Source of the DNA: Bacteroidaceae bacterium
GTDB lineage: Bacteria > Bacteroidota > Bacteroidia > Bacteroidales > Bacteroidaceae
Reading direction: 5' to 3'
Assembly: GCA_016280445.1 (NCBI GenBank)
Contig: JAEEGS010000071.1
Coordinates: 1 to 64,000 of the forward strand
Length of the DNA: 64,000 nucleotides
Within the stretch, counting starts at the first letter, position 1. Each line of letters begins with the position of its first letter. Under the pieces are notes generated by a model, which was given only the letters and a program-made list of their open reading frames with translations, was not told where the DNA came from and ran no database searches. A program made the translations under genes and the position numbers. This document shows positions 1 through 64,000 of the stretch, in pieces.

Positions 1-1929
1 CACAGAAGCCAGTTCGGAGAGATGCACCAGAAAATCACCAAGAAATTCAAGAAATACTACATCTTCGGATTTACAGGTACTCCTATCTTCATAGAGAATA
101 TGCCAACAGGTGCAGGACTCATCAAGACCACAGAAGATGCCTTTGGTGAAAGACTGCATACATATACAATAGTCAATGCCATCAGTGACCATAACGTACT
201 TCCCTTCCGTGTGGATTATGTCAGCACCATGAAGGAGAAGGAAGATGTGGAAACCAGTAAGGTGTGGGATCTAGAAAGAGAAAAGGCTTTAAGTGACCCT
301 CGACGCATAGCGAATGTGTCAAAATATATCCTGGAGCATTATTCTCAGCAAACTCTACAAGGGAAGAAATACAAGATGAGTGTTGTTACCAATGTAGAGA
401 AATTGGCAAAGGATAAAAAGAAGAAAGTTGAAGAGGAACGTGATAAGACATCGCTGAGTGGCTTTAACAGTATCTTTGCCGTGCAGAATATTCCGATGGC
501 AAAACAATACTATCTGGAGTTTCTGAAACAGATGGAAGCGCTGCCTGAAAACAAAAGACTGCGACTTGCTACAATTTTCAGTTATGGCGCAAATGAGGAA
601 GACCCGGATGAAGATGGTGATGAGAATAGCGATAATACAGAAGGACTGGATGCAAGCAGCCGTGAATTTTTAGAGAGGGCTATAAAGGACTATAATAAGA
701 TGTTCGGCACCAGCTATGACACAAGTGCTGACAAATTTCCCAACTACTATAAGGATGTTTCTCTGAGAATGAAGAATAGAGAAATAGATATTCTTCTGGT
801 AGTAAATATGTTCCTCACTGGCTTTGATGCCACAACTCTCAATACGCTGTGGGTAGATAAGAATTTGCGCTATCATGGGTTGTTGCAATCATATAGCAGA
901 ACAAACAGAATTCTGAATAGCATCAAGCAATTTGGTAATATTGTTTGTTTCCGCAATTTGGAGGACTCTACCAATAAGGCGCTATCACTCTTTGGAGACC
1001 CGGAAGCACGAGGTGTTTCAATACTCCGTCCTTTTGAAGATTATTTCAATGGATATGATGATAATAAGGGCAAGCATCAGGAAGGATATAAGGAATTGGT
1101 AGAGGAACTTCAGAAGATGGTAGAACCAGGCGAATCTCCTGTAGGTGAAGAAGCTGAGAAGAAGTTTATCAAGTTGTTTGGTAATATACTGAAGATACGA
1201 AACCTGCTCAGTGTCTTTGATCAGTTCCAAGGTGTGGATATGCTCAGCGAGAGGGATGTGCAGGATTATACCAGTGTTTATCTTGACTTGAGAGATAAGA
1301 TAATAAACACTCCTAAGGATAAAGAAGATATCTGTGATGATATTGTCTTCGAGATGGAATTGGTGAAGCAGGTAGAGGTTAATATAGACTTCATCCTCTT
1401 CCTTGTAGAGCAGTATCGCAAGAGTCATAATCAGGATGGTGAAATAAGGGTTCGTATCAGTAAGGCAATAGACAGTAGCCCTGACCTTCGTGATAAGAAA
1501 GAACTGATAGATAAGTTCATAGAACAGCTGACACCTGATAGTGAGGTTGATGCTGCATGGCGAGTGTTTGTAAACGATGAAAAGAGAAAGCAGTTCGATG
1601 CTATTGTAGAAGAAGAAAACCTTAAACGAGATAAGGCTGTTGAATTTATCGAAAATGCTTATGAACGAGGCTATGTGCCAGAGGGCGGAATGGAACTGGA
1701 TGGTATTATGCCACCAATCAACCCATTTGACATAAATGCTAATCGTGAAGGAAAGATTGCTACAGTCTTAGAGAAACTAAAGGCATTCTTCCAAAGATTT
1801 GCAGACATCAGTAATGGGGACTTTGGAGAAGAGAACACCTCCAACGCATTGCCGCTCCATTCTGTAGATTATCTGAATAAAACTTCAGAGGAAGAAAAAA
1901 TGTCAAAAGCAGCAGAATTTGAAAACTAA
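1..1929 (+). CDS. hsdR: Type I restriction-modification system R subunit (HsdR), C-terminal part, truncated by window edge
   Basis: Frame is open from base 1 (HRSQFGEMHQ...FGFTGTPIF); SF2 helicase C-terminal motifs (DILLVVNMFLTGFDATTLNTLWVDKNLRYHGLLQSYSRTNR). Confidence 0.92.
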   Translation, partial: HRSQFGEMHQKITKKFKKYYIFGFTGTPIFIENMPTGAGLIKTTEDAFGERLHTYTIVNAISDHNVLPFRVDYVSTMKEKEDVETSKVWDLEREKALSDPRRIANVSKYILEHYSQQTLQGKKYKMSVVTNVEKLAKDKKKKVEEERDKTSLSGFNSIFAVQNIPMAKQYYLEFLKQMEALPENKRLRLATIFSYGANEEDPDEDGDENSDNTEGLDASSREFLERAIKDYNKMFGTSYDTSADKFPNYYKDVSLRMKNREIDILLVVNMFLTGFDATTLNTLWVDKNLRYHGLLQSYSRTNRILNSIKQFGNIVCFRNLEDSTNKALSLFGDPEARGVSILRPFEDYFNGYDDNKGKHQEGYKELVEELQKMVEPGESPVGEEAEKKFIKLFGNILKIRNLLSVFDQFQGVDMLSERDVQDYTSVYLDLRDKIINTPKDKEDICDDIVFEMELVKQVEVNIDFILFLVEQYRKSHNQDGEIRVRISKAIDSSPDLRDKKELIDKFIEQLTPDSEVDAAWRVFVNDEKRKQFDAIVEEENLKRDKAVEFIENAYERGYVPEGGMELDGIMPPINPFDINANREGKIATVLEKLKAFFQRFADISNGDFGEENTSNALPLHSVDYLNKTSEEEKMSKAAEFEN

Positions 1930-2006
1930 GTAAGAACTATCAAAACCTAAATGAAGGTAAAAAGAAGATAATAGTTACATAAAATAAAGAGCCAATTTTC
2001 AATATT

Positions 2007-2864
2007 ATGGCAAGGTCCGAAGTAACTGATTTTGAGAAGTTGTTTGAGAGTTTGGAACGTTTGGGGTGGGAACCTATGGTGTGCGACACTCCTATGACGT
2101 TCTATGACAATGAGGTGCCGTGCGGTGTGCCGAACGGTGTGGGTGATGTGGTGAAGGAGGAGCAGATGATACCGAGAAAAATGCTGACAAGCCTTGATGA
2201 TTACGCGGTGAGGGCAAAGGGCGATTCGATGATAGGTGCCGGCATACAGGATGGGGATGTGCTGCAGGTGGCGAGGGATGTGCCTATCACGGATGGCGAT
2301 GTCGTGTTGGCTTGGCTGGATGGCGACTACACCGTCAAGACCTATTGCGAGGACAAGGAGGGGCATCCTTGGCTGGTGCCTCAGAATGAGGAGTTCGAGG
2401 CGATAAGGATGGAAGATCACGATGATGCGTTCCTTGTGGGTGTGATTACGAGAATACTCAGACATGTGCCACGTATCAAATACCGTTCGTGCATGGCCTT
2501 CATCGAGAAGGCTAAGAAGAAGGGTTCTCAGCAGAAGAGTATCTCGCCTGTGCAGGTGTCACGCGCCATTCAGAAGGTGGCTCCGATGGTGGAGGTGGCC
2601 AGGCAGTGGTATGCGGTGTACCGTGTGCTGGCTGACTGCAAGGTGGTGAAGGAGGAGGACTTTGGCACGTTCTGCGATATGGTGAAGGCTGAGGTGCCTG
2701 AGCATCCGCACCTGCCTACGAGAATCGAGATGCAGCGTATGGCGGTGCAGAGTTTCGGGAAGCCTGTGGCGATGTGGAACGAACTGAATGCGCCTGTGCA
2801 GGGAAAGCGGTTCGGGGACTATGTGCAAATAGCGGAAAGGATGCAGGAATTGCTGGAAAACTGA
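2007..2864 (+). CDS. S24/LexA-like peptidase domain protein with about 110-aa C-terminal extension, no obvious N-terminal HTH
   Basis: AKGDSMIGAGIQDGDVLQV...DYTVKTY resembles the S24 Ser/Lys dyad region; 285 aa ORF. Confidence 0.7.
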   Translation: MARSEVTDFEKLFESLERLGWEPMVCDTPMTFYDNEVPCGVPNGVGDVVKEEQMIPRKMLTSLDDYAVRAKGDSMIGAGIQDGDVLQVARDVPITDGDVVLAWLDGDYTVKTYCEDKEGHPWLVPQNEEFEAIRMEDHDDAFLVGVITRILRHVPRIKYRSCMAFIEKAKKKGSQQKSISPVQVSRAIQKVAPMVEVARQWYAVYRVLADCKVVKEEDFGTFCDMVKAEVPEHPHLPTRIEMQRMAVQSFGKPVAMWNELNAPVQGKRFGDYVQIAERMQELLEN

Positions 2865-2875
2865 TATGAGGTAGT

Positions 2876-3002
2876 AAAAACTCTCACAAAAACTCAAAAA
2901 CTCTCACAAAAAAGCACAAAAACTCTCAAAAACTCTCACAAAATCGGGGTGTTTTTTGGAAAAACTCTCACAGACCCCCAAAACTCTACATAAAACTCTC
3001 AC
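2876..3002. repeat. Iteron-like array of ACTCTCAC motifs with phased A-tracts
   Basis: ACTCTCAC or one-mismatch copies starting at 2880, 2900, 2922, 2932, 2964, 2983, 2995. Confidence 0.8.
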
Positions 3003-3012
3003 AAACTGCGCA

Positions 3013-3043
3013 GCGATGGAATTTTGATTCCGTCGCTTTTTTT
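3013..3043 (+). terminator. Rho-independent terminator
   Basis: GCGATGGAAT-TTTG-ATTCCGTCGC followed by TTTTTTT. Confidence 0.8.
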
Positions 3044-3050
3044 ATGTCTG

Positions 3051-3058
3051 TACCTTTG
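3051..3058 (+). promoter_or_regulatory. Bacteroidetes -7 promoter element TACCTTTG
   Basis: TACCTTTG with TTG about 25 bp upstream. Confidence 0.55.
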
Positions 3059-3163
3059 CATCGTCAATAGTGACACACAACCTTTGAGTGGAGGTGTCGG
3101 AGGTCTTGCAAGACTTGGGTGGCCACCCTTTCGGAACTTCGCTCGCTAAAACTCAAAACATTT

Positions 3164-3568
3164 ATGACAAAGAAAAAGATTACAAAGCAGCATGGCTGCG
3201 GAGATGTGAGGATGGCTGCCGAGGTGGCTTACTTCATCAACGGGAATGTGGGCATCAGCCCTTGTGGTGAAAATTCAACATTGGCTGGAGAGCGTTGCGG
3301 TCAGCGACGGGGTTGCATGAACGTGGAGAAGGATGGTACGGGGTATTTCCGTGCGTATCGGGAGAACACGGGCGAGAGGTATGAGAGCCTGATGGAAACG
3401 GCGAACGGAGGACTGATGAGGACGCGTCGCCCCAATAGACCGAGCAGGGCGAAACTGGTGGCGAAACTGTCGTTCCCTTTGGGAATGGGAAGTGTGAGAC
3501 TGGTGGAGCAGTTGGTGGAACAGGTGAACGAGATGGTGGGATTTTTGAAAACAAGTGAAATTAGTTGA
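3164..3568 (+). CDS. Hypothetical basic protein
   Basis: ORF MTKKKITKQHGCGDVRM...; start chosen at ATG 3164 inside the listed ORF. Confidence 0.55.
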   Translation: MTKKKITKQHGCGDVRMAAEVAYFINGNVGISPCGENSTLAGERCGQRRGCMNVEKDGTGYFRAYRENTGERYESLMETANGGLMRTRRPNRPSRAKLVAKLSFPLGMGSVRLVEQLVEQVNEMVGFLKTSEIS

Positions 3569-3636
3569 AAAATCTAACTTCTTTAACTCCAAGAAAGTGG
3601 AGTCCCAAAAGTAAAACTTAAAAACAGATTAAAGTT

Positions 3637-3939
3637 ATGAATATACAAGGATTTATTAAGGAGATCGGACAGCCACGTTCGTGGCAGTCGAAGGAGGGGA
3701 ACACAATGAATTCGTACCCCATTATTGTGGAAGTGCCTTTCATCGGGAAGGATGGAAAGGAACGTGCCGACGAGATTGTGGCGGAGCATGTGATTGGCAA
3801 CGATGACTATCTGGCGAAGTTGCAGGAGGCAAAACAGAACCGGCAACGGCTGGAGTTCTCTGTGGGTTTCTCTATCAGGGAATGGCAGGGGAAGAAGTTC
3901 CAGAGCACGAAGATGTTTAACGTGCAAATCATGATGTGA
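3637..3939 (+). CDS. Small OB-fold-like protein (possible DUF3127 type)
   Basis: 100 aa; MNIQGFIKEIGQPRSWQSKEGNTMNSYPIIVEVPF resembles DUF3127-type beta-strand layout. Confidence 0.5.
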   Translation: MNIQGFIKEIGQPRSWQSKEGNTMNSYPIIVEVPFIGKDGKERADEIVAEHVIGNDDYLAKLQEAKQNRQRLEFSVGFSIREWQGKKFQSTKMFNVQIMM

Positions 3940-3952
3940 GGAATTTGAAAAT

Positions 3953-4012
3953 TTCTGTGATTTGACTCCGTCGAACTAAAGGTTCTGTGATTTGACTTCG
4001 TCGAGCTAAAGG
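3953..4012. repeat. Two tandem 30-bp repeats
   Basis: TTCTGTGATTTGACTCCGTCGAACTAAAGG and TTCTGTGATTTGACTTCGTCGAGCTAAAGG. Confidence 0.85.
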
Positions 4013-4093
4013 TTCTGTGATTTCTGTGTGAGATAAGAAGAGAGCCATGCGGGCTCTCGCAGAAAAACTTCATTTCACACAGAAATCACGGAA
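4013..4093. repeat. Dispersed palindromic element (copy 1)
   Basis: TTCTGTGATTTCTGTGTGAGATAAGAAGAGAGCC...GGGCTCTC...TTTCACACAGAAATCACGGAA; second copy at 55128-55226. Confidence 0.85.
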
Positions 4094-4182
4094 AACACAG
4101 AAAGACACCGTGAGCGGTGTTGGAAAACACAGAAAAAGTGATTCAGGAATTAGATTGATGTTACAATTGAAAATTAAAGGTT

Positions 4183-6594
4183 ATGATACTTGACGTATAT
4201 AAAAACAAAAAGGCCATCAAGCCCATGACACGATTCAGGTCGTGGGCTGATGTGGTCAATTGGCTCGACTACCACAAGGAGGTGGCGGTCAATTGCGCCA
4301 AAATCAAGGAGACGGGTGACAAGTCCTACAAAGACAATCTCCCTGCTATCATGCCGATGGGAACGGTCGGAGACTTGACACGAAAGAAGGAGAACTGTAC
4401 CCCAACAGGATTGGTCATGATTGATATAGACCCCCCTTGCCCCCCTGTTGAGGGGGGAAAGGACCATGCGGGGTGTGCGGAGATAGAGAAGAGCCATGCG
4501 GAGTGGATGCGGGGTGTGAGCCAGCACTTTGAGGTAAGGAAGGAGGCGATGGAAAGGATGGGCGTTCGTCTGGTGCATGTCACGCCATCGGGCTGGGGAT
4601 TGCGACTGCTGGTGTGTTGCCATGCGGAGGGCATGGAAGCGACCATCGGGCATTGTGTGGAGGCACTGGAACTGGAGAAGTTCGGTCATGTTGACCCTGC
4701 TTGCAAGGACTTGTCGAGGCTTTCCTACCTCGTGCCTGCTGATTACATCCTCTACACGAAGGACTTGTTCGCTGATATGCCTCAGGTGAGCATCGAGGCG
4801 ATGAAGAAGTATCAGAGCACTGGCGTTATCGAACGTACCTCCAACGTGTCTGCCGACCTTGGCGAGGTGGAGGCGAACGATGAACAGTACAAGGACTTCG
4901 AGTACAATGGTTTCAAGGTGGCTGACATCGTGAGGGACTACATCGCATCGACGGGTGGCGACCCCGCTGACGGAACGAAGCACACGTTCTACAATGAGCT
5001 GATTGTGATGTTCCGCAACCTCTGCAACAACGACGCGAAGATTGTGCATGCGGTGCTGCCCACTTGGGGGCATCCGGTGGCAGAAACGTGGAATCAGTGT
5101 GTGAGCCTCTGCTCGTCGAACCGAAGCACGAAAATTGACTCAAAGCTGTATTTCTGGCTGAAGGAACGGAACATGCTGGCAAGCCGTGTGCCTGTCGCAA
5201 TGGAGGATGAGAAGAATGAGGAGCCATTGCCGCCCATGCCGAAGTTGCCGCCCATCTTCAGGCAGTATGTGAATGCGGCTCCTGATGATTTCAAGATTCC
5301 GACGGTGGTGGCATTGCTGCCCATCTTGGGAACGCTGACGAGCCATGTGAGAGCGGAGTATTTTGATGGAACGGAGCAATCGACGGAGTTCATCTCGCTG
5401 CTGTTCGCGCCGCCATCATCGGGAAAGTCGTTCATCAAGCGGCTGTCGAGATTGCTCCAGAACCTGAGAGACAGGGATGAAATCTCGAACGCAAGGGAGG
5501 AGATCTATGCGAATCGTGAGCGCAAGAAAGGGGCAAACGATAAGGGCGAAGAGATGCCGAAAGTGAGTGTCCGCATCGTGAAACCGCTGATTTCCATTCC
5601 TGAGTTACTGACGAAGATGCGGAACAATCAGGGGCATCACATGTACATCGAGGCAGAAGAACTCGACACCTTCAACAAAGGCAACAGGACGGCTGGAGGC
5701 GACAAGTCGGACTTGTGGCGTGTGACGTGGGATAATGGCTACTACGGTCAGTATTACAAGAGCGTGAACACCTTCAAGGGTGAGGTGCAGATGTTTCTCA
5801 ACCTGCTGTTCACATCGACGCAAGACCAGATTGACCGCTTCTTCAAAAATGTGGAGGATGGCTTGGTGACTCGCTTCTCCGTCTGCCCCATCGAGAATCA
5901 GCAGTATGCGCAGTTCAAGCCTTGGAAGCCCATTCCGCTGAAGGAAAAGCTGCAAGTGCAGAACATCCTGAACAAGTTGGAGATGAAGAACTACAAGTTG
6001 CCCTTGAAGTTCGACAAGAGCGAACTGATGGACATTGAAGAGGCAGACTTCGACAGCGTCGTGCCTTGGCAATACGAGTTCCAACCCTTCGAGCACATCG
6101 ACCTCAGTTGGCTGTATCAGCCGCTGCTGAATTGGCTGGAACAGGAGCGTGTGAAGAGTGCGGAAACGCTGAATGAGGCTCGTGACGTGTTCCGAAGGAG
6201 AGCAGCCGTGAAGGGTTTCCGATTGGGTTTGCTGTGCTGTGCGCTCTATAATAAGATAACGAAAACAGAACGGGAAGTGATCACGAAGTTTGTGTTGTGG
6301 TTCTGCTCGGTCGATTTGCGAAACTCGCTGAACCAGTTTGGAGAGCGGTATAACGAGTTGCAGAGCAATGCTCAGAAACCGTCCTTCAAATGGAAGGGTA
6401 TCTTCTACAAACTGGGCGAGACGTTCACAAAAAACGATTTGGCGGCAGCCATGCGCAGGGCATTCATAAAAACTCCCGTCAGAGTTGTCTTGTCCTTGTG
6501 GAAGAAGAATGGCCTGATTGAAAAGGCTGGCGATGACCAATTTACCAAAACCAGAATAAATAATCAAAGCAATGGAAAAAATCGTGTTAAATAA
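4183..6594 (+). CDS. VirE N-terminal (BT4734-like) / DUF3987 primase-helicase-like protein
   Basis: 803 aa; N-terminal MIDID region and Walker A-like FAPPSSGKS typical of VirE_N plus DUF3987 proteins of Bacteroidetes mobile elements. Confidence 0.75.
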   Translation: MILDVYKNKKAIKPMTRFRSWADVVNWLDYHKEVAVNCAKIKETGDKSYKDNLPAIMPMGTVGDLTRKKENCTPTGLVMIDIDPPCPPVEGGKDHAGCAEIEKSHAEWMRGVSQHFEVRKEAMERMGVRLVHVTPSGWGLRLLVCCHAEGMEATIGHCVEALELEKFGHVDPACKDLSRLSYLVPADYILYTKDLFADMPQVSIEAMKKYQSTGVIERTSNVSADLGEVEANDEQYKDFEYNGFKVADIVRDYIASTGGDPADGTKHTFYNELIVMFRNLCNNDAKIVHAVLPTWGHPVAETWNQCVSLCSSNRSTKIDSKLYFWLKERNMLASRVPVAMEDEKNEEPLPPMPKLPPIFRQYVNAAPDDFKIPTVVALLPILGTLTSHVRAEYFDGTEQSTEFISLLFAPPSSGKSFIKRLSRLLQNLRDRDEISNAREEIYANRERKKGANDKGEEMPKVSVRIVKPLISIPELLTKMRNNQGHHMYIEAEELDTFNKGNRTAGGDKSDLWRVTWDNGYYGQYYKSVNTFKGEVQMFLNLLFTSTQDQIDRFFKNVEDGLVTRFSVCPIENQQYAQFKPWKPIPLKEKLQVQNILNKLEMKNYKLPLKFDKSELMDIEEADFDSVVPWQYEFQPFEHIDLSWLYQPLLNWLEQERVKSAETLNEARDVFRRRAAVKGFRLGLLCCALYNKITKTEREVITKFVLWFCSVDLRNSLNQFGERYNELQSNAQKPSFKWKGIFYKLGETFTKNDLAAAMRRAFIKTPVRVVLSLWKKNGLIEKAGDDQFTKTRINNQSNGKNRVK

Positions 6595-6712
6595 AGAAGA
6601 GAAGCAGGCCTTGTTTGCCTTGCTCAGAGAGATATTAAGAATCTTCGTAGAAGAGATTGTGTCTAACATCAAGAAGAAGAAGGAGGAGAAGAAGAATGGC
6701 AAGACCGTGTAG
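6572..6712 (+). CDS. Small hypothetical protein, 46 aa (not in supplied ORF track)
   Basis: MEKIVLNKEEKQALFALLREILRIFVEEIVSNIKKKKEEKKNGKTV*; overlaps the 3' end of the upstream gene and the start of the downstream gene. Confidence 0.55.
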   Translation: MEKIVLNKEEKQALFALLREILRIFVEEIVSNIKKKKEEKKNGKTV

Positions 6713-7142
6713 AACACCGAGAGGGTTGCGCAACTGCAACCCCCTCAACATCCGCTACGTGAAGGGTAACACGTGGCTGGGCTGCTTCGGCAGCGATGGC
6801 GCTTTCTGCAAGTTCAGAGACAGGAAGCATGGGCTTCGAGCGGCTTTCGTTCTGCTGCGTATCTACAACCAGAAGCATCAGAAGTGGACGATTCGAGAAA
6901 TCATCAGCCGATGGGCACCTGAGAATGAGAATCACACGGAGAACTACATTAGGCGTGTGTGCAGGTATATGGGTGTGAAGGATGACCAAGTGGTCAAGTT
7001 CGGAGACCCCGACTATCAAGAGATGGGGTGCAAGATGGTGGCTGCCATGTCGGTGGTGGAGAATGGGAAGGATGTTCTCACTTGTCACGAACTCAAAGAG
7101 GCATGGGCTTTTGCCTTTGGAGAGAAAGGAGGTGAAGCATGA
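6696..7142 (+). CDS. P5/lysozyme-like structural protein
   Basis: RGLRNCNPLNIRYVKGNTWLG motif typical of phage structural P5-like muralytic proteins; ATG at 6696. Confidence 0.65.
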   Translation: MARPCRTPRGLRNCNPLNIRYVKGNTWLGCFGSDGAFCKFRDRKHGLRAAFVLLRIYNQKHQKWTIREIISRWAPENENHTENYIRRVCRYMGVKDDQVVKFGDPDYQEMGCKMVAAMSVVENGKDVLTCHELKEAWAFAFGEKGGEA

Positions 7143-7690
7143 TTGAGTTCGTGTTAACCAGGAAATTCTTCAATGAATGGGGCACGTTCGGAGAATTGAA
7201 GGAGGGAACGACAGGATTCCGTTGTGCGACCTTCGAGAGATGTCCACCCAAAGCGACTGACAATTCATTCCAAAGAAGTAGAAAGGCGATGTTCGTCGGA
7301 AAGTACGAGATGGGCAATGTGTATCTCCCGATGGAGAACAGAAACACCTTCAAGGTGATGCGTCTGGGCACCTACAACAACGCTATGTTCCAGTTGAATC
7401 AGCTGAAATCAGTGGGAGACATTGTCTTGGCTCGCAGTTTTGACTGGTACGGCACTCCATCCGATAGTGAAACCGTCATCAATATGCTTGACCGCTTCAT
7501 CATGAAAAAGATGACGACGGGTGAGTTGTCGACGAAGGGCAAGAGGGGGTATGCGGAACTGCTCATCAGAGAAAGCCCTGAATACTGCCGACAAACAAGG
7601 GTGGAGCCTGTCACGAAAAAGCAGACAGAAACGACCTATGAGGATTGGGATATGCTGGATGAAGACGGGAGCGTTTTTTTGAGGTGTTAA
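7139..7690 (+). CDS. Hypothetical protein, possibly DUF5675-like
   Basis: 183 aa; start overlaps previous stop (ATGA). Confidence 0.5.
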   Translation: MIEFVLTRKFFNEWGTFGELKEGTTGFRCATFERCPPKATDNSFQRSRKAMFVGKYEMGNVYLPMENRNTFKVMRLGTYNNAMFQLNQLKSVGDIVLARSFDWYGTPSDSETVINMLDRFIMKKMTTGELSTKGKRGYAELLIRESPEYCRQTRVEPVTKKQTETTYEDWDMLDEDGSVFLRC

Positions 7691-7724
7691 TTTGTTAATT
7701 TGTTAATTTGCACTTAAACCAAAT

Positions 7725-7765
7725 GAGTCCGACGAACCTGCAACTCGTCGGACTCACCGTTTTTT
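7725..7765 (+). terminator. Rho-independent terminator
   Basis: GAGTCCGACGA-acctgcaac-TCGTCGGACTC then TTTTTT; perfect 11-bp stem. Confidence 0.9.
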
Positions 7766-7792
7766 ATTATGTGATCGGAAAAAACACGCGCA

Positions 7793-8566
7793 CTACTTGA
7801 TGTTCTTGCGAATCTTTGTCAGGTATTGCTGCATGTGCTCCTCGTCGCGTGTGTCGATGATTTCGATGATTTCTTTCATCTCCTTGCGGATTTGCTCGAC
7901 TTGCCCTTTGGTGTAGGGGTTGAAGAGGATTTCGCGCAGGAGGGTGTCGTCTTCAGAGAGGACGCCTTTGGCGATTTTCATGTGGCGCTTGAAGGTGGTG
8001 CCGGGGGCATCCTGATGCTTCATGACGGCGGCGAAGGCGAAGGTGGAGATGAAGGGGATGGAGAGGGAGTAGGCTACGGTCTGGTCGTGCTCTTCGAAGG
8101 AGTATTCGAAGATGTTGAGACCGAGACGGGAGTAGAGGTCTTTGAAGAAGCAGCGTCCCATGTAGTCGCCTTCGTTGATGATGATGGCGTTCTCGTCGCT
8201 CAGTTTGCCGAGGTTGGCAAAGGTGGGACCGAACATGGGGTGGGTGCTCACGTAGTGGAAGCCGCTGGCTTCGTAGTATTCCTTGAAGCCTGTCTTCACC
8301 GACGAGATGTCGGAGAGGATGCACGACTTGGGGAGGTGGGGTATCACCTGGTTGAACACTTGCAGGGTGTATTTGAGGCTGACGGCGTTGATGACCAGTT
8401 CTGGCTCGAAGGCGTCTATCTCGTCGAGCGTGGTGAATCGCTGGGTGTTATACATGAATCGGAGACGCTTGGGGTCGATGTCGTATACCGCCACTTCGTG
8501 GTCGAATGACAGCAGGTCGGTGAAGAATGAACCCATCTTGCCTGCTCCTAATATCAGAATCTTCAT
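7793..8566 (-). CDS. tyrA: Prephenate dehydrogenase
   Basis: MKILILGAGKMGSFFTDLL Rossmann start, SDISSVKTG, STHPMFGPTF motifs; operon context. Confidence 0.9.
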   Translation of the reverse strand: MKILILGAGKMGSFFTDLLSFDHEVAVYDIDPKRLRFMYNTQRFTTLDEIDAFEPELVINAVSLKYTLQVFNQVIPHLPKSCILSDISSVKTGFKEYYEASGFHYVSTHPMFGPTFANLGKLSDENAIIINEGDYMGRCFFKDLYSRLGLNIFEYSFEEHDQTVAYSLSIPFISTFAFAAVMKHQDAPGTTFKRHMKIAKGVLSEDDTLLREILFNPYTKGQVEQIRKEMKEIIEIIDTRDEEHMQQYLTKIRKNIK

Positions 8567-8585
8567 AAAAACAGAGCTTTTTTAG

Positions 8586-8690
8586 GATTGAAGAATTGAA
8601 GAATTGAAAAATTGAAGTTTTTGGCTGGCGCGATGTTAGAACACCCCGTATGGCAACTTCAATTTTTCAATTTTTCAATTTTTCAATTTT
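8586..8690. repeat. Inverted array of 9-bp ATTGAARAA units
   Basis: GATTGAAGAATTGAAGAATTGAAAAATTGAAG opposite CTTCAATTTTTCAATTTTTCAATTTTTCAATTT. Confidence 0.8.
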
Positions 8691-9753
8691 ATTTGTTGAT
8701 GATTTCAATTTGCTGGTGCACACTTTCTTCGTGGATGCTCTCGAAGACTTTGGCGACGAAGTCGGGGCTCATGCCGCAGAGGGAGCCTTGCACACCGCGC
8801 TTGGACAGGATTTCGTTGTAGCGGACGGCTTGCAGCACGGTCATGTTGTGCTCTTTCTTGTAGTGGCCAATCTCGCGGCACACTCGCATACGCTTGGCCA
8901 GAATCTCCATGAGTTGGTTGTCCAGTTCGTCAATCTGCTTGCGCATGCTGGCCAATCCTTCGGTGGTGGTGTGCTCGTCGCGGATGATGAGGAGCGAGAG
9001 GATGTAGTCGAGCACTTCTGGGGTGACTTGCTGCTTGGCGTCGCTCCATGCTTTGTCGGGGTCGCAGTGGGCTTCTACAATCAGTCCGTCGAAACCGAGG
9101 TCCATCGACTGCTGGCAGAGTGGGGCGATGAGTTCGCGGCGGCCACCGATGTGTGAGGGGTCGCAGATGATGGGCAGGTTGGGGATGCGGCGGTGCAGTT
9201 CGATGGGAATCTGCCACATCGGGGCATTGCGGTATATCTTCTGCTCGTAACTGGAGAAGCCGCGGTGGATGGCTCCCATACGCTTCACGCCTGCCTGGTT
9301 GATGCGCTCTAAGGCTCCAATCCACAGTTCGATGTCGGGGTTGACGGGGTTCTTCACGAACACGGGCACGTCCACACCTTTCAAGGCGTCGGCCAATGCC
9401 TGCACGGCAAAGGGGTTGGCTGTGGTGCGGGCACCAATCCAAAGGATGTCCATGTCGTATTTCAGCGCCAGTTCCACGTGTTCGGGTGTGGCTACCTCGG
9501 TGGAGATGAGCATGTGGGTCTCTTCCTTCACTTGCTTCATCCATGGGAGTGCCTTCTCGCCGTTGCCTTCGAAGCCTCCTGGCTTGGTGCGTGGCTTCCA
9601 AACTCCTGCGCGGAAGTTGTGGCAGCCTTTCATGGCGAGTTCACGGGCGGTTTTCATCACTTGTTCCTCCGTCTCTGCGGAGCATGGGCCTGCAATCACG
9701 AACGGACGTTCGTTGTCGCTTGGCAGACCTAATGGTTGTAAATCGAGTTCCAT
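8689..9753 (-). CDS. Bifunctional 3-deoxy-7-phosphoheptulonate synthase / chorismate mutase
   Basis: RPFVIAGPCSAETEEQV...FRAGVWKPRT plus C-terminal chorismate mutase domain (IDELDNQLMEILAKRMRVCREIGHYKKEHNM). Confidence 0.93.
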   Translation of the reverse strand: MELDLQPLGLPSDNERPFVIAGPCSAETEEQVMKTARELAMKGCHNFRAGVWKPRTKPGGFEGNGEKALPWMKQVKEETHMLISTEVATPEHVELALKYDMDILWIGARTTANPFAVQALADALKGVDVPVFVKNPVNPDIELWIGALERINQAGVKRMGAIHRGFSSYEQKIYRNAPMWQIPIELHRRIPNLPIICDPSHIGGRRELIAPLCQQSMDLGFDGLIVEAHCDPDKAWSDAKQQVTPEVLDYILSLLIIRDEHTTTEGLASMRKQIDELDNQLMEILAKRMRVCREIGHYKKEHNMTVLQAVRYNEILSKRGVQGSLCGMSPDFVAKVFESIHEESVHQQIEIINK

Positions 9754-9757
9754 ATAT

Positions 9758-9905
9758 GACCCCCTCCCCGCTCCCCCTGTTGAGGGGGAGAGTAGAATGT
9801 TGGTGGGGAGGATTCTACTTGTATATTATTTTGTTGTTATTGATTCTTGTTTTGTATGTTGTGGAGGTAACCACCCCCTCTCTCACAGGGAGGGTGAAGG
9901 GAAGG
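9758..9905. repeat. About 148-bp dispersed repeat, copy A
   Basis: GACCCCCTCCCCGCTCCCCCTGTTGAGGGGGAG...CACAGGGAGGG; near-identical to 11066-11213. Confidence 0.95.
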
Positions 9906-11061
9906 CCTCCTTTATTCTCTGCAATGCAGTGAGCATCTTCTCGTCTTTGGCACAAAGCGAGATGCGGATGTAGCGTTTGCCGTTGGAGCCGAAGATGAAG
10001 CCGGGGGTGATGAAGACGCGGGCTTCGTGGAGCACCTTCTCGGTCAGGTCTTCGACGTCGGCGATGCTGTCGGGGATGCGTCCCCAGAGGAACATGCCTT
10101 GCTGCGTGGGGTCGAAGGTGCAGCCGAGGGTGGTCATGATTTGCTCGGCTATCTTGCGACGGGTGGCGTAGGTCTCGATGTTGGCGTGGGTGTGCCATGC
10201 TTCGGTGTTGTCGTAGGCTTGAGCGGCTGCGAGTTGCAGGGGACGGAAGGTGCCGGAGTCGATGTTGCTCTTGATTTTCAGAATCCACTGCACGAAGGTG
10301 CTGTTGGTGGCGAGCATACCGACACGCCATCCGGGCATGTTGTGGCTCTTCGACATGGAGTTGAATTCGATGCAGCACTCTTTGGCTCCTGGCACTTGGA
10401 GGATGCTCAGGTGTTCGTCGCGGTTGAGGATGAAGGAGTAGGGGTTGTCGTTCACCACCACGATGTTGTGTTTCCGGGCGAATGCGACTATCTTCTCATA
10501 CAGTTCGCGGGTGGCACGTCCACCTGTGGGCATATTGGGGTAGTTCGTCCACATGAGTTTCACGCCTGTCAGGTCCATCGCTTCCAACTGCTCGAAGTCG
10601 GGTTGCCAGCCGTTGGTCTCCATCAGGTCGTAGTTCACGATTTGCTGACCGAGTATCTTGCTGAGCGATGTGTAGGTGGGGTAGCCGGGATTGGGCACCA
10701 GCACTTTGTCGCCTGGGTTGCACAGTGCCAAGGTTACATGCAGGATGCCTTCCTTGCTGCCGATGAGTGGCTGAATCTCGGTGGCTGGGTCGAGTTCCAC
10801 ATTATACCATCTCTTGTAGAATCGGGCCATTGCCTTGCGCAGTTCGGGTATGCCCACTGTGGGCTGATAGCCGTGTGCGTCGGGGCGTTTGGCGTTCTCG
10901 CAGAGCACGTCGATGGTTTCTGCACTGGGAGGCATATCGGGTGAGCCGATGGCAAGCGAGATGATGTCCTTGCCTTCTGCGTTCAATTGTGCCACTTCCT
11001 TTAATTTTCTCGAAAAGTAGTATTCTGAGACTAACGAGAGTCTGTCTGCTGGCTGTATCAT
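9883..11061 (-). CDS. Pyridoxal phosphate-dependent aminotransferase
   Basis: Class I/II aminotransferase motifs (NYPNMPTG, VNDNPYSF, NSMSKSHNMPGWRVG); inside aromatic amino acid operon. Confidence 0.9.
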   Translation of the reverse strand: MIQPADRLSLVSEYYFSRKLKEVAQLNAEGKDIISLAIGSPDMPPSAETIDVLCENAKRPDAHGYQPTVGIPELRKAMARFYKRWYNVELDPATEIQPLIGSKEGILHVTLALCNPGDKVLVPNPGYPTYTSLSKILGQQIVNYDLMETNGWQPDFEQLEAMDLTGVKLMWTNYPNMPTGGRATRELYEKIVAFARKHNIVVVNDNPYSFILNRDEHLSILQVPGAKECCIEFNSMSKSHNMPGWRVGMLATNSTFVQWILKIKSNIDSGTFRPLQLAAAQAYDNTEAWHTHANIETYATRRKIAEQIMTTLGCTFDPTQQGMFLWGRIPDSIADVEDLTEKVLHEARVFITPGFIFGSNGKRYIRISLCAKDEKMLTALQRIKEAFPSPSL

Positions 11062-11065
11062 GAAA

Positions 11066-11213
11066 GACCCCCTCCCCGCTCCCCCTGTTGAGGGGGAGAG
11101 TAGAATGTTGGTGGGGAGGATTCTACTTGTATATTATTTTGTTGTTATTGATTCTTGTTTTGTATGTTGTGGAGGTAACCACCCCCTCCCTCACAGGGAG
11201 GATGAGGGGAGGG
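11066..11213. repeat. About 148-bp dispersed repeat, copy B
   Basis: Near-identical direct copy of 9758-9905, offset 1308 bp. Confidence 0.95.
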
Positions 11214-12048
11214 TTTCCTTTCCTTCCTTGTATTCACCCAATATCTTCAGTTGCTTGGTCAGGGGTCTGACGGCGTCGATGCTCTGGCGGTAGCGGGTGT
11301 AATCGTCGTACATCACGTCGATGTAGAACATATACTCCCACTCTCTGCCAATGATGGGCAATGACTGAATCTTGGTGAGGTTGATTTTGTAGAACGAGAA
11401 GATGCTCAACACCTGCGAGAGTGAACCTTCGCTGTGGGGAAGGCTGAACACGATGCTTGATTTGTTGGACTTGCTGGGCACACTCAGTTCCTCTGCCACC
11501 CAAGGGTCAGCCACAATCAGGAAGCGGGTGAAGTTGTGCTTGTTCGTCTCGATGCCCTCTTGCAGAATTTTCATTCCGTAGAGTGGGGCAGCGTATTTCG
11601 AGCAGATGGCGGCATGACCTCTCAGCGCGTTCTCGCTGATGTTTTTGGCAGAGCCTGCTGTGTCGTCGGTCTCCACAATCTTGAACTGGGGATGCTGTTT
11701 CAGGAAGTTTCTGCACTGCATCAGCGCCACAGGGTGTGAGTTCACTTCTGTGATGTCTTCCCAGTCGTCTTCTGGCAGACACATGATGCTGTGTGAGATG
11801 CGGAGTTTGTGCTCGCCCACAATCTGCATGCCGCTGTCGCGCAGCAGTTCGTAGTTGTGCAGCAGCGACCCCGCGATGGTGTTTTCTATCGCCACCATGC
11901 CAATCACTTTCGAGTCTTTCTTCATCTCCTCGAACACCTCTTCGAATGTGTCGCAACAAATCAGTTCGATGTCTTCACCTTCGAAGTAATAGTGGCTGGC
12001 TACGTCGTGGTAACTTCCCACCTCTCCTTGTATTGCTACTCTTCTCAT
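11191..12048 (-). CDS. pheA: Prephenate dehydratase
   Basis: RVAIQGEVGSYHDVASHYYF; AIENTIAGSLLHNYELL; C-terminal ACT domain. Confidence 0.92.
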   Translation of the reverse strand: MRRVAIQGEVGSYHDVASHYYFEGEDIELICCDTFEEVFEEMKKDSKVIGMVAIENTIAGSLLHNYELLRDSGMQIVGEHKLRISHSIMCLPEDDWEDITEVNSHPVALMQCRNFLKQHPQFKIVETDDTAGSAKNISENALRGHAAICSKYAAPLYGMKILQEGIETNKHNFTRFLIVADPWVAEELSVPSKSNKSSIVFSLPHSEGSLSQVLSIFSFYKINLTKIQSLPIIGREWEYMFYIDVMYDDYTRYRQSIDAVRPLTKQLKILGEYKEGKETLPSSSL

Positions 12049-12077
12049 ATATTATATAATGTATAGTTTGCTCCACC

Positions 12078-12105
12078 AAAAAGCCCCACTCATCAGAGCG
12101 GGGCT
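12078..12105 (-). terminator. Intrinsic terminator in the pheA leader (attenuator)
   Basis: On minus: AGCCCCGCT-CTGATG-AGTGGGGCT followed by TTTTTGG, 30 nt upstream of the pheA ATG. Confidence 0.88.
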
Positions 12106-12162
12106 ATATTGTTTCACTATTGTTGTTGCATTGTCTTCCTATGAACACATAACTACCCGCTC

Positions 12163-12219
12163 TTACTTCTTGCTAAAGTAAAAGTAAAAATAGTAATATG
12201 TGTTAAACAATGACTTCAT
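12163..12219 (-). CDS. Phe/Tyr-rich attenuation leader peptide, 18 aa
   Basis: ATG AAG TCA TTG TTT AAC ACA TAT TAC TAT TTT TAC TTT TAC TTT AGC AAG AAG TAA = MKSLFNTYYYFYFYFSKK. Confidence 0.85.
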   Translation of the reverse strand: MKSLFNTYYYFYFYFSKK

Positions 12220-12284
12220 CTCTTTAAGATTGAAAAATTGAAGAATTGAAAAATTGAAGTTTTTCGTTTCAACTATTTTCGCTG

Positions 12285-12292
12285 CAAAAGTA
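12285..12292 (-). promoter_or_regulatory. -7 element (TACTTTTG) for the pheA operon
   Basis: TACTTTTG on minus with TTG about 19 bp upstream. Confidence 0.65.
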
Positions 12293-12459
12293 CATACTTT
12301 CCCCGAAACAACAAACATTTTTCAAGAAAAAATGCGGTTTTTGTGGAAAAAAGTGCAGATTTCGTAGAGAAAGAGTTACGAGTTTTCTCTTTTTTTGAGA
12401 GAAATGTGTACCTTTGTCCCGTTTTTCGGATTAGGGCAAATTACTATCTTATTACAAAC

Positions 12460-12975
12460 ATGAATATGAAAAGAAATAACTGGAAATTGGGTGAAGTGGT
12501 GGAACTTCCCAAAACTGGCAGTCAGATACACAAGAGCGGCAAGGAGTCGTATGAGCATATGACCTCTTCGTGCTATGTGTGTGTGCGTGAGGCTGCTAAT
12601 GGTCAGCGTGGCATCTTGGTGAAGATGATGGGCCGAATTAAGGCTCAAGAGATGATGATTGTCAATCATGAGCCTTTCTGTAAAGACGAGACGGAAGAGA
12701 CGGAAGGCCAGACGGTGTATTATAGTTATCGTTTTCCCACGTCGGAGGAACTGAAAGAGGTGCTGGACATCGTTCGTTCCAACGATGTTTTGTGGCGCCA
12801 GTTGGATGAAGCCTCCATGTTCATCAATCCTGATGGTTCCTTCTGGGTCAGAGAGATGGAACGGAAGTTCTTGGTGGTGAAGCATACCCAGTATTACGAC
12901 CCGAAGACTGGTTTCTTGTCATCGCCGGCAACTGCGGATGAGGCTCATCGTCGCCTTACCATCGCCTACTTTTAG
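12460..12975 (+). CDS. Hypothetical protein
   Basis: ORF MNMKRNNWKLGEVVELPKTG...; TACCTTTG promoter element at 12409. Confidence 0.6.
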   Translation: MNMKRNNWKLGEVVELPKTGSQIHKSGKESYEHMTSSCYVCVREAANGQRGILVKMMGRIKAQEMMIVNHEPFCKDETEETEGQTVYYSYRFPTSEELKEVLDIVRSNDVLWRQLDEASMFINPDGSFWVREMERKFLVVKHTQYYDPKTGFLSSPATADEAHRRLTIAYF

Positions 12976-13063
12976 TGTCGATGGCATATGAAAAAATGCG
13001 CGGTATGTGTGTCAACATATCGCGCATTCTTGTTTGTCTCTATTTCATTCTCTTAGGACGCTG

Positions 13064-15604
13064 TTATTTCCGATGGAGAATCTTCTTCCCCTTTTTGATG
13101 AGGATGCCAGGGCTGAGAGGCTTTCCTTGGATGTAGCGTCCGTAGAGGTCATAGGTCTTTTCGTCTGTTAGGACTGGTTGTTTGTTAACTGTCTGGATGT
13201 TCGTGGCCTCGATGATGCGGTGGCGAAGGGCGGAACGGACACCGTAGTAGGCGGGTTTCTTTTCCACACCCTCCGTGTAGAGCAGTGGAAGGGATGCCTC
13301 TCTCCAACTGTTGTTGTCCTTCAATCCCCAGATGACGAGATTGGGGCAGTTGTCGTTGTTGAGCATGATGTCGGTGATGACGCGGTAGTTGCGTGCCTGT
13401 TCCTCGTAGTTGGCCTCAGAAACGTATGGGATGCCCATGTCCAACTCGGTGATGATGCATTGAAGTCCTGCGTCGGCAAAACGCTGGATGGTCTTGGCCA
13501 GTTTGACGGAATCGACATCGCCGATGGAGAAGTGGCATTGCAATCCTACGCCGTCGATAGGAATGTCGCTGTTCTTCAGACGCATGGCCAGATTGTAGAA
13601 TGCGACAGACTTGGCTTTTCCCTGCATCTCCACGCCATAGTCGTTCAGGTAGAGCAGGGCATCGGGATCTGCACGATGGGCATAGACGAAAGCGGAGTCG
13701 ATGTAGTCTTCGCCGATGGCGCGCATCCACACGCTTTCGCGCAGTTCGTAGCCTTCAGGATTGGTGCGCACGGTTGTCTGGTCGTCGGACAGGCATTCGT
13801 TCACCACATCCCATTCGGTCACTTTGCCTTTGAAGTGTGTCACCACGTTGGTGATATGGGTCTCCATAATCTTCAAGGCTTCTGCGCGGCTCCAGTTTTT
13901 GTCGTTCTTCTTGCCGTCGCTTGACACCCATGTGGGCAATTGGGCATGCCATACGAGACAGTGCCCTCTCATCTTCATCTTGTTGTTTTGTGCAAAGTTC
14001 ACCAAGTTGTCGGCTGCCCAATAGTTGAACTCGCCACGTGAAGGTTCCAGTTCGTCGAATTTCATCTGGTTTTCTGCCACGAGCATATTGAACTGCTGTT
14101 TCACCTCTTTCGTCTCGGCCAATCCTGCGTTGGTGATGTCGTTTTTCCAAGTGGAGATGGCTGTGCCGATGTATTTCCCGTTCTGCGCGGCATATTCACG
14201 CAAAGTGGTCTTGTCGGTTTGGTCGTTGATGCCATCATCGTAGAAGGCACCCATGTGCTCTTTCTCTTCTTCCTCTGGGTCTTCGGGGTTCTCTGGTTCA
14301 TCTGAATCATTGAGCGACACGAGGCGCAGCCCGACGGTATATTCTCCGTTTTCTTCTTTCTCTACAATCTCCCAAGTGTAGCGTTCTGGCTTTTTCAGTT
14401 CGAAGTGCCAGTCGCCTGTTTTGCTCTTGGCGGTGAGCAGGTGGAATTCGTCTCCCACTTTCACGCCAGCATCCTTGGCCAACGCAATTTGGATGAGCGG
14501 CATCTTGTCGCTGGTCGAGAAGTCTTGTGTCATGTCGAAGTATTTGACGGTTCCGTTGACCATCAGTTGGTCATAATCGGATGCCGATTCAATCTTGAAG
14601 CGCAACACTGATTGGGGTCGCACGAAGAGGTTGGTGTTTTTTGATGTGGTGGCATAATTCTTCAGGGTGAGTGTACCCACCGCGTCATCGCCTGGTTCTA
14701 TCGTGCCATAGTTGTCCACGGTTCCAGCGATGCTTCCCGTACCGCCAAGCACACCACCTTCGAACACATATGCAATGGCCTCGTTGACATTTTGTTTTGC
14801 ACCCAAGGCTCCTCTCAGTTTCTTGCTCTCGGCTTCAAGACGGTCGTTCATCACCAGAACTCGGCCGTCCGTCACTCGCAAGCAACCTGTCAGATAGTTG
14901 TTGTTGCCTGTGATGCGGCAGGTGCCTTTGCCTTCCTTGATGATGCCCAAAGGATGCGTGTCGCTATAGTCGGGTGGGGCGATTTTTCCTGCCAATGTGG
15001 CATCTGCTCCAGAATAGCCCACCAGAAAGTATGCCGCACGTGTGTTCGTTTTCATATATCCAATAATGGATGAACCCACTTCCGTGTTCAGGTCGCCAAT
15101 GCGGAAACCGGCTCCATTTGTGTTGGCCTCACAAAGGAGAGTGGCGCCTGTGTGCAAAGTGACGTGGCATCGCTCCATCGAGTTGTTCACCTTGCCCGAC
15201 TTGATGTCGCTCTCCATGTTCTCGGGCGAAAAACTCTGGCCGCCATGCGCCAGCACCACACCATAGAGTGTTAAATTAGGTGAGTTCTCCTCGAAAGGAT
15301 AAATATGTACGTTTCCCGTGAAGTTCGTCCAGTTTGGCCAAGTCTCACCCTTTGCTGTGCCCAAATAGCAACGTTCGCCTCCGGCATACAGGTTCAGCGT
15401 GCCTTTTCCTGTGATGGTGGAACTGAAATAGCAATAGCGTGCCATCTTCACATCCACTTTCTTGAAAGAGGACAAATAGAGGGATTCATCGTATGATCTG
15501 TAATTGTTGGAAGAGTTGTTGCCACTGATGTCGATAGTGTTTTGAGCCCATGCTGGCATCAGTAACAAGAAAGCAATAAGTGTTAGTAATGTCTTCTTTT
15601 TCAT
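13064..15604 (-). CDS. Secreted GH10 endo-1,4-beta-xylanase with N-terminal autotransporter-like beta-repeat region and T9SS-like C-terminus
   Basis: Signal peptide; WDVVNECL acid/base and ITELDMGIP nucleophile regions of GH10; C-terminal YDLYGRYIQGKPLSPGILIKKGKKILH. Confidence 0.9.
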   Translation of the reverse strand: MKKKTLLTLIAFLLLMPAWAQNTIDISGNNSSNNYRSYDESLYLSSFKKVDVKMARYCYFSSTITGKGTLNLYAGGERCYLGTAKGETWPNWTNFTGNVHIYPFEENSPNLTLYGVVLAHGGQSFSPENMESDIKSGKVNNSMERCHVTLHTGATLLCEANTNGAGFRIGDLNTEVGSSIIGYMKTNTRAAYFLVGYSGADATLAGKIAPPDYSDTHPLGIIKEGKGTCRITGNNNYLTGCLRVTDGRVLVMNDRLEAESKKLRGALGAKQNVNEAIAYVFEGGVLGGTGSIAGTVDNYGTIEPGDDAVGTLTLKNYATTSKNTNLFVRPQSVLRFKIESASDYDQLMVNGTVKYFDMTQDFSTSDKMPLIQIALAKDAGVKVGDEFHLLTAKSKTGDWHFELKKPERYTWEIVEKEENGEYTVGLRLVSLNDSDEPENPEDPEEEEKEHMGAFYDDGINDQTDKTTLREYAAQNGKYIGTAISTWKNDITNAGLAETKEVKQQFNMLVAENQMKFDELEPSRGEFNYWAADNLVNFAQNNKMKMRGHCLVWHAQLPTWVSSDGKKNDKNWSRAEALKIMETHITNVVTHFKGKVTEWDVVNECLSDDQTTVRTNPEGYELRESVWMRAIGEDYIDSAFVYAHRADPDALLYLNDYGVEMQGKAKSVAFYNLAMRLKNSDIPIDGVGLQCHFSIGDVDSVKLAKTIQRFADAGLQCIITELDMGIPYVSEANYEEQARNYRVITDIMLNNDNCPNLVIWGLKDNNSWREASLPLLYTEGVEKKPAYYGVRSALRHRIIEATNIQTVNKQPVLTDEKTYDLYGRYIQGKPLSPGILIKKGKKILHRK

Positions 15605-15719
15605 GTCTTTTCTTGATGAAACGCCACAAAAGTACATATAAATAATGAATTATTAGGTCGAAAGAGGAAGAAATGACATTTATTTGGTGGTTTATTTTGC
15701 CAAATAACGAAAAAAACGT

Positions 15720-15727
15720 TAACTTTG
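15720..15727 (+). promoter_or_regulatory. -7 element TAACTTTG for rpsA
   Basis: TAACTTTG about 94 bp upstream of the rpsA ATG. Confidence 0.6.
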
Positions 15728-15820
15728 CAGCCGTTTTGTGTTTTAGGACACAGGACAGATTAGATTTTATCAACATAATGTCTAACTTTATTAATTACAA
15801 ACAAACAACAATTTTATTTT

Positions 15821-17617
15821 ATGGCAATTAAAGACATTAAACCGCTGGAAGGTTTCGATTGGGATGCATTCGAGAACGACGGCGTGAGCAGTGCTGACAA
15901 AGCCGCTCAAACTGCTGCCTATGAAGGCACTCTCAACAACGTGAACGACAACGAGGTGGTTGACGGTACTGTTACCGCTCTCAACGACCGTGAAGTTGTT
16001 GTCAACATCGGTTACAAGAGCGAAGGTATCATCGCACGCAGCGAGTTCCGTTACGCTCCAGACCTCAAGGTGGGTGACACCGTTGAGGTTTACATCGAGA
16101 ATCAGGAAGACAAGAAGGGTCAGCTCATCCTCTCTCACAAGAAGGCACGTCAGAGCCGTTCTTGGGATCGTGTGAACGCTGCACTTGCAAACGACGAAAT
16201 CGTGAATGGTTTCGTGAAGTGCCGCACAAAGGGTGGTATGATTGTTGACGTGCTTGGCACAGAGGCATTCCTCCCAGGTTCTCAGATCGATGTGAAGCCT
16301 ATCCGCGATTACGATACATTTGTTGGCAAGACCATGGAATTCAAGATTGTGAAAATCAATCAGGAGTTCCGCAACGTGGTTGTTAGCCACAAGGCTCTTA
16401 TCGAGGCAGAGCTCGAGGCTCAGAAGAAAGAGATTATCTCTAAGCTCGAGAAGGGTCAGATTCTTGAGGGTACTGTCAAGAACATCACCAACTATGGCGT
16501 ATTCATCGACCTCGGTGGTGTTGACGGTCTCATCCACATCACCGACCTCTCTTGGGGCCGCGTGAGCGATCCAAAGGAAATCGTTCAGCTCGACCAGAAG
16601 CTCAACGTGGTGATTCTCGACTTCGACGACGAGAAGAAGCGCATTGCTCTCGGTCTGAAGCAACTTACTCCACACCCATGGGATGCTCTTGATGCCAACC
16701 TCAAGGTAGGTGACAAGGTTCATGGTAAGGTGGTTGTGATGGCCGACTACGGTGCATTCATCGAGATTGCACCTGGTGTTGAAGGTCTCATCCACGTTTC
16801 TGAAATGTCTTGGAGCGCACACCTCCACTCTGCACAGGAATTCATGAAGGTGGGCGACGAAGTGGACGCTGTTATCCTCACTCTCGACCGCGAGGAGCGT
16901 AAGATGTCTCTCGGCGTGAAGCAGTTGAAGGATGACCCATGGGAGAAGATTGAAGAGAAGTATCCTGTTGGTAGCAAGCACACAGCTAAGGTGCGTAACT
17001 TCACTAACTTCGGTGTGTTTGTAGAGGTTGAGGAAGGTGTTGATGGTCTCATCCACATCTCTGACCTCTCTTGGACCAAGAAGGTGAAGCACCCATCAGA
17101 GTTCACCAAGATTGGTGAGCCTATCGAGGTGCAGGTGCTTGACATCGACAAGGAGAACCGTCGTCTCTCTCTCGGCCACAAGCAGCTTGAGGACAATCCT
17201 TGGGACAAGTTCGAGGAAGTGTTCACTCAGGATTCTATCCACGAGGGTAAGGTGATTGAAGTGCTCGACAAGGGTGCTGTTATCTCACTCGAAGGTGGTG
17301 TGGAAGGCTTTGCCACTCCAAAGCACCTCGTGAAGGAAGACGGTAGCCAGGCTCAGCTCGGCGAGACTCTCCAGTTCAAGGTGATTGAGTTCAACAAGGA
17401 GGCTAAGCGCATCATCCTTTCTCACTCTCGCATCTTCGAAGATGTTGCACGTGCTGAGGCTCGTGCCGCCAAGAAGGCTGAGGCTGCTGCCAAGAAGGCA
17501 AGCCGTCCACAGAAGGAGCAGGCTCCTGTTATCAAGAACGTGGCTGCTTCCACTTCTCTCGGCGACATCGACGCACTTGCTGCCCTGAAAGAGAAGATGA
17601 ACGACACTAACGAGTAA
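15821..17617 (+). CDS. rpsA: 30S ribosomal protein S1
   Basis: Repeated S1 domains (GVFIDLGGVDGLIHITDLSWGRVSDP etc.). Confidence 0.95.
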   Translation: MAIKDIKPLEGFDWDAFENDGVSSADKAAQTAAYEGTLNNVNDNEVVDGTVTALNDREVVVNIGYKSEGIIARSEFRYAPDLKVGDTVEVYIENQEDKKGQLILSHKKARQSRSWDRVNAALANDEIVNGFVKCRTKGGMIVDVLGTEAFLPGSQIDVKPIRDYDTFVGKTMEFKIVKINQEFRNVVVSHKALIEAELEAQKKEIISKLEKGQILEGTVKNITNYGVFIDLGGVDGLIHITDLSWGRVSDPKEIVQLDQKLNVVILDFDDEKKRIALGLKQLTPHPWDALDANLKVGDKVHGKVVVMADYGAFIEIAPGVEGLIHVSEMSWSAHLHSAQEFMKVGDEVDAVILTLDREERKMSLGVKQLKDDPWEKIEEKYPVGSKHTAKVRNFTNFGVFVEVEEGVDGLIHISDLSWTKKVKHPSEFTKIGEPIEVQVLDIDKENRRLSLGHKQLEDNPWDKFEEVFTQDSIHEGKVIEVLDKGAVISLEGGVEGFATPKHLVKEDGSQAQLGETLQFKVIEFNKEAKRIILSHSRIFEDVARAEARAAKKAEAAAKKASRPQKEQAPVIKNVAASTSLGDIDALAALKEKMNDTNE

Positions 17618-17641
17618 TTTTATCTCACACAACTTAACACC

Positions 17642-17682
17642 CAAGGGACATGTCCACACGGATGTGTCCCTTGATTTCTTTT
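17642..17682 (+). terminator. Terminator after rpsA
   Basis: CAAGGGACA...TGTCCCTTG then T-rich tract. Confidence 0.75.
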
Positions 17683-17692
17683 CAACCGCTCT

Positions 17693-18319
17693 ATGAAGAA
17701 GATATTGCCATTGATGGTTGTGGCCGTACTGCTGATGCTGTGGGCTTGCGACTCGACACCAACCACGCGCCGTGGTGGGGCTTTCGATTCGGAGGACGAG
17801 GATCTTCCTACTGCTGAGGATATAGCCTATGATACCATCGCCGAGAAAGAGAACATCGACAGGGAAAGTGCCTCGTTGTGTCTGAAGTTCAGCGAGGTGA
17901 AAGAGATGATGGACGAAGTGCAGTCGCCCGATGGTCTCGTCTCTGCCAAGAAAAAGTATATGGAAACGACTCAGTCGCTCCGCAGCGAGATGACCACATT
18001 GAGTCGTGAGGAGAAGGCGGCTGTGACCAAATATCAGCAAGAAGCCGAGGCGTCCTATGTTCAGGCTTGCCGTGAGTATGAAGTGCCTGCCAGCGGTGTG
18101 ATAGCCAATCTCAACAATCTTATCCGACGCATTGACCAGGTGCACACGAAGCAGGAACTCAGCAGATTTCAGGACTGTCGTCTGGGTATGCTGAAGGGGC
18201 TTGACGACATTCATCTTTGTGTGGAGCATAACAGCCCGCAGATTCCGGAGGTGAAACGTCTGGCACAAACGCTGAAAGGAAAATACTCGTCCAAGCGGCA
18301 TGAGTTGGGAATGGAATAG
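17693..18319 (+). CDS. Hypothetical lipoprotein
   Basis: MKKILPLMVVAVLLMLWACDS lipobox. Confidence 0.7.
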   Translation: MKKILPLMVVAVLLMLWACDSTPTTRRGGAFDSEDEDLPTAEDIAYDTIAEKENIDRESASLCLKFSEVKEMMDEVQSPDGLVSAKKKYMETTQSLRSEMTTLSREEKAAVTKYQQEAEASYVQACREYEVPASGVIANLNNLIRRIDQVHTKQELSRFQDCRLGMLKGLDDIHLCVEHNSPQIPEVKRLAQTLKGKYSSKRHELGME

Positions 18320-18365
18320 TCCCCTCTGCAAGAAGAATAAGCGCTTATCAACTCGCTTTTACTTA

Positions 18366-18411
18366 AAAAGGCTGAAAAAACAGGTTCTCGTTTTGTTTTT
18401 TCAGCCTTTTT
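18366..18411 (+). terminator. Intrinsic terminator
   Basis: AAAAAGGCTGAAAAAAC...TTTTTTCAGCCTTTTT. Confidence 0.8.
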
Positions 18412-18455
18412 GTTTTACCTTTGTGCCACAATCTGAGAAACCATCAATTAGCTAT

Positions 18456-19847
18456 ATGTTTGCAAAAGAGATTTATGTACAGCGTCGTGCAGAGCTGAAA
18501 AAGCGTGTTGGCGAAGGATTGATTCTCCTGTTTGGCAACAACGACGCCCCCAACAACTATCCTGCCAATACCTATCATTTCCGTCAGGACAGTTGTTTCC
18601 TATACTATTTTGGCCTGAAACGCGAGGGACTTGCTGCGGTCATTGACATTGACAATGACCAAGAGTGCGTTTTTGGTAATGACATCGACATCAACGACAT
18701 CATTTGGACAGGTTTTGTACCATCTGTCAGCGACCTTGCCGACAGTGTTGGTGTGAGCAACACCGCTCCTATGGCACAACTGAAGACCGTTGTGGAAGCA
18801 GCCAAAGCCAAAGGGCAGACCATCCATTTCCTTCCTCAGTACCGTCACGACCTGATGATTCAGTTGGCAGACCTTGTGGGCATTCATCCGTTGCAGTCAA
18901 AGGAGAAAGCCTCCGTCAAACTCATCAAGGCGATTGTGGCGATGCGCTCCATCAAGAAGCCAGAAGAGGTGGAAGAACTGAAGAAGTCCGCTGAAATAGG
19001 TTATATGATGCATACCGCCGCCATGAAACTCTGTGCGCCAGGCGTGACGGAGAAGTATATTGCTGGTGTCATCGAAGGCATCGCCATGAGTTATGGCGAC
19101 GGTGTGTCCTTCCAAGCCATCCTTTCCACTCACGGCGAGATTCAGCACGGTTTCCCAAGTTTCAGGCCGATGGAAGCAGGTCGTCTGATGCTCTGCGATG
19201 CTGGTGCTGAAAGTAGTGAGAACTATTGTTCCGACCATACGCGTGTGACTCCCGTCTCAGGCAAGTTCACCCAGCAGCAACGCGACCTGTATGCAGGTGT
19301 GGAAGCGGCTCACGATTGGGTGATTGCCAACTCGAAGCCAGGCGTGAAATGGCTCGACATCCATTTGGGTTCTGCCCGTGTGATGGTTGACCATCTGAAA
19401 TCGCTCGGACTCATGAAAGGCGACACGGAAGAGGCTGTTCAGGCAGGTGCCCATGCCATGTTCTCCCCATGCGGGCTTGGCCACATGATGGGCATGGATG
19501 TGCACGATATGGAGGGTTTGGGACAGAACTATCTTGGCTTCGACGACGAAGTGCAGCCATCCACTCAGTTTGGCCTTTGCAACCTGCGTTGTGGCCGCCG
19601 TCTGCAAGAAGGTTTCGTCATGACCGACGAGCCTGGCATGTACTTCATCCCTCATCTCATCGACCTTTGGCGCTCGGAGAAGAAGCACATGGAGTTTATC
19701 AACTACGACGCTTTAGAGCCTTGGCGCGATTTTGGTGGCATCCGTCTGGAGAACGATATCCTCATCACAAAAGACGGTTGTGAGATGATTGGCGACAAGA
19801 TTATTCCTTACCATATTGATGACGTAGAAGAATTTATCAACAAATAA
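18456..19847 (+). CDS. Xaa-Pro aminopeptidase (M24B)
   Basis: MFAKEIYVQRRAELKKRV...; M24 metal-ligand regions (LCDAGAESSENYCSDHTRV, GLGHMMGMDVHD, EPGMYF); start chosen at ATG 18456. Confidence 0.88.
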   Translation: MFAKEIYVQRRAELKKRVGEGLILLFGNNDAPNNYPANTYHFRQDSCFLYYFGLKREGLAAVIDIDNDQECVFGNDIDINDIIWTGFVPSVSDLADSVGVSNTAPMAQLKTVVEAAKAKGQTIHFLPQYRHDLMIQLADLVGIHPLQSKEKASVKLIKAIVAMRSIKKPEEVEELKKSAEIGYMMHTAAMKLCAPGVTEKYIAGVIEGIAMSYGDGVSFQAILSTHGEIQHGFPSFRPMEAGRLMLCDAGAESSENYCSDHTRVTPVSGKFTQQQRDLYAGVEAAHDWVIANSKPGVKWLDIHLGSARVMVDHLKSLGLMKGDTEEAVQAGAHAMFSPCGLGHMMGMDVHDMEGLGQNYLGFDDEVQPSTQFGLCNLRCGRRLQEGFVMTDEPGMYFIPHLIDLWRSEKKHMEFINYDALEPWRDFGGIRLENDILITKDGCEMIGDKIIPYHIDDVEEFINK

Positions 19848-19857
19848 ACCATAAGAT

Positions 19858-21042
19858 ATGAAAAAGTTACTGATTGTTGCCGCTCTGTTGGTTAGCGGCA
19901 CTTCCCTCTTTGCACAAGAGAAGAACGAGGGATTCCAGTTCACCGTCGTGAAAGAGAATCCTATCACATCCACCAAAAACCAGAATCGTTCCGGCACCTG
20001 CTGGGCTTATTCTTCACTCGGCTTCTTCGAGGCGGAACTGCTCCGCATGGGCAAGGGCACTTGGGACTTCTCTGAGATGTATCTCGCTCACAAGACTTAT
20101 GAAGACCGTGCCAAAGCGACTGTCCGTCTGCATGGTGACATGGATTTCAGCCAAGGTGGTTCTTTCTATGACTGCGTTTATTGCATGAAGCATTACGGCA
20201 TGATTCCAGAGACGGCAATGCCTGCACCTGGCACCCTCTATGGTGACACGCTGCCCAACTTCAGCGAGTTCTTCAGCATCCTCGAACCGATGGTGAATGC
20301 TGTTGCCAAAGGTGAACAGAAGAAACTCTCTCCCGTTTGGTTCAAGCCCATCAATGCCACGCTCGACGCTTATTTGGGTGAGTGCCCGACCGAGTTCACT
20401 CACAACGGCAAGAAGTACACACCACAGTCCTACATGGCTTCCACAGGTTTGAACATGGACGACTATATAAGCCTCACATCCTTCACGCACCATCCTTTCT
20501 ACGAGCAGTTCATCATCGAGGTGCAGGACAACTGGCGTTGGGGACTCTCCTACAACCTGCCGCTTGCTGAGTTCATGGAGGTGATGGAGTCGGCCGTGAA
20601 GAATGGCTACACTTTTGCGTGGGGTGCAGATGTCTCTGAAAACGGATTCTCTCGCGATGGTATCGCCGTGTGTCCCGACTTGCAGAAGGTGAAGGAGACC
20701 AGCGGCTCTGATTATGAGCGTTGGTTTGGCTCCTCTGGCACACCCAGCCGTGCTGCCTACACCGCTCGTCCGTTGCCTGAAATGACCATCACGCAGGAGA
20801 TGCGCCAAGTGGCATACGACAACTGGGAGACGACTGATGACCACGGTATGCTCATCTATGGTATTGCCACCGACCAGAACGGTAAGGAGTATTTCATGGT
20901 GAAGAACTCATGGGGCACCGACTACAAGTACAAGGGTGTCTGGTACGCATCTAAGGCGTTTGTGGCCTACAAGACCATGAACATCCTCGTTCACAAGGAT
21001 GCCATCCCCAAGCAGATTGCCAAGAAATTGGGCATCAAGTAA
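19858..21042 (+). CDS. Aminopeptidase C / bleomycin hydrolase (peptidase C1B)
   Basis: NRSGTCWAYSSLGFFEAEL catalytic Cys; DDHGMLIYG His; VKNSWG Asn. Confidence 0.92.
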   Translation: MKKLLIVAALLVSGTSLFAQEKNEGFQFTVVKENPITSTKNQNRSGTCWAYSSLGFFEAELLRMGKGTWDFSEMYLAHKTYEDRAKATVRLHGDMDFSQGGSFYDCVYCMKHYGMIPETAMPAPGTLYGDTLPNFSEFFSILEPMVNAVAKGEQKKLSPVWFKPINATLDAYLGECPTEFTHNGKKYTPQSYMASTGLNMDDYISLTSFTHHPFYEQFIIEVQDNWRWGLSYNLPLAEFMEVMESAVKNGYTFAWGADVSENGFSRDGIAVCPDLQKVKETSGSDYERWFGSSGTPSRAAYTARPLPEMTITQEMRQVAYDNWETTDDHGMLIYGIATDQNGKEYFMVKNSWGTDYKYKGVWYASKAFVAYKTMNILVHKDAIPKQIAKKLGIK

Positions 21043-21069
21043 ACGGCTTGTTGCCAGTCTTTAGAAAAG

Positions 21070-21117
21070 AAAAATGGGAACCTCACACATGCAGCGGTGA
21101 GGTTCCCATTTTTTTTG
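21070..21117. terminator. Bidirectional intrinsic terminator
   Basis: AAAAATGGGAACCTCAC...GTGAGGTTCCCATTTTTTTT between convergent genes. Confidence 0.9.
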
Positions 21118-21137
21118 TTTGTGGATATAGGCGCTCG

Positions 21138-21650
21138 TCAGTTCTTTCTTGCGGAGAATGCGAGCAGGGCATAAGTGCCAAACACTTGCAGTAGCAGGCC
21201 TGGCCAGCCGATGGTGAAGTCGGCAATGGTGGCAGCGATGCCGCCCGTGAGTGCCAGTTCGCCGAGTCCTCCCAGCAGTTCGGCCGTCAGCACCACTCCT
21301 GTGAGCAGCAGCAGGTTCACTTTCTTGAAATATTGTGCTGTCAGCCCTGCAATCACAGCGAGGAACGCCAGTTTGAGCGCCATCACAGGCACTACTCCCC
21401 AGGCAGGTGCTCCAAACACCAGGTTGTTCACCACTGGCGAGGCGAGTGCGGCCAGAAGTCCTGTTTTCCAGCCGAATTTGTAGGAACCGGCCAAGATGAC
21501 GAATGAGAGTGGGGCGAAAATGATGCCACCCTGCGGAATGAGGTGGAACACTTGAGGCAGCACCATGTTGGCAGCCACGAATGCGGCTGTCCACAGATAC
21601 GTCTTGACCTCGTCATAGTTCAGCGTGTAGAGTTTTGTGTGTGTAGTCAT
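21138..21650 (-). CDS. Membrane protein, possibly ECF transporter S component-like
   Basis: About 6 hydrophobic segments; overall layout like ECF S proteins. Confidence 0.5.
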   Translation of the reverse strand: MTTHTKLYTLNYDEVKTYLWTAAFVAANMVLPQVFHLIPQGGIIFAPLSFVILAGSYKFGWKTGLLAALASPVVNNLVFGAPAWGVVPVMALKLAFLAVIAGLTAQYFKKVNLLLLTGVVLTAELLGGLGELALTGGIAATIADFTIGWPGLLLQVFGTYALLAFSARKN

Positions 21651-21665
21651 AAGCGTGTCTTCTTT

Positions 21666-22277
21666 TTATGAGATTTGGGCATAAATTTGATTCACCATCA
21701 CTTGTGGCAGGGCCATTCTTCCGTCCTCGCTGTGGGCGTCGATGGCCTCCAGAAAGTGGGGGAGTTCCTGCTTATACACCTTGATCATGCGGGTGTTGGT
21801 CTCGCTCTCGTTGGTGCAGGAGAAGGTGATGTTGGCCAGTCGGTCGGCCAGTTTCACGAATGGGGCGTAGGGCGTCTCGCGGATGCCTCGGTAGTAGTTC
21901 TCTCCGGCACGTTCGGCGCGTGTGCGTCCCTTGTCGTTGGTCAGCGCATAGACGATTTCAGCGGCCGTGTGTGCCTGTTCCTTGTCCATCCATCGGCAGG
22001 CTATCTTTGTCACATCGTTGTAGGTTTGTCGTGTGTCCTCGATGCTGTCGTGGAAGTAGGCTCCGAAGAACAGAGGCAGCACATCCTGCTCGTCAGCACA
22101 CACCAGATGCCCGTAGTGGCACACGGAGTCAACCACCATGTCGAGATGGAGCCCGTACGGATGCTTCTTGCCATACGTTTGATTCACGCTCGCATGCAAC
22201 GCATGTGCCGTCGCCTTGATTTCCTCCAGCGTACAGCTGTGCTGGTCGATGAAGTCCTGAAAGTCTGCCTGTGTCAT
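21666..22277 (-). CDS. HD-domain phosphohydrolase (SpoT-hydrolase-like)
   Basis: GAYFHDSIEDTRQTY and KLADRLANI HD-family motifs; start chosen at ATG 22277. Confidence 0.75.
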   Translation of the reverse strand: MTQADFQDFIDQHSCTLEEIKATAHALHASVNQTYGKKHPYGLHLDMVVDSVCHYGHLVCADEQDVLPLFFGAYFHDSIEDTRQTYNDVTKIACRWMDKEQAHTAAEIVYALTNDKGRTRAERAGENYYRGIRETPYAPFVKLADRLANITFSCTNESETNTRMIKVYKQELPHFLEAIDAHSEDGRMALPQVMVNQIYAQIS

Positions 22278-22383
22278 ATATTTTTCCACAAAGGTAGCAC
22301 ATCCCGTTTACACCTCCAAATTTTTTGTACACTTTTTATCGCTTCTTCCGTTTTGACCAACTTGACAGTGTAACAACGGCTGC

Positions 22384-22391
22384 TACCTTTG
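22384..22391 (+). promoter_or_regulatory. -7-like element TACCTTTG on plus strand with no downstream CDS
   Basis: TACCTTTG preceded by TTGACA. Confidence 0.5.
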
Positions 22392-22408
22392 TTCCACTAC
22401 CTCTTTGG

Positions 22409-22480
22409 CGGTGTGACTCACACCGGGTAGGTCGGTCTGAGTCACACCGAGGGGGTCGGTCTGAGTCACACCGATTTTGA
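22409..22480. repeat. Three tandem 24-bp repeats with palindromic cores
   Basis: CGGTGTGACTCACACCGGGTAGGT / CGGTCTGAGTCACACCGAGGGGGT / CGGTCTGAGTCACACCGATTTTGA. Confidence 0.9.
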
Positions 22481-22559
22481 GGTACTGACAGAGAGTAGTT
22501 GGAGGTAGTGGAAGGAGGGAAACGGAGGCACTGGAAGTGGTGACTGGTGCCCCTCGGCA

Positions 22560-24161
22560 TCATTTCTTATACTGGTCGAGCAGCAGGAAGCAATGCTTGT
22601 TGATGATTTCCTGGAGACGTCGGTCGGGATTGTGGCGCACTTGGCATTGGTGGTCGAACACCATGAGTTCGCCGTTGGCAGGGGTGTAGGGTTGCCAAGT
22701 GGGTAGGGAGTCGATGTTGGGGTTGCCGGTTTTGGCGAATTGTGCCCATGCCGACGACATGAGGTTGCCCAACTGAAGGTCTTGTTCTGTGGGGTTGGGG
22801 AGGCTTTCTCCTGAGTGTTGGGGCGCGTTGAAGCAGAATTTGAGTTCTGCACCATGCACGGAGCCGTGATTGACAGGCGAACGCCACGTGAACATATACA
22901 CGTAGGTGGGTGCCTTGCGTGTTTCAGCAATGGCGTCGGTGGTGATGAGGGTCTTGGGGCGGAAGAGCCAGTCGATGCTCAAGAGGTCCTGTGGGGTATA
23001 TTGGGGATATGCAGCCCTGAAGGCCTCGATGTAGGCATTGGTGTCGTCGCCAAAGGTCTTGCGGAGTTCGGCGCGGGCTTCGGCCGCTGTGAGCGGTTGG
23101 TCGTAGCGCAGACGTTGCAGTTCGTTGAAAGTGGTGCCGATGAGCAGGGGCACATCGGACGAGAGTTCGGCAAAACCTGGCTGGAAGGGTTGCTGTGTCA
23201 GCACTTCACCGTCGGGGGTGGGGCCGAATCCCCACATCATGGGGGTGCCGGGTGTGCGTGTGCCGATGCTGTGAGCCATCGCTCGCTGTCCGGCGGTGTA
23301 GAGTTCCTCGTAAGGGATGTCGTTGATGCGTTCCACCTCGTTCTCGGGGATGTTCAGTTCTCTCAGCACGGCCTTGCCCAGTTGTTGTGTGGCGGCTTGG
23401 GTGTTGATGTTGAGGATGGTTCCGCTCATGATGATGGCCTTGTGGAAAAGCCCTTTAGCATCGGGCATGCACATGAGTGTGCCCACTTTTCCGCCACCGC
23501 CCGACTCTCCAAAGATGGTCACGTTGGATGGGTCGCCGCCGAAGGCTGTGATGTTGTCGCGAATCCACTTCAGCGCTGCCACAATGTCGAGCACACCCAC
23601 ATTGCCAGAGTGCTTGTATTTGTCGGACACGGCCGAGAGGTCGAGAAATCCGAGAATGTTGAGCCGATGGTTGAGGCTGACCACCACCACATCTCTCTTG
23701 GCCAGCAGCATGCCTGGGTCCCAACTGGAGGTGCCAGAGTCGAAGCCGCCGCCGTGAATCCACAGCATGACAGGCTTGTGTGCCTTCAGGTCGGTGGTCC
23801 ACACGTTCAGCACACAGGAGTGCTTCTCCGACATCTCGGCCTCGCTGAGTTGGCGCCCATACGTGTTCTGCATCGCTTGTGGCCCCCAGTGGTCGCACAC
23901 TCTGATGCTGTCCCACGGCTCCACAGGCAGGGGAGGCATGAAGCGCTCCACCCGTGCGTAAGGGATGCCCAGATAGGCCAATGTGCCTTCTTGCACCGTT
24001 CCGCTGATGAGGCCAGAACGGGTGCTCACCACAGGGGTGTCCGCTGTGGTCATTTCGTCGTGTGTGGCGACATCGTCTTGTGTGGGTGATGCAAAAATGG
24101 CCTCGTGGGGCATGAACAAAAAGGCGGTTCCTGCCAGGAAAGCCGAGATAATTCTATTCAT
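22560..24161 (-). CDS. Carboxylesterase family (type B) protein, secreted
   Basis: IFGESGGGGKVGTLM nucleophile elbow; VMLWIHGGGFDSG oxyanion; signal peptide from MNRIISAFLAGTAFLF. Confidence 0.9.
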   Translation of the reverse strand: MNRIISAFLAGTAFLFMPHEAIFASPTQDDVATHDEMTTADTPVVSTRSGLISGTVQEGTLAYLGIPYARVERFMPPLPVEPWDSIRVCDHWGPQAMQNTYGRQLSEAEMSEKHSCVLNVWTTDLKAHKPVMLWIHGGGFDSGTSSWDPGMLLAKRDVVVVSLNHRLNILGFLDLSAVSDKYKHSGNVGVLDIVAALKWIRDNITAFGGDPSNVTIFGESGGGGKVGTLMCMPDAKGLFHKAIIMSGTILNINTQAATQQLGKAVLRELNIPENEVERINDIPYEELYTAGQRAMAHSIGTRTPGTPMMWGFGPTPDGEVLTQQPFQPGFAELSSDVPLLIGTTFNELQRLRYDQPLTAAEARAELRKTFGDDTNAYIEAFRAAYPQYTPQDLLSIDWLFRPKTLITTDAIAETRKAPTYVYMFTWRSPVNHGSVHGAELKFCFNAPQHSGESLPNPTEQDLQLGNLMSSAWAQFAKTGNPNIDSLPTWQPYTPANGELMVFDHQCQVRHNPDRRLQEIINKHCFLLLDQYKK

Positions 24162-24313
24162 GTTCAGTTCTGAGTTAGTGAGGAAAATAGGTGAAGTGGG
24201 TGCAAAGTTAAGGTCAAAAGTGGCAAAAATACAAAAAAAGCCGCACATTTTTGTGTAAAAAGTGCGGTTTTTGTAAGATATAGGAGTTTTCTTCGGGAAT
24301 CTGGCGGCTGGAG

Positions 24314-25129
24314 TTATTGGATGCGGATGCCTTCGTGGATGGTCAACCGGCGCGAGTCGATGCTTGCCATACCTCCCGATTTCTTGGTCAGGTGGGCACA
24401 CTCGCCCTTCAGTTCCACTTCGCCTGTTCCACCAGCGGTGACGGTGAGGTTTTGGCATTTCACGTCGAGGTCAGCATCGCCTGTGCCGCCAATCTCCACC
24501 AGGATGTCGTCGGCCTTCACGTCGGCCTTCATGTCGCCATCGCCGCTGATGCTGATGTCGGCTTTCTTGCACTTGATTTTCTCGGCCGTGATGTCTCCCT
24601 TGCCGCTGATGTGCACGGTGAGTTGCTGGCACTCCACACGCTCCAGATCCACATCGCCTGTGCCGCTGATGAGGATTTGCAGGTCACCCTCCAGTTCGTT
24701 CTCATCCTTGATGTCGATGTCGCCTGTGCCGCTCACATCAATGCTCTCGAGATTGGGTGCAGTCACCTTGATTCTGATGGTGGGAATGGTGCCTTTCACT
24801 CCCTGCTTGCTGGCCACCGTCATCGTACCGTCCGCCACTGTGATGTCGTTCAGCTCGATGGCTTTCTCGTTGCCGTAGGCTTCCACCTTCAGTTCATCGC
24901 CTTGGGTGAACTTGATGTCGGCATTGCCTTTCAGGTTGATGCGGGTGAAGTCTTCGACCTCGATGGTCTTTGTGACGACTTTTCCCCATTTCTCGCTGTC
25001 TCGATAGGAGTCCTTGCCCGCTTCCTTGCGTGCCAACCGGTTCAGGTCGTCGCTGCTGAAATTGCAGGATGTGATGGTGGCTGCCACAGCGGCAAGGCTG
25101 GCAATCATTAAGATAGTTCTGATTCTCAT
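24314..25129 (-). CDS. DUF2807-type GIN-domain lipoprotein
   Basis: Lipobox ITSC; repetitive GTGDIDI/GDGDMKAD beta-strand pattern. Confidence 0.8.
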   Translation of the reverse strand: MRIRTILMIASLAAVAATITSCNFSSDDLNRLARKEAGKDSYRDSEKWGKVVTKTIEVEDFTRINLKGNADIKFTQGDELKVEAYGNEKAIELNDITVADGTMTVASKQGVKGTIPTIRIKVTAPNLESIDVSGTGDIDIKDENELEGDLQILISGTGDVDLERVECQQLTVHISGKGDITAEKIKCKKADISISGDGDMKADVKADDILVEIGGTGDADLDVKCQNLTVTAGGTGEVELKGECAHLTKKSGGMASIDSRRLTIHEGIRIQ

Positions 25130-25133
25130 GTGG

Positions 25134-25499
25134 TCATTTTGCTGTTTGGTAGTTGGAAATTCCTTGGTTCAGTTCGCTGATACTGATGTTGAGGTTGGTC
25201 ATGAGGCGCGCCACATCGGGCAGCGTCTGGTTCATGAACTCCTCGCGTTTCATCTGCAGGATGGCGTCTTTTGCGCCAACAGAAACAAAATAGCCGAGGC
25301 CGCGTTTGGTGTAGATGATGTTCTTCCCTTGCAACCAGTCGTAAGCACGTGCGCAGGTGTTGGTGTTCACCTCCAGGGTGGAAGCGTATTCCCTCACGCT
25401 GGGAATGCGTTCGTCTTCCAACAACTTCCCTTGCAGAATGTCCTCGCAGATGAAGTCGGCTATTTGCTGATAGATGGCTTTGTTGTCTCTAAATCGCAT
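25134..25499 (-). CDS. GntR-family (YtrA-like) transcriptional regulator
   Basis: MRFRDNKAIYQQIADFICEDILQGKLLEDERIPSVREYASTLEVNTNTCARAYDWLQ. Confidence 0.85.
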   Translation of the reverse strand: MRFRDNKAIYQQIADFICEDILQGKLLEDERIPSVREYASTLEVNTNTCARAYDWLQGKNIIYTKRGLGYFVSVGAKDAILQMKREEFMNQTLPDVARLMTNLNISISELNQGISNYQTAK

Positions 25500-25531
25500 A
25501 GTAGTGCTTTTTATGGATAATGATGCCTTTT

Positions 25532-26485
25532 TTATTTGTTGAAAGGTGCAGAAATCTGTGCCTTGGTGTAGCGGCGATAACTCCACCAGATAAGCCCTGC
25601 AGCCACCAGGAGGCTGAGCACGCCACCAGCAACCGATAGACCTGTGAGGAGGTTGATGACATCGTTGTTGTCCATATCAGAGTCGGCAATGGCATCGATG
25701 GCGTCGCCTGTTGTGGCGGCTGTGAAGATGAAGAAGCAGATGCTGCCGACGGTGCTGAGGATTTGGAGGGCAATGTAGGTGAGGATAATGTTGTACTTAT
25801 ACTTCAGCGCATTGCCAAAGAAGAACGTGACAATCTTGCAGATGAAAGCCGAAATCATGGCGAACGAACTGGCTCTGAGCATGTTGAGGGCTTGAATATC
25901 TTCTTCGCTCACCTCGCCTTCGGAACTAACGGATGGCAAGGATAGCAAATCGTTGGTTGGCATGTTGAGGGTGAGGATTTGACCCGCTGATAGTGTGAGT
26001 GAACCTATCCCGTTTTCTGTGCCAAACATCATGAGGGTAAGCAAGGCGTTGAGGCCGTCGGCGATGAGCAGCGAAAGGATGCACAGCACGAAACCGCCCA
26101 CAAGCATGAGGAGCGCATGCCAGGTGAATTTCTCCAGATTGGTGGCGGGCAGGGTGAGTTCGATGATGCGCCCTTGTTTGTTGCGAAGGTTGTGTGCCCA
26201 ACAGCCAGCGAAGATGTCCATCATCAGGAGGAAGAAGCACAACACGTAGAAAGTGGAGAGGTAGTTCCAGGTGTAGTGTGTGAACTCGCCTGGTGCGGGC
26301 GCTGTGTTCCATTCACTAAGATCTGTGGCGACATCGTGGTAGATGTTGTAGCGCGTGATGAAGCCCAGCATGGCGATGCCGATAGTTCCGGCAATGGTGA
26401 CGAGCGCCATGTTGCGGAAGAAGGCCTTATTGATGGTCAGGTCATATTTTGCGAAGTTCGCAAAGCGGTTTTTATCGAAATTCAT
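25532..26485 (-). CDS. Membrane protein, probable ABC transporter permease component
   Basis: Multiple TM segments; directly downstream of the ABC ATPase. Confidence 0.65.
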   Translation of the reverse strand: MNFDKNRFANFAKYDLTINKAFFRNMALVTIAGTIGIAMLGFITRYNIYHDVATDLSEWNTAPAPGEFTHYTWNYLSTFYVLCFFLLMMDIFAGCWAHNLRNKQGRIIELTLPATNLEKFTWHALLMLVGGFVLCILSLLIADGLNALLTLMMFGTENGIGSLTLSAGQILTLNMPTNDLLSLPSVSSEGEVSEEDIQALNMLRASSFAMISAFICKIVTFFFGNALKYKYNIILTYIALQILSTVGSICFFIFTAATTGDAIDAIADSDMDNNDVINLLTGLSVAGGVLSLLVAAGLIWWSYRRYTKAQISAPFNK

Positions 26486-26512
26486 AATGGGTTGTTTTTG
26501 GGTGATTTTTAG

Positions 26513-26593
26513 GAATAATCGGAATAGTCAGAGTATTCGGAGTAATCAGAGTATTCAGAATAGTCAGAATAGTCAGAGTAATCGGATAATTGG
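26513..26593. repeat. Nine-unit, 9-bp tandem repeat (GARTAGTCA-like)
   Basis: gaataatcg gaatagtca gagtattcg gagtaatca gagtattca gaatagtca gaatagtca gagtaatcg gataattgg. Confidence 0.9.
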
Positions 26594-26595
26594 GT

Positions 26596-27339
26596 TTAGG
26601 AAGCAGAGATTTGTGCGCGGTTGAGGGCCTCGATGAAGAGTTCCTCAAGGTTGACAGGCTCTTCCATGTTCATCTTTTCGTTGAGGAGGACAGCGTTCTG
26701 CTCGATGATGGTCACGTGGTCGAGCAGGGTCTCCACATCGCGCACTTGGTGGGTGGAGATGATGACCGTCTGGCCTTCACGCATGCCTTGTGCCACCACC
26801 TTTCTGAACTGGCTCTTGCTGGGGATGTCGAGTCCGTTGGTTGGCTCGTCCATCAGGAGCAGTTTGGTGCGTGCCGCAAGGGCGATGCACATGTATATCT
26901 TCTTTTTCTGACCCATCGACAATGCGCCCAGATTGATGTTGGGGATGCCGTCGGCATTGAGTGTGGCACCATTCACGCCCTGCATGTCGAACACTTCCAG
27001 CAGCCGCACCAGCAGTTGCTCGTCGAAGTTGGGGTAGAAGGGCTTGAACACTTTCACGTAGTCGGGCAGCAAGATGCTGGGCAGGTTGTATTCTTCGGGC
27101 ACGATGAACATCTCCTGCAGCGCCTCAGGATTGCGCTGACGGGTGTCGATGCCATCGAAGGTGATTTCTCCTTGCTTGGGGCGCAGAAGACCCATGATGA
27201 GGTAGAGTAGGGTGGACTTCCCTGTGCCGTTCTTGCCCAGAAGGCCGTAGATGCCAGGCTCTTCGTAGGTGAGCGAGAAGTTTTCCAGCACATTGTGGAT
27301 GGCGTTATAGCCATAGGTCACATTCTTGATTGCTAACAT
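26596..27339 (-). CDS. ABC transporter ATP-binding protein
   Basis: GLLGKNGTGKSTLL Walker A; LLLMDEPTNGLD Walker B. Confidence 0.92.
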   Translation of the reverse strand: MLAIKNVTYGYNAIHNVLENFSLTYEEPGIYGLLGKNGTGKSTLLYLIMGLLRPKQGEITFDGIDTRQRNPEALQEMFIVPEEYNLPSILLPDYVKVFKPFYPNFDEQLLVRLLEVFDMQGVNGATLNADGIPNINLGALSMGQKKKIYMCIALAARTKLLLMDEPTNGLDIPSKSQFRKVVAQGMREGQTVIISTHQVRDVETLLDHVTIIEQNAVLLNEKMNMEEPVNLEELFIEALNRAQISAS

Positions 27340-27394
27340 AGTTCTTGTGTTGATAAGTAAATAGTCTGTTGATAAGATATTGTTTTGGTTCCAT

Positions 27395-27421
27395 ACTAGT
27401 AGACTTTATTAGTGTACTACT
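27395..27421 (-). promoter_or_regulatory. Candidate GntR/YtrA operator
   Basis: ACTAGTAGAC-TTTATTA-GTGTACTACT imperfect inverted repeat (8/10), just downstream of -7-like CACCTTTG at 27436-27443. Confidence 0.5.
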
Positions 27422-27621
27422 TTAATAGAACACTGCAAAGGTGGGTGTTTTCTTTGATTCCTCCAAACGAATGGGGGAGAAAGTTTGAACATTTAACATT
27501 ATTTTAGCAAAAGGTGTCGGAAAAATTGTGTAACTTTGCACCCGAAATGTAAAATGGAATCTTGTGGAATGTCTGTGCAGACCATCCGTCAGACCCTGAT
27601 AAGAGAACGTTTCAGACATAC

Positions 27622-28425
27622 ATGAAAGTAAAGGAAATCTTAGGAGCCCTTGAAGAGTTTGCTCCTCTGGCCCTGCAGGACGGCTACGATAACGCGGGAT
27701 TGCAGATTGGATTAGCAGAGGATGCAGAAACTACAGGGGCATTGTTGTGTTTAGACGTGACTGAAGAAGTCGTGGATGAGGCCATTCTGCGTGGATGTAA
27801 CCTCATCGTGAGTCATCACCCCTTGCTCTTCCATCCATTGAAGAGCATCTCGCCGAGTGACTATGTGGGACGCACCATCATCAAGGTGATTCAGCATGGT
27901 ATCACGGTCTATTCGGCACATACCAATCTGGACTCCGCTTATGGTGGCGTGAGTTTCAAGATGGCTGAGAAACTGGGTCTGATGGCTCCTCAGTGGCTCT
28001 CGCAGAAGGATGGTTATGTGTGTGCCGGAAAAGCCACGACAGCAGGTGAGGGCATTATCGCCACATTCCCTGTAGCGTTGTCGCAGAACGAATTCATGGA
28101 GAGAGTGAAAGAGGTGTTCCACCTCAAATCGCTCCGTTCCAACACGGCCAAGAAGGAGTCGATTACAAATGTCGCTCTCTGTGGAGGTGCAGGCGCTTTC
28201 CTCATTCAAAAGGCGATTGAGAAGGGAGCCGACGCTTTCATCACGGGCGAAATCGGTTACCACCGTTTCTTCGGCCATGAGAAGGACTTGCTTCTGTTGG
28301 AGATCGGACACTTTGAGAGTGAACAATATACGCTTGAGGTCCTGCGTGATATCATCTTGAAGAAGTCACCTTCACTCTCTGTGCATTTAGCAAAGACGAA
28401 TACAAACCCAATCAATTATCTATAA
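27622..28425 (+). CDS. Nif3-like dinuclear metal center protein (DUF34/YbgI family)
   Basis: NAGLQIG, VSHHPLLFHPLKSI, SAHTNLDSAYGGVS motifs. Confidence 0.88.
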   Translation: MKVKEILGALEEFAPLALQDGYDNAGLQIGLAEDAETTGALLCLDVTEEVVDEAILRGCNLIVSHHPLLFHPLKSISPSDYVGRTIIKVIQHGITVYSAHTNLDSAYGGVSFKMAEKLGLMAPQWLSQKDGYVCAGKATTAGEGIIATFPVALSQNEFMERVKEVFHLKSLRSNTAKKESITNVALCGGAGAFLIQKAIEKGADAFITGEIGYHRFFGHEKDLLLLEIGHFESEQYTLEVLRDIILKKSPSLSVHLAKTNTNPINYL

Positions 28426-28429
28426 AAAA

Positions 28430-29248
28430 ATGGCAAAGAAAAAAGACAACCCATCAGAAATGCCAGTGGAAGAGCGTCTGAAAAACCTCTACCAACTGCA
28501 AACTATCTTGACTGAGATTGACCGCATCCGCACCTTGCGTGGTGAACTCCCGCTGGAAGTGGAAGACCTCGAGGACACCATTGAGGGACTGAAGACCCGT
28601 ATCAGCAAGACTGAAATCGAGATTGCTGATATCCGTGCGAAAATCAATGAATATCGCGGGAAAATCGAGTTGGCCACCTCGCAGTTGAACACTTACAAGG
28701 AGCAGATGGACAATGTGCGCAACAACCGCGAGTATGACCTGCTGAACAAGGAAATTGAATTCCAGACACTGGAGGTGGAACTCTGCAACAAGCGCATCCG
28801 CGAGGCACAGGTGATGGAGAAGGGCAGAGAAGAGTTCCTGGCAAAGAACAAGGAAGAACTGGAAGGACGTCTGCAGGATCTGGAACTGAAAAAGAACGAA
28901 CTGGATGAAATCGTTGCCGAAACCAAGTCGGACGAGGAGAAACTGCGCGAAAAGGCCAAGAACCTCGAGACAGTCATCGAGCCTCGCCTCCTGCAGAGTT
29001 TCAAGCGCATCCGCAAGAACAGCCGCAACGGTCTTGGCATCGTGTATGTGCAGCGTGATGCTTGCGGTGGTTGCTTTGCAAAGATTCCACCACAGCGTCA
29101 ACTGGATGTGCGCATGCGCAAGAAGGTGATTGTCTGCGAGTATTGTGGCCGTATTCTCATCGACCCAGAACTGGCTGGTGTGAAGCAAGAGGCAACTGTG
29201 GAAGAGAAACCAAAGCGCCGTTCTCGCCGCAAGAAGGAGGACGAATAA
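28430..29248 (+). CDS. C4-type zinc ribbon coiled-coil protein (CT398/HP0958-like)
   Basis: Long coiled coil followed by CGGCF...CEYCGRIL. Confidence 0.85.
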   Translation: MAKKKDNPSEMPVEERLKNLYQLQTILTEIDRIRTLRGELPLEVEDLEDTIEGLKTRISKTEIEIADIRAKINEYRGKIELATSQLNTYKEQMDNVRNNREYDLLNKEIEFQTLEVELCNKRIREAQVMEKGREEFLAKNKEELEGRLQDLELKKNELDEIVAETKSDEEKLREKAKNLETVIEPRLLQSFKRIRKNSRNGLGIVYVQRDACGGCFAKIPPQRQLDVRMRKKVIVCEYCGRILIDPELAGVKQEATVEEKPKRRSRRKKEDE

Positions 29249-29289
29249 ACCTCTCTTCTTGTCGGACAACCAGAACGGAAACGGGCAAA

Positions 29290-29333
29290 AAAAGAGGCGG
29301 GGAACACTCTCTCAGGAGTGCTCCCCGCCTTTC
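29290..29333. terminator. Intrinsic terminator between convergent genes
   Basis: AGGCGGGGAACACTCTCTCAGGAGTGCTCCCCGCCT stem-loop. Confidence 0.8.
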
Positions 29334-29354
29334 ATATGTTTGCGTGTGTGAGGG

Positions 29355-31139
29355 TCATTTGTCGCCTATCCGTTCCAACTTGAAGTCTGTGGCAGAGAAC
29401 CAGCCCGTTGTGGGTGTGTTGTTGTCTTCTTCGTCAATCTTCACGCCATAGGTGAGGGTGGTGGGTTCTTTCACGATGATGTTGTCGATGTACACATAAC
29501 TCCATCCGTACCCCCTTTGGCCGTTGGCCTCGATAATCTTCTGGCGGTTACTTTCAGAAATCTTGCTGACAAGTTCCTTCAGCACAGGGTCGTTCAGATA
29601 ATTGGGGTCATCGTTCTGATAGATGCCTTCCTCCATACTTAAGAGTTCCCAGATGTTGCCTGTTGAGTTGCCGTAGTTGGGAATCTCCCTCATGTTGGCA
29701 GGCATCCCGTTGTAATAGAGTGAGTCGCCAACGGCATCCTGTCCGTCCACATAGATGAAGCACCCGTCGTGGTCGGCTCTCACAGCGGCGCTGAGGCGAT
29801 AGATGCCAGGCACCACTTTCTCGGATTTCTCTGTCACGAGGTGGACGGGGTCGCGGTAGTTGCAGGCATCAATATAGCGCACATTGGCGTTACCAGTCAT
29901 GTACTCTCCGTTGTAAGTGTAGCGGTCAGTATGTTCAGCTTTGACGAGTTTCCACCCGTCCTTCTGGAAGAAGTTCCAGTCATCGTCATTGAAGACGAAG
30001 CCGTCGTGGGTGTGCGTCTTCACCCATTCAGCATGCTCGATGTCCCAACGTGCAGATTGTGTTTTTGCTAATCTGCCCGCTCCATAGATGGCGAAGCCAA
30101 TGAAGCCAATCAGCGATGCCACCCACATGACGAACCATATCACGCGTTGTCTCGTGCTCATCGAAGGGGTCTGGCCAAACGAACTTACTGCTGCATGGAT
30201 GGAGCAATAGAGCAGGATGGCGATGGAGACGAGAAGCATGATGCCGCTCAGAATGACTGGGTAGAAGATGGCGTTCATGTCTTCAGTATGGTCTATGTTC
30301 CACCAGCTGTCGGCCATCATGTCAGAAGCCGCCACAAAAGCCACGAAGAAGCAGAGTGCCACAATGAGGCCGATGGTCAGCGCCGTGCTCAATCCCACGC
30401 AATTCACACCTACGAAAATGTTCCATAAAGTGCTCTTGCCCCCTTTCTTTTTCTTCAGCGCCATTCCCTCTTGCACCTCCATTGTCAGGTTCTGCTGGTT
30501 CACCTCCAAGCCCTTCATGCGCAGCATATCCTCTGGCGTTTTCGTTTCAGGTGTGAAGATAGCCACAAGCAGGTAAATGATAAACGGAAGGACATCGAGA
30601 GGAACGAGGAGGAACAGGATGGGAAAGGCACTGAACAAGCCAAACAGAGTGGCGACAATCAATCCTGGAACGATAATCCACAAAAGCAGCGCAATCACAA
30701 ACCCCCATCGCCATGTAGATGCGCTGCTGCCAAAGTAGTGTGCGCATCCGGCCAACACACCCGCCAGCATCTTGTTCTGCGAGTCGCGGAAGAACTTCTT
30801 GCCTTTCTGCTTCTTCTCTTGACCATCTGCAAGGTTTCCCGCTCCTTTAGAGGAACCGGAGGCCTGGGTTTCTTCTTCTCCTGCAATATCTTCCACTTGG
30901 CCAATCTGTTCAATCACGCCCTGCACATGCTCGATGGTGATGGCCTCGATGCCCTGTGTCCGCAGTTCGTCGAACAGTTCTGCAATACGCGCTTCGATGT
31001 CGTCCGCTATTTCCTCGCCACCCTCCTGCTTCTTGAAGTAATTACGCAGGGTGTCCGTGTAGTGGCTGAGCAACTCGTAGGCATCCTCGTCTATCTGGTA
31101 AAGTCTGCCACAAAGGTTGATGGTTATATTCTTTTTCAT
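29355..31139 (-). CDS. PspC domain-containing membrane protein
   Basis: RDSQNKMLAGVLAGCAHYFGSSASTWRW PspC signature; multiple TMs. Confidence 0.82.
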   Translation of the reverse strand: MKKNITINLCGRLYQIDEDAYELLSHYTDTLRNYFKKQEGGEEIADDIEARIAELFDELRTQGIEAITIEHVQGVIEQIGQVEDIAGEEETQASGSSKGAGNLADGQEKKQKGKKFFRDSQNKMLAGVLAGCAHYFGSSASTWRWGFVIALLLWIIVPGLIVATLFGLFSAFPILFLLVPLDVLPFIIYLLVAIFTPETKTPEDMLRMKGLEVNQQNLTMEVQEGMALKKKKGGKSTLWNIFVGVNCVGLSTALTIGLIVALCFFVAFVAASDMMADSWWNIDHTEDMNAIFYPVILSGIMLLVSIAILLYCSIHAAVSSFGQTPSMSTRQRVIWFVMWVASLIGFIGFAIYGAGRLAKTQSARWDIEHAEWVKTHTHDGFVFNDDDWNFFQKDGWKLVKAEHTDRYTYNGEYMTGNANVRYIDACNYRDPVHLVTEKSEKVVPGIYRLSAAVRADHDGCFIYVDGQDAVGDSLYYNGMPANMREIPNYGNSTGNIWELLSMEEGIYQNDDPNYLNDPVLKELVSKISESNRQKIIEANGQRGYGWSYVYIDNIIVKEPTTLTYGVKIDEEDNNTPTTGWFSATDFKLERIGDK

Positions 31140-31193
31140 ATTCTTGTTTTCTTTATAATAATGTATTCATTTAAACTCTCTTCCTATGATTCT

Positions 31194-31568
31194 CTATTCA
31201 GTTGGCATAGCGCCCTCCTCTGTCGGGGGAGTCAGAAGAATCTGACCCTCTTTCAGATTGTGCACCGTGCTTTCCAGTTCTCCCCAGGCAGTGTCTAACT
31301 GCTCCAGCGTTTCCTTTCCAGTTGCCGTCAGCACATAATACTTACGGGGTGGTCCCTGAGTGCTCTCTTGCCATTCATAACCCAAAAGGCCATCGTTCTT
31401 CAGTCGTGTGAGCAGCGGGTATAGCGTACCTTCCACTACCAACAGGTTGGCCTCTTTCAATCGCTTGATGATGTCAGAAGTGTAGTATGCCTTCTCGCTG
31501 AGTAACAGCATGATGCAATACTCTAACATCCCCTTCCGCATCTGTGATTTTGCATTGTCCACATTCAT
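31194..31568 (-). CDS. PadR-family transcriptional regulator
   Basis: MRKGMLEYCIMLLLSEKAYYTSDIIKRLKEANLLVVEGTLYPLLTRLKNDGLL. Confidence 0.9.
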   Translation of the reverse strand: MNVDNAKSQMRKGMLEYCIMLLLSEKAYYTSDIIKRLKEANLLVVEGTLYPLLTRLKNDGLLGYEWQESTQGPPRKYYVLTATGKETLEQLDTAWGELESTVHNLKEGQILLTPPTEEGAMPTE

Positions 31569-31598
31569 ACGCATTTGTTTTTAATTTTTTATCCGCGG

Positions 31599-31606
31599 CA
31601 AAGGTA
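31599..31606 (-). promoter_or_regulatory. -7 element TACCTTTG upstream of padR-like gene
   Basis: CAAAGGTA on plus. Confidence 0.55.
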
Positions 31607-31760
31607 TGTAAAATTACAATACCTTGCAATACATAGTAGTATAAATTAACACGAATTAACAAATAAAGCCCTTCAGAGAGGGCTTGTTCTGTGGATAAAT
31701 AGGGTGGAAAATTGAAAAAATGCTCCAGTTTGTGTTTCTCGTCTGTGCGGTCAACCGTTC

Positions 31761-32243
31761 TTACATTGTTGAGGGTGTGGATTCCGGTGCTTTCAAGTTT
31801 GCGAATGTGGGGATGTCTTCCACGAAAGTGTATGTGCCTTGATGTATGTCCACATGACAGCAATAGTGCTGCATCCCGTTGCTCACCACCAGCCACTCCA
31901 CCTCCAGCACCATGTTGTATCGGCAGATCTGTTCAAACACTTTCTGTGTAATCTCCACGTCAGGACGCTTGTACTCCACAATCATCAGCGGTTTCAGCCC
32001 CTCCTTCCGATACACCACCGTGTCGCATCGACGGCTCATCCCGTTCAGCGTCACCGCCACCTCGTTCGCCATCAGCGCCGACGGATACCCTTTCTGCTCC
32101 ATCAGGAAATGCACGAAATGCTGCCGCACCCACTCCTCTGGCGTGAGTGCCACAAACTTCTGGCGAAGCACATCCAGTATCTTCACCATTCCGTTCATCT
32201 TCTTGATGTTTGCCTCAAATGGAGGCAGATTCAGTGGCTGCAT
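31761..32243 (-). CDS. HsdR N-terminal-like (HSDR_N) restriction-endonuclease-fold protein
   Basis: VAVTLNGMSRRCDTVVYRKEGLKPLMIVEYKRPDVEI resembles a PD-(D/E)XK core. Confidence 0.75.
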   Translation of the reverse strand: MQPLNLPPFEANIKKMNGMVKILDVLRQKFVALTPEEWVRQHFVHFLMEQKGYPSALMANEVAVTLNGMSRRCDTVVYRKEGLKPLMIVEYKRPDVEITQKVFEQICRYNMVLEVEWLVVSNGMQHYCCHVDIHQGTYTFVEDIPTFANLKAPESTPSTM

Positions 32244-32418
32244 GCTCGTTCTTCTGATTTGGTCGCAAAGGTACGAAAAAAACTTGTACAAACGCCCACT
32301 TAAGCTTTTCCCTTTTTCCCACTTTTGAGGATTTCTACCAAAATCTTCAGTTTTTTAAACCTCCAATACTTTCCTTTTTCAATTTTTCCCTATCTTTGCA
32401 CCACGAACAATCCGACTT

Positions 32419-33441
32419 ATGGCAAAGACAAACATGACACATCGGGACATCTTGGCGCAGGTGCGGGCGAAGAAGTTTCCACCCATCTTTCTTTTGATGG
32501 GGGACGAGGCATACTACATTGACCTCATCGCGGAGGAGATTGCCAACAACGCGCTGACGAAAGATGAACAGGATTTCAACCAAACGGTGATATATTGTAC
32601 GCGCGAAACGGCTGTTGCTGACGTGATAAATTGTGCGCGCCGTTACCCGATGATGGCAAAATATCAAGTGGTAATTGTTAAAGAGGCGCAGAATTTGTTA
32701 AAAATTGACGAGCTGGCGGTCTATGCACAAAATCCGATGGAGACCACTATTTTGGTGATTTGCTACAAAAATGGCAAGGTGGACGGGCGCAAGAAACTGG
32801 TGCCAGCCGTAGAAAAAGTGGGGATTGTTTTCGAAAGTCAAAGGCTGAAGGAGGGCATGCTGCCATCGTTTATTGCTGAATATCTGAGCGGAAAGCAGAT
32901 TTCCATCGAGGAACGGGCTTGTATGATGATGGCAGAAAGCGTGGGTTCTGATTTGAACCGCCTGGCTGGTGAACTGGAAAAGCTCGTGCTTGCCCTGCCG
33001 GCAGGGCAGACGCGCATCACCACAGACTTTGTGGAGAAGAACGTCGGAATCTCTAAAGAGTTCAATGTGTGGGAGTTACGTGCTGCTGTAGCCTACCGAA
33101 ACATAGAGAAGGCCAATAAGATTATGTATTATATGGAGCAGAACACAAAGGCTAATCCTACGGTGATGACTGTCTCCTTCCTGTTCAACTTCTTTGCGTT
33201 GGTCATGCAGGCGTATTATTCGCCAGATCGCTCTGAACAAGGGCTGATGCGGCATCTGGAGATTCGCCAGGCGTGGCAACTTCGCGAATACACGACCGCC
33301 ATGCGTAACTATACGGCCGTGAAAGTGATGCAAATTATTGGGAAACTTCGTGAAACGGATGCTCGTTTGAAGGGTATCAATCGAGGAAATTTGACTGATG
33401 AGGACATCATGCACGAACTTCTCTTTTTTATCCTCCATTGA
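32419..33441 (+). CDS. holA: DNA polymerase III subunit delta
   Basis: PIFLLMGDEAYYIDLIAEEI; SVGSDLNRLAGELEKL; TATCTTTG at 32391. Confidence 0.88.
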   Translation: MAKTNMTHRDILAQVRAKKFPPIFLLMGDEAYYIDLIAEEIANNALTKDEQDFNQTVIYCTRETAVADVINCARRYPMMAKYQVVIVKEAQNLLKIDELAVYAQNPMETTILVICYKNGKVDGRKKLVPAVEKVGIVFESQRLKEGMLPSFIAEYLSGKQISIEERACMMMAESVGSDLNRLAGELEKLVLALPAGQTRITTDFVEKNVGISKEFNVWELRAAVAYRNIEKANKIMYYMEQNTKANPTVMTVSFLFNFFALVMQAYYSPDRSEQGLMRHLEIRQAWQLREYTTAMRNYTAVKVMQIIGKLRETDARLKGINRGNLTDEDIMHELLFFILH

Positions 33442-34312
33442 TTTTTGTTCAGGAAAAACTTCCTAAAAAATTTGAAGGCGATTTTTGAGCGCTCCAAGAG
33501 GTCTCAAAAGTTGCCTTTTTTGTTCCCGAAAATTTAAAAAATGCTGATTTTTTTAGCGTAAAAATCGTGAACAAAATCTCTTTCATCCAAAATATCGAAC
33601 AAGAATTTTGCCCACCTTTCAGCGGAGTATCAGCACTTTAACTTGCAAAATGGCCGTTCAAAAAGGCTCAATTTTCAATCAAAAATGCGCTCAAAATCAC
33701 CTGTTCGATTCTCGAAAAATGAAGGCAATTTTTCAAAAAATGGGAAGTTGTAAATTTTACATTAACTTCTGTTAAGAGATCAAGTTGTACGATTTTACAA
33801 GATTAAACCACCAAAAGTGTAAAATAAAGTTTACAAATGTAGAGGAAGACATGGGGGTGACCCCGAACGCCAGGGGCACATAAATAACGTTTTACGTTTA
33901 TTAAAGTAAACATTTCAAGTGGTAAAGTCGTGAATATGCAGCATGTTTTCACTCCGTTTAACCTTCTGTTTCTAGGGTTCTTAGCAATGTTTGTTTGTCT
34001 AAAGATGGACTGCGCACTCCTCCAGCATGCCGTTATTCTGCCATTTTTCCCTTATAGATCCTATATGATGTGATTCCTATATGTAATAATCAACAAAGAA
34101 TCAGTATTTTATCTAAAAAGCAGAAAGTGATAGTAGAACACTTCTATACAGGTGTAAATTTACAGAAATTCCAACTTTACAGATAAAAACGCCCCGTCGG
34201 TTTACGGAATACAATTTTAAAAATAGAAAAATAAAATTTAAAGTTACAAAAAGAAAGTGAAAAGTTTTGATAATTCTAAAATAGTCCCTACCTTTGTAAA
34301 AACTTTCAAAAT

Positions 34313-34879
34313 ATGACTGATAAGGAAAAAATAGAACTGATCATTCAAGACAAGCACTTGAACAGTACCCAATTCTGCAATGAAGTGGGCATCGTTCAGG
34401 GTACCCTCTCCCACATTCGAAGTGGTCGTACTGAACCCTCCCTCAACATTCTGCGCAGTATCGCCCAGGCGTTCCCCGACATCAACCCTGCATGGTTGTT
34501 TTATGGTGAGGAACCGATGTACAAGAAAACTGACTCGCCTACCCCTGAAGAAGGAGGTGCGGATGACACACATATATATAATAGTGATGCTGGCGACGAA
34601 GTATCTGCTGACAGCCAACTTTCGTTCGCGTTTCCTGGCAATGCGTCCTCTTCTTCGCCGAAGGGAAATCCAATGGTGGGCAACGGGGCTTCTTCTTCCC
34701 TCTCGCAAGGTGGAGGTGCTGCACGCCGTTCTTCCTCGCCGTTGGCTGTGTCCGCTCCTGTGAATGTGCAGGAGATTGTTGCTGAAACATTGAAACAGCA
34801 GCAGAAGCCGCAGCGGAAAGTGGTCGAGGTGCGCATCTTTTTCGATGATGGCACGTTCGAGACCTTCAGCGCCAGTTAG
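34313..34879 (+). CDS. XRE-like helix-turn-helix protein
   Basis: STQFCNEVGIVQGTLSHIRSGRTEPSLNILRSIAQAFPDINPAWLFYGE; TACCTTTG at 34289. Confidence 0.85.
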   Translation: MTDKEKIELIIQDKHLNSTQFCNEVGIVQGTLSHIRSGRTEPSLNILRSIAQAFPDINPAWLFYGEEPMYKKTDSPTPEEGGADDTHIYNSDAGDEVSADSQLSFAFPGNASSSSPKGNPMVGNGASSSLSQGGGAARRSSSPLAVSAPVNVQEIVAETLKQQQKPQRKVVEVRIFFDDGTFETFSAS

Positions 34880-35096
34880 TGTGAGGTGCGTTTTCTGGAG
34901 GGTTTCCTCTCCTGAAAATGAAACATATTTTAAGGTTGTTAACAAATAGACTATTTTTAACATTTTAATGTTTGATTGGTTTATTTATTAACAACCTTCT
35001 TTTGCGCAATTTTCCTGTAAAAATAGAAAAAACAGCCTTTTTTATGAGAAAATGTCGAGAGATGTCATCTTTTTTCGAGAAGATGTTGTCTCTTTA

Positions 35097-35131
35097 CAAA
35101 AAAACGTCATCTCTTGGCGGGGAGATGACGT
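35097..35131 (-). terminator. Terminator downstream of tRNA-Arg
   Basis: On minus: ACGTCATCTC-CCCGCCAA-GAGATGACGT then TTTTTT. Confidence 0.75.
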
Positions 35132-35143
35132 ACAAATGGTAAG

Positions 35144-35217
35144 TGACTCGGATGGGACTCAAACCCATGACCTGCAGAACCGGAATCTGATGCTCTATTC
35201 AACTGAGCTACCGAGCC
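35144..35217 (-). tRNA. tRNA-Arg (anticodon CCG)
   Basis: Minus: GGCTCGGTAGCTCAGTTGAATAGAGCATCAGATTCCGGTTCTGCAGGTCATGGGTTTGAGTCCCATCCGAGTCA folds as a cloverleaf; CCA not encoded. Confidence 0.93.
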
Positions 35218-35413
35218 AATAATTGCATTTCGGGTGACAAAGTTAGGAATTTTTGTTGAGATTCTGTATTTTGTTGCAGTTTTTTATTCGATTTTGTGGA
35301 TTTTGTGCTAATTTTGCAAAGATATATGCCCGTCATGGGTCTGTCTGTGGCAGAGAAACCCTGTTTCGACGCGGCATCGTTGAATTTCAACGCGCTTACC
35401 TAATTAGTACCAG

Positions 35414-36562
35414 ATGATGAAAAATAGGATTCTATTAGCGATACTCTTCTTGGGGTGTATGCTGACCATATCTGCCCAATCCCGTGAGCGGCTGCACAAG
35501 CATGGTGACTGGTTCTGGGGTGTGGGTGCCGGATTCAGCCAGTCGTTGGCCGAGAATGCGAAGGGCACCGACTTCATTTCCCGCCAGATGCCTTCCTTCG
35601 ATTTGCTGTTTGGTCACAACTTCACCCCTTCTCTCGGATTCAAGTTGACGGGAGGGATGAACATGCAGGTGTCGCGATGCAGTGAGGCTGCAAAAAAAGC
35701 CATGCCGGAGGTGTATGGCAACGGGAGGTACTCGTTTCGGTGCCTGACGGCCTCTCTGTCGGGCGTTGCCAACCTGACCAATATCTTCTTCGGCTACGAG
35801 GAAGAAAGAGCCATGACGTGCAGTTTTTTTATGGGCGGCGGTGTGATGAAGACGGTTGCCTTCGACCAGAAAATCAACCATTGGAACACGGTGCCTGATG
35901 CGGAGCATCCTTACTACCCTGTGGATGGCTCAGGCGGTTTCTATATCGTGGCTCACGCGGGCTTGCAATGCGATGTGCGTCTTGGCGAGCCCTGGGATTT
36001 GAGCGTGGAATTTCGTGGCAATGCCACCGACAATAAGTACAACGGTGTGGCCAACGGCAACAAGTTGGACTTTTATCTCGACCTGATGGTCAATCTGGTT
36101 TACCACTTCAAGAACGGCAAGCAGCAGTTGCGCCGTTTCCGTGAGCCCAAACGCGGTCTTTATATTGACCCTGTCCTCGTCGACCACACGCGTGACTATC
36201 AGGAGACCGTGCGCTATGGCGAGGCGATGTACACGGAGATTCCTTTCTATGCGGGTTTCTACTATCTGAACACGGCCACCACCAAGCGACTGGAGACGGT
36301 GGCGCGGTTCCTGCAAACCCATCCGCTGGTCAACATCAACATTGTGGGTCATCCCGACATCATGCCTGACGACGATGCTGAGTATCACCGCCATCTGGCT
36401 CAGAAACGCGCAGAAGTGGTTCGTGAGGCGCTCATCAGCAAGTTCAATGTTGACCCGCACCGTCTGCGCACCACCTATGACGACCGTTCCCTGCAGCCTT
36501 ACAAGACCGTGCGCGAATGGGTGCCTGCCGTCAACTTCATCATGGAAGATCCAGGTGATTAA
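35414..36562 (+). CDS. Outer-membrane OmpA-like protein
   Basis: Signal peptide, beta-barrel region, C-terminal OmpA-like VNINIVGHPDIMPDD...YHRHLAQKRAEVVREALIS. Confidence 0.75.
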   Translation: MMKNRILLAILFLGCMLTISAQSRERLHKHGDWFWGVGAGFSQSLAENAKGTDFISRQMPSFDLLFGHNFTPSLGFKLTGGMNMQVSRCSEAAKKAMPEVYGNGRYSFRCLTASLSGVANLTNIFFGYEEERAMTCSFFMGGGVMKTVAFDQKINHWNTVPDAEHPYYPVDGSGGFYIVAHAGLQCDVRLGEPWDLSVEFRGNATDNKYNGVANGNKLDFYLDLMVNLVYHFKNGKQQLRRFREPKRGLYIDPVLVDHTRDYQETVRYGEAMYTEIPFYAGFYYLNTATTKRLETVARFLQTHPLVNINIVGHPDIMPDDDAEYHRHLAQKRAEVVREALISKFNVDPHRLRTTYDDRSLQPYKTVREWVPAVNFIMEDPGD

Positions 36563-36585
36563 AGTTTCGCAAAAAATTCCTCAAA

Positions 36586-36736
36586 GCGTTGCAGTGTTGC
36601 AGTGTTGCAGTTAGAAATTAGGATACCGAAAAATCAAAAGAAAATTTTATATTTATATATTATATATAAATATAAAGCATTTTTTCAAGGGTGTGAACAC
36701 CTCAAAAAAGAACTGCAACGCTGCAACGCTGCAACG
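36586..36736. repeat. Nested palindromic element (MITE-like or structured RNA)
   Basis: CGTTGCAGTGTTGCAGTGTTGCAGTT vs AACTGCAACGCTGCAACGCTGCAACG, with inner palindromes TTTATATTTATATA/TATATAAATATAAA and GGTGTGAACACC. Confidence 0.85.
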
Positions 36737-36763
36737 GAAACTCCATGTCTTTTTCCTGATGTA

Positions 36764-36850
36764 GTTGACAGTTGTTTCTGAACAGGTTGACCACTTACAC
36801 TGGAATCGTTGACACTTTTACTGGAAAGGTTGCCTTTCAGTGTCGATAAA
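36764..36850. repeat. Degenerate 21-22 bp tandem repeats
   Basis: gttgacagttgtttctgaacag / gttgaccacttacactggaatc / gttgacacttttactggaaag / gttgcctttcagtg. Confidence 0.6.
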
Positions 36851-37077
36851 TCGACATCGGTGGTCTCGGTAAATCGCGGGTGGGGATGTCGATCTTTCGA
36901 CAGTGGAAGCGGTGTGGGGGGGCTGAGCGTGTGGTGCGGCGAAATGTTCAAACGTGTTTTTTTCAGCATTTTTGTGCCCCATAAATTCGTGTATGTCGAA
37001 ATTTGTTCGTAACTTTGTCGTGTCAAAAGAAATGAGGGGCGAGACGGCCCTTCCCCTTCGATTTAATACCTTCCACC

Positions 37078-38016
37078 ATGAATACCCCGACCCTCTTCAA
37101 AGAATACATCTGGCTGGTCAACACCATTTACCACGCAGGAAAAATCTCTCTGGCTGGCATCAACAGCCGCTGGATACGCACAGAGATGAGCGGAGGAATG
37201 CCCCTCTCTCGCTCCACCTGCAACCGCCACAAAGACGCCATCGAGGACATGTTTGGCATCTACATCGACTGCGACCGCAGGAATGGCTACAAGTATTACA
37301 TCGGCAACGAATGTGTGCTGCGCGAAGATAGTGTGCAGAACTGGATGCTGTCCACGTTGACCGTCAACAACCTGGTGAGCGAGAGCATGAGCCTGCAACA
37401 CCGCATCGTGCTCGAAAACATCCCCTCTGACGGCGAACATCTGGAACAGGTCATCAAGGCCATGAAAGAAAACAAAAAGGTGGCTGTTCAATACAGGCGT
37501 TACCAATCAGCCGAGGCCAAGACCTTCACGCTCTCACCCTACTGTATCAAACTCTTCCGTCAACGCTGGTATCTGCTGGGACAGTTCGCCGATGGAGGCT
37601 TCGCCATTTTCTCCTTCGACCGCATAGAAAACATGGTTGTGACAGAAGAATCCTTCGCAATCGACAAGGACTTCAATGCCTCCGACTTCTTCAGCGAATG
37701 CTTTGGTGTGGTGATTGGCGACGGCACTCAACCTGAACGCATCATTCTCCGTGCCTTTGGCAGAGAGAAATACTACCTGCGTGACCTACCCCTGCATCAC
37801 ACTCAGAAGGAACTGAAACCCAAAACACAAGAAGAACATCAACAGCAGGAGGAGCAAGACTTTTCCGATTTCGCCTACTTCCTCCGTCCCACTGCTGACT
37901 TCAAGGGGCATCTCATGTCCAGAGGCGCTTGGCTCAAAGTCCTCGAACCTGAGTGGCTGGCACAAGAAATTTGCCAATGGCACGAGGATTCCATCAAGAG
38001 ATACCAAGAAAAATGA
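37078..38016 (+). CDS. WYL-domain transcriptional regulator
   Basis: KKVAVQYRRYQSAEAKTFTLSPYCIKLFRQRWYLLGQFADGGFAIFSFDRI; TAACTTTG at 37010. Confidence 0.87.
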   Translation: MNTPTLFKEYIWLVNTIYHAGKISLAGINSRWIRTEMSGGMPLSRSTCNRHKDAIEDMFGIYIDCDRRNGYKYYIGNECVLREDSVQNWMLSTLTVNNLVSESMSLQHRIVLENIPSDGEHLEQVIKAMKENKKVAVQYRRYQSAEAKTFTLSPYCIKLFRQRWYLLGQFADGGFAIFSFDRIENMVVTEESFAIDKDFNASDFFSECFGVVIGDGTQPERIILRAFGREKYYLRDLPLHHTQKELKPKTQEEHQQQEEQDFSDFAYFLRPTADFKGHLMSRGAWLKVLEPEWLAQEICQWHEDSIKRYQEK

Positions 38017-38106
38017 AGAAAAAAATCAAAAAACCTGAAAATATCTAAAACCTGTACCACGATTTGGAACAACATGGGCGTAACTTTGCATCGCGATTCA
38101 AAAAAA

Positions 38107-38313
38107 ATGTCATTCGGTCAAAAAGTTCTGCTTATGGAAACTATCAGAAAAATCATCATCAATGCAGCCCTTGGCGCATTAGTTCTCACCTTCATCCTCT
38201 TCTGGGTGTGTGCAGGCATCGGCATCCAATCCATCTCCATCTATGCCGCCTTCCTCGTCTTCCTCTCCGCATCGGTTTTGCTCGCCGCTTCACCTGTGAG
38301 TAGGGAGGAATGA
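38107..38313 (+). CDS. Small membrane protein
   Basis: MSFGQKVLLMETIRK... two TM-like segments; TAACTTTG at 38081 and ATG at 38107. Confidence 0.55.
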   Translation: MSFGQKVLLMETIRKIIINAALGALVLTFILFWVCAGIGIQSISIYAAFLVFLSASVLLAASPVSREE

Positions 38314-38425
38314 AAAAACTCTCTCACACATGTATGTGGAATAAATAGAATGTTGTATCTTTGCACAAAATCTTTTACAAACCGATGAAATCGGAATCTA
38401 TTAGTAATAAGACATTTACTTAAGA

Positions 38426-40894
38426 ATGATTATGACAATAAATGAACTCATAAACAACTTTGCTGATCATTTGAAGCAATACGGATTGAACGGAGACCCT
38501 TACCAGCAAGAGTTGTATAAGTGGGACATTATTTCAAAGTATCATGATAGACTGGATACTGATAGCCCAGACTTTGCAAAAACTGTATCAGAAATGAACT
38601 TTCTGAACCTTTGGTATGCGGGCAATCAACGTAAGGCTATGCAGAACTTTGTGAAGTATGAACCCGAAGAATATCGTGCTCTTCATCAACTTCTTTATGA
38701 TGAGACCCAACCTTTACAAATGCGCGTAACGGCATTTACAGAAGGCTGTGATAGGCTTTGGGACACCAAGATAAAGCAGTATTTTCCAAATCAGGGAACC
38801 AGCTCATGCTGTGATGAGCGTCTAATCAGTTGCTTCCTTGCCGTCAAATATCCTGAGAAATATACATTCTATAAGAATGATGTTTATCTCAACCTCTGCG
38901 AGTTATTTGGTGTGGAGTCAAAAAAAGCAGGACAGAAGTTAGTCCATTTCTATGATTTGTTGAATGAAAAGGTAATTCCACTTGTCAAGTCTAATGTTGA
39001 ACTTTGTGAAATGGTCGATACAGAAGTAAGCCAACACGGATACCTAAAGAGTTTACCATTAACAGCTCAGACAGTATTGTGGAACTATGTCAGTAAATCA
39101 CGTAAGAATGGCAAACAACAGGTTTGGCTTTTCCTTGGAGGAAAGGACGCATATGATTATCATTTTGATGAAATGTATAATGATGGCGTAATGGCTCTAT
39201 GTGGTTGGGATAAGGTCGGTGATTTGAGCGATTGTCCAGATAAAGAAAGTATTGACAAGAGAAGAGAAAGTGTGAACGAATATCAGTTCAATACGGGCAA
39301 TCTGACAGGTATGCTACATGCCATAGCTAATGAGATGAAAGAAGGTGACATCGTGCTGGCAAAATATAGCAAGTCTGATGTTGTCGGAATGGGAATTGTA
39401 ACAGGTGATTATCGATATGATGAAACATCTGTTTATGGAAAACATTGCAGAGATATGTCTTGGACGCATAAAGGATTATGGCATTGCGCTTCCATCCTGA
39501 AGGAGTTCGGACAACAGGATTTTCCTGCAAAAGCGCTAACCAATGTTACTAAATCCAAATATATCCCCCCAATAATAGAAATGATAGAGGGTGAAAACAA
39601 ACAATATAATAATACTCAGACATTAGAAGCCATGATGGAAGAATTAGAAATACTCAAACAAAAGAAACAGATTATTCTTCAAGGTGCTCCAGGCACAGGT
39701 AAGACATATAAAACAGCTGCCATAGCCGTAGGTATGTGTAATCCGACCTTCTCTGATTTTGAAGACCACCAAAAGGTGATGGAAGAGTATGAAAGATTGC
39801 AGGATAAAGGTCAAATAGCCTTCTGCACATTCCATCAGTCTATGGACTATGAAGACTTTATCGAGGGATTGAAGCCAGAGGTCAAGGGCAATGCTGTGGA
39901 GTATAATGTGGAGAATGGCATATTCAAAACCATCTGTGAGTTGGCGCAGACTAAAGAAAATGCAGACATTGCAACTTGCATAGATAAATATCTCCAGACC
40001 ATAAAAGGGTATGAGAATAAAAAGACTATTCCCACATTGTCTGGAAAGTCTGAGTTGTATGTGTGGTGGACTGAGGGCAATGACACCATCAGTACACGCA
40101 GCGTATTGTCAAAGAGTGAAAAAGGAGATCTGTACTCACCATCACCCCTTAACATAGAGAAGGTTAAGATGCAGGCACTTGGTGAAGGTGTGGAGAACAA
40201 CTGGCGACATTATGCCCAGGCATTCATCAATGCAGTGAAGAAGGAATACAATTTAGAGAATCAGGTTTCTGATAAGCCATACGTACTTATCATCGATGAA
40301 ATAAACCGCGGCAATGTTTCCAAGATATTTGGAGAACTTATCACGTTGCTTGAAGCAGACAAGCGTAGTGGAGGTGGTTCACATCATATCAGCTTGAAGT
40401 TACCTTATTCTAAGGATGACTTCTCCGTTCCTTCAAATCTCTACATCATTGGTACGATGAATACTACCGACCGTTCGACTGGTACTATTGATTATGCTGT
40501 TCGTCGTCGCTTTGCGTTTGTTACATTGGAATCCAGAGCCGATGTTATCGAGAACTGGTGTAACGCTCAGTCTGTACCTTCCGATGTTAAGAAGGCGGCT
40601 CTTGCCTTGTTTGCTCAGATTAACGGCTTAGGCAAGCATGATAACAGTTCTTTCATTGCAAAACACAAAGCTTCTGATTTCGAGTTAGAAGATTTGAAGG
40701 TCGGCCACAGTTACTTTATGGCAAAAGACATGTCGAGTCTCAAACTGAAGATGCGCTATGAGGTCGTTCCCCTTATTAAGGAATACATCAAAGATGGCAT
40801 TCTTAGAAGTATGTCAAATGATGATAAATACTTTGATAGCTGGCAGAATGCAGAGTGCTATAATCCCGCAACAACATATTTCATGGCAGAATAA
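38426..40894 (+). CDS. mcrB: McrB-like AAA+ restriction protein with EVE-like N-terminal region
   Basis: GAPGTGKTYKTAAIAVGM, FCTFHQSMDYEDFIEGLKP, LIIDEINRGNVSKIFGELITLLE, GTMNTTDRSTGTIDYAVRRRF. Confidence 0.9.
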   Translation: MIMTINELINNFADHLKQYGLNGDPYQQELYKWDIISKYHDRLDTDSPDFAKTVSEMNFLNLWYAGNQRKAMQNFVKYEPEEYRALHQLLYDETQPLQMRVTAFTEGCDRLWDTKIKQYFPNQGTSSCCDERLISCFLAVKYPEKYTFYKNDVYLNLCELFGVESKKAGQKLVHFYDLLNEKVIPLVKSNVELCEMVDTEVSQHGYLKSLPLTAQTVLWNYVSKSRKNGKQQVWLFLGGKDAYDYHFDEMYNDGVMALCGWDKVGDLSDCPDKESIDKRRESVNEYQFNTGNLTGMLHAIANEMKEGDIVLAKYSKSDVVGMGIVTGDYRYDETSVYGKHCRDMSWTHKGLWHCASILKEFGQQDFPAKALTNVTKSKYIPPIIEMIEGENKQYNNTQTLEAMMEELEILKQKKQIILQGAPGTGKTYKTAAIAVGMCNPTFSDFEDHQKVMEEYERLQDKGQIAFCTFHQSMDYEDFIEGLKPEVKGNAVEYNVENGIFKTICELAQTKENADIATCIDKYLQTIKGYENKKTIPTLSGKSELYVWWTEGNDTISTRSVLSKSEKGDLYSPSPLNIEKVKMQALGEGVENNWRHYAQAFINAVKKEYNLENQVSDKPYVLIIDEINRGNVSKIFGELITLLEADKRSGGGSHHISLKLPYSKDDFSVPSNLYIIGTMNTTDRSTGTIDYAVRRRFAFVTLESRADVIENWCNAQSVPSDVKKAALALFAQINGLGKHDNSSFIAKHKASDFELEDLKVGHSYFMAKDMSSLKLKMRYEVVPLIKEYIKDGILRSMSNDDKYFDSWQNAECYNPATTYFMAE

Positions 40895-42187
40895 TGCAAG
40901 AACACGAAAAGATACCATACGATTCCTTGTCCTTTCAAGAGTATTGGGGAGAAGGAATGCGTCTTCCAGGCCAAAGCAAAGGTCTGGACAGATGGTTCTT
41001 TCAGTGGCAATGGCGTAATAGCCCCATTAAAGACGACGAACAAGATTCTGACAGGCCGGTTGTAACGGAGTCAGGCTATTATGCTTCATATGTTATAGGT
41101 GCACAGTGGTTTGATGAAGCAAAAACCATGCCTCTTGTTATAACAACTAAGCATGGTTGTGATCGTGTTGACTTCTTAAAGATGTTTAGCGTCTGTTTCA
41201 ATAGTGGCATTGAGGCCAAAGAGTTCTCCAAGATATATGCTGTTGATATGGAGGCTCCCCGTATCAAGGCACCAGAACTTAAGAGTGTTCTTAGTCCCCT
41301 TATTGTTGCCCATTTCCTTTCTATTGTCAGGGAGATTGTCAAAAAGAGGATTAAAGAAAGACTATGTGCAGCGTGAAGATAACCTTAAAAAAGTCAGGGG
41401 ACGTATTGACATTTCCAGGAATGAGCGCATGAACATTTTGAAGAAGCGATTTGACAAGGTGTTTTGTCATTACCAAGAGTATTCAGAGGACACGTTAGAG
41501 AACAGGTTAATAAAGAAAGCGCTCATGTTCTCTCATCAGGTTTTGCAGATTGCAGGAATCTCCGAAAGCCTTCTTTCTCTGCAGCATACCATACATGAGT
41601 GCTTGTCTGCTTTTAGCAAGGTTGGCGATCAAATTGAAGTTTGGGAAGTCAAGGCTATCAAACATCACAAAATATTCAAGGAATACGATGATGCGATCAG
41701 GCTTGCTCAGATGATTCTTCATCGCTATGACTACAATATCACCAATATCACTACTGCTGAAGAAGAGTATTGTCCCGTCTTCTGGGTTGATATGGCGATG
41801 TTGTATGAGCATTATGTATTAGGATTGCTTCGTGAAGCTTACGGAGAAAAGATACATTATCAGGTACATGGTCATACTGGCTATCCAGACTTTGTTTGTT
41901 ATTCGCCTAAAGTTGTATTGGACACGAAGTACATACCAAGGTTTGAATACGGCAATCTTGATACTTATATTGTCCGTCAACTGAGTGGATATAGTCGTGA
42001 TAAAAGGATATTTCCAACAAAGCCGGAATCAAATATTCCATGCGTGATCATTTATCCAATAGAAGGTGAGGAAGAAAATCCTTTCAAGAAGAAGCAGCTG
42101 GAAGACTTCCTAAATGTAGAAGACCGTTGTCTTTGGAGTTTCCATAGAATCGCAGTTCCATTACCTTTCTTGGATGAATCAAAATAG
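40894..42187 (+). pseudogene. mcrC: McrC, split by a +1 frameshift near 41341-41345
   Basis: Frame 1 ORF 40894-41376 ends VKKRIKERLCAA; McrC homology continues in the next frame as SKRGLKKDYVQREDNLKKVRGRIDI...DTKYIPRFE. Confidence 0.75.
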
Positions 42188-42421
42188 AAATATGCCTACA
42201 TCCATGGACATACCAGTCCCAGCTGTTTCTCCCATGATAACCCCAGCTGTTCATTTCTTCTTTATGTAGAGGTAACTCGATTTCCGTGTTTTCCTCAACA
42301 TTGGAATTCTGTAACAAAGGATGGGTCAGATACGGGAAATTTCTGTTGTAGAGAGATTTTTTGTGTTTTGTAACAATTCCTCCCAAAAAGTTGTTAATTT
42401 GCCGCCACGTTCTTCGAAGCC

Positions 42422-42976
42422 TCATGGCTCTTTTGAAGTTGCATCGCCCAGCAACCCCTGCAACAGGGTGTTGAGTGTCTCGAAGTCTGCTATGGGTGAG
42501 TCGGAAAAGGCGGCACGCACCTTTCCTTCGCTGTCAACCACATAGGTGCGGGGAATCGTCTTGGTGGCAAACTGATAATAGAGGTCTTTCTCCTTGGGCA
42601 GATGGAAAGGTATGGAGAGTTCTGCCTTGTCCCAATATGCCTGTATTTCTGTTATCGTCTCGCTGCGAGGCACATTGAGCACAGGCACTTGCGGGTGGTA
42701 TTTGTCGTAAATCTGCTGCAGCACCTGAAACTCCTTCTGGCAGTCAGGACATCTGGTGTCGAAGAAGTTCAAGATGTACACCTGTCCTGCAAGTGTCTTG
42801 GATGTCACTTCCTCTCCTTCAGAACTTGTCACCACGAAGTCGGGCACAGCGTCGCCCACATGCACCAGCATCGTGGCGTCGCCATACTCTTCGTTGTCAT
42901 TGATGCAAGATGTCAGCATGGCAACGCAGAGAAGGATGAAAAGTCGTATGCTAAGGGTTCGTGCTGAGATAAACAT
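42422..42976 (-). CDS. TlpA-like thioredoxin-fold lipoprotein
   Basis: Lipobox LTSC; FFDTRCPDCQKEF; TKTIPRTYVVDSEGKV. Confidence 0.88.
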   Translation of the reverse strand: MFISARTLSIRLFILLCVAMLTSCINDNEEYGDATMLVHVGDAVPDFVVTSSEGEEVTSKTLAGQVYILNFFDTRCPDCQKEFQVLQQIYDKYHPQVPVLNVPRSETITEIQAYWDKAELSIPFHLPKEKDLYYQFATKTIPRTYVVDSEGKVRAAFSDSPIADFETLNTLLQGLLGDATSKEP

Positions 42977-43124
42977 GCGATAGTTGAATCAAGTTATTTC
43001 CGATGCAAAAGTACACAAAATATTTGCAGGTGTCAGCAAAAGAGAGGAAAAAAAGAGTTTTTTTGTACGATTCCCCAATTTTTTGTATCTTTGTATGGTT
43101 TTTGAAAATTGAAAATTGTCGATT

Positions 43125-44630
43125 ATGATACAGAAGAGGCTTGGGATGCTTGCCACCATCCTTGTTCTTTGTGGCACTTTGGGCGTACTGGCTCAGACGA
43201 AGGGGAAGAAGACAACGCCGTATTGTTCGATAGATGAGTTGCCCGATGCGTGTGTGTATCTGCCAGCACCTCCTGATGTGACGGAGGCGGCTTTTGTGGA
43301 TGATTACAATCAGTATCTATGGGGTAAGTCCATGCGCCCTACGGCACGTGGCAAGCGAGCCAGTTGGGAGGCACGTTTTGGTGTTGCCCGCATGGCGACG
43401 GTGTATGGTGAGGCGATGAACATCACCATCAGCCAGAAGGGGACTCCTGCTCTTTGGCGTTTCATTCAGCGTGTGGGGGATACAGGTAGTCGCTCGACCA
43501 CGAAGGCGAAACGTAATTACATGCGTGTGCGTCCTTTTGCCCGCATGAACGAGCCGATGGCGAGTGAATTTGACGACGAGAAGGGGCTTCGTACTAACGG
43601 CTCTTATCCCTCTGGTCACACAGGTTTGGGATGGGCTGTCGCATTGGCGATGGCGGAGATGGCTCCTGAATATCAGGACACCATCTTGCGTAGAGGTTTT
43701 GAGTATGGGCAGAACCGCGTCATTGTGGGTGCTCATTGGCAGAGCGATGTCGATGCAGGCTATCTTACGGCTTCTGCTGCGTATGCCCGTATGCATACGT
43801 CGCCAGAGTATTGGGCAGATTTGAAAGAAGCCCGTGCTGAATATCGCCGCATGAAAGGAATGAGAAAAGAACCGCCTTTCATGATGGGCTATCCTAAGGG
43901 CAAGAAGGTGCTGGATGCACCGATAGATACAGCTTCCAGTCGTTTTCAAGGCGATTGGACTTACTATTGGCTGGCAAAGCGGGAAAGGAACACTGAGCGT
44001 GGATGGCAGGCGGTGCGCGACACGGCTTGCTCGGAATCGGCTTTCTTGCAATGTTTTGCCCCCTGTGTAGATGTGCCTCTTGATGGGGAGGGAACTCCTG
44101 CTATTGCAGCCTTAATATCGAAGGTGTATGTCGAACTTTGTTCTGTGACCACAGAGGCGAAGACGACGGGGTTCCGCAAACGTCCGTTTGTGCAGTTTGG
44201 CGACGAAACTCCTGTTCCAGAGTTGGAGAAGGCGTATGTCCATTCGTCCAGTTATCCGTCGGCTCATGCTTTGTTGGGATGGGGCATCGCGTTAGCGCTT
44301 GTCGAGGTGATGCCTGATTTTCAGAATGCCATTTTGACACGAGGCTTTGAGTATGGTCGCAGCCGCGTCATTCTGGGACTTCACTATGCCAGCGATGTGC
44401 AGGCAGGACGCATCCTTGCCGCTTGTGCCCTTGCGCGTATGCACAACGATGAAAGTTTTTTGAGATTGATGGAAGCAGCCAAGAAGGAATATGCACAGGT
44501 GAAAGTGAAATTGCCTGTGCGTCCTGCTGCAAAAGTGTCTTCATTGTCTGCCAACTATTTTCTGGCGAGTTGGCTTTGTCAGGATTTTACTTCAGAATTT
44601 TCTTCCCGTTACGGATATAGATGTGATTAG
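43125..44630 (+). CDS. Protein with two tandem PAP2/class A acid phosphatase domains
   Basis: Domain 1: KRNYMRVRP, YPSGHTG, NRVIVGAHWQSD; domain 2: KTTGFRKRP, YPSAHAL, SRVILGLHYASD. Confidence 0.88.
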   Translation: MIQKRLGMLATILVLCGTLGVLAQTKGKKTTPYCSIDELPDACVYLPAPPDVTEAAFVDDYNQYLWGKSMRPTARGKRASWEARFGVARMATVYGEAMNITISQKGTPALWRFIQRVGDTGSRSTTKAKRNYMRVRPFARMNEPMASEFDDEKGLRTNGSYPSGHTGLGWAVALAMAEMAPEYQDTILRRGFEYGQNRVIVGAHWQSDVDAGYLTASAAYARMHTSPEYWADLKEARAEYRRMKGMRKEPPFMMGYPKGKKVLDAPIDTASSRFQGDWTYYWLAKRERNTERGWQAVRDTACSESAFLQCFAPCVDVPLDGEGTPAIAALISKVYVELCSVTTEAKTTGFRKRPFVQFGDETPVPELEKAYVHSSSYPSAHALLGWGIALALVEVMPDFQNAILTRGFEYGRSRVILGLHYASDVQAGRILAACALARMHNDESFLRLMEAAKKEYAQVKVKLPVRPAAKVSSLSANYFLASWLCQDFTSEFSSRYGYRCD

Positions 44631-47600
44631 GAAGCGGAGTCTTCGCAGGAATTCCGTTGAGGTTGACGTAGGTGCTGTTGGAAGACGTTTGGGTGTGTTG
44701 GGGTGTGGTGAGTTGTTCGATGCCAACAGTTTGGTCGAGGTCGTCGAGGGAAGAGAAGAATCCAATGTACAGAATTTTCGAAGTGCCGATAGAGGAGGAG
44801 AGTCCGAAGATGGTGGCACCTTGACAGATGGAGAAGGGATCCCCCGTGTTATTGTCGTCAAGGCCTGATTGGGTCATGTCCCAGATGAAGGCCGTTCCCT
44901 TCGATAGTTTCTGGGTTTTGGTGGGAACGACCTGGCTGCCGCGATTCACACCGTTGAGCCACCAGAGGTAGGCAGAGCCTGAGGTGGTGCGGACGTTGGT
45001 GGCAACGACCACAAGATACTTCTGGTCGGCATTCAGCAAGTATTCGTCGTCCATGTTCTCGTAATTGAGAGACAGGCACAGGTTGTTTGTGCCTGTGCCT
45101 GCCTTAATCGTAATTGTGTTGTCGTCGTTGTAGGTGAATTTACTCTGTGCCACACGCCCAGCATCGCCTGTCTGCCAGTCGGATGCGTTCCACTGATAGG
45201 CGTGGTCTTTATAATCCTTCAGCAGTCGGAGGTAATAAAGTCCAGGACACAGGGTGTTGGGCGAAGCCACAATCTTGAAAGTGAGTTTCTGCTTCACTTT
45301 GCCCTTGCTGTCCACGAGCAGTTCGTCAGGAATGCGGTATTCCACGTTGTAGAAACCATTCTCGTCGGCACCTCTCACACGTTGCTGCACGGTGATGTCG
45401 CCAATCTTCTGGCCGTCGATGTAGATGTCTGCAACGCGTCCATGATCAGCTGTGATGAAGCGGAGCATCACCGACACGTTGGTCTTCTCGCCTGTGGTGT
45501 TCTCCACTACATACTGAATGTATTCGTTGTTTCGGGCATCGCGGTAAGTCTCACCACGATAACTGCCGCTGGTGGAACCAGTCGAGTATTTTGCCTCATG
45601 GCCTGCTTCGCTCTGTTGTTCGCCTGTAGCCACAAAGTCGAGTGTGCGAGCCGTGAGTGCAGCCTCTTCCGCATCCTTCTTGCCCATCTCAGAGTTGGCG
45701 TACTCCTCTTCCGTACCTTGGAAGAAATAGCAAGAGTAGCGGGTGTGGTGGATGGCGTAGAAAGGTTCGAGCGTGATGTCGCCCTTGTTCGAGGTGGTCA
45801 AGGTGAACTGAAGTTTAGAGAGGTCGTTCTCCTTGATGTTCTGGAGCACGACTGAGCGGTCTCCTATGAGCAACGGTGCTGAAGAGAGCGGCTTGGTGTT
45901 GGCACGGGCACCAGGAGAGTGATCCATGCGGCCTTCACCACCATATTCGTTCTGAAGTTTTGCTTCCGTCTCCGTTCGTGCAGTCAAAAGGATTGGGCCA
46001 TACTTGAAGGCGATGTAACTGCTGTAGTCGGGACAAGGCTCATAGCGGAGCGACATGGGCAGATCCACTTCTCTCACATCGCCCACCTTCCACTTTCTGG
46101 TTTCACAAGTGTAGGAAGCCTTTCCGTTGGCACTTGCCCATGCTGGTTTGCGAATGGCGAGGGTGAAGGTGCCGCCCTTCGTGATGGTCAGTTTCGTCTT
46201 CTGCTCGTATGGGAAGTTGGTTTCCTGACGGATGCCGAACTTCTTGCTGCTGAGTTCGCTGGCCGTGAAGAGGTTCACGTAGAGCGTGTCGTTGGTGGCA
46301 CTATGCGTGTAGATGAAATGTCCGTATTTCGAGTGATTCTCCATACCTGTGCCCACGCAGCACCACATGCCCTGGTTCACCTGCGAGTAGATGCGGTAAG
46401 CCTGTGGACGAAGCGTGGTGAAGTAAACGTAACCACCTGTCTGGGGGTCTTGTGTGGACATGATGTGGTTCCACATCGTAGCCTCGTAGAAGTCGGCATA
46501 TTTGGCATCATGCGTGTCGTCGAAGAGGTCTTCGGTCAGTTTCAGCATATTGTTCGAGTTGCATGACTCAGGGCCCTCCAGATTGTTGATGTAGCGCTCG
46601 CCGCTCTGGTGGTTGAGGAAATGCTCGCTCACCGAGTTTCCGCCAATGCAGACGGTGCGGTTCTGAGCCACGTCTGTCCAGAAGTTCAGCACCGACTTGC
46701 GATAATCCGTCAGTGTCTTGTCTTCCTGCCAAGCGCGTTCGAAACCGATATACTTCGGCACCTGTGTGTTGGCATGCTTGCCGTCGAGGAAGGTGGCGTT
46801 GAAGGTCTTCATGCCGTCAATCATTTGGCGGTGACTATACTTCTTGGCTCCTTCCAGATACTTCGTGTCGCCAAAGATTTTGTAGGCATCAGCCAGCGTC
46901 TCGTTCATACCACCGTGCTCCCAACCCAGCACCTGCTGCATCTCGTCGGTCGAGAGGTTGCTCACCACGTTCACGCTCCAGTCGGAAAGTCCCTTGAACA
47001 GTTCCTTCGCCAAAGTGCTGCCTGTGTAGAGGTAGGCATCGCGCAATCCTGCCAACACCTTGTGCTGACAGTAGAACGGCACCCAACCGCCATATTTGCG
47101 GAACTCCGTCAAGTCCCTTGCATACAATCCCGTCCAGATCTGGTTGATGGGTTGACCGCCAATAAAGCCCTTCATGCCCTTCGTGTCGTTCTTGTAGGCA
47201 TCCTGACAATCCTTCATGATGTTGAGGCAATAGTCCAGACGCTCCTTCATCTTCGTTTTCATCTCGGCATCATTGGTGGCAGCGTAGGCAAGCGAAAGGG
47301 CAGTCACGTAGTGTCCACCCACGTGTCCCTCGAGGCTCCAGTCGCTCAAGCCCCAGTTGCTGAACGACGGGTGATTCGGCTCCCAACCGTAATACTTGGA
47401 AGAAGTGTTCTTCGAGAGTCCTGCCTGACGGATGAAGGGTGTCATCAGTCGGTCAACATCATACTTCAGCAGCAGTTCGTCGTTAATCTCCATCATGGTC
47501 TTCATGGGACCATCGAGGAGTGTCACTTCGTTCAGGTCGAAGTGCTGCGGATAAATTTCACTTTGTGCATTGGCGTTGTTCGCACCCAATGTGAGTGCCG

Positions 47601-47634
47601 CTGTCGCCAAAGTGATAGATAGTAATTTCTTCAT
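44587..47634 (-). CDS. Secreted beta-L-arabinofuranosidase family GH127/GH146-like protein with T9SS-like tail
   Basis: VTLLDGPMKTMMEINDELLLKYDVDRLMTPFIRQAGL; CCVGTGMENHSKYG; C-terminal IYIRNGKKILK. Confidence 0.88.
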   Translation of the reverse strand: MKKLLSITLATAALTLGANNANAQSEIYPQHFDLNEVTLLDGPMKTMMEINDELLLKYDVDRLMTPFIRQAGLSKNTSSKYYGWEPNHPSFSNWGLSDWSLEGHVGGHYVTALSLAYAATNDAEMKTKMKERLDYCLNIMKDCQDAYKNDTKGMKGFIGGQPINQIWTGLYARDLTEFRKYGGWVPFYCQHKVLAGLRDAYLYTGSTLAKELFKGLSDWSVNVVSNLSTDEMQQVLGWEHGGMNETLADAYKIFGDTKYLEGAKKYSHRQMIDGMKTFNATFLDGKHANTQVPKYIGFERAWQEDKTLTDYRKSVLNFWTDVAQNRTVCIGGNSVSEHFLNHQSGERYINNLEGPESCNSNNMLKLTEDLFDDTHDAKYADFYEATMWNHIMSTQDPQTGGYVYFTTLRPQAYRIYSQVNQGMWCCVGTGMENHSKYGHFIYTHSATNDTLYVNLFTASELSSKKFGIRQETNFPYEQKTKLTITKGGTFTLAIRKPAWASANGKASYTCETRKWKVGDVREVDLPMSLRYEPCPDYSSYIAFKYGPILLTARTETEAKLQNEYGGEGRMDHSPGARANTKPLSSAPLLIGDRSVVLQNIKENDLSKLQFTLTTSNKGDITLEPFYAIHHTRYSCYFFQGTEEEYANSEMGKKDAEEAALTARTLDFVATGEQQSEAGHEAKYSTGSTSGSYRGETYRDARNNEYIQYVVENTTGEKTNVSVMLRFITADHGRVADIYIDGQKIGDITVQQRVRGADENGFYNVEYRIPDELLVDSKGKVKQKLTFKIVASPNTLCPGLYYLRLLKDYKDHAYQWNASDWQTGDAGRVAQSKFTYNDDNTITIKAGTGTNNLCLSLNYENMDDEYLLNADQKYLVVVATNVRTTSGSAYLWWLNGVNRGSQVVPTKTQKLSKGTAFIWDMTQSGLDDNNTGDPFSICQGATIFGLSSSIGTSKILYIGFFSSLDDLDQTVGIEQLTTPQHTQTSSNSTYVNLNGIPAKTPLPNHIYIRNGKKILK

Positions 47635-47766
47635 CATAGGTGAGATTGTTTTTGTTCTTTCTGATTTTCGTTGCAAAGGTATCACATTTTTCTCTGGTAA
47701 CCATACGCCAGATGTAACACAAATTGTCTCTTCTGTAACATGACAGCACCAACAGAGGCACCACCG

Positions 47767-49569
47767 CTACTTTTTCTTCTTCTCATACCACTCCTTCAGC
47801 ACATAAAACGCCCTCTTGCGCTTCCCCTGGTCGGAAAAGAGACCCTTGCGGTTGAAGTAGTCTTGGATTTCGGGCAGTGGGCGACGAGGAGAACGGAAGT
47901 CCTTCAGCACCCAAGGGCAAGTGCCAGCCAACCCTTCTATCTTGTCGAGCATGTCGAGGTTCTCCCGATAGAGACGCTCCTGAAACTCCTCTGTCCATCG
48001 CTGTTCGGCAGCCCCATGCAGTCCTTCCTTGGCACCACCGCCAAATTCGCTGATGATGACGGGTTTGTCGTAGGGAATCTCCCACTTCATCTTCTTGGCA
48101 TCGTTCACATCGCGATACCAGCCGACATACTGATTGAAACTGATGACATCCACGTATTGGTTCATGTTGTCCTGCAAGCGGTTCACGTAGTTGGAAGCCG
48201 ACAACACCTCCATTGCCATACTGATGAGGCGGGTTGGGTCTTGCTCTTTGGCAGAGGTGGCAAGATGGCTTAGGAAGTTATCTCTTGCATTGCTGTGAGG
48301 AGTCTCGTTGGCAATCGACCAAATGATGACAGCAGCACGGTTCTTGTCGCGGCTGATGAGGTCAGACAACTGGCGATGCGCGTTGTTGTAGGTGTTAGGA
48401 TTGTTCCACGAGATAGTCCAATACACAGGAATCTCTGCCCACAGCAGCATACCCTTCCTCTCAGCTTCGCGGATAGCGTGTTCGTTGTGAGGATAGTGAG
48501 CCAGACGCAGGAAGTTGCAGTTCATCGACTTTGCCCATGCGATGAGTGTGTCGGCATCGGCAGCACAGTTGGCACGTCGATTCGTGTAGGCTGTCTCCTC
48601 ATGCGTGCACACACCGCGCAGGAAGATGGGCTTGCCGTTCAGCAGCAGTTGCTTGCCACGTGTCTCGATAGTGCGGAAACCAATTTCATCCTTGATGGTT
48701 TCAGCGCCGTGTTGCAGTTGTACAGCGTAGAGTTTGGGGTTCTCTGGCGACCAGAGTTGAGGTTTCACCTTTGCGATGGTGAGCGAGGCTTTTCCCTCAG
48801 CATCGGTCGTGACCGTCTTCTTTACTTTCAGTCCAGGAATTGTCAGCGTCACCTTCTCGCCAGCCACCTTCTTGCTGAGCTGGACAGCGAAATCAATGCT
48901 GCCGGTTGTCTTGCCTGTGAGGTGCAGGGTGTAATCTTCCATATAGGTGTCCTCCACGTTGACCAGCAGCACATCGCGAGTGATGCCGCCATAGTTCCAC
49001 CAGTCGAAGATGCGTGTGGGCACATTGTCCGCATGCCGTTTGTTGTCCACTTTCACCACCACGAAGTTCTCACCTTCCTTCAGCACATCCGTCACATCAT
49101 AGCAGAACGGTGTGAATCCACCCACATGCTTGCCCATCTCTTGGCCGTTCACGAACACAATTGCCTCGTAGTTCACAGCACCAAAGTAGAGTAGGGTGCG
49201 CTTCCCCTCCTTCTTCTGAAAGTCGAACAGGCGACGGAACCACACCGTCCCTTCGTAGAAGAAAAGTTTCTCGTCAGCCGTGTTCCAATCGCTTGGAATC
49301 TGCATCGAAGGCGACTTGTCGAAATCATACTCAATCAGGTCACTCGGCCTCTTCGGCTTGGCATTCATGAAGTAGCCCCATTTCACGGGGTTCATCCTGT
49401 AGTCGTAATATCCCTGTTCCTGCACATCCACAAAGTAGTTCCATGTGCCATTCAGCGATTGTACATCTCTTGCATAAATATTTTGAGGTGCAGGAACCTC
49501 GGCAGCCATCACGCATCGGGCCGTGACCATCAGCAGCGTGAAAAGAAAGAAAAGTTTTTTTCTCATCAA
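47767..49569 (-). CDS. Glycoside hydrolase family 2 protein (beta-glucuronidase/galactosidase-like)
   Basis: FLRGVCTHEETAYTNRRAN, NFLRLAHYPHNEHAIREAERKGMLLWAEIPVYW, IIWSIANETPHSN, VIISEFGGGAKEGLHG. Confidence 0.92.
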   Translation of the reverse strand: MMRKKLFFLFTLLMVTARCVMAAEVPAPQNIYARDVQSLNGTWNYFVDVQEQGYYDYRMNPVKWGYFMNAKPKRPSDLIEYDFDKSPSMQIPSDWNTADEKLFFYEGTVWFRRLFDFQKKEGKRTLLYFGAVNYEAIVFVNGQEMGKHVGGFTPFCYDVTDVLKEGENFVVVKVDNKRHADNVPTRIFDWWNYGGITRDVLLVNVEDTYMEDYTLHLTGKTTGSIDFAVQLSKKVAGEKVTLTIPGLKVKKTVTTDAEGKASLTIAKVKPQLWSPENPKLYAVQLQHGAETIKDEIGFRTIETRGKQLLLNGKPIFLRGVCTHEETAYTNRRANCAADADTLIAWAKSMNCNFLRLAHYPHNEHAIREAERKGMLLWAEIPVYWTISWNNPNTYNNAHRQLSDLISRDKNRAAVIIWSIANETPHSNARDNFLSHLATSAKEQDPTRLISMAMEVLSASNYVNRLQDNMNQYVDVISFNQYVGWYRDVNDAKKMKWEIPYDKPVIISEFGGGAKEGLHGAAEQRWTEEFQERLYRENLDMLDKIEGLAGTCPWVLKDFRSPRRPLPEIQDYFNRKGLFSDQGKRKRAFYVLKEWYEKKKK

Positions 49570-49756
49570 AATAGGTTGAGTTAGTTAATCGTGTGCAAAG
49601 GTACGATTAAATGAGCACAATACAAAGGGAAAAAGTGCTTTTTTCATTTGTATTGTCGAGCGTGAGTACCTTCGGCGAAGTCAACGGTAAAAAAATATTC
49701 TCCTCGTGCAATGTTTAGGGTGTTTTGTTCGTATATATAGATGGAAGACCATTAAA

Positions 49757-50317
49757 ATGACAACGGATATTGAAATAAACCTGATAGAGGGACTGAGGCA
49801 ACAAAGTCCCAAAGCGCAGCAGCAGATGCTCGGACGATATGGCGATGCCGTCTTTGTCCAAGTGGCGAGACTCGTGCCTGGAGTCGAGGATGCGGAGGAG
49901 GTGTATCAAGATGTGTTTGTCAAGGTGTTCAAAAATATAAGTATGTATGACGTGGAAAAGTCGTCGCTCAGAACTTGGGTCTCGCGCATTGCCTACAACG
50001 AGTCCATCAGTTTCCTCCGGCACAAAAGCATGCCAGTCATCTATTATGAAGATAGGGAGGGAGAGGCTGAGAAACTGTCGGAGAGTGAAGTGGAGGCGAC
50101 CTTTGGGCATCCAGACCCTGAAACGGTTCAGTTAATCAGGGCAGCCCTGAAGCATCTGCCACCCGACGAAAGAGCCATCGTCACCATGTTCTACTACGAG
50201 GAGATGAGTCTGAAAGAGATTGCTTACGTGACAGCATCAATTCCCACGACCATCGCCTCGAAACTGAGTCGAACGAGAAAGAAATTGTGTAAAATCATCA
50301 AAATGTTGCAATCATGA
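49757..50317 (+). CDS. RNA polymerase sigma factor, ECF type
   Basis: DAEEVYQDVFVKVFKNI (region 2); LPPDERAIVTMFYYEEMSLKEIAYVTASIPTTIASKLSRTRKKL (region 4). Confidence 0.9.
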   Translation: MTTDIEINLIEGLRQQSPKAQQQMLGRYGDAVFVQVARLVPGVEDAEEVYQDVFVKVFKNISMYDVEKSSLRTWVSRIAYNESISFLRHKSMPVIYYEDREGEAEKLSESEVEATFGHPDPETVQLIRAALKHLPPDERAIVTMFYYEEMSLKEIAYVTASIPTTIASKLSRTRKKLCKIIKMLQS

Positions 50318-50985
50318 CAGAGGAGAAATTGAACGCATTACGGCAGCAGGACACGAACCTTCGTGACGCCATCAGACAGGACGAGGCTGAACGTCCGAAG
50401 ATGTCTGCTGACCTCAACGAGCGACTGATGCAACGTGTGGCTGCTCAAGCAGAGAAGAAGTCGCGTCGCATTGTCTGGCCTTGGATTGCTGCCGCTTGTG
50501 TGGCAGGCGTGTTGATGATATGGCTGACCCCACCCAAGGATGAACCAACGGATGTCGTTGCAGGGAACAAACCCAAGGTTGAACAGCCTGTTAAGGTGGA
50601 TGAACCCAAGATGGCGGAGGCAAAGCCAGAAGTCCCACAGCCAGAGGAAACACCAGCGAAGGTGGAGAAGGCCAAGGTGACGAAGCCCGTTCAGCCAAGC
50701 AACAAAACGCTTTTGGCGCAGCAAACACCAGTAGCGGAACCTCTTGCGACATCAACGGCGGAGGAAGCGCACAACGACATGATTGCGGCCGAAACTCCCA
50801 AACCTGAGGCCCAGCCCGTCATGTTGACCGAACGCGACATCCCAGTGACTCGTCCTGAGAATTACAGATACACCCCTGAGGAACTGGCACTCATGAAGAA
50901 ACAAGCCAATGAGGCTTATCTGAAGTGGGTGGAACTGGAACTCGAGATATCAAAACAAACTTTGGAACAAACAGTTCAGAAGTGA
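50314..50985 (+). CDS. Probable anti-sigma factor-like membrane protein
   Basis: ATGA overlap with the sigma gene; single TM RRIVWPWIAAACVAGVLMIWL; Pro/Lys/Glu-rich periplasmic region. Confidence 0.65.
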   Translation: MTEEKLNALRQQDTNLRDAIRQDEAERPKMSADLNERLMQRVAAQAEKKSRRIVWPWIAAACVAGVLMIWLTPPKDEPTDVVAGNKPKVEQPVKVDEPKMAEAKPEVPQPEETPAKVEKAKVTKPVQPSNKTLLAQQTPVAEPLATSTAEEAHNDMIAAETPKPEAQPVMLTERDIPVTRPENYRYTPEELALMKKQANEAYLKWVELELEISKQTLEQTVQK

Positions 50986-51043
50986 AACAAGTTGAAAATT
51001 GAAAGTTAGAAATTGAAAGTTAGAAATTGAAAAATATTGCCAT

Positions 51044-52525
51044 ATGAAAAGAATATGCATCATGCTGCTCATCGCTTGCAGCGCCATCACTACCATCAGC
51101 GCCGACTCATCGGCCGCAACCCCTCAGAAGAAGCCTGAGGCCGTCATCGCCATGCTGAATAGTATTATTAAAAACTTTGGACAGGCATCCGACCAAGTGT
51201 ATTCCGTATCGAGGAATCCTAACACCAACCAGATTGAATACAGCATCAAGATCACAAAATTCGTTGCCAACGTGAAGAGTGGCTCTCTCACGCTGAATCT
51301 TGCAAGTATTAACACTCCTTTCACCAAGGATGAACCGCTGTCCTATCAGACGCTGCACTTGACTCCTGGCAGCACCGAAATGTTCGCCCTCGGGGTGTTC
51401 ATTGAACAAGGTCAGAGTAAACAATACAGCCTTCGTACCAATCCGAATCAGGAGATGTGGCTCATGTGCTGCAAGAACCCGGATAACCCCCAACTTCGTG
51501 ATGCCTATGCCATCGTGTGGGAACTCTCAGTAGATCAGCTTCAAGCCATCGGAACGGTGTATATGATCACCTCGCTGCGCCCAGATGTTTATATGAAGAA
51601 TATGTCCAGCGCAGGTCTCTTGAGTGACAATCCGAACACGTTCACGATTGACGGTCGTGTGGGTTTTGACCTGACAGACAGCCTCTATGTGGTCTATATG
51701 GCAGATACAGCCGAGGAACTCGACAGGGTGGGCGACAATGACTATGTGGCAACGATGCCTGTGGTGAACAAACGCTTCAGTTTCAGCGTACAACTCGATA
51801 AGCCCAAGGTGGGGCGTATCCGCACTGTGATGCCTGATGGTTCTCTCTGCCATTTGTGGACCAATCTTGACTTCGTGCCAGGCGAAACCTACCGCATCAC
51901 CACACATAATGGTTACTACGACGAGGATCGCGACTACGAGCGACGGGTGGGCCGCTTGTCAGGCAAGAGCCTGCTGAACGGACCTCAAATCCAAGGCATT
52001 GACGACCAATTACAGATAGAAGACACCATTCCTGTATATATAGAAGACACCATTCCTGTATATAATGGAGAGGATTTTCATGTGGTTGAGACAGGCTCGA
52101 AGGACGAATGGCGGAACTCGCTTGGATTCAACAAAATTGCTCAGCTTGAAATGCAGGCGTCGGTGATTGAGATGAACGAGAAAAGAATCAAGGCTGCCTA
52201 CCAAGAAGTAAAACAGGAGTTGGATGGCATGAGGTCTGGATATCGGATAGAGATGGCTTTTCAGGAAATCCTCAAGCAAAACAAGGAACTTGACAAAAAA
52301 TATCAGAGTTTCCTGAGAACTGTAAAAGCTTTTGGCCTCCCTTCCTGTGAACTCCCTGAGCTATATCAGATAATTCTGAAATTCCATACTGACCAGAATA
52401 AAGCCCTCTCCGATTTCTACAAGACTTACGGCCACTATACGAAATCAGCCCGTAAAACCCAACAATACGTGAACAAGCAATTGGAGAAGTACATCAAAGA
52501 GATGGAAAAAAATGCTCTTGATTAA
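51044..52525 (+). CDS. Secreted hypothetical protein (DUF4369-like region)
   Basis: Signal peptide MKRICIMLLIACSAITTISA; ITITHNGYYDED/DSLYVVYMADTAEEL-type strands. Confidence 0.6.
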   Translation: MKRICIMLLIACSAITTISADSSAATPQKKPEAVIAMLNSIIKNFGQASDQVYSVSRNPNTNQIEYSIKITKFVANVKSGSLTLNLASINTPFTKDEPLSYQTLHLTPGSTEMFALGVFIEQGQSKQYSLRTNPNQEMWLMCCKNPDNPQLRDAYAIVWELSVDQLQAIGTVYMITSLRPDVYMKNMSSAGLLSDNPNTFTIDGRVGFDLTDSLYVVYMADTAEELDRVGDNDYVATMPVVNKRFSFSVQLDKPKVGRIRTVMPDGSLCHLWTNLDFVPGETYRITTHNGYYDEDRDYERRVGRLSGKSLLNGPQIQGIDDQLQIEDTIPVYIEDTIPVYNGEDFHVVETGSKDEWRNSLGFNKIAQLEMQASVIEMNEKRIKAAYQEVKQELDGMRSGYRIEMAFQEILKQNKELDKKYQSFLRTVKAFGLPSCELPELYQIILKFHTDQNKALSDFYKTYGHYTKSARKTQQYVNKQLEKYIKEMEKNALD

Positions 52526-52542
52526 TATATAATAAAAAGAAT

Positions 52543-52576
52543 AAAATCGGATGTGTCAGTTGGCACATCCGATTTT
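52543..52576 (+). terminator. Intrinsic terminator
   Basis: AAAATCGGATGTG-tcagttgg-CACATCCGATTTT perfect 13-bp stem. Confidence 0.88.
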
Positions 52577-52656
52577 ATTTCTCCATCAATAGCCTGAAAG
52601 ATTCTTTTTTACTCGGAAAAAACAAGGAAGTCTTTTCCGCACTGTCCGTATGGGCA

Positions 52657-52748
52657 CTTCCACTGCTTCTGGTGACTCTCTTCCACTGAGTCAAATGACT
52701 CTCTTCCACTGCCTCGAATGACTCTGTTCCACTGCCTCTTTTGAAAGT
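52657..52748. repeat. Four tandem 23-bp repeats
   Basis: cttccactgcttctggtgactct / cttccactgagtcaaatgactct / cttccactgcctcgaatgactct / gttccactgcctcttttgaaagt. Confidence 0.88.
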
Positions 52749-52940
52749 GTGGAAGAGAGGGCTTGCAAGGAGGCGCAAAGGGGGCTGTTGTACATAAAAA
52801 TAGGAAGAGTCTTGACTATGTGGAAGAATTGTCGTAACTTTGTGGCATAAATTTGAAGTTGAACATTTTTGATAAGAAAGCCTATGTCTTTTTTGTGCGT
52901 GTGATGCAAATGATAGGTTGGTGCTCAAAATCATTGTATC

Positions 52941-54128
52941 ATGAATACGACTCTAAAAGCGAATCAACAAGAGGGGGACTCACTCTTGCAGTTGCAATCT
53001 TCCACTATTGATGTTCTCAGATTCCCATTGGCTGTTATGGTTGTCTTTATTCACATGACTCCCAATGTGATTAATCTGTTTGACGCTGAGTTTCCGCTTG
53101 TGTCTGGGGTAGGGATGCTCAATCTTGTGGGTATCATCCTGTCTCATGTACTTTCACATATTGCCGTACCTTCCTTTTACTTTATTTCAGGTCTTCTGTT
53201 TTTCGTGAACTTCCAGCAATGGTCTTGGTCGGGTTACAAGAAAAAGATGAAGAGCCGAATGAACACTTTGGTCATTCCGTATGTGTTATGGAATCTTTGT
53301 ACATTCCTGTTGTTAATTGGATGGATGTTGAAAGATGTCTGGTTGAAGGGTGAATCTATGGCAGACATCTATTCTTTGATTGCAGATAGAAGTTGGCACA
53401 TTTTTTACGATTACCACGAATGGGACACGGATAAAATCAATTGGCTTGGTGGAACATTACGTATGACGGGGCCTTATGATTTGCCACTTTGGTTTTTGAG
53501 AGATTTGATTGTGGTGTCCGTTTTGACTCCATTCATTTATTATTTCGTCAAGAAATTAAGAATAGTTGGTGTTGTCTTATTGTTTATTGCCTATATATCA
53601 AGAATCTGGATAATAGTGCCGGGATTCCAGATAACAGCATTCTTTTATTTCACCACAGGAGCATATTTTGCGCTGCACAGAATAAACGTAGTTGCGTTTG
53701 TGAGAAGATACAAGTATTTTATACTTCCCTTCAGTTTGGTTCTTTTTGTTATCACCACCATTTATGACGGTACGAATACTGTGATAGGCCAGAACATTTA
53801 TCCGTTCTTTATCTGTTTGGGCGTTTTCTCTGCATTTTATATTGCATCAACCATCATTGAACATTATCATATAAAACCGAGTGAATTTCTGGTTTCAACT
53901 TGTTTCTTCATTTACGCTTTACATGCTGCTTCAATACCAGAGATAGAAACTCCCTTGTTTTTCACCCAACGTCTCTTACATTTCTTAATCCCTGGGCTGT
54001 CAGGCATTGAGAATGGTGTTTGTTATGTGTTGTCTCCTTTCTTCTCCGTTGCTCTTTGTATGGTAGTATTGGTTGTATTGCGAAAACTATGCCCCAAGTT
54101 AACGTTGTTATTCTCTGGCAACAAGTAA
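52941..54128 (+). CDS. Acyltransferase 3 family membrane protein
   Basis: STIDVLRFPLAVMVVFIHM; multiple TMs; TAACTTTG at 52835. Confidence 0.87.
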   Translation: MNTTLKANQQEGDSLLQLQSSTIDVLRFPLAVMVVFIHMTPNVINLFDAEFPLVSGVGMLNLVGIILSHVLSHIAVPSFYFISGLLFFVNFQQWSWSGYKKKMKSRMNTLVIPYVLWNLCTFLLLIGWMLKDVWLKGESMADIYSLIADRSWHIFYDYHEWDTDKINWLGGTLRMTGPYDLPLWFLRDLIVVSVLTPFIYYFVKKLRIVGVVLLFIAYISRIWIIVPGFQITAFFYFTTGAYFALHRINVVAFVRRYKYFILPFSLVLFVITTIYDGTNTVIGQNIYPFFICLGVFSAFYIASTIIEHYHIKPSEFLVSTCFFIYALHAASIPEIETPLFFTQRLLHFLIPGLSGIENGVCYVLSPFFSVALCMVVLVVLRKLCPKLTLLFSGNK

Positions 54129-54167
54129 CGAATAAGCATTTTATTTGGTTTTCTCCTCTCTTCATCG

Positions 54168-54175
54168 TACCTTTG
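54168..54175 (+). promoter_or_regulatory. -7 element TACCTTTG 5 nt before an ATG
   Basis: TACCTTTGCCCCCATG. Confidence 0.65.
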
Positions 54176-54180
54176 CCCCC

Positions 54181-55122
54181 ATGAAACTGCCAAGTATTTT
54201 CAATTGTTCCAACGATATGGCGCTGGCTGCTCATGTGCGCCAGTATCTGCCTCCCAAACGCATCCAGCAGATGGAGGCGGACTTGGCGGCGTTGGCGCAG
54301 GCGTGGGAGGACACGCGGTTTGCGGGGCCGTGGGGATGGAGCCTTGCGACAAAGAGGCGCTATGAGCAAATGGGGGTGCCTGTGGAGCAGTTGCCCTCGG
54401 ATGAATGGCTTGAGGAGGTGAGAAGGTTGTCAAGCCGAGAATTTGCCTGCCAGTATATCCGGGAACTGCTGGACAAACTCAATGACGCAAGACTGCTTGG
54501 CGAAGAGATGCAATGGGTGGAACGGAACAACCTCTCATGGCCTCATCATGCGAGGATATTCAAGTCGCCTTGGTCCTCTTCTGGAAGAGGCGTCTTTGTG
54601 GGAGATGGGAGTGATGAGCGCACCAGAGCGAGATTGCAGGGTTTCCTGTCTTCGCAAGGTGGTTTTGTGGTAGACAGGTTCTATGAGGACAAGGTGCTGG
54701 ATTTCGCGATGGAGTTTTTCATCCATGAAGACCACGTGGTGGAGTTCTTGGGTTATTCAGTCTTTCATGCTGCTGAGCATGGGGCATACGGATATAATTA
54801 TGTGGAGAGCCAAGAAGAGTTGTTGCGGCGCATTGACGTTGACAACACACTTTTGCAACAACTCATTGCTTATCATCGGGAGCATTTGGGAAAAACGGCC
54901 TATCGGGGTCCTGTCGGCATAGATATTCTGAAGACGGCTGACGGGCACATTCACCCGTGCCTCGAAATCAATTTCCGTCTGAACATGGGCATCCTCGCCT
55001 TACTGCTGCATGAGCGGTATGGCTCTCATGCGATGGTGGATTTAACTCCTGTCGGAAAAGGGGGCTTTCAGGCTCGTTTGGCTCTCAACACCTTTGGCAT
55101 CTCGCACCATAAGAATCTCTAA
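54181..55122 (+). CDS. ATP-grasp-like conserved hypothetical protein
   Basis: FNCSNDMALA N-terminus, KSPWSSSGRGVF, PCLEINFRLNMG. Confidence 0.7.
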   Translation: MKLPSIFNCSNDMALAAHVRQYLPPKRIQQMEADLAALAQAWEDTRFAGPWGWSLATKRRYEQMGVPVEQLPSDEWLEEVRRLSSREFACQYIRELLDKLNDARLLGEEMQWVERNNLSWPHHARIFKSPWSSSGRGVFVGDGSDERTRARLQGFLSSQGGFVVDRFYEDKVLDFAMEFFIHEDHVVEFLGYSVFHAAEHGAYGYNYVESQEELLRRIDVDNTLLQQLIAYHREHLGKTAYRGPVGIDILKTADGHIHPCLEINFRLNMGILALLLHERYGSHAMVDLTPVGKGGFQARLALNTFGISHHKNL

Positions 55123-55127
55123 TAAAT

Positions 55128-55226
55128 TTCTGTGATTTCCGTGATTTCTGTGTGAGATAAAAAAGAGAGCCAAGCACGGCTCTCTCTGAAAGTAAATGTC
55201 ACACGGAAATCACAGAAAACACGGAA
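55128..55226. repeat. Dispersed palindromic element (copy 2)
   Basis: TTCTGTGATTTCCGTGATTTCTGTGTGAGATAAAAAAGAGAGCC...GGCTCTCTCTGAAAGTAAATGTCACACGGAAATCACAGAAAACACGGAA. Confidence 0.88.
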
Positions 55227-55241
55227 TTTGCTGATTGCCTG

Positions 55242-57116
55242 TTAGAAATGAATGCTAGCACCTCCCATGAATGTGGCACGAGGCATAGGGAAGCCGAGGT
55301 TGATTTCATATTCTTGTGCCAGCAGGTTCTCGCCACGCACCCATAGGCTTGCATTCTTGCTAATGGTGTAGTTGATGGTGGTGTTGAGCAACCAGAAGTT
55401 TTCCTTTTTCTCGTTGTCGCCGACAGCGGTGTAGAGGCTGTTGATGTACTGCAAGCCTGCAATGATGTTCCATCTGTGCTGGTGGAAGTTGGCACCCAGG
55501 AATCCCTTGTATTCAGGGGCTGCAATGACTTTGTTCTTCATGTGCAGCAGCGAGTGGTTGGTGGTGAGTTGCCAGTGGCGGTTGAGTCGGTATTGGGCTT
55601 CGATTTCTGCACCGCAGTTCTCTATCTCTCCTGTGTTCACGTTCTTGCGGTTGACGGGCTGAATCATGTTGTCGCCCTTCAGATAGAAGAAGTTCGCTCC
55701 ATAGTTGAATGCGCCCACGCGATGCCGCCAAGAGAGTTCGTAGTTCCAGATGCGTTCTGGCTCCAGTTCCTCGTTGGATGGAGGGTAGAGATACATCTCG
55801 CGCATCGTGGGGTTGCGGAAACCTTTGCTGGCCATCAGTTTGATTTCGCCTGTGCTGATGGGACGAATGACGAGACCTGCTTGCGGAATCCATTCCGTGC
55901 CCGACACATTGTGGTGGTCGACACGGATGCCTGCATCGAGGGTGAGCCAGGAGAACAGGTCTTGACGAATGTCGGCATAGCCTGCTATCTCGTTGCGGTA
56001 GGATTTGCCGCTCTGCTTATTGGGCGTGTCGAGCGTTGCGCCTGTCGCCTTCGAGGTGTAGTAGGCGTTGCCGTAGATGTGCTGATAATCCACACCGACG
56101 GTCAGTCGGTTGCCAGTCCACAACTGTGCGCTCTGATACCAAGAGACTCCTGTCAGCGCATCTTTCGAACGGAAATAGCGCTGTGTGGGTTCCATCGGGT
56201 TGTTGGTGCCGTCGTCTATCTTGTGGCGTCCAAAATTGCTGTACACGCTCAGGGCTCCGCTCGTGCGATTGTAGTGATTCTCCAATGCCGCTGAGACCAC
56301 TCCGCGTGTAATCCATTGGTCGGCATCGTAGAGGGGAGACGAGGTGGTGCCAGGATAGGAGGCGTTGAAATGGATGACGTTGGCATCCACATAGGCGTTC
56401 CAATGGGGAGTGAAGTCATATCCAAGTTTCACATAGCCGCCATACTGCTCGAAGTTCATTCGTGGACGGTGATTGTCAGCACGTTCATATTGTGCAGCGA
56501 CGGTGGATGAGAATTTGCCGCTGCGCACTTGGTTGGTGGCTTCTGTTTGGATGGCACCATGACTGCCTACACCCAGATTGATGTTGGTGGAGACACCATT
56601 GGTGGGTGTCGAATTGCGGGTAACGATGTTGATGACACCACCCATTGCGTTGCTTCCATAGAGTACGGAAGCAGGGCCACGCAGCACTTCCACCTTCTCT
56701 GCCATCAGCGTCTGATAACTGTCTGAAATGGGGTGACCATAAATACCTTGATATTGTGGATGACCGTCGATGAGCACGAGCAACTGTCCTGCACTGCCAG
56801 CGATGCCACGCATGTTGATGCCGCCAGCAGCCCCTGTCGATACACCATAACCCATCATGGCGCGGCTGGTGACGAAGACTCCGGGCACTTGCTGCATCAC
56901 CGTCGGCAACACATTGGTTTGATGCTGTTCCGTCAGCGTTTCACGTCCGATGACCGTCACCGTCATGGGCAGATGGCGTATGTCCACAGCGTTGCGGGTG
57001 CCTGTCACCACCACTTCCTGTAAGGAGAGGGAATCGCTTTGTGCATAACACACACAGCCGATGGTCATCATCAGCATCAGCGACACAAAGAGTCTTTTTC
57101 TTGCTTTCTTTTTCAT
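55242..57116 (-). CDS. TonB-dependent outer-membrane receptor
   Basis: SLQEVVVTGTRNAVDIRHLPMTVTVIGRE plug; VEVLRGPASVLYGSNAMGGVINIVTR. Confidence 0.93.
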   Translation of the reverse strand: MKKKARKRLFVSLMLMMTIGCVCYAQSDSLSLQEVVVTGTRNAVDIRHLPMTVTVIGRETLTEQHQTNVLPTVMQQVPGVFVTSRAMMGYGVSTGAAGGINMRGIAGSAGQLLVLIDGHPQYQGIYGHPISDSYQTLMAEKVEVLRGPASVLYGSNAMGGVINIVTRNSTPTNGVSTNINLGVGSHGAIQTEATNQVRSGKFSSTVAAQYERADNHRPRMNFEQYGGYVKLGYDFTPHWNAYVDANVIHFNASYPGTTSSPLYDADQWITRGVVSAALENHYNRTSGALSVYSNFGRHKIDDGTNNPMEPTQRYFRSKDALTGVSWYQSAQLWTGNRLTVGVDYQHIYGNAYYTSKATGATLDTPNKQSGKSYRNEIAGYADIRQDLFSWLTLDAGIRVDHHNVSGTEWIPQAGLVIRPISTGEIKLMASKGFRNPTMREMYLYPPSNEELEPERIWNYELSWRHRVGAFNYGANFFYLKGDNMIQPVNRKNVNTGEIENCGAEIEAQYRLNRHWQLTTNHSLLHMKNKVIAAPEYKGFLGANFHQHRWNIIAGLQYINSLYTAVGDNEKKENFWLLNTTINYTISKNASLWVRGENLLAQEYEINLGFPMPRATFMGGASIHF

Positions 57117-57132
57117 GTTTGTGTTTAGTTAG

Positions 57133-58728
57133 TCACTTCTTTTTCTTTCTCTTGTTTGTCGAGGTCTTGCTGCTGTTCACCTTGGGGTTGATGAGTCGTG
57201 GCACATTGATGTGCTGAGGCAGTTCGAACGTTTGCTTCACCTCCTGAAGTGCAGGGCTTTCGTTGCCGAGACGGTCCATCGCCGTTATGGCATAGTGGCG
57301 CACCTTGAGAGCACGTCCGGAGATTTCCCATTCTGTGCTGCGGACACTGGTGGCCAAGAGATTCTCGGCTTGTGTGACATCGACGGGATAGGTGTTGGAA
57401 CCATAGACGTTATAGAGGATGCCTCCTGCCTTTGGGGCTTGAGGGGCTTTCCAATGAAGTTTGCTGTTTTCGTATTGAAGCTGCGTGGGAGCAGCAGGTG
57501 CGATGGTGTCGCCCATCCAAGTCATGCGGGCAGGAAGGGCAGGATAGGGGAAGAACTCTTCGCAAGTGGTGTCGTAGATGCCTTTTGTGTTGTTGGTGAG
57601 GAATTCACCGCGGAAGAAAGCGATGCCACCAATGCCGCTGTTGCGGGCAGTGTGCATCTCGGCTCGCACGTCGTTGAGTGACCAGCGTCCTTCGCGTGGG
57701 TCGAGAAAGTAGATGCCAAGCCCAGGCACGACAGGGTGCCCGTAGGAGTTCTCGAGCCAGTCGAAGAGGAAGGGGTAGAAGTTGTTGCCCGTGAAGTACA
57801 TCATGGGGAAGAGCATGTCTTGGGAGTTTTCCTTCAGCCAAAGTTGGGGGTCTTGGTACACTCCGTCGTAGCAGTTCCAGCCTCCTGCGCTGTAGCGTTT
57901 GGTGCTGCGATATTTCCCGACTGGTGAACTGCTGAGTTTGACCCACGGTTTGATGGGTTTGACGGCATCGTGCACAGCACGGACAATGCGTGTGATGTTT
58001 TCGCGTTTCCAGTTGGCTTTCGACACATTGGACGAGCGCGGATAGAATTCATCGTCAGAAAAGTTGAAGGAGGATTCCGGGTAACGGATGTAGTCGAGTG
58101 AGATGCCGTCCACATCATAGTTCTCCACGATTTCGCGGCAGATGCTGGCGATGTAGGTGGCGGTTTCGGGTTTGCTTGGAATCATGAACATTTCGCCTCC
58201 TTTGCCTGTTTTGACAAGTTCTGGATGTTTCCTGATGATGGAAGAGGCTCCGTAGCCGTTTTGCCGCTCTTTCGTGCCGATGGGAATGCATACCACCCAT
58301 GCGTGGAGTTCCATGCCTCGTTTGTGGCACTCTTCGATGCAGAATGCCAGCGGGTCATAGCCGGGACTCATGCCTGGATGGTCGGTGAGGCTGAGTTCCC
58401 ACGGCTCAATCTTGGAGGGGTAGAGCATGGCGGCACGTACACGTGTCTGGAAGATGACGGTGTTGATGTTGGCTTGCTTATATTTGTCGAGGATACGGAC
58501 CAGTTCTTCCTTCTGCCGTTCGCGACGGATAGCATCGGTGGCTTTGGTGCGTGGCCAGTCGAGTCCTTTGATGGTGGTGAGCCAAATGGCACGTGTCTCA
58601 CGAAGGGGATGCTTCCTTTCGTAGAGGTATTCACCACGTGTACTGTTTTCTGTTGCTTGTGCAAAAAGCTGTGTCGGCAGAGTGAACAAAAACATCAACA
58701 AAGCCAACATATACTGTGTATTAGTCAT
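57133..58728 (-). CDS. Family 10-like glycosyl hydrolase (DUF187/GHL10)
   Basis: RETRAIWLTTIKGLDWPRT; YDVDGISLDYIRYPESSFNFSD; start chosen at MTNTQYML. Confidence 0.88.
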   Translation of the reverse strand: MTNTQYMLALLMFLFTLPTQLFAQATENSTRGEYLYERKHPLRETRAIWLTTIKGLDWPRTKATDAIRRERQKEELVRILDKYKQANINTVIFQTRVRAAMLYPSKIEPWELSLTDHPGMSPGYDPLAFCIEECHKRGMELHAWVVCIPIGTKERQNGYGASSIIRKHPELVKTGKGGEMFMIPSKPETATYIASICREIVENYDVDGISLDYIRYPESSFNFSDDEFYPRSSNVSKANWKRENITRIVRAVHDAVKPIKPWVKLSSSPVGKYRSTKRYSAGGWNCYDGVYQDPQLWLKENSQDMLFPMMYFTGNNFYPFLFDWLENSYGHPVVPGLGIYFLDPREGRWSLNDVRAEMHTARNSGIGGIAFFRGEFLTNNTKGIYDTTCEEFFPYPALPARMTWMGDTIAPAAPTQLQYENSKLHWKAPQAPKAGGILYNVYGSNTYPVDVTQAENLLATSVRSTEWEISGRALKVRHYAITAMDRLGNESPALQEVKQTFELPQHINVPRLINPKVNSSKTSTNKRKKKK

Positions 58729-58804
58729 TATTAACATTAATTTTTTTGCAAAGGTAAGTATTATTCCGTACTTTTGTAGGCAATTTGCAATAATTATAAA
58801 AAAA

Positions 58805-60307
58805 ATGATTACTTTTATTGCTTCTTTGTTGCTCCTCATTTTGGGTTATGTCTTTTATGGAGCATTCGTCAATAAGGTTTTTGGAGCCGATCCGAAACGA
58901 CAGACTCCTTGTTATGCCTCTCAGGATGGTGTTGATTATATGCCGATGCCGACTTGGAAGGTTTTTCTCATTCAATTTCTGAACATTGCGGGCACGGGTC
59001 CCATCTTTGGAGCCATTCAGGGTATCCTCTTCGGCCCAGGTGCTTATCTGTGGATTGTGTTGGGCTGCATCTTCGGTGGTGCGGTGCATGACTATATGTC
59101 GGGCATGATCAGTATGAGGAAGAATGGTGCCAGCCTTCCTGAGATTGTGGGTGATGAGCTGGGTTCGACAGCGCGTTTTACCCTTCGCATCATGTCGCTG
59201 GTGCTGATGATTCTGGTGGGTGCCGTGTTTGTGACCACTCCTGCAGGACTGCTTGCCAGCATGGTGGGTGGCGATACTGTGTTGGGAGAGAACCTCTTCT
59301 GGGTCATCCTCGTCTTTGCTTATTATCTGCTTGCCACCTTGTTGCCTATCGATAAGCTGATTGGTCGCATCTATCCTATCTTTGGTGTTGCCTTGCTGGT
59401 GATGGCTGTGGGTTTGGTGTATGGCATCTTTGCCAACCCAGGTGCGATGCCTGAAATTACGGAAGCATTCAGCAATCATCATCCTACCAGCACGATGCCT
59501 ATCTTCCCAGGTTTGTGCATCACGATTGCCTGTGGTGCTGTGAGTGGTTTCCATGCGACTCAGAGCCCGATGATGGCACGATGCTTGAAGAACGAGAAGT
59601 ATGGTCGTCCCATCTTCTATGGTGCGATGATTACAGAGGGATTGGTGGCACTCATCTGGGCTGCTGCAGCCATCTCGTTTGCCAGTTCGTTCGATGTGAC
59701 GAAGTTCGGCATGACAGGTGATGAAGCACCTTACGAGAAGCTTTGGGCTATCATGACGAATGGTGGCACCAGCAACGCAAATCCTGCTGTGCTGGTCAAT
59801 GTCCTTTGCTCTACATGGCTCGGTAAGGTAGGAGCCGTGTTGGCCATTCTGGGTGTGGTGGCAGCACCTATCACCAGTGGCGATACCGCTTTGCGCAGCG
59901 CCCGACTGATTGCTGCTGACTTCATGCACTACAAGCAGAACAAGATATATAAGCGTCTGTTGCTGTCTCTGCCTATTTTCGTGATTAGCGGTGTGCTCAT
60001 GTTTATCAACTTCGACATTCTGTGGCGTTATTTCGCATGGTTCAACCAGAGTTTGGCGGCTCTCACTCTGTGGGCAATCACCGTTTGGCTGACTAAACGC
60101 AGTGTGGCTGAGCGGACGAAACCATTTGCCTGCCTCATCTCGCTCGTACCAGCCCTGTGGATGACCATTGTGTGTTCCACCTATATACTCATTGCCTCCG
60201 AAGGCTTCCAGCTCACTCCCTTCTTCTCTTACCTGATAGGAGGACTGATTACCTTAGGAGTCTTGGTATGGTTCATCCTGTGGGCTAAAAAGCAGTTTGC
60301 ACGATGA
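58805..60307 (+). CDS. cstA: Carbon starvation protein CstA family transporter
   Basis: NIAGTGPIFGAIQGILFGPGAYLWIVLGCIFGGAVHDYMSGMISMRKNGASLPEI; AAPITSGDTALRSARL. Confidence 0.93.
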   Translation: MITFIASLLLLILGYVFYGAFVNKVFGADPKRQTPCYASQDGVDYMPMPTWKVFLIQFLNIAGTGPIFGAIQGILFGPGAYLWIVLGCIFGGAVHDYMSGMISMRKNGASLPEIVGDELGSTARFTLRIMSLVLMILVGAVFVTTPAGLLASMVGGDTVLGENLFWVILVFAYYLLATLLPIDKLIGRIYPIFGVALLVMAVGLVYGIFANPGAMPEITEAFSNHHPTSTMPIFPGLCITIACGAVSGFHATQSPMMARCLKNEKYGRPIFYGAMITEGLVALIWAAAAISFASSFDVTKFGMTGDEAPYEKLWAIMTNGGTSNANPAVLVNVLCSTWLGKVGAVLAILGVVAAPITSGDTALRSARLIAADFMHYKQNKIYKRLLLSLPIFVISGVLMFINFDILWRYFAWFNQSLAALTLWAITVWLTKRSVAERTKPFACLISLVPALWMTIVCSTYILIASEGFQLTPFFSYLIGGLITLGVLVWFILWAKKQFAR

Positions 60308-60480
60308 AACGATACATCTGGCAACCCATCGCCTTCTTTACGGCAGGTTTCACATTTTATATATATAATGGAGTCACATGGAACACGTGGCTTACTTATC
60401 TGCCCCATATTCTGGGCTATGCAGCCATTTGTGGTGCGTTGGGATGGGCATTGTATAAAAAAGAACAAATAAAAAAATAA
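60304..60480 (+). CDS. Small membrane protein, 58 aa, translationally coupled to cstA (not in supplied ORF track)
   Basis: ATGA overlap with the cstA stop; MKRYIWQPIAFFTAGFTFYIYNGVTWNTWLTYLPHILGYAAICGALGWALYKKEQIKK*. Confidence 0.75.
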   Translation: MKRYIWQPIAFFTAGFTFYIYNGVTWNTWLTYLPHILGYAAICGALGWALYKKEQIKK

Positions 60481-60487
60481 AATCATT

Positions 60488-61015
60488 ATGAAGAAAATCG
60501 TTTTTACATTGGCGCTTGCCTTCATTAGTATAGGCAGTGCATTCGCACAGTTTGAAAAAGGTAAGTATTATCTGGGTGCAACAACCAATACTGCAGGTCT
60601 TTCCTACAGCAAGCACGACAAGTTTGGCATCAATCTGGGCGTGAATGGTGGCTATATGTTCGAAGATGCTTGGATGCTCATTGCCGAAGTGGGCTTCGAC
60701 TACCACAATAAAGATATGCAGTCGCTCTATACAGGTTTGAAGTGCCGCTATCTCATCGAACAGAACGGTCTCTTTCTGCAAGCAGGGGCAAAGTATCTGC
60801 ATGGTGCGCCCAACTACAACGACCTTCAATTCACTCCAGAGATTGGCTATTGCTTCTTCCTCAATCGCCATCTCACCATCGAGCCATCCCTCTACTACGA
60901 CATTTCCACCAACAAGTTCTCCGAATATAGCAAGGTGGGCGTGAAAGTTGGACTTGCCTGGTATTTCGACAACGAAAAGAAGCCAGCCGACTACATGAGG
61001 AGAAAAAAGAAGTAA
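60488..61015 (+). CDS. Outer membrane beta-barrel protein
   Basis: Signal peptide ending AFAQ; alternating beta-barrel pattern. Confidence 0.7.
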   Translation: MKKIVFTLALAFISIGSAFAQFEKGKYYLGATTNTAGLSYSKHDKFGINLGVNGGYMFEDAWMLIAEVGFDYHNKDMQSLYTGLKCRYLIEQNGLFLQAGAKYLHGAPNYNDLQFTPEIGYCFFLNRHLTIEPSLYYDISTNKFSEYSKVGVKVGLAWYFDNEKKPADYMRRKKK

Positions 61016-61038
61016 GTGCTCCATAAAAACAGATCAGT

Positions 61039-61914
61039 ATGTTAAGCGTAGAAGAACTCAATGACCGGCTCATCGACCTCGCCTTTGCAGAAGACATCGG
61101 CGACGGTGACCACACTACACTCTGCTGTATCCCTGCTGATGCTTACGGCGAAAGCAAACTTCTCATCAAGGAAGAGGGCATCTTTGCTGGTGTGGAGATA
61201 GCGAAAGAGGTATTCCGCCGTTTCGACCCCACGATGGAGGTTGAAGTCTATATTCAGGATGGTGCCCATGTGAAGCCCGGCGACATCGTCATGTCGGTGA
61301 AGGGTAAGGAGCAGAGCCTGCTCCAGACAGAACGTCTCATGCTCAATATCCTCCAGCGCATGAGCGGCATCGCTACGATGACCCATAAATATCAGCAGGC
61401 ACTCATCGATGCAGGCACCAAGACGCGTGTGCTCGACACTCGCAAGACCACCCCTGGAATGCGTATGCTCGAAAAGGAAGCCGTTAAGATAGGTGGCGGC
61501 ATGAACCACCGCATCGGACTTTTCGATATGATTCTGCTCAAGGACAATCACATCGATTTCTGCGGCGGTGTCCACAATGCCATTTCTCGTGCTAAGCAAT
61601 ACTGCAAAGACCACGGGAAAGACCTCAAGATTGAGTGTGAGGTGCGCAATTGGAAAGAACTCGAAGAGGCTCTTGCTGAAGGTTGCGACCGCATCATGTT
61701 CGATAACTTCACGCCAGAAGACACCGAGAAGGCTGTTAAACTTGTGGCTGGTCGTGCTGAGACCGAATCCTCTGGAGGCATCACCTTCGACACCATGATT
61801 CCTTATGCCAAGGCTGGTGTGGATTTCATCTCCTTCGGTGCCTTGACCCACAGCGTCAAAGGTCTCGACATGAGTTTTAAGGCAGCAGGGTCAGACAAAC
61901 TCATCATCAAGTAA
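61039..61914 (+). CDS. nadC: Nicotinate-nucleotide pyrophosphorylase (carboxylating)
   Basis: AFAEDIGDGDHTTLCCIP; RVLDTRKTTPGMRMLEKEAVKIGGGMNHRIGLFDMILLKDNHI. Confidence 0.95.
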   Translation: MLSVEELNDRLIDLAFAEDIGDGDHTTLCCIPADAYGESKLLIKEEGIFAGVEIAKEVFRRFDPTMEVEVYIQDGAHVKPGDIVMSVKGKEQSLLQTERLMLNILQRMSGIATMTHKYQQALIDAGTKTRVLDTRKTTPGMRMLEKEAVKIGGGMNHRIGLFDMILLKDNHIDFCGGVHNAISRAKQYCKDHGKDLKIECEVRNWKELEEALAEGCDRIMFDNFTPEDTEKAVKLVAGRAETESSGGITFDTMIPYAKAGVDFISFGALTHSVKGLDMSFKAAGSDKLIIK

Positions 61915-61940
61915 ATCATTTTTATTTCTGACAACGAAAA

Positions 61941-61979
61941 AAGGAGGGGTTGCATCCATTCGGCATGCAGCCCCTCCTT
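61941..61979. terminator. Intrinsic terminator between convergent genes
   Basis: AAGGAGGGGTTGCAT...ATGCAGCCCCTCCTT. Confidence 0.8.
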
Positions 61980-62069
61980 CCGTATTGGAAGAATTTATAA
62001 TTAGTTGACTTCGTCGACTTCTGTCACGAATCGGCCATTCAAGCAAGCTTGATGGCTCTCGCTGTTCCA

Positions 62070-64000
62070 TCAATTGATGAACAAAAGTTCGCGATACTTC
62101 GGCAGTGGCCAGAGGTCGTTGTCGACCACCTCTTCGAGTTTGTCGATGGGGCGACGGATAGCGAAGAGTGACTCAGCGATGTCGTAGTAGGCAAGTGCCT
62201 TCTCGTATTCACCCTCAATCTTGTTGGCAGCCTTACGGGCATCCACCATCGCAGCACACTTGGTGCGTACCTCTTCGATGAGTTTCGTAACACGCTGGAG
62301 CAGTGCCAGTTCTGTCTGTGCCATCGTTTCGAAGTCCTCTGGATAGAGTCCTTTGAGTTGTGTGACGATGTTGAGCAGACGGGTCTTATAGGCAAGTGCG
62401 GCAGGGATGATGTGGTTCTGAGCCATACGTCCCATCACACGTGCTTCAATCTGCACCTTCTTCGTGTAGGTCTCCCATTTCACTTCGTTGCGAGCCTTCA
62501 GTTCAGCCTCAGTATAGACACCTGTGCGGGTGAACATCTCCACCGATTCAGGCTTGGTGAACGACTCAAACATCTTGGGCACGCAGATTTCTGTGTCAAG
62601 TCCGCGACGTTGTGCCTCGGCTTTCCATTCGTCGGCATATCCGTTGCCATCGAAGCAAACCTTGTCGATGATGCTGGCGATGAGTGGTTTCAGCACGTCC
62701 ATGAAGGCGATGTTCATAGCCTTGCCTGCTGCCATTTCCTTGTCTACTGCAGCCTTGAATGCAGTCAACTGATCGGCCACAGCAGCATTGAGGGTGGTCA
62801 TTGCACCTGCACAGTTAGCACATGAACCTACAGCGCGGAACTCAAAGCGGTTACCTGTGAAGGCGAATGGGCTGGTACGGTTGCGGTCGGTGTTGTCGAT
62901 GAAGATTTCTGGAATTTCCACCAGACCCAGTGACTTGCCCTTCTTGCCTGCAATCTCGATAGGAGTGTCTGATGGCACTTCGAGCAACTTGTGCAGCACG
63001 TTCGTCATCGTGTGTCCAAGGAAAGACGAGATGATGGCTGGAGGTGCTTCGTTGGCCCCCAGACGGTGAGCGTTGGTGGCTGAAGCGATAGAGGCTTTCA
63101 GCAGGGCATCATGCTTCTGAACGGCCACCAGCACGTTCACGAAGAAGGTGACGAACTGCAGGTTGCCCATCGCATCTTTGCCAGGAGCCAGCAACAAAGT
63201 GCCAGTGTCGGTGCCGAGCGACCAGTTGTTGTGCTTACCCGAACCGTTGATGCCGGCAAATGGCTTCTCATGCAACAAGAGCACAAATCCGTGCTTGCGG
63301 GCAATCTGGTTCATCAGGTTCATCATCATCTGGTTCTGGTCGTTCGAGAGGTTGGTTTCGCCATAAATAGGAGCCAACTCGAACTGGTTGGGTGCTACCT
63401 CATTGTGGCGCGTCTTCAATGGAATGCCATGACGGTAGCCAGCAATCTCCACATCTTTCATGAACTCCATCACACGTGAAGGGATGGCGCCGAAATAGTG
63501 GTCGTCCAACTGCTGGTTCTTTGACGATTCATGTCCCATCAGTGTACGGCCCGTCAGCATGAGGTCGGGACGTGCGGCATAAAGGTCTTCATCCACGAGG
63601 AAATACTCCTGCTCCCATCCCAAATAAGAATAGACCTTCTTCACTTTGGGGTCGAACATCTGGCAGATAGGCACAGCGGCATCGCTCACAGCCTTCAGCG
63701 ACTTCTTCAGCGGGGTCTTGTAGTCGAGCGCCTCGCCTGTGTAAGACACGAACACGGTTGGGATACACAAAGTGTCGTCCTGAATGAACACTGGAGAAGT
63801 GGGGTCCCATGCTGTGTAACCACGTGCCTCGAAAGTGGCACGGATACCACCGCTTGGGAAAGAACTGGCATCAGGTTCCTGCTGAATGAGTGACTTGCCA
63901 TCAAACTCTTCCAACATACCGCCCTTACCGTCATACTCCATCAGCGAGTCGTGCTTCTCGGCAGTACCCTCGGTGAGTGGCTGGAACCAGTGGGTGATAT
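62070..64000 (-). CDS. glnN: Glutamine synthetase type III, N-terminus beyond window
   Basis: Frame open to the window end (THWFQPLTEGTAEKHDSLMEYDGKGG); LGWEQEYFLVDEDLY; NNWSLGTDTGTLLL; NRTSPFAFTGNRFEFRAVGS. Confidence 0.95.
   Translation of the reverse strand, partial: ITHWFQPLTEGTAEKHDSLMEYDGKGGMLEEFDGKSLIQQEPDASSFPSGGIRATFEARGYTAWDPTSPVFIQDDTLCIPTVFVSYTGEALDYKTPLKKSLKAVSDAAVPICQMFDPKVKKVYSYLGWEQEYFLVDEDLYAARPDLMLTGRTLMGHESSKNQQLDDHYFGAIPSRVMEFMKDVEIAGYRHGIPLKTRHNEVAPNQFELAPIYGETNLSNDQNQMMMNLMNQIARKHGFVLLLHEKPFAGINGSGKHNNWSLGTDTGTLLLAPGKDAMGNLQFVTFFVNVLVAVQKHDALLKASIASATNAHRLGANEAPPAIISSFLGHTMTNVLHKLLEVPSDTPIEIAGKKGKSLGLVEIPEIFIDNTDRNRTSPFAFTGNRFEFRAVGSCANCAGAMTTLNAAVADQLTAFKAAVDKEMAAGKAMNIAFMDVLKPLIASIIDKVCFDGNGYADEWKAEAQRRGLDTEICVPKMFESFTKPESVEMFTRTGVYTEAELKARNEVKWETYTKKVQIEARVMGRMAQNHIIPAALAYKTRLLNIVTQLKGLYPEDFETMAQTELALLQRVTKLIEEVRTKCAAMVDARKAANKIEGEYEKALAYYDIAESLFAIRRPIDKLEEVVDNDLWPLPKYRELLFIN

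Follow-up and report, generated by a model that had tools for sequence, protein, structure and literature searches.

A candidate ribosome-mediated attenuator with mixed phenylalanine and tyrosine codons upstream of the pheA operon in a class of Bacteroidota

The pheL attenuator of Escherichia coli responds to phenylalanine only and controls one enzyme. Other enterobacterial leaders, such as thrL and ilvL (Thr/Ile and Ile/Val/Leu, respectively), illustrate that one leader can sense several amino acids of a joint pathway. The leader described here, from the genome of a Bacteroidaceae bacterium, resembles the enterobacterial pheL-pheA system (RF01859) in its Phe-rich leader peptide, its 1:2, 2:3, and 3:4 stems, its intrinsic terminator, and its predicted control of pheA. 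It differs in that the codons are a mixture of Phe and Tyr and the operon comprises four genes for Phe/Tyr synthesis, and neither its sequence nor its promoter is related to those of pheL-pheA. The predicted sensing of more than one amino acid is shared with thrL and ilvL, although those leaders read amino acids other than Phe/Tyr.

For the Bacteroidetes/Chlorobi, some attenuators were reportedly predicted in a 2004 comparative study by Vitreschak et al. in FEMS Microbiol Lett, and we know of no Phe/Tyr case among those predictions. The Bacteroid-trp RNA (RF01692), a published leader RNA family (Weinberg 2010, PMC2864571), is likewise a leader RNA of this phylum, but has Trp codons and belongs to the trp operon. 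Leader-peptide-like short ORFs are also mentioned in general terms in a map of Bacteroides thetaiotaomicron (PMC7366714). In Flavobacterium, a 2021 transcriptome study (PMC9723704) described a structured 5' element that precedes pheA, has no Rfam hit, and is conserved in Flavobacteriaceae, and also noted "strong clues" for attenuation by leader peptides before amino acid operons. The main text of that study presents the pheA element without a leader sequence, an assignment of Phe/Tyr codons, or covariation, and describes conservation within Flavobacteriaceae only, whereas conservation here is class-wide. An earlier note on this DNA had stated that no experimentally described Bacteroidetes case was known for this operon, which mostly holds, the qualification being the uncharacterised Flavobacteriaceae element as presented in that main text. 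Attenuators that use tyrosine codons for control did not turn up in a literature search.

The window, that is, the whole stretch of DNA analysed, is 64,000 nucleotides long (contig JAEEGS010000071.1). On its minus strand it carries pheA (prephenate dehydratase, 11191–12048; NCBIfam PRK11898, E 5e-61), a class I/II aminotransferase gene (9883–11061), aroG/Q (DAHP synthase fused to chorismate mutase, 8689–9753), and tyrA (prephenate dehydrogenase, 7793–8566). These identities are NCBIfam best hits that fall below NCBI's curated cut-offs, with synteny as additional evidence for the last three genes. The same gene order was found in all 66 of the 66 relatives with enough sequence to see it, and the pheA-aminotransferase-aroG/Q-tyrA operon named in the earlier note is borne out by the best hits and this synteny. 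Elsewhere in the window, positions 13064–15637 (minus strand) encode an 857-amino-acid protein whose C-terminal half, judged by eye from the translation, resembles a GH10-type xylanase behind adhesin-like repeats.

Upstream of pheA, also on the minus strand, a promoter of the form TTTG-N19-TACTTTTG spans 12315–12285, its −33 element TTTG (12312–12315) lying 19 nt upstream of the −7 element TACTTTTG (12285–12292; Bacteroidota TAnnTTTG). An 18-codon ORF follows (12163–12219), assigned from its sequence, its conservation, and a shuffle null, which encodes the leader peptide MKSLFNTYYYFYFYFSKK and ends in a stop codon. Its regulatory codons, TAT TAC TAT TTT TAC TTT TAC TTT, form an uninterrupted run of eight Tyr/Phe codons (12175–12198), and the ORF has no Trp codon. 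Strand 2 (12144–12169) contains the antiterminator 5' strand as its core, AGAGCGGG (12163–12156), the first base of which is the last base of the leader stop codon and which begins 11 nt after the last Tyr/Phe codon. This core is complementary at 8 of 8 positions to CCCGCTCT (12102–12095), where strand 3, the terminator 5' arm AGCCCCGCTC (12096–12105), pairs with strand 2. Strand 4 (12091–12082) and a U tract to 12078 complete the terminator (strand 4 and tract together 12078–12091, from folding, the consensus scan, and covariation). The whole terminator, AGCCCCGCTC-TGAT-GAGTGGGGCT-TTTT (12105–12078), was also recovered by the consensus scan and lies ~30 nt before the pheA ATG (12048); its U tract is short, with TTTT after the stem and then GG. 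The −7 element, the ORF with its codon run, the overlap of AGAGCGGG with the stop codon, the terminator, and the 8/8 complement had all been put forward in the earlier note, and the sequence agrees with it on each.

Its description of the 1:2 pairing as a small TACTT...AAGTA hairpin, by contrast, was wrong. Strand 1 (12175–12204, minus strand), placed by folding and by the species-swap test described below, forms a long stem with 12169–12144 that spans every codon of the Tyr/Phe run (−20.6 kcal/mol when folded alone, z −5.4). The 238-nt leader as a whole folds at −59.6 kcal/mol, compared with an average of −40.6 for shuffled sequences (z −5.2; 0/200 shuffles as good). Folded alone, the 2:3 pairing reaches −20.9 kcal/mol and the 3:4 terminator hairpin −19.9 kcal/mol (z −5.6). 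Three alternative pairings are thus found in this leader, and its terminator and antiterminator are predicted to be mutually exclusive, as in an attenuator.

We consider it highly probable that this leader works by ribosome-mediated transcription attenuation, sensing the charging of Phe-tRNA and Tyr-tRNA and controlling the joint Phe/Tyr operon. RNA polymerase would begin ~7 nt past the −7 box, and a ribosome would translate MKSLFNTYYYFYFYFSKK. When Phe or Tyr is scarce, this ribosome would stall in the eight-codon run and sit on strand 1, leaving strand 2 with its core AGAGCGGG to pair with strand 3, so that no terminator forms and the operon is transcribed. When both amino acids are plentiful, the ribosome would arrive at the stop codon and mask strand 2, the 3:4 hairpin and U tract would form, and transcription would end ~30 nt before pheA. 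If the leader were not translated, the long 1:2 stem would form and 3:4 would again be free to terminate. We infer leader translation, premature termination, and readthrough upon Phe/Tyr starvation as parts of this mechanism, which is very likely that of classical attenuation, judging from the sequence features compared here.

Conservation was assessed in two sets of loci. A GTDB genome scan with PheA yielded a close set of 80 loci (protein identity 75–97%). A wider set, from phylum and order samples, comprised the 500-nt upstream regions of 100 additional pheA genes. One of these regions (L099) is cut short by the contig end; 79 usable loci belong to the same GTDB class and 20 come from the rest of the phylum. 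As the earlier note had proposed, related pheA leaders share a short ORF rich in Phe/Tyr (F/Y) codons: it is present in 78/80 close loci, the exceptions being L023, whose contig stops 37 nt upstream, and L031, which truly lacks an F/Y leader. Among the divergent loci of the same class, 71 of 79 have an F/Y leader and a terminator by a scan that counts ATG starts only and needs the terminator too; two of the remaining eight (L102 and L180) have GTG-start leaders by eye, and about six are truly without. The attenuator therefore appears to be conserved class-wide in Bacteroidota. Outside the class but in the same phylum, an F/Y leader with a terminator was found in only 5/20 loci, and the pheA genes of those five are unusually similar. 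These five loci (L142–L146), from other families listed outside the class, combine a class-like pheA with an F/Y leader, and the 15 other genomes have none; it is possible that the operon moved horizontally together with its attenuator. Three loci of one family (L138, L139, and L169; f9) are without the leader and have a short upstream frame with ...DPEVVNKSYPSFWKH... or close to it before pheA, and pheA may use another promoter there.

The codon run itself is not a chance feature, since 134/178 leaders have a short ORF with at least seven of eight F/Y residues, compared with only 0.06% of their dinucleotide shuffles. Two or more Tyr codons are present in 157/160 leaders and two or more Phe codons in 160/160, and a Trp codon is also present in approximately one-third of divergent leaders. 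Leader and terminator occur together in 154/178 loci. An element that works mainly on pheA translation or mRNA decay, and not on transcription termination, would be consistent with the few relatives whose T tract is interrupted (such as L010 and L013, with GGGGCTTATACA). Nonetheless, a T-rich tract follows strand 4 in nearly all loci (a qualifying terminator is present for 166/175 F/Y ORFs), and pheA typically starts ~27 nt past the hairpin rather than within it, which makes such a mode of action very unlikely.

Pairing between the strands was examined without an alignment by hybridising strand 2 (the region after the F/Y run) in silico with strand 3 of its own or of another species. For 2:3, own pairs were more stable than swapped pairs in both the divergent loci (−14.4 versus −9.5 kcal/mol, sd 0.28) and the close loci (−17.4 versus −15.6, sd 0.21), and 0/2000 permutations were as good in either set; shuffled strand 2 with strand 3 gave −7.2 (divergent) and −8.8 (close). 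The same held for 1:2, with −19.0 (own) versus −13.6 (swapped, sd 0.36) in the divergent loci, computed with empty regions left out, and −22.7 versus −18.5 in the close loci (0/2000 permutations each). Changing 2:3 partners are visible by eye, for example GAGCGGG/CCCGCTC in the window clade, GAGCAGGA/TCCTGCTT in L018, GAGCGGA/TCCGCTC in L080, and CGAGACC/GGTCTCG in L124. Column covariation in 40 aligned close leaders showed 88% pairing and four doubly changed pairs for 2:3, and 95% pairing and five doubly changed pairs for 3:4, both with scores exceeding every shuffle and all slid versions. On fixed columns the 1:2 signal was weak (69% paired, score barely above shuffles), probably owing to indels in the codon run. 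Hence, the covarying terminator and antiterminator stems for which the earlier note had suggested looking are found, both in the swap tests and as doubly changed 2:3 and 3:4 pairs.

A median of 10 nt (10–90% range, 7–13 nt) separates the last F/Y codon from the base at which strand 2 starts to pair, and in ~95% of loci the leader stop codon is located at or past the start of strand 2. Its exact position differs between clades. Among loci L001–L080, the stop precedes strand 2 in the window clade (AAGTAAGAGCGGG), directly before GAGCGGG, and lies past strand 2 in Bacteroides/Phocaeicola (GAAGTGAAGCGGGAG...), where the ORF continues through strand 2 (SNEVKREF...). The bases under the shifted stop codon are still alignable, and the stop appears to have moved during the evolution of these loci. 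Either way, a terminating ribosome would be on or beyond strand 2. This spacing and the covariation are what would be expected as signatures of ribosome-mediated attenuation.

The same measurements bear on whether there is a switch at all. The leader peptide is strongly hydrophobic and aromatic and its sequence is kept among close relatives, as might be expected if the ORF encoded an independently functioning small membrane peptide beside a constitutive terminator or stability element. Across the class, however, the peptide sequence drifts except in its F/Y content, while the complementarity of strands 2 and 3 and the 7–13 nt spacing are kept, and nothing about a functional peptide would require covariation between the bases behind it and a terminator; we regard this explanation as extremely unlikely. 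Arrest of the nascent peptide on sensing free Phe/Tyr in the exit tunnel, in the manner of TnaC with Trp, instead of sensing of charged tRNA, could draw on the uninterrupted aromatic run and the near invariance of the TTTTACTTTTACTTT core in close relatives, but is scarcely credible. Families differ widely in the order and number of F/Y residues and in all the residues around them, unlike in arrest peptides, and the invariant nucleotides of the core are accounted for by 1:2 pairing. Moreover, arrest by excess amino acid would give readthrough with abundant product, opposite to what a biosynthetic operon requires.

Attenuation at pheA would also depend on transcription of the leader, for which the promoter was compared across loci. 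Sigma-70 consensus promoter scans are inapplicable to Bacteroidota. In the 150 nt that precede the leader ATG, TAnnTTTG was present in 77/79 close and 53/76 divergent loci, compared with 9% in shuffled sequence. TTTG or TTG together with TAnnTTTG was found upstream of the leader ATG in 75/79 close loci. Given a frequency so far above that of shuffled sequence, it is very probable that a conserved promoter of its own drives transcription of the leader.

No family in Rfam covers the pheA leader element. The Phe_leader model (RF01859) scored 20.0 bits for the window and 29.8 bits for Phocaeicola vulgatus, below its gathering score of 55 bits, and Bacteroid-trp (RF01692; gathering score 49 bits) gave no hit to the pheA leader (E ≤ 10). 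BTnc231 (RF04180) was considered as the attenuated pheA leader and rejected, its full-length alignment being weak (12.5 versus 80.4 bits) and a true member in another genome (G237) lying ~250 kb from pheA. We built an alignment (A1) and a covariance model (R1). R1, whose training set includes the window element, found that element as the sole strong match in its own genome, and it matched 60/81 family genomes, with one match per genome in all but one. Secondary matches in the window genome (E 0.11 and worse) were judged to be due to chance; the best of these, L183, is a gene-end terminator on inspection.

In nine loci (L083, L086, L087, L115, L118, L119, L123, L131, and L141), the 500 nt upstream of pheA hold two complete units, one behind the other, and each unit possesses an F/Y ORF and a terminator of its own. 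The −7 box, where found, is upstream of the first unit, and L086 has one further TAnnTTTG inside the first leader ORF. Within these loci, the 2:3 pairing of each unit is mostly stronger than cross-pairs between units (exceptions, L119, L123, and L141), which suggests that RNA polymerase would have to clear two Phe/Tyr checkpoints before pheA. The Salmonella mgtCBR leader (PMC3641672) similarly combines two short ORFs with tandem attenuators, but there other signals act via two different ORFs, whereas the tandem units here are both Phe/Tyr units of the same design. We think it reasonably probable that this is an ancient, class-wide RNA family that reads Phe and Tyr jointly via mixed codon runs and was serially duplicated in several lineages, posing two checkpoints for RNA polymerase. 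If so, tandem units would represent serial gating and give a steeper response. The naturally occurring tandem copies lend themselves to testing what a second attenuator in series contributes.

Elsewhere in the same genome, outside the window (L190:1719–1880; G000:C28), a leader with a run of Trp codons, MTKKFNAYWWWRNLGFKKS, and a terminator precede trpB, the first gene of the trp operon, in a layout similar to that of the pheA leader. This leader was recovered by a short-ORF scan. It scored 43.1 bits locally against RF01692, below the 49-bit cut-off, and a scan of the whole window genome with RF01692 returned nothing above thresholds, indicating that whole-genome family scans miss real cases. 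With this leader and terminator before trpB, attenuation is probably used more than once in the organism. At hisG of the same genome, which lies closely behind another gene, no convincing His leader was found.

What appears to be new here is the joint sensing of Phe and Tyr, the conservation throughout the class, and the occurrence of tandem copies. As far as the literature could be searched, this would be the first well-supported leader with tyrosine codons as the sensor, and the A1 alignment and R1 covariance model could seed an Rfam family. Regulation of aromatic amino acid synthesis is poorly described in Bacteroidota, which are dominant gut and environmental bacteria. The leader provides a proposed mechanism for the whole class, with its strand boundaries, control codons, and promoter mapped.
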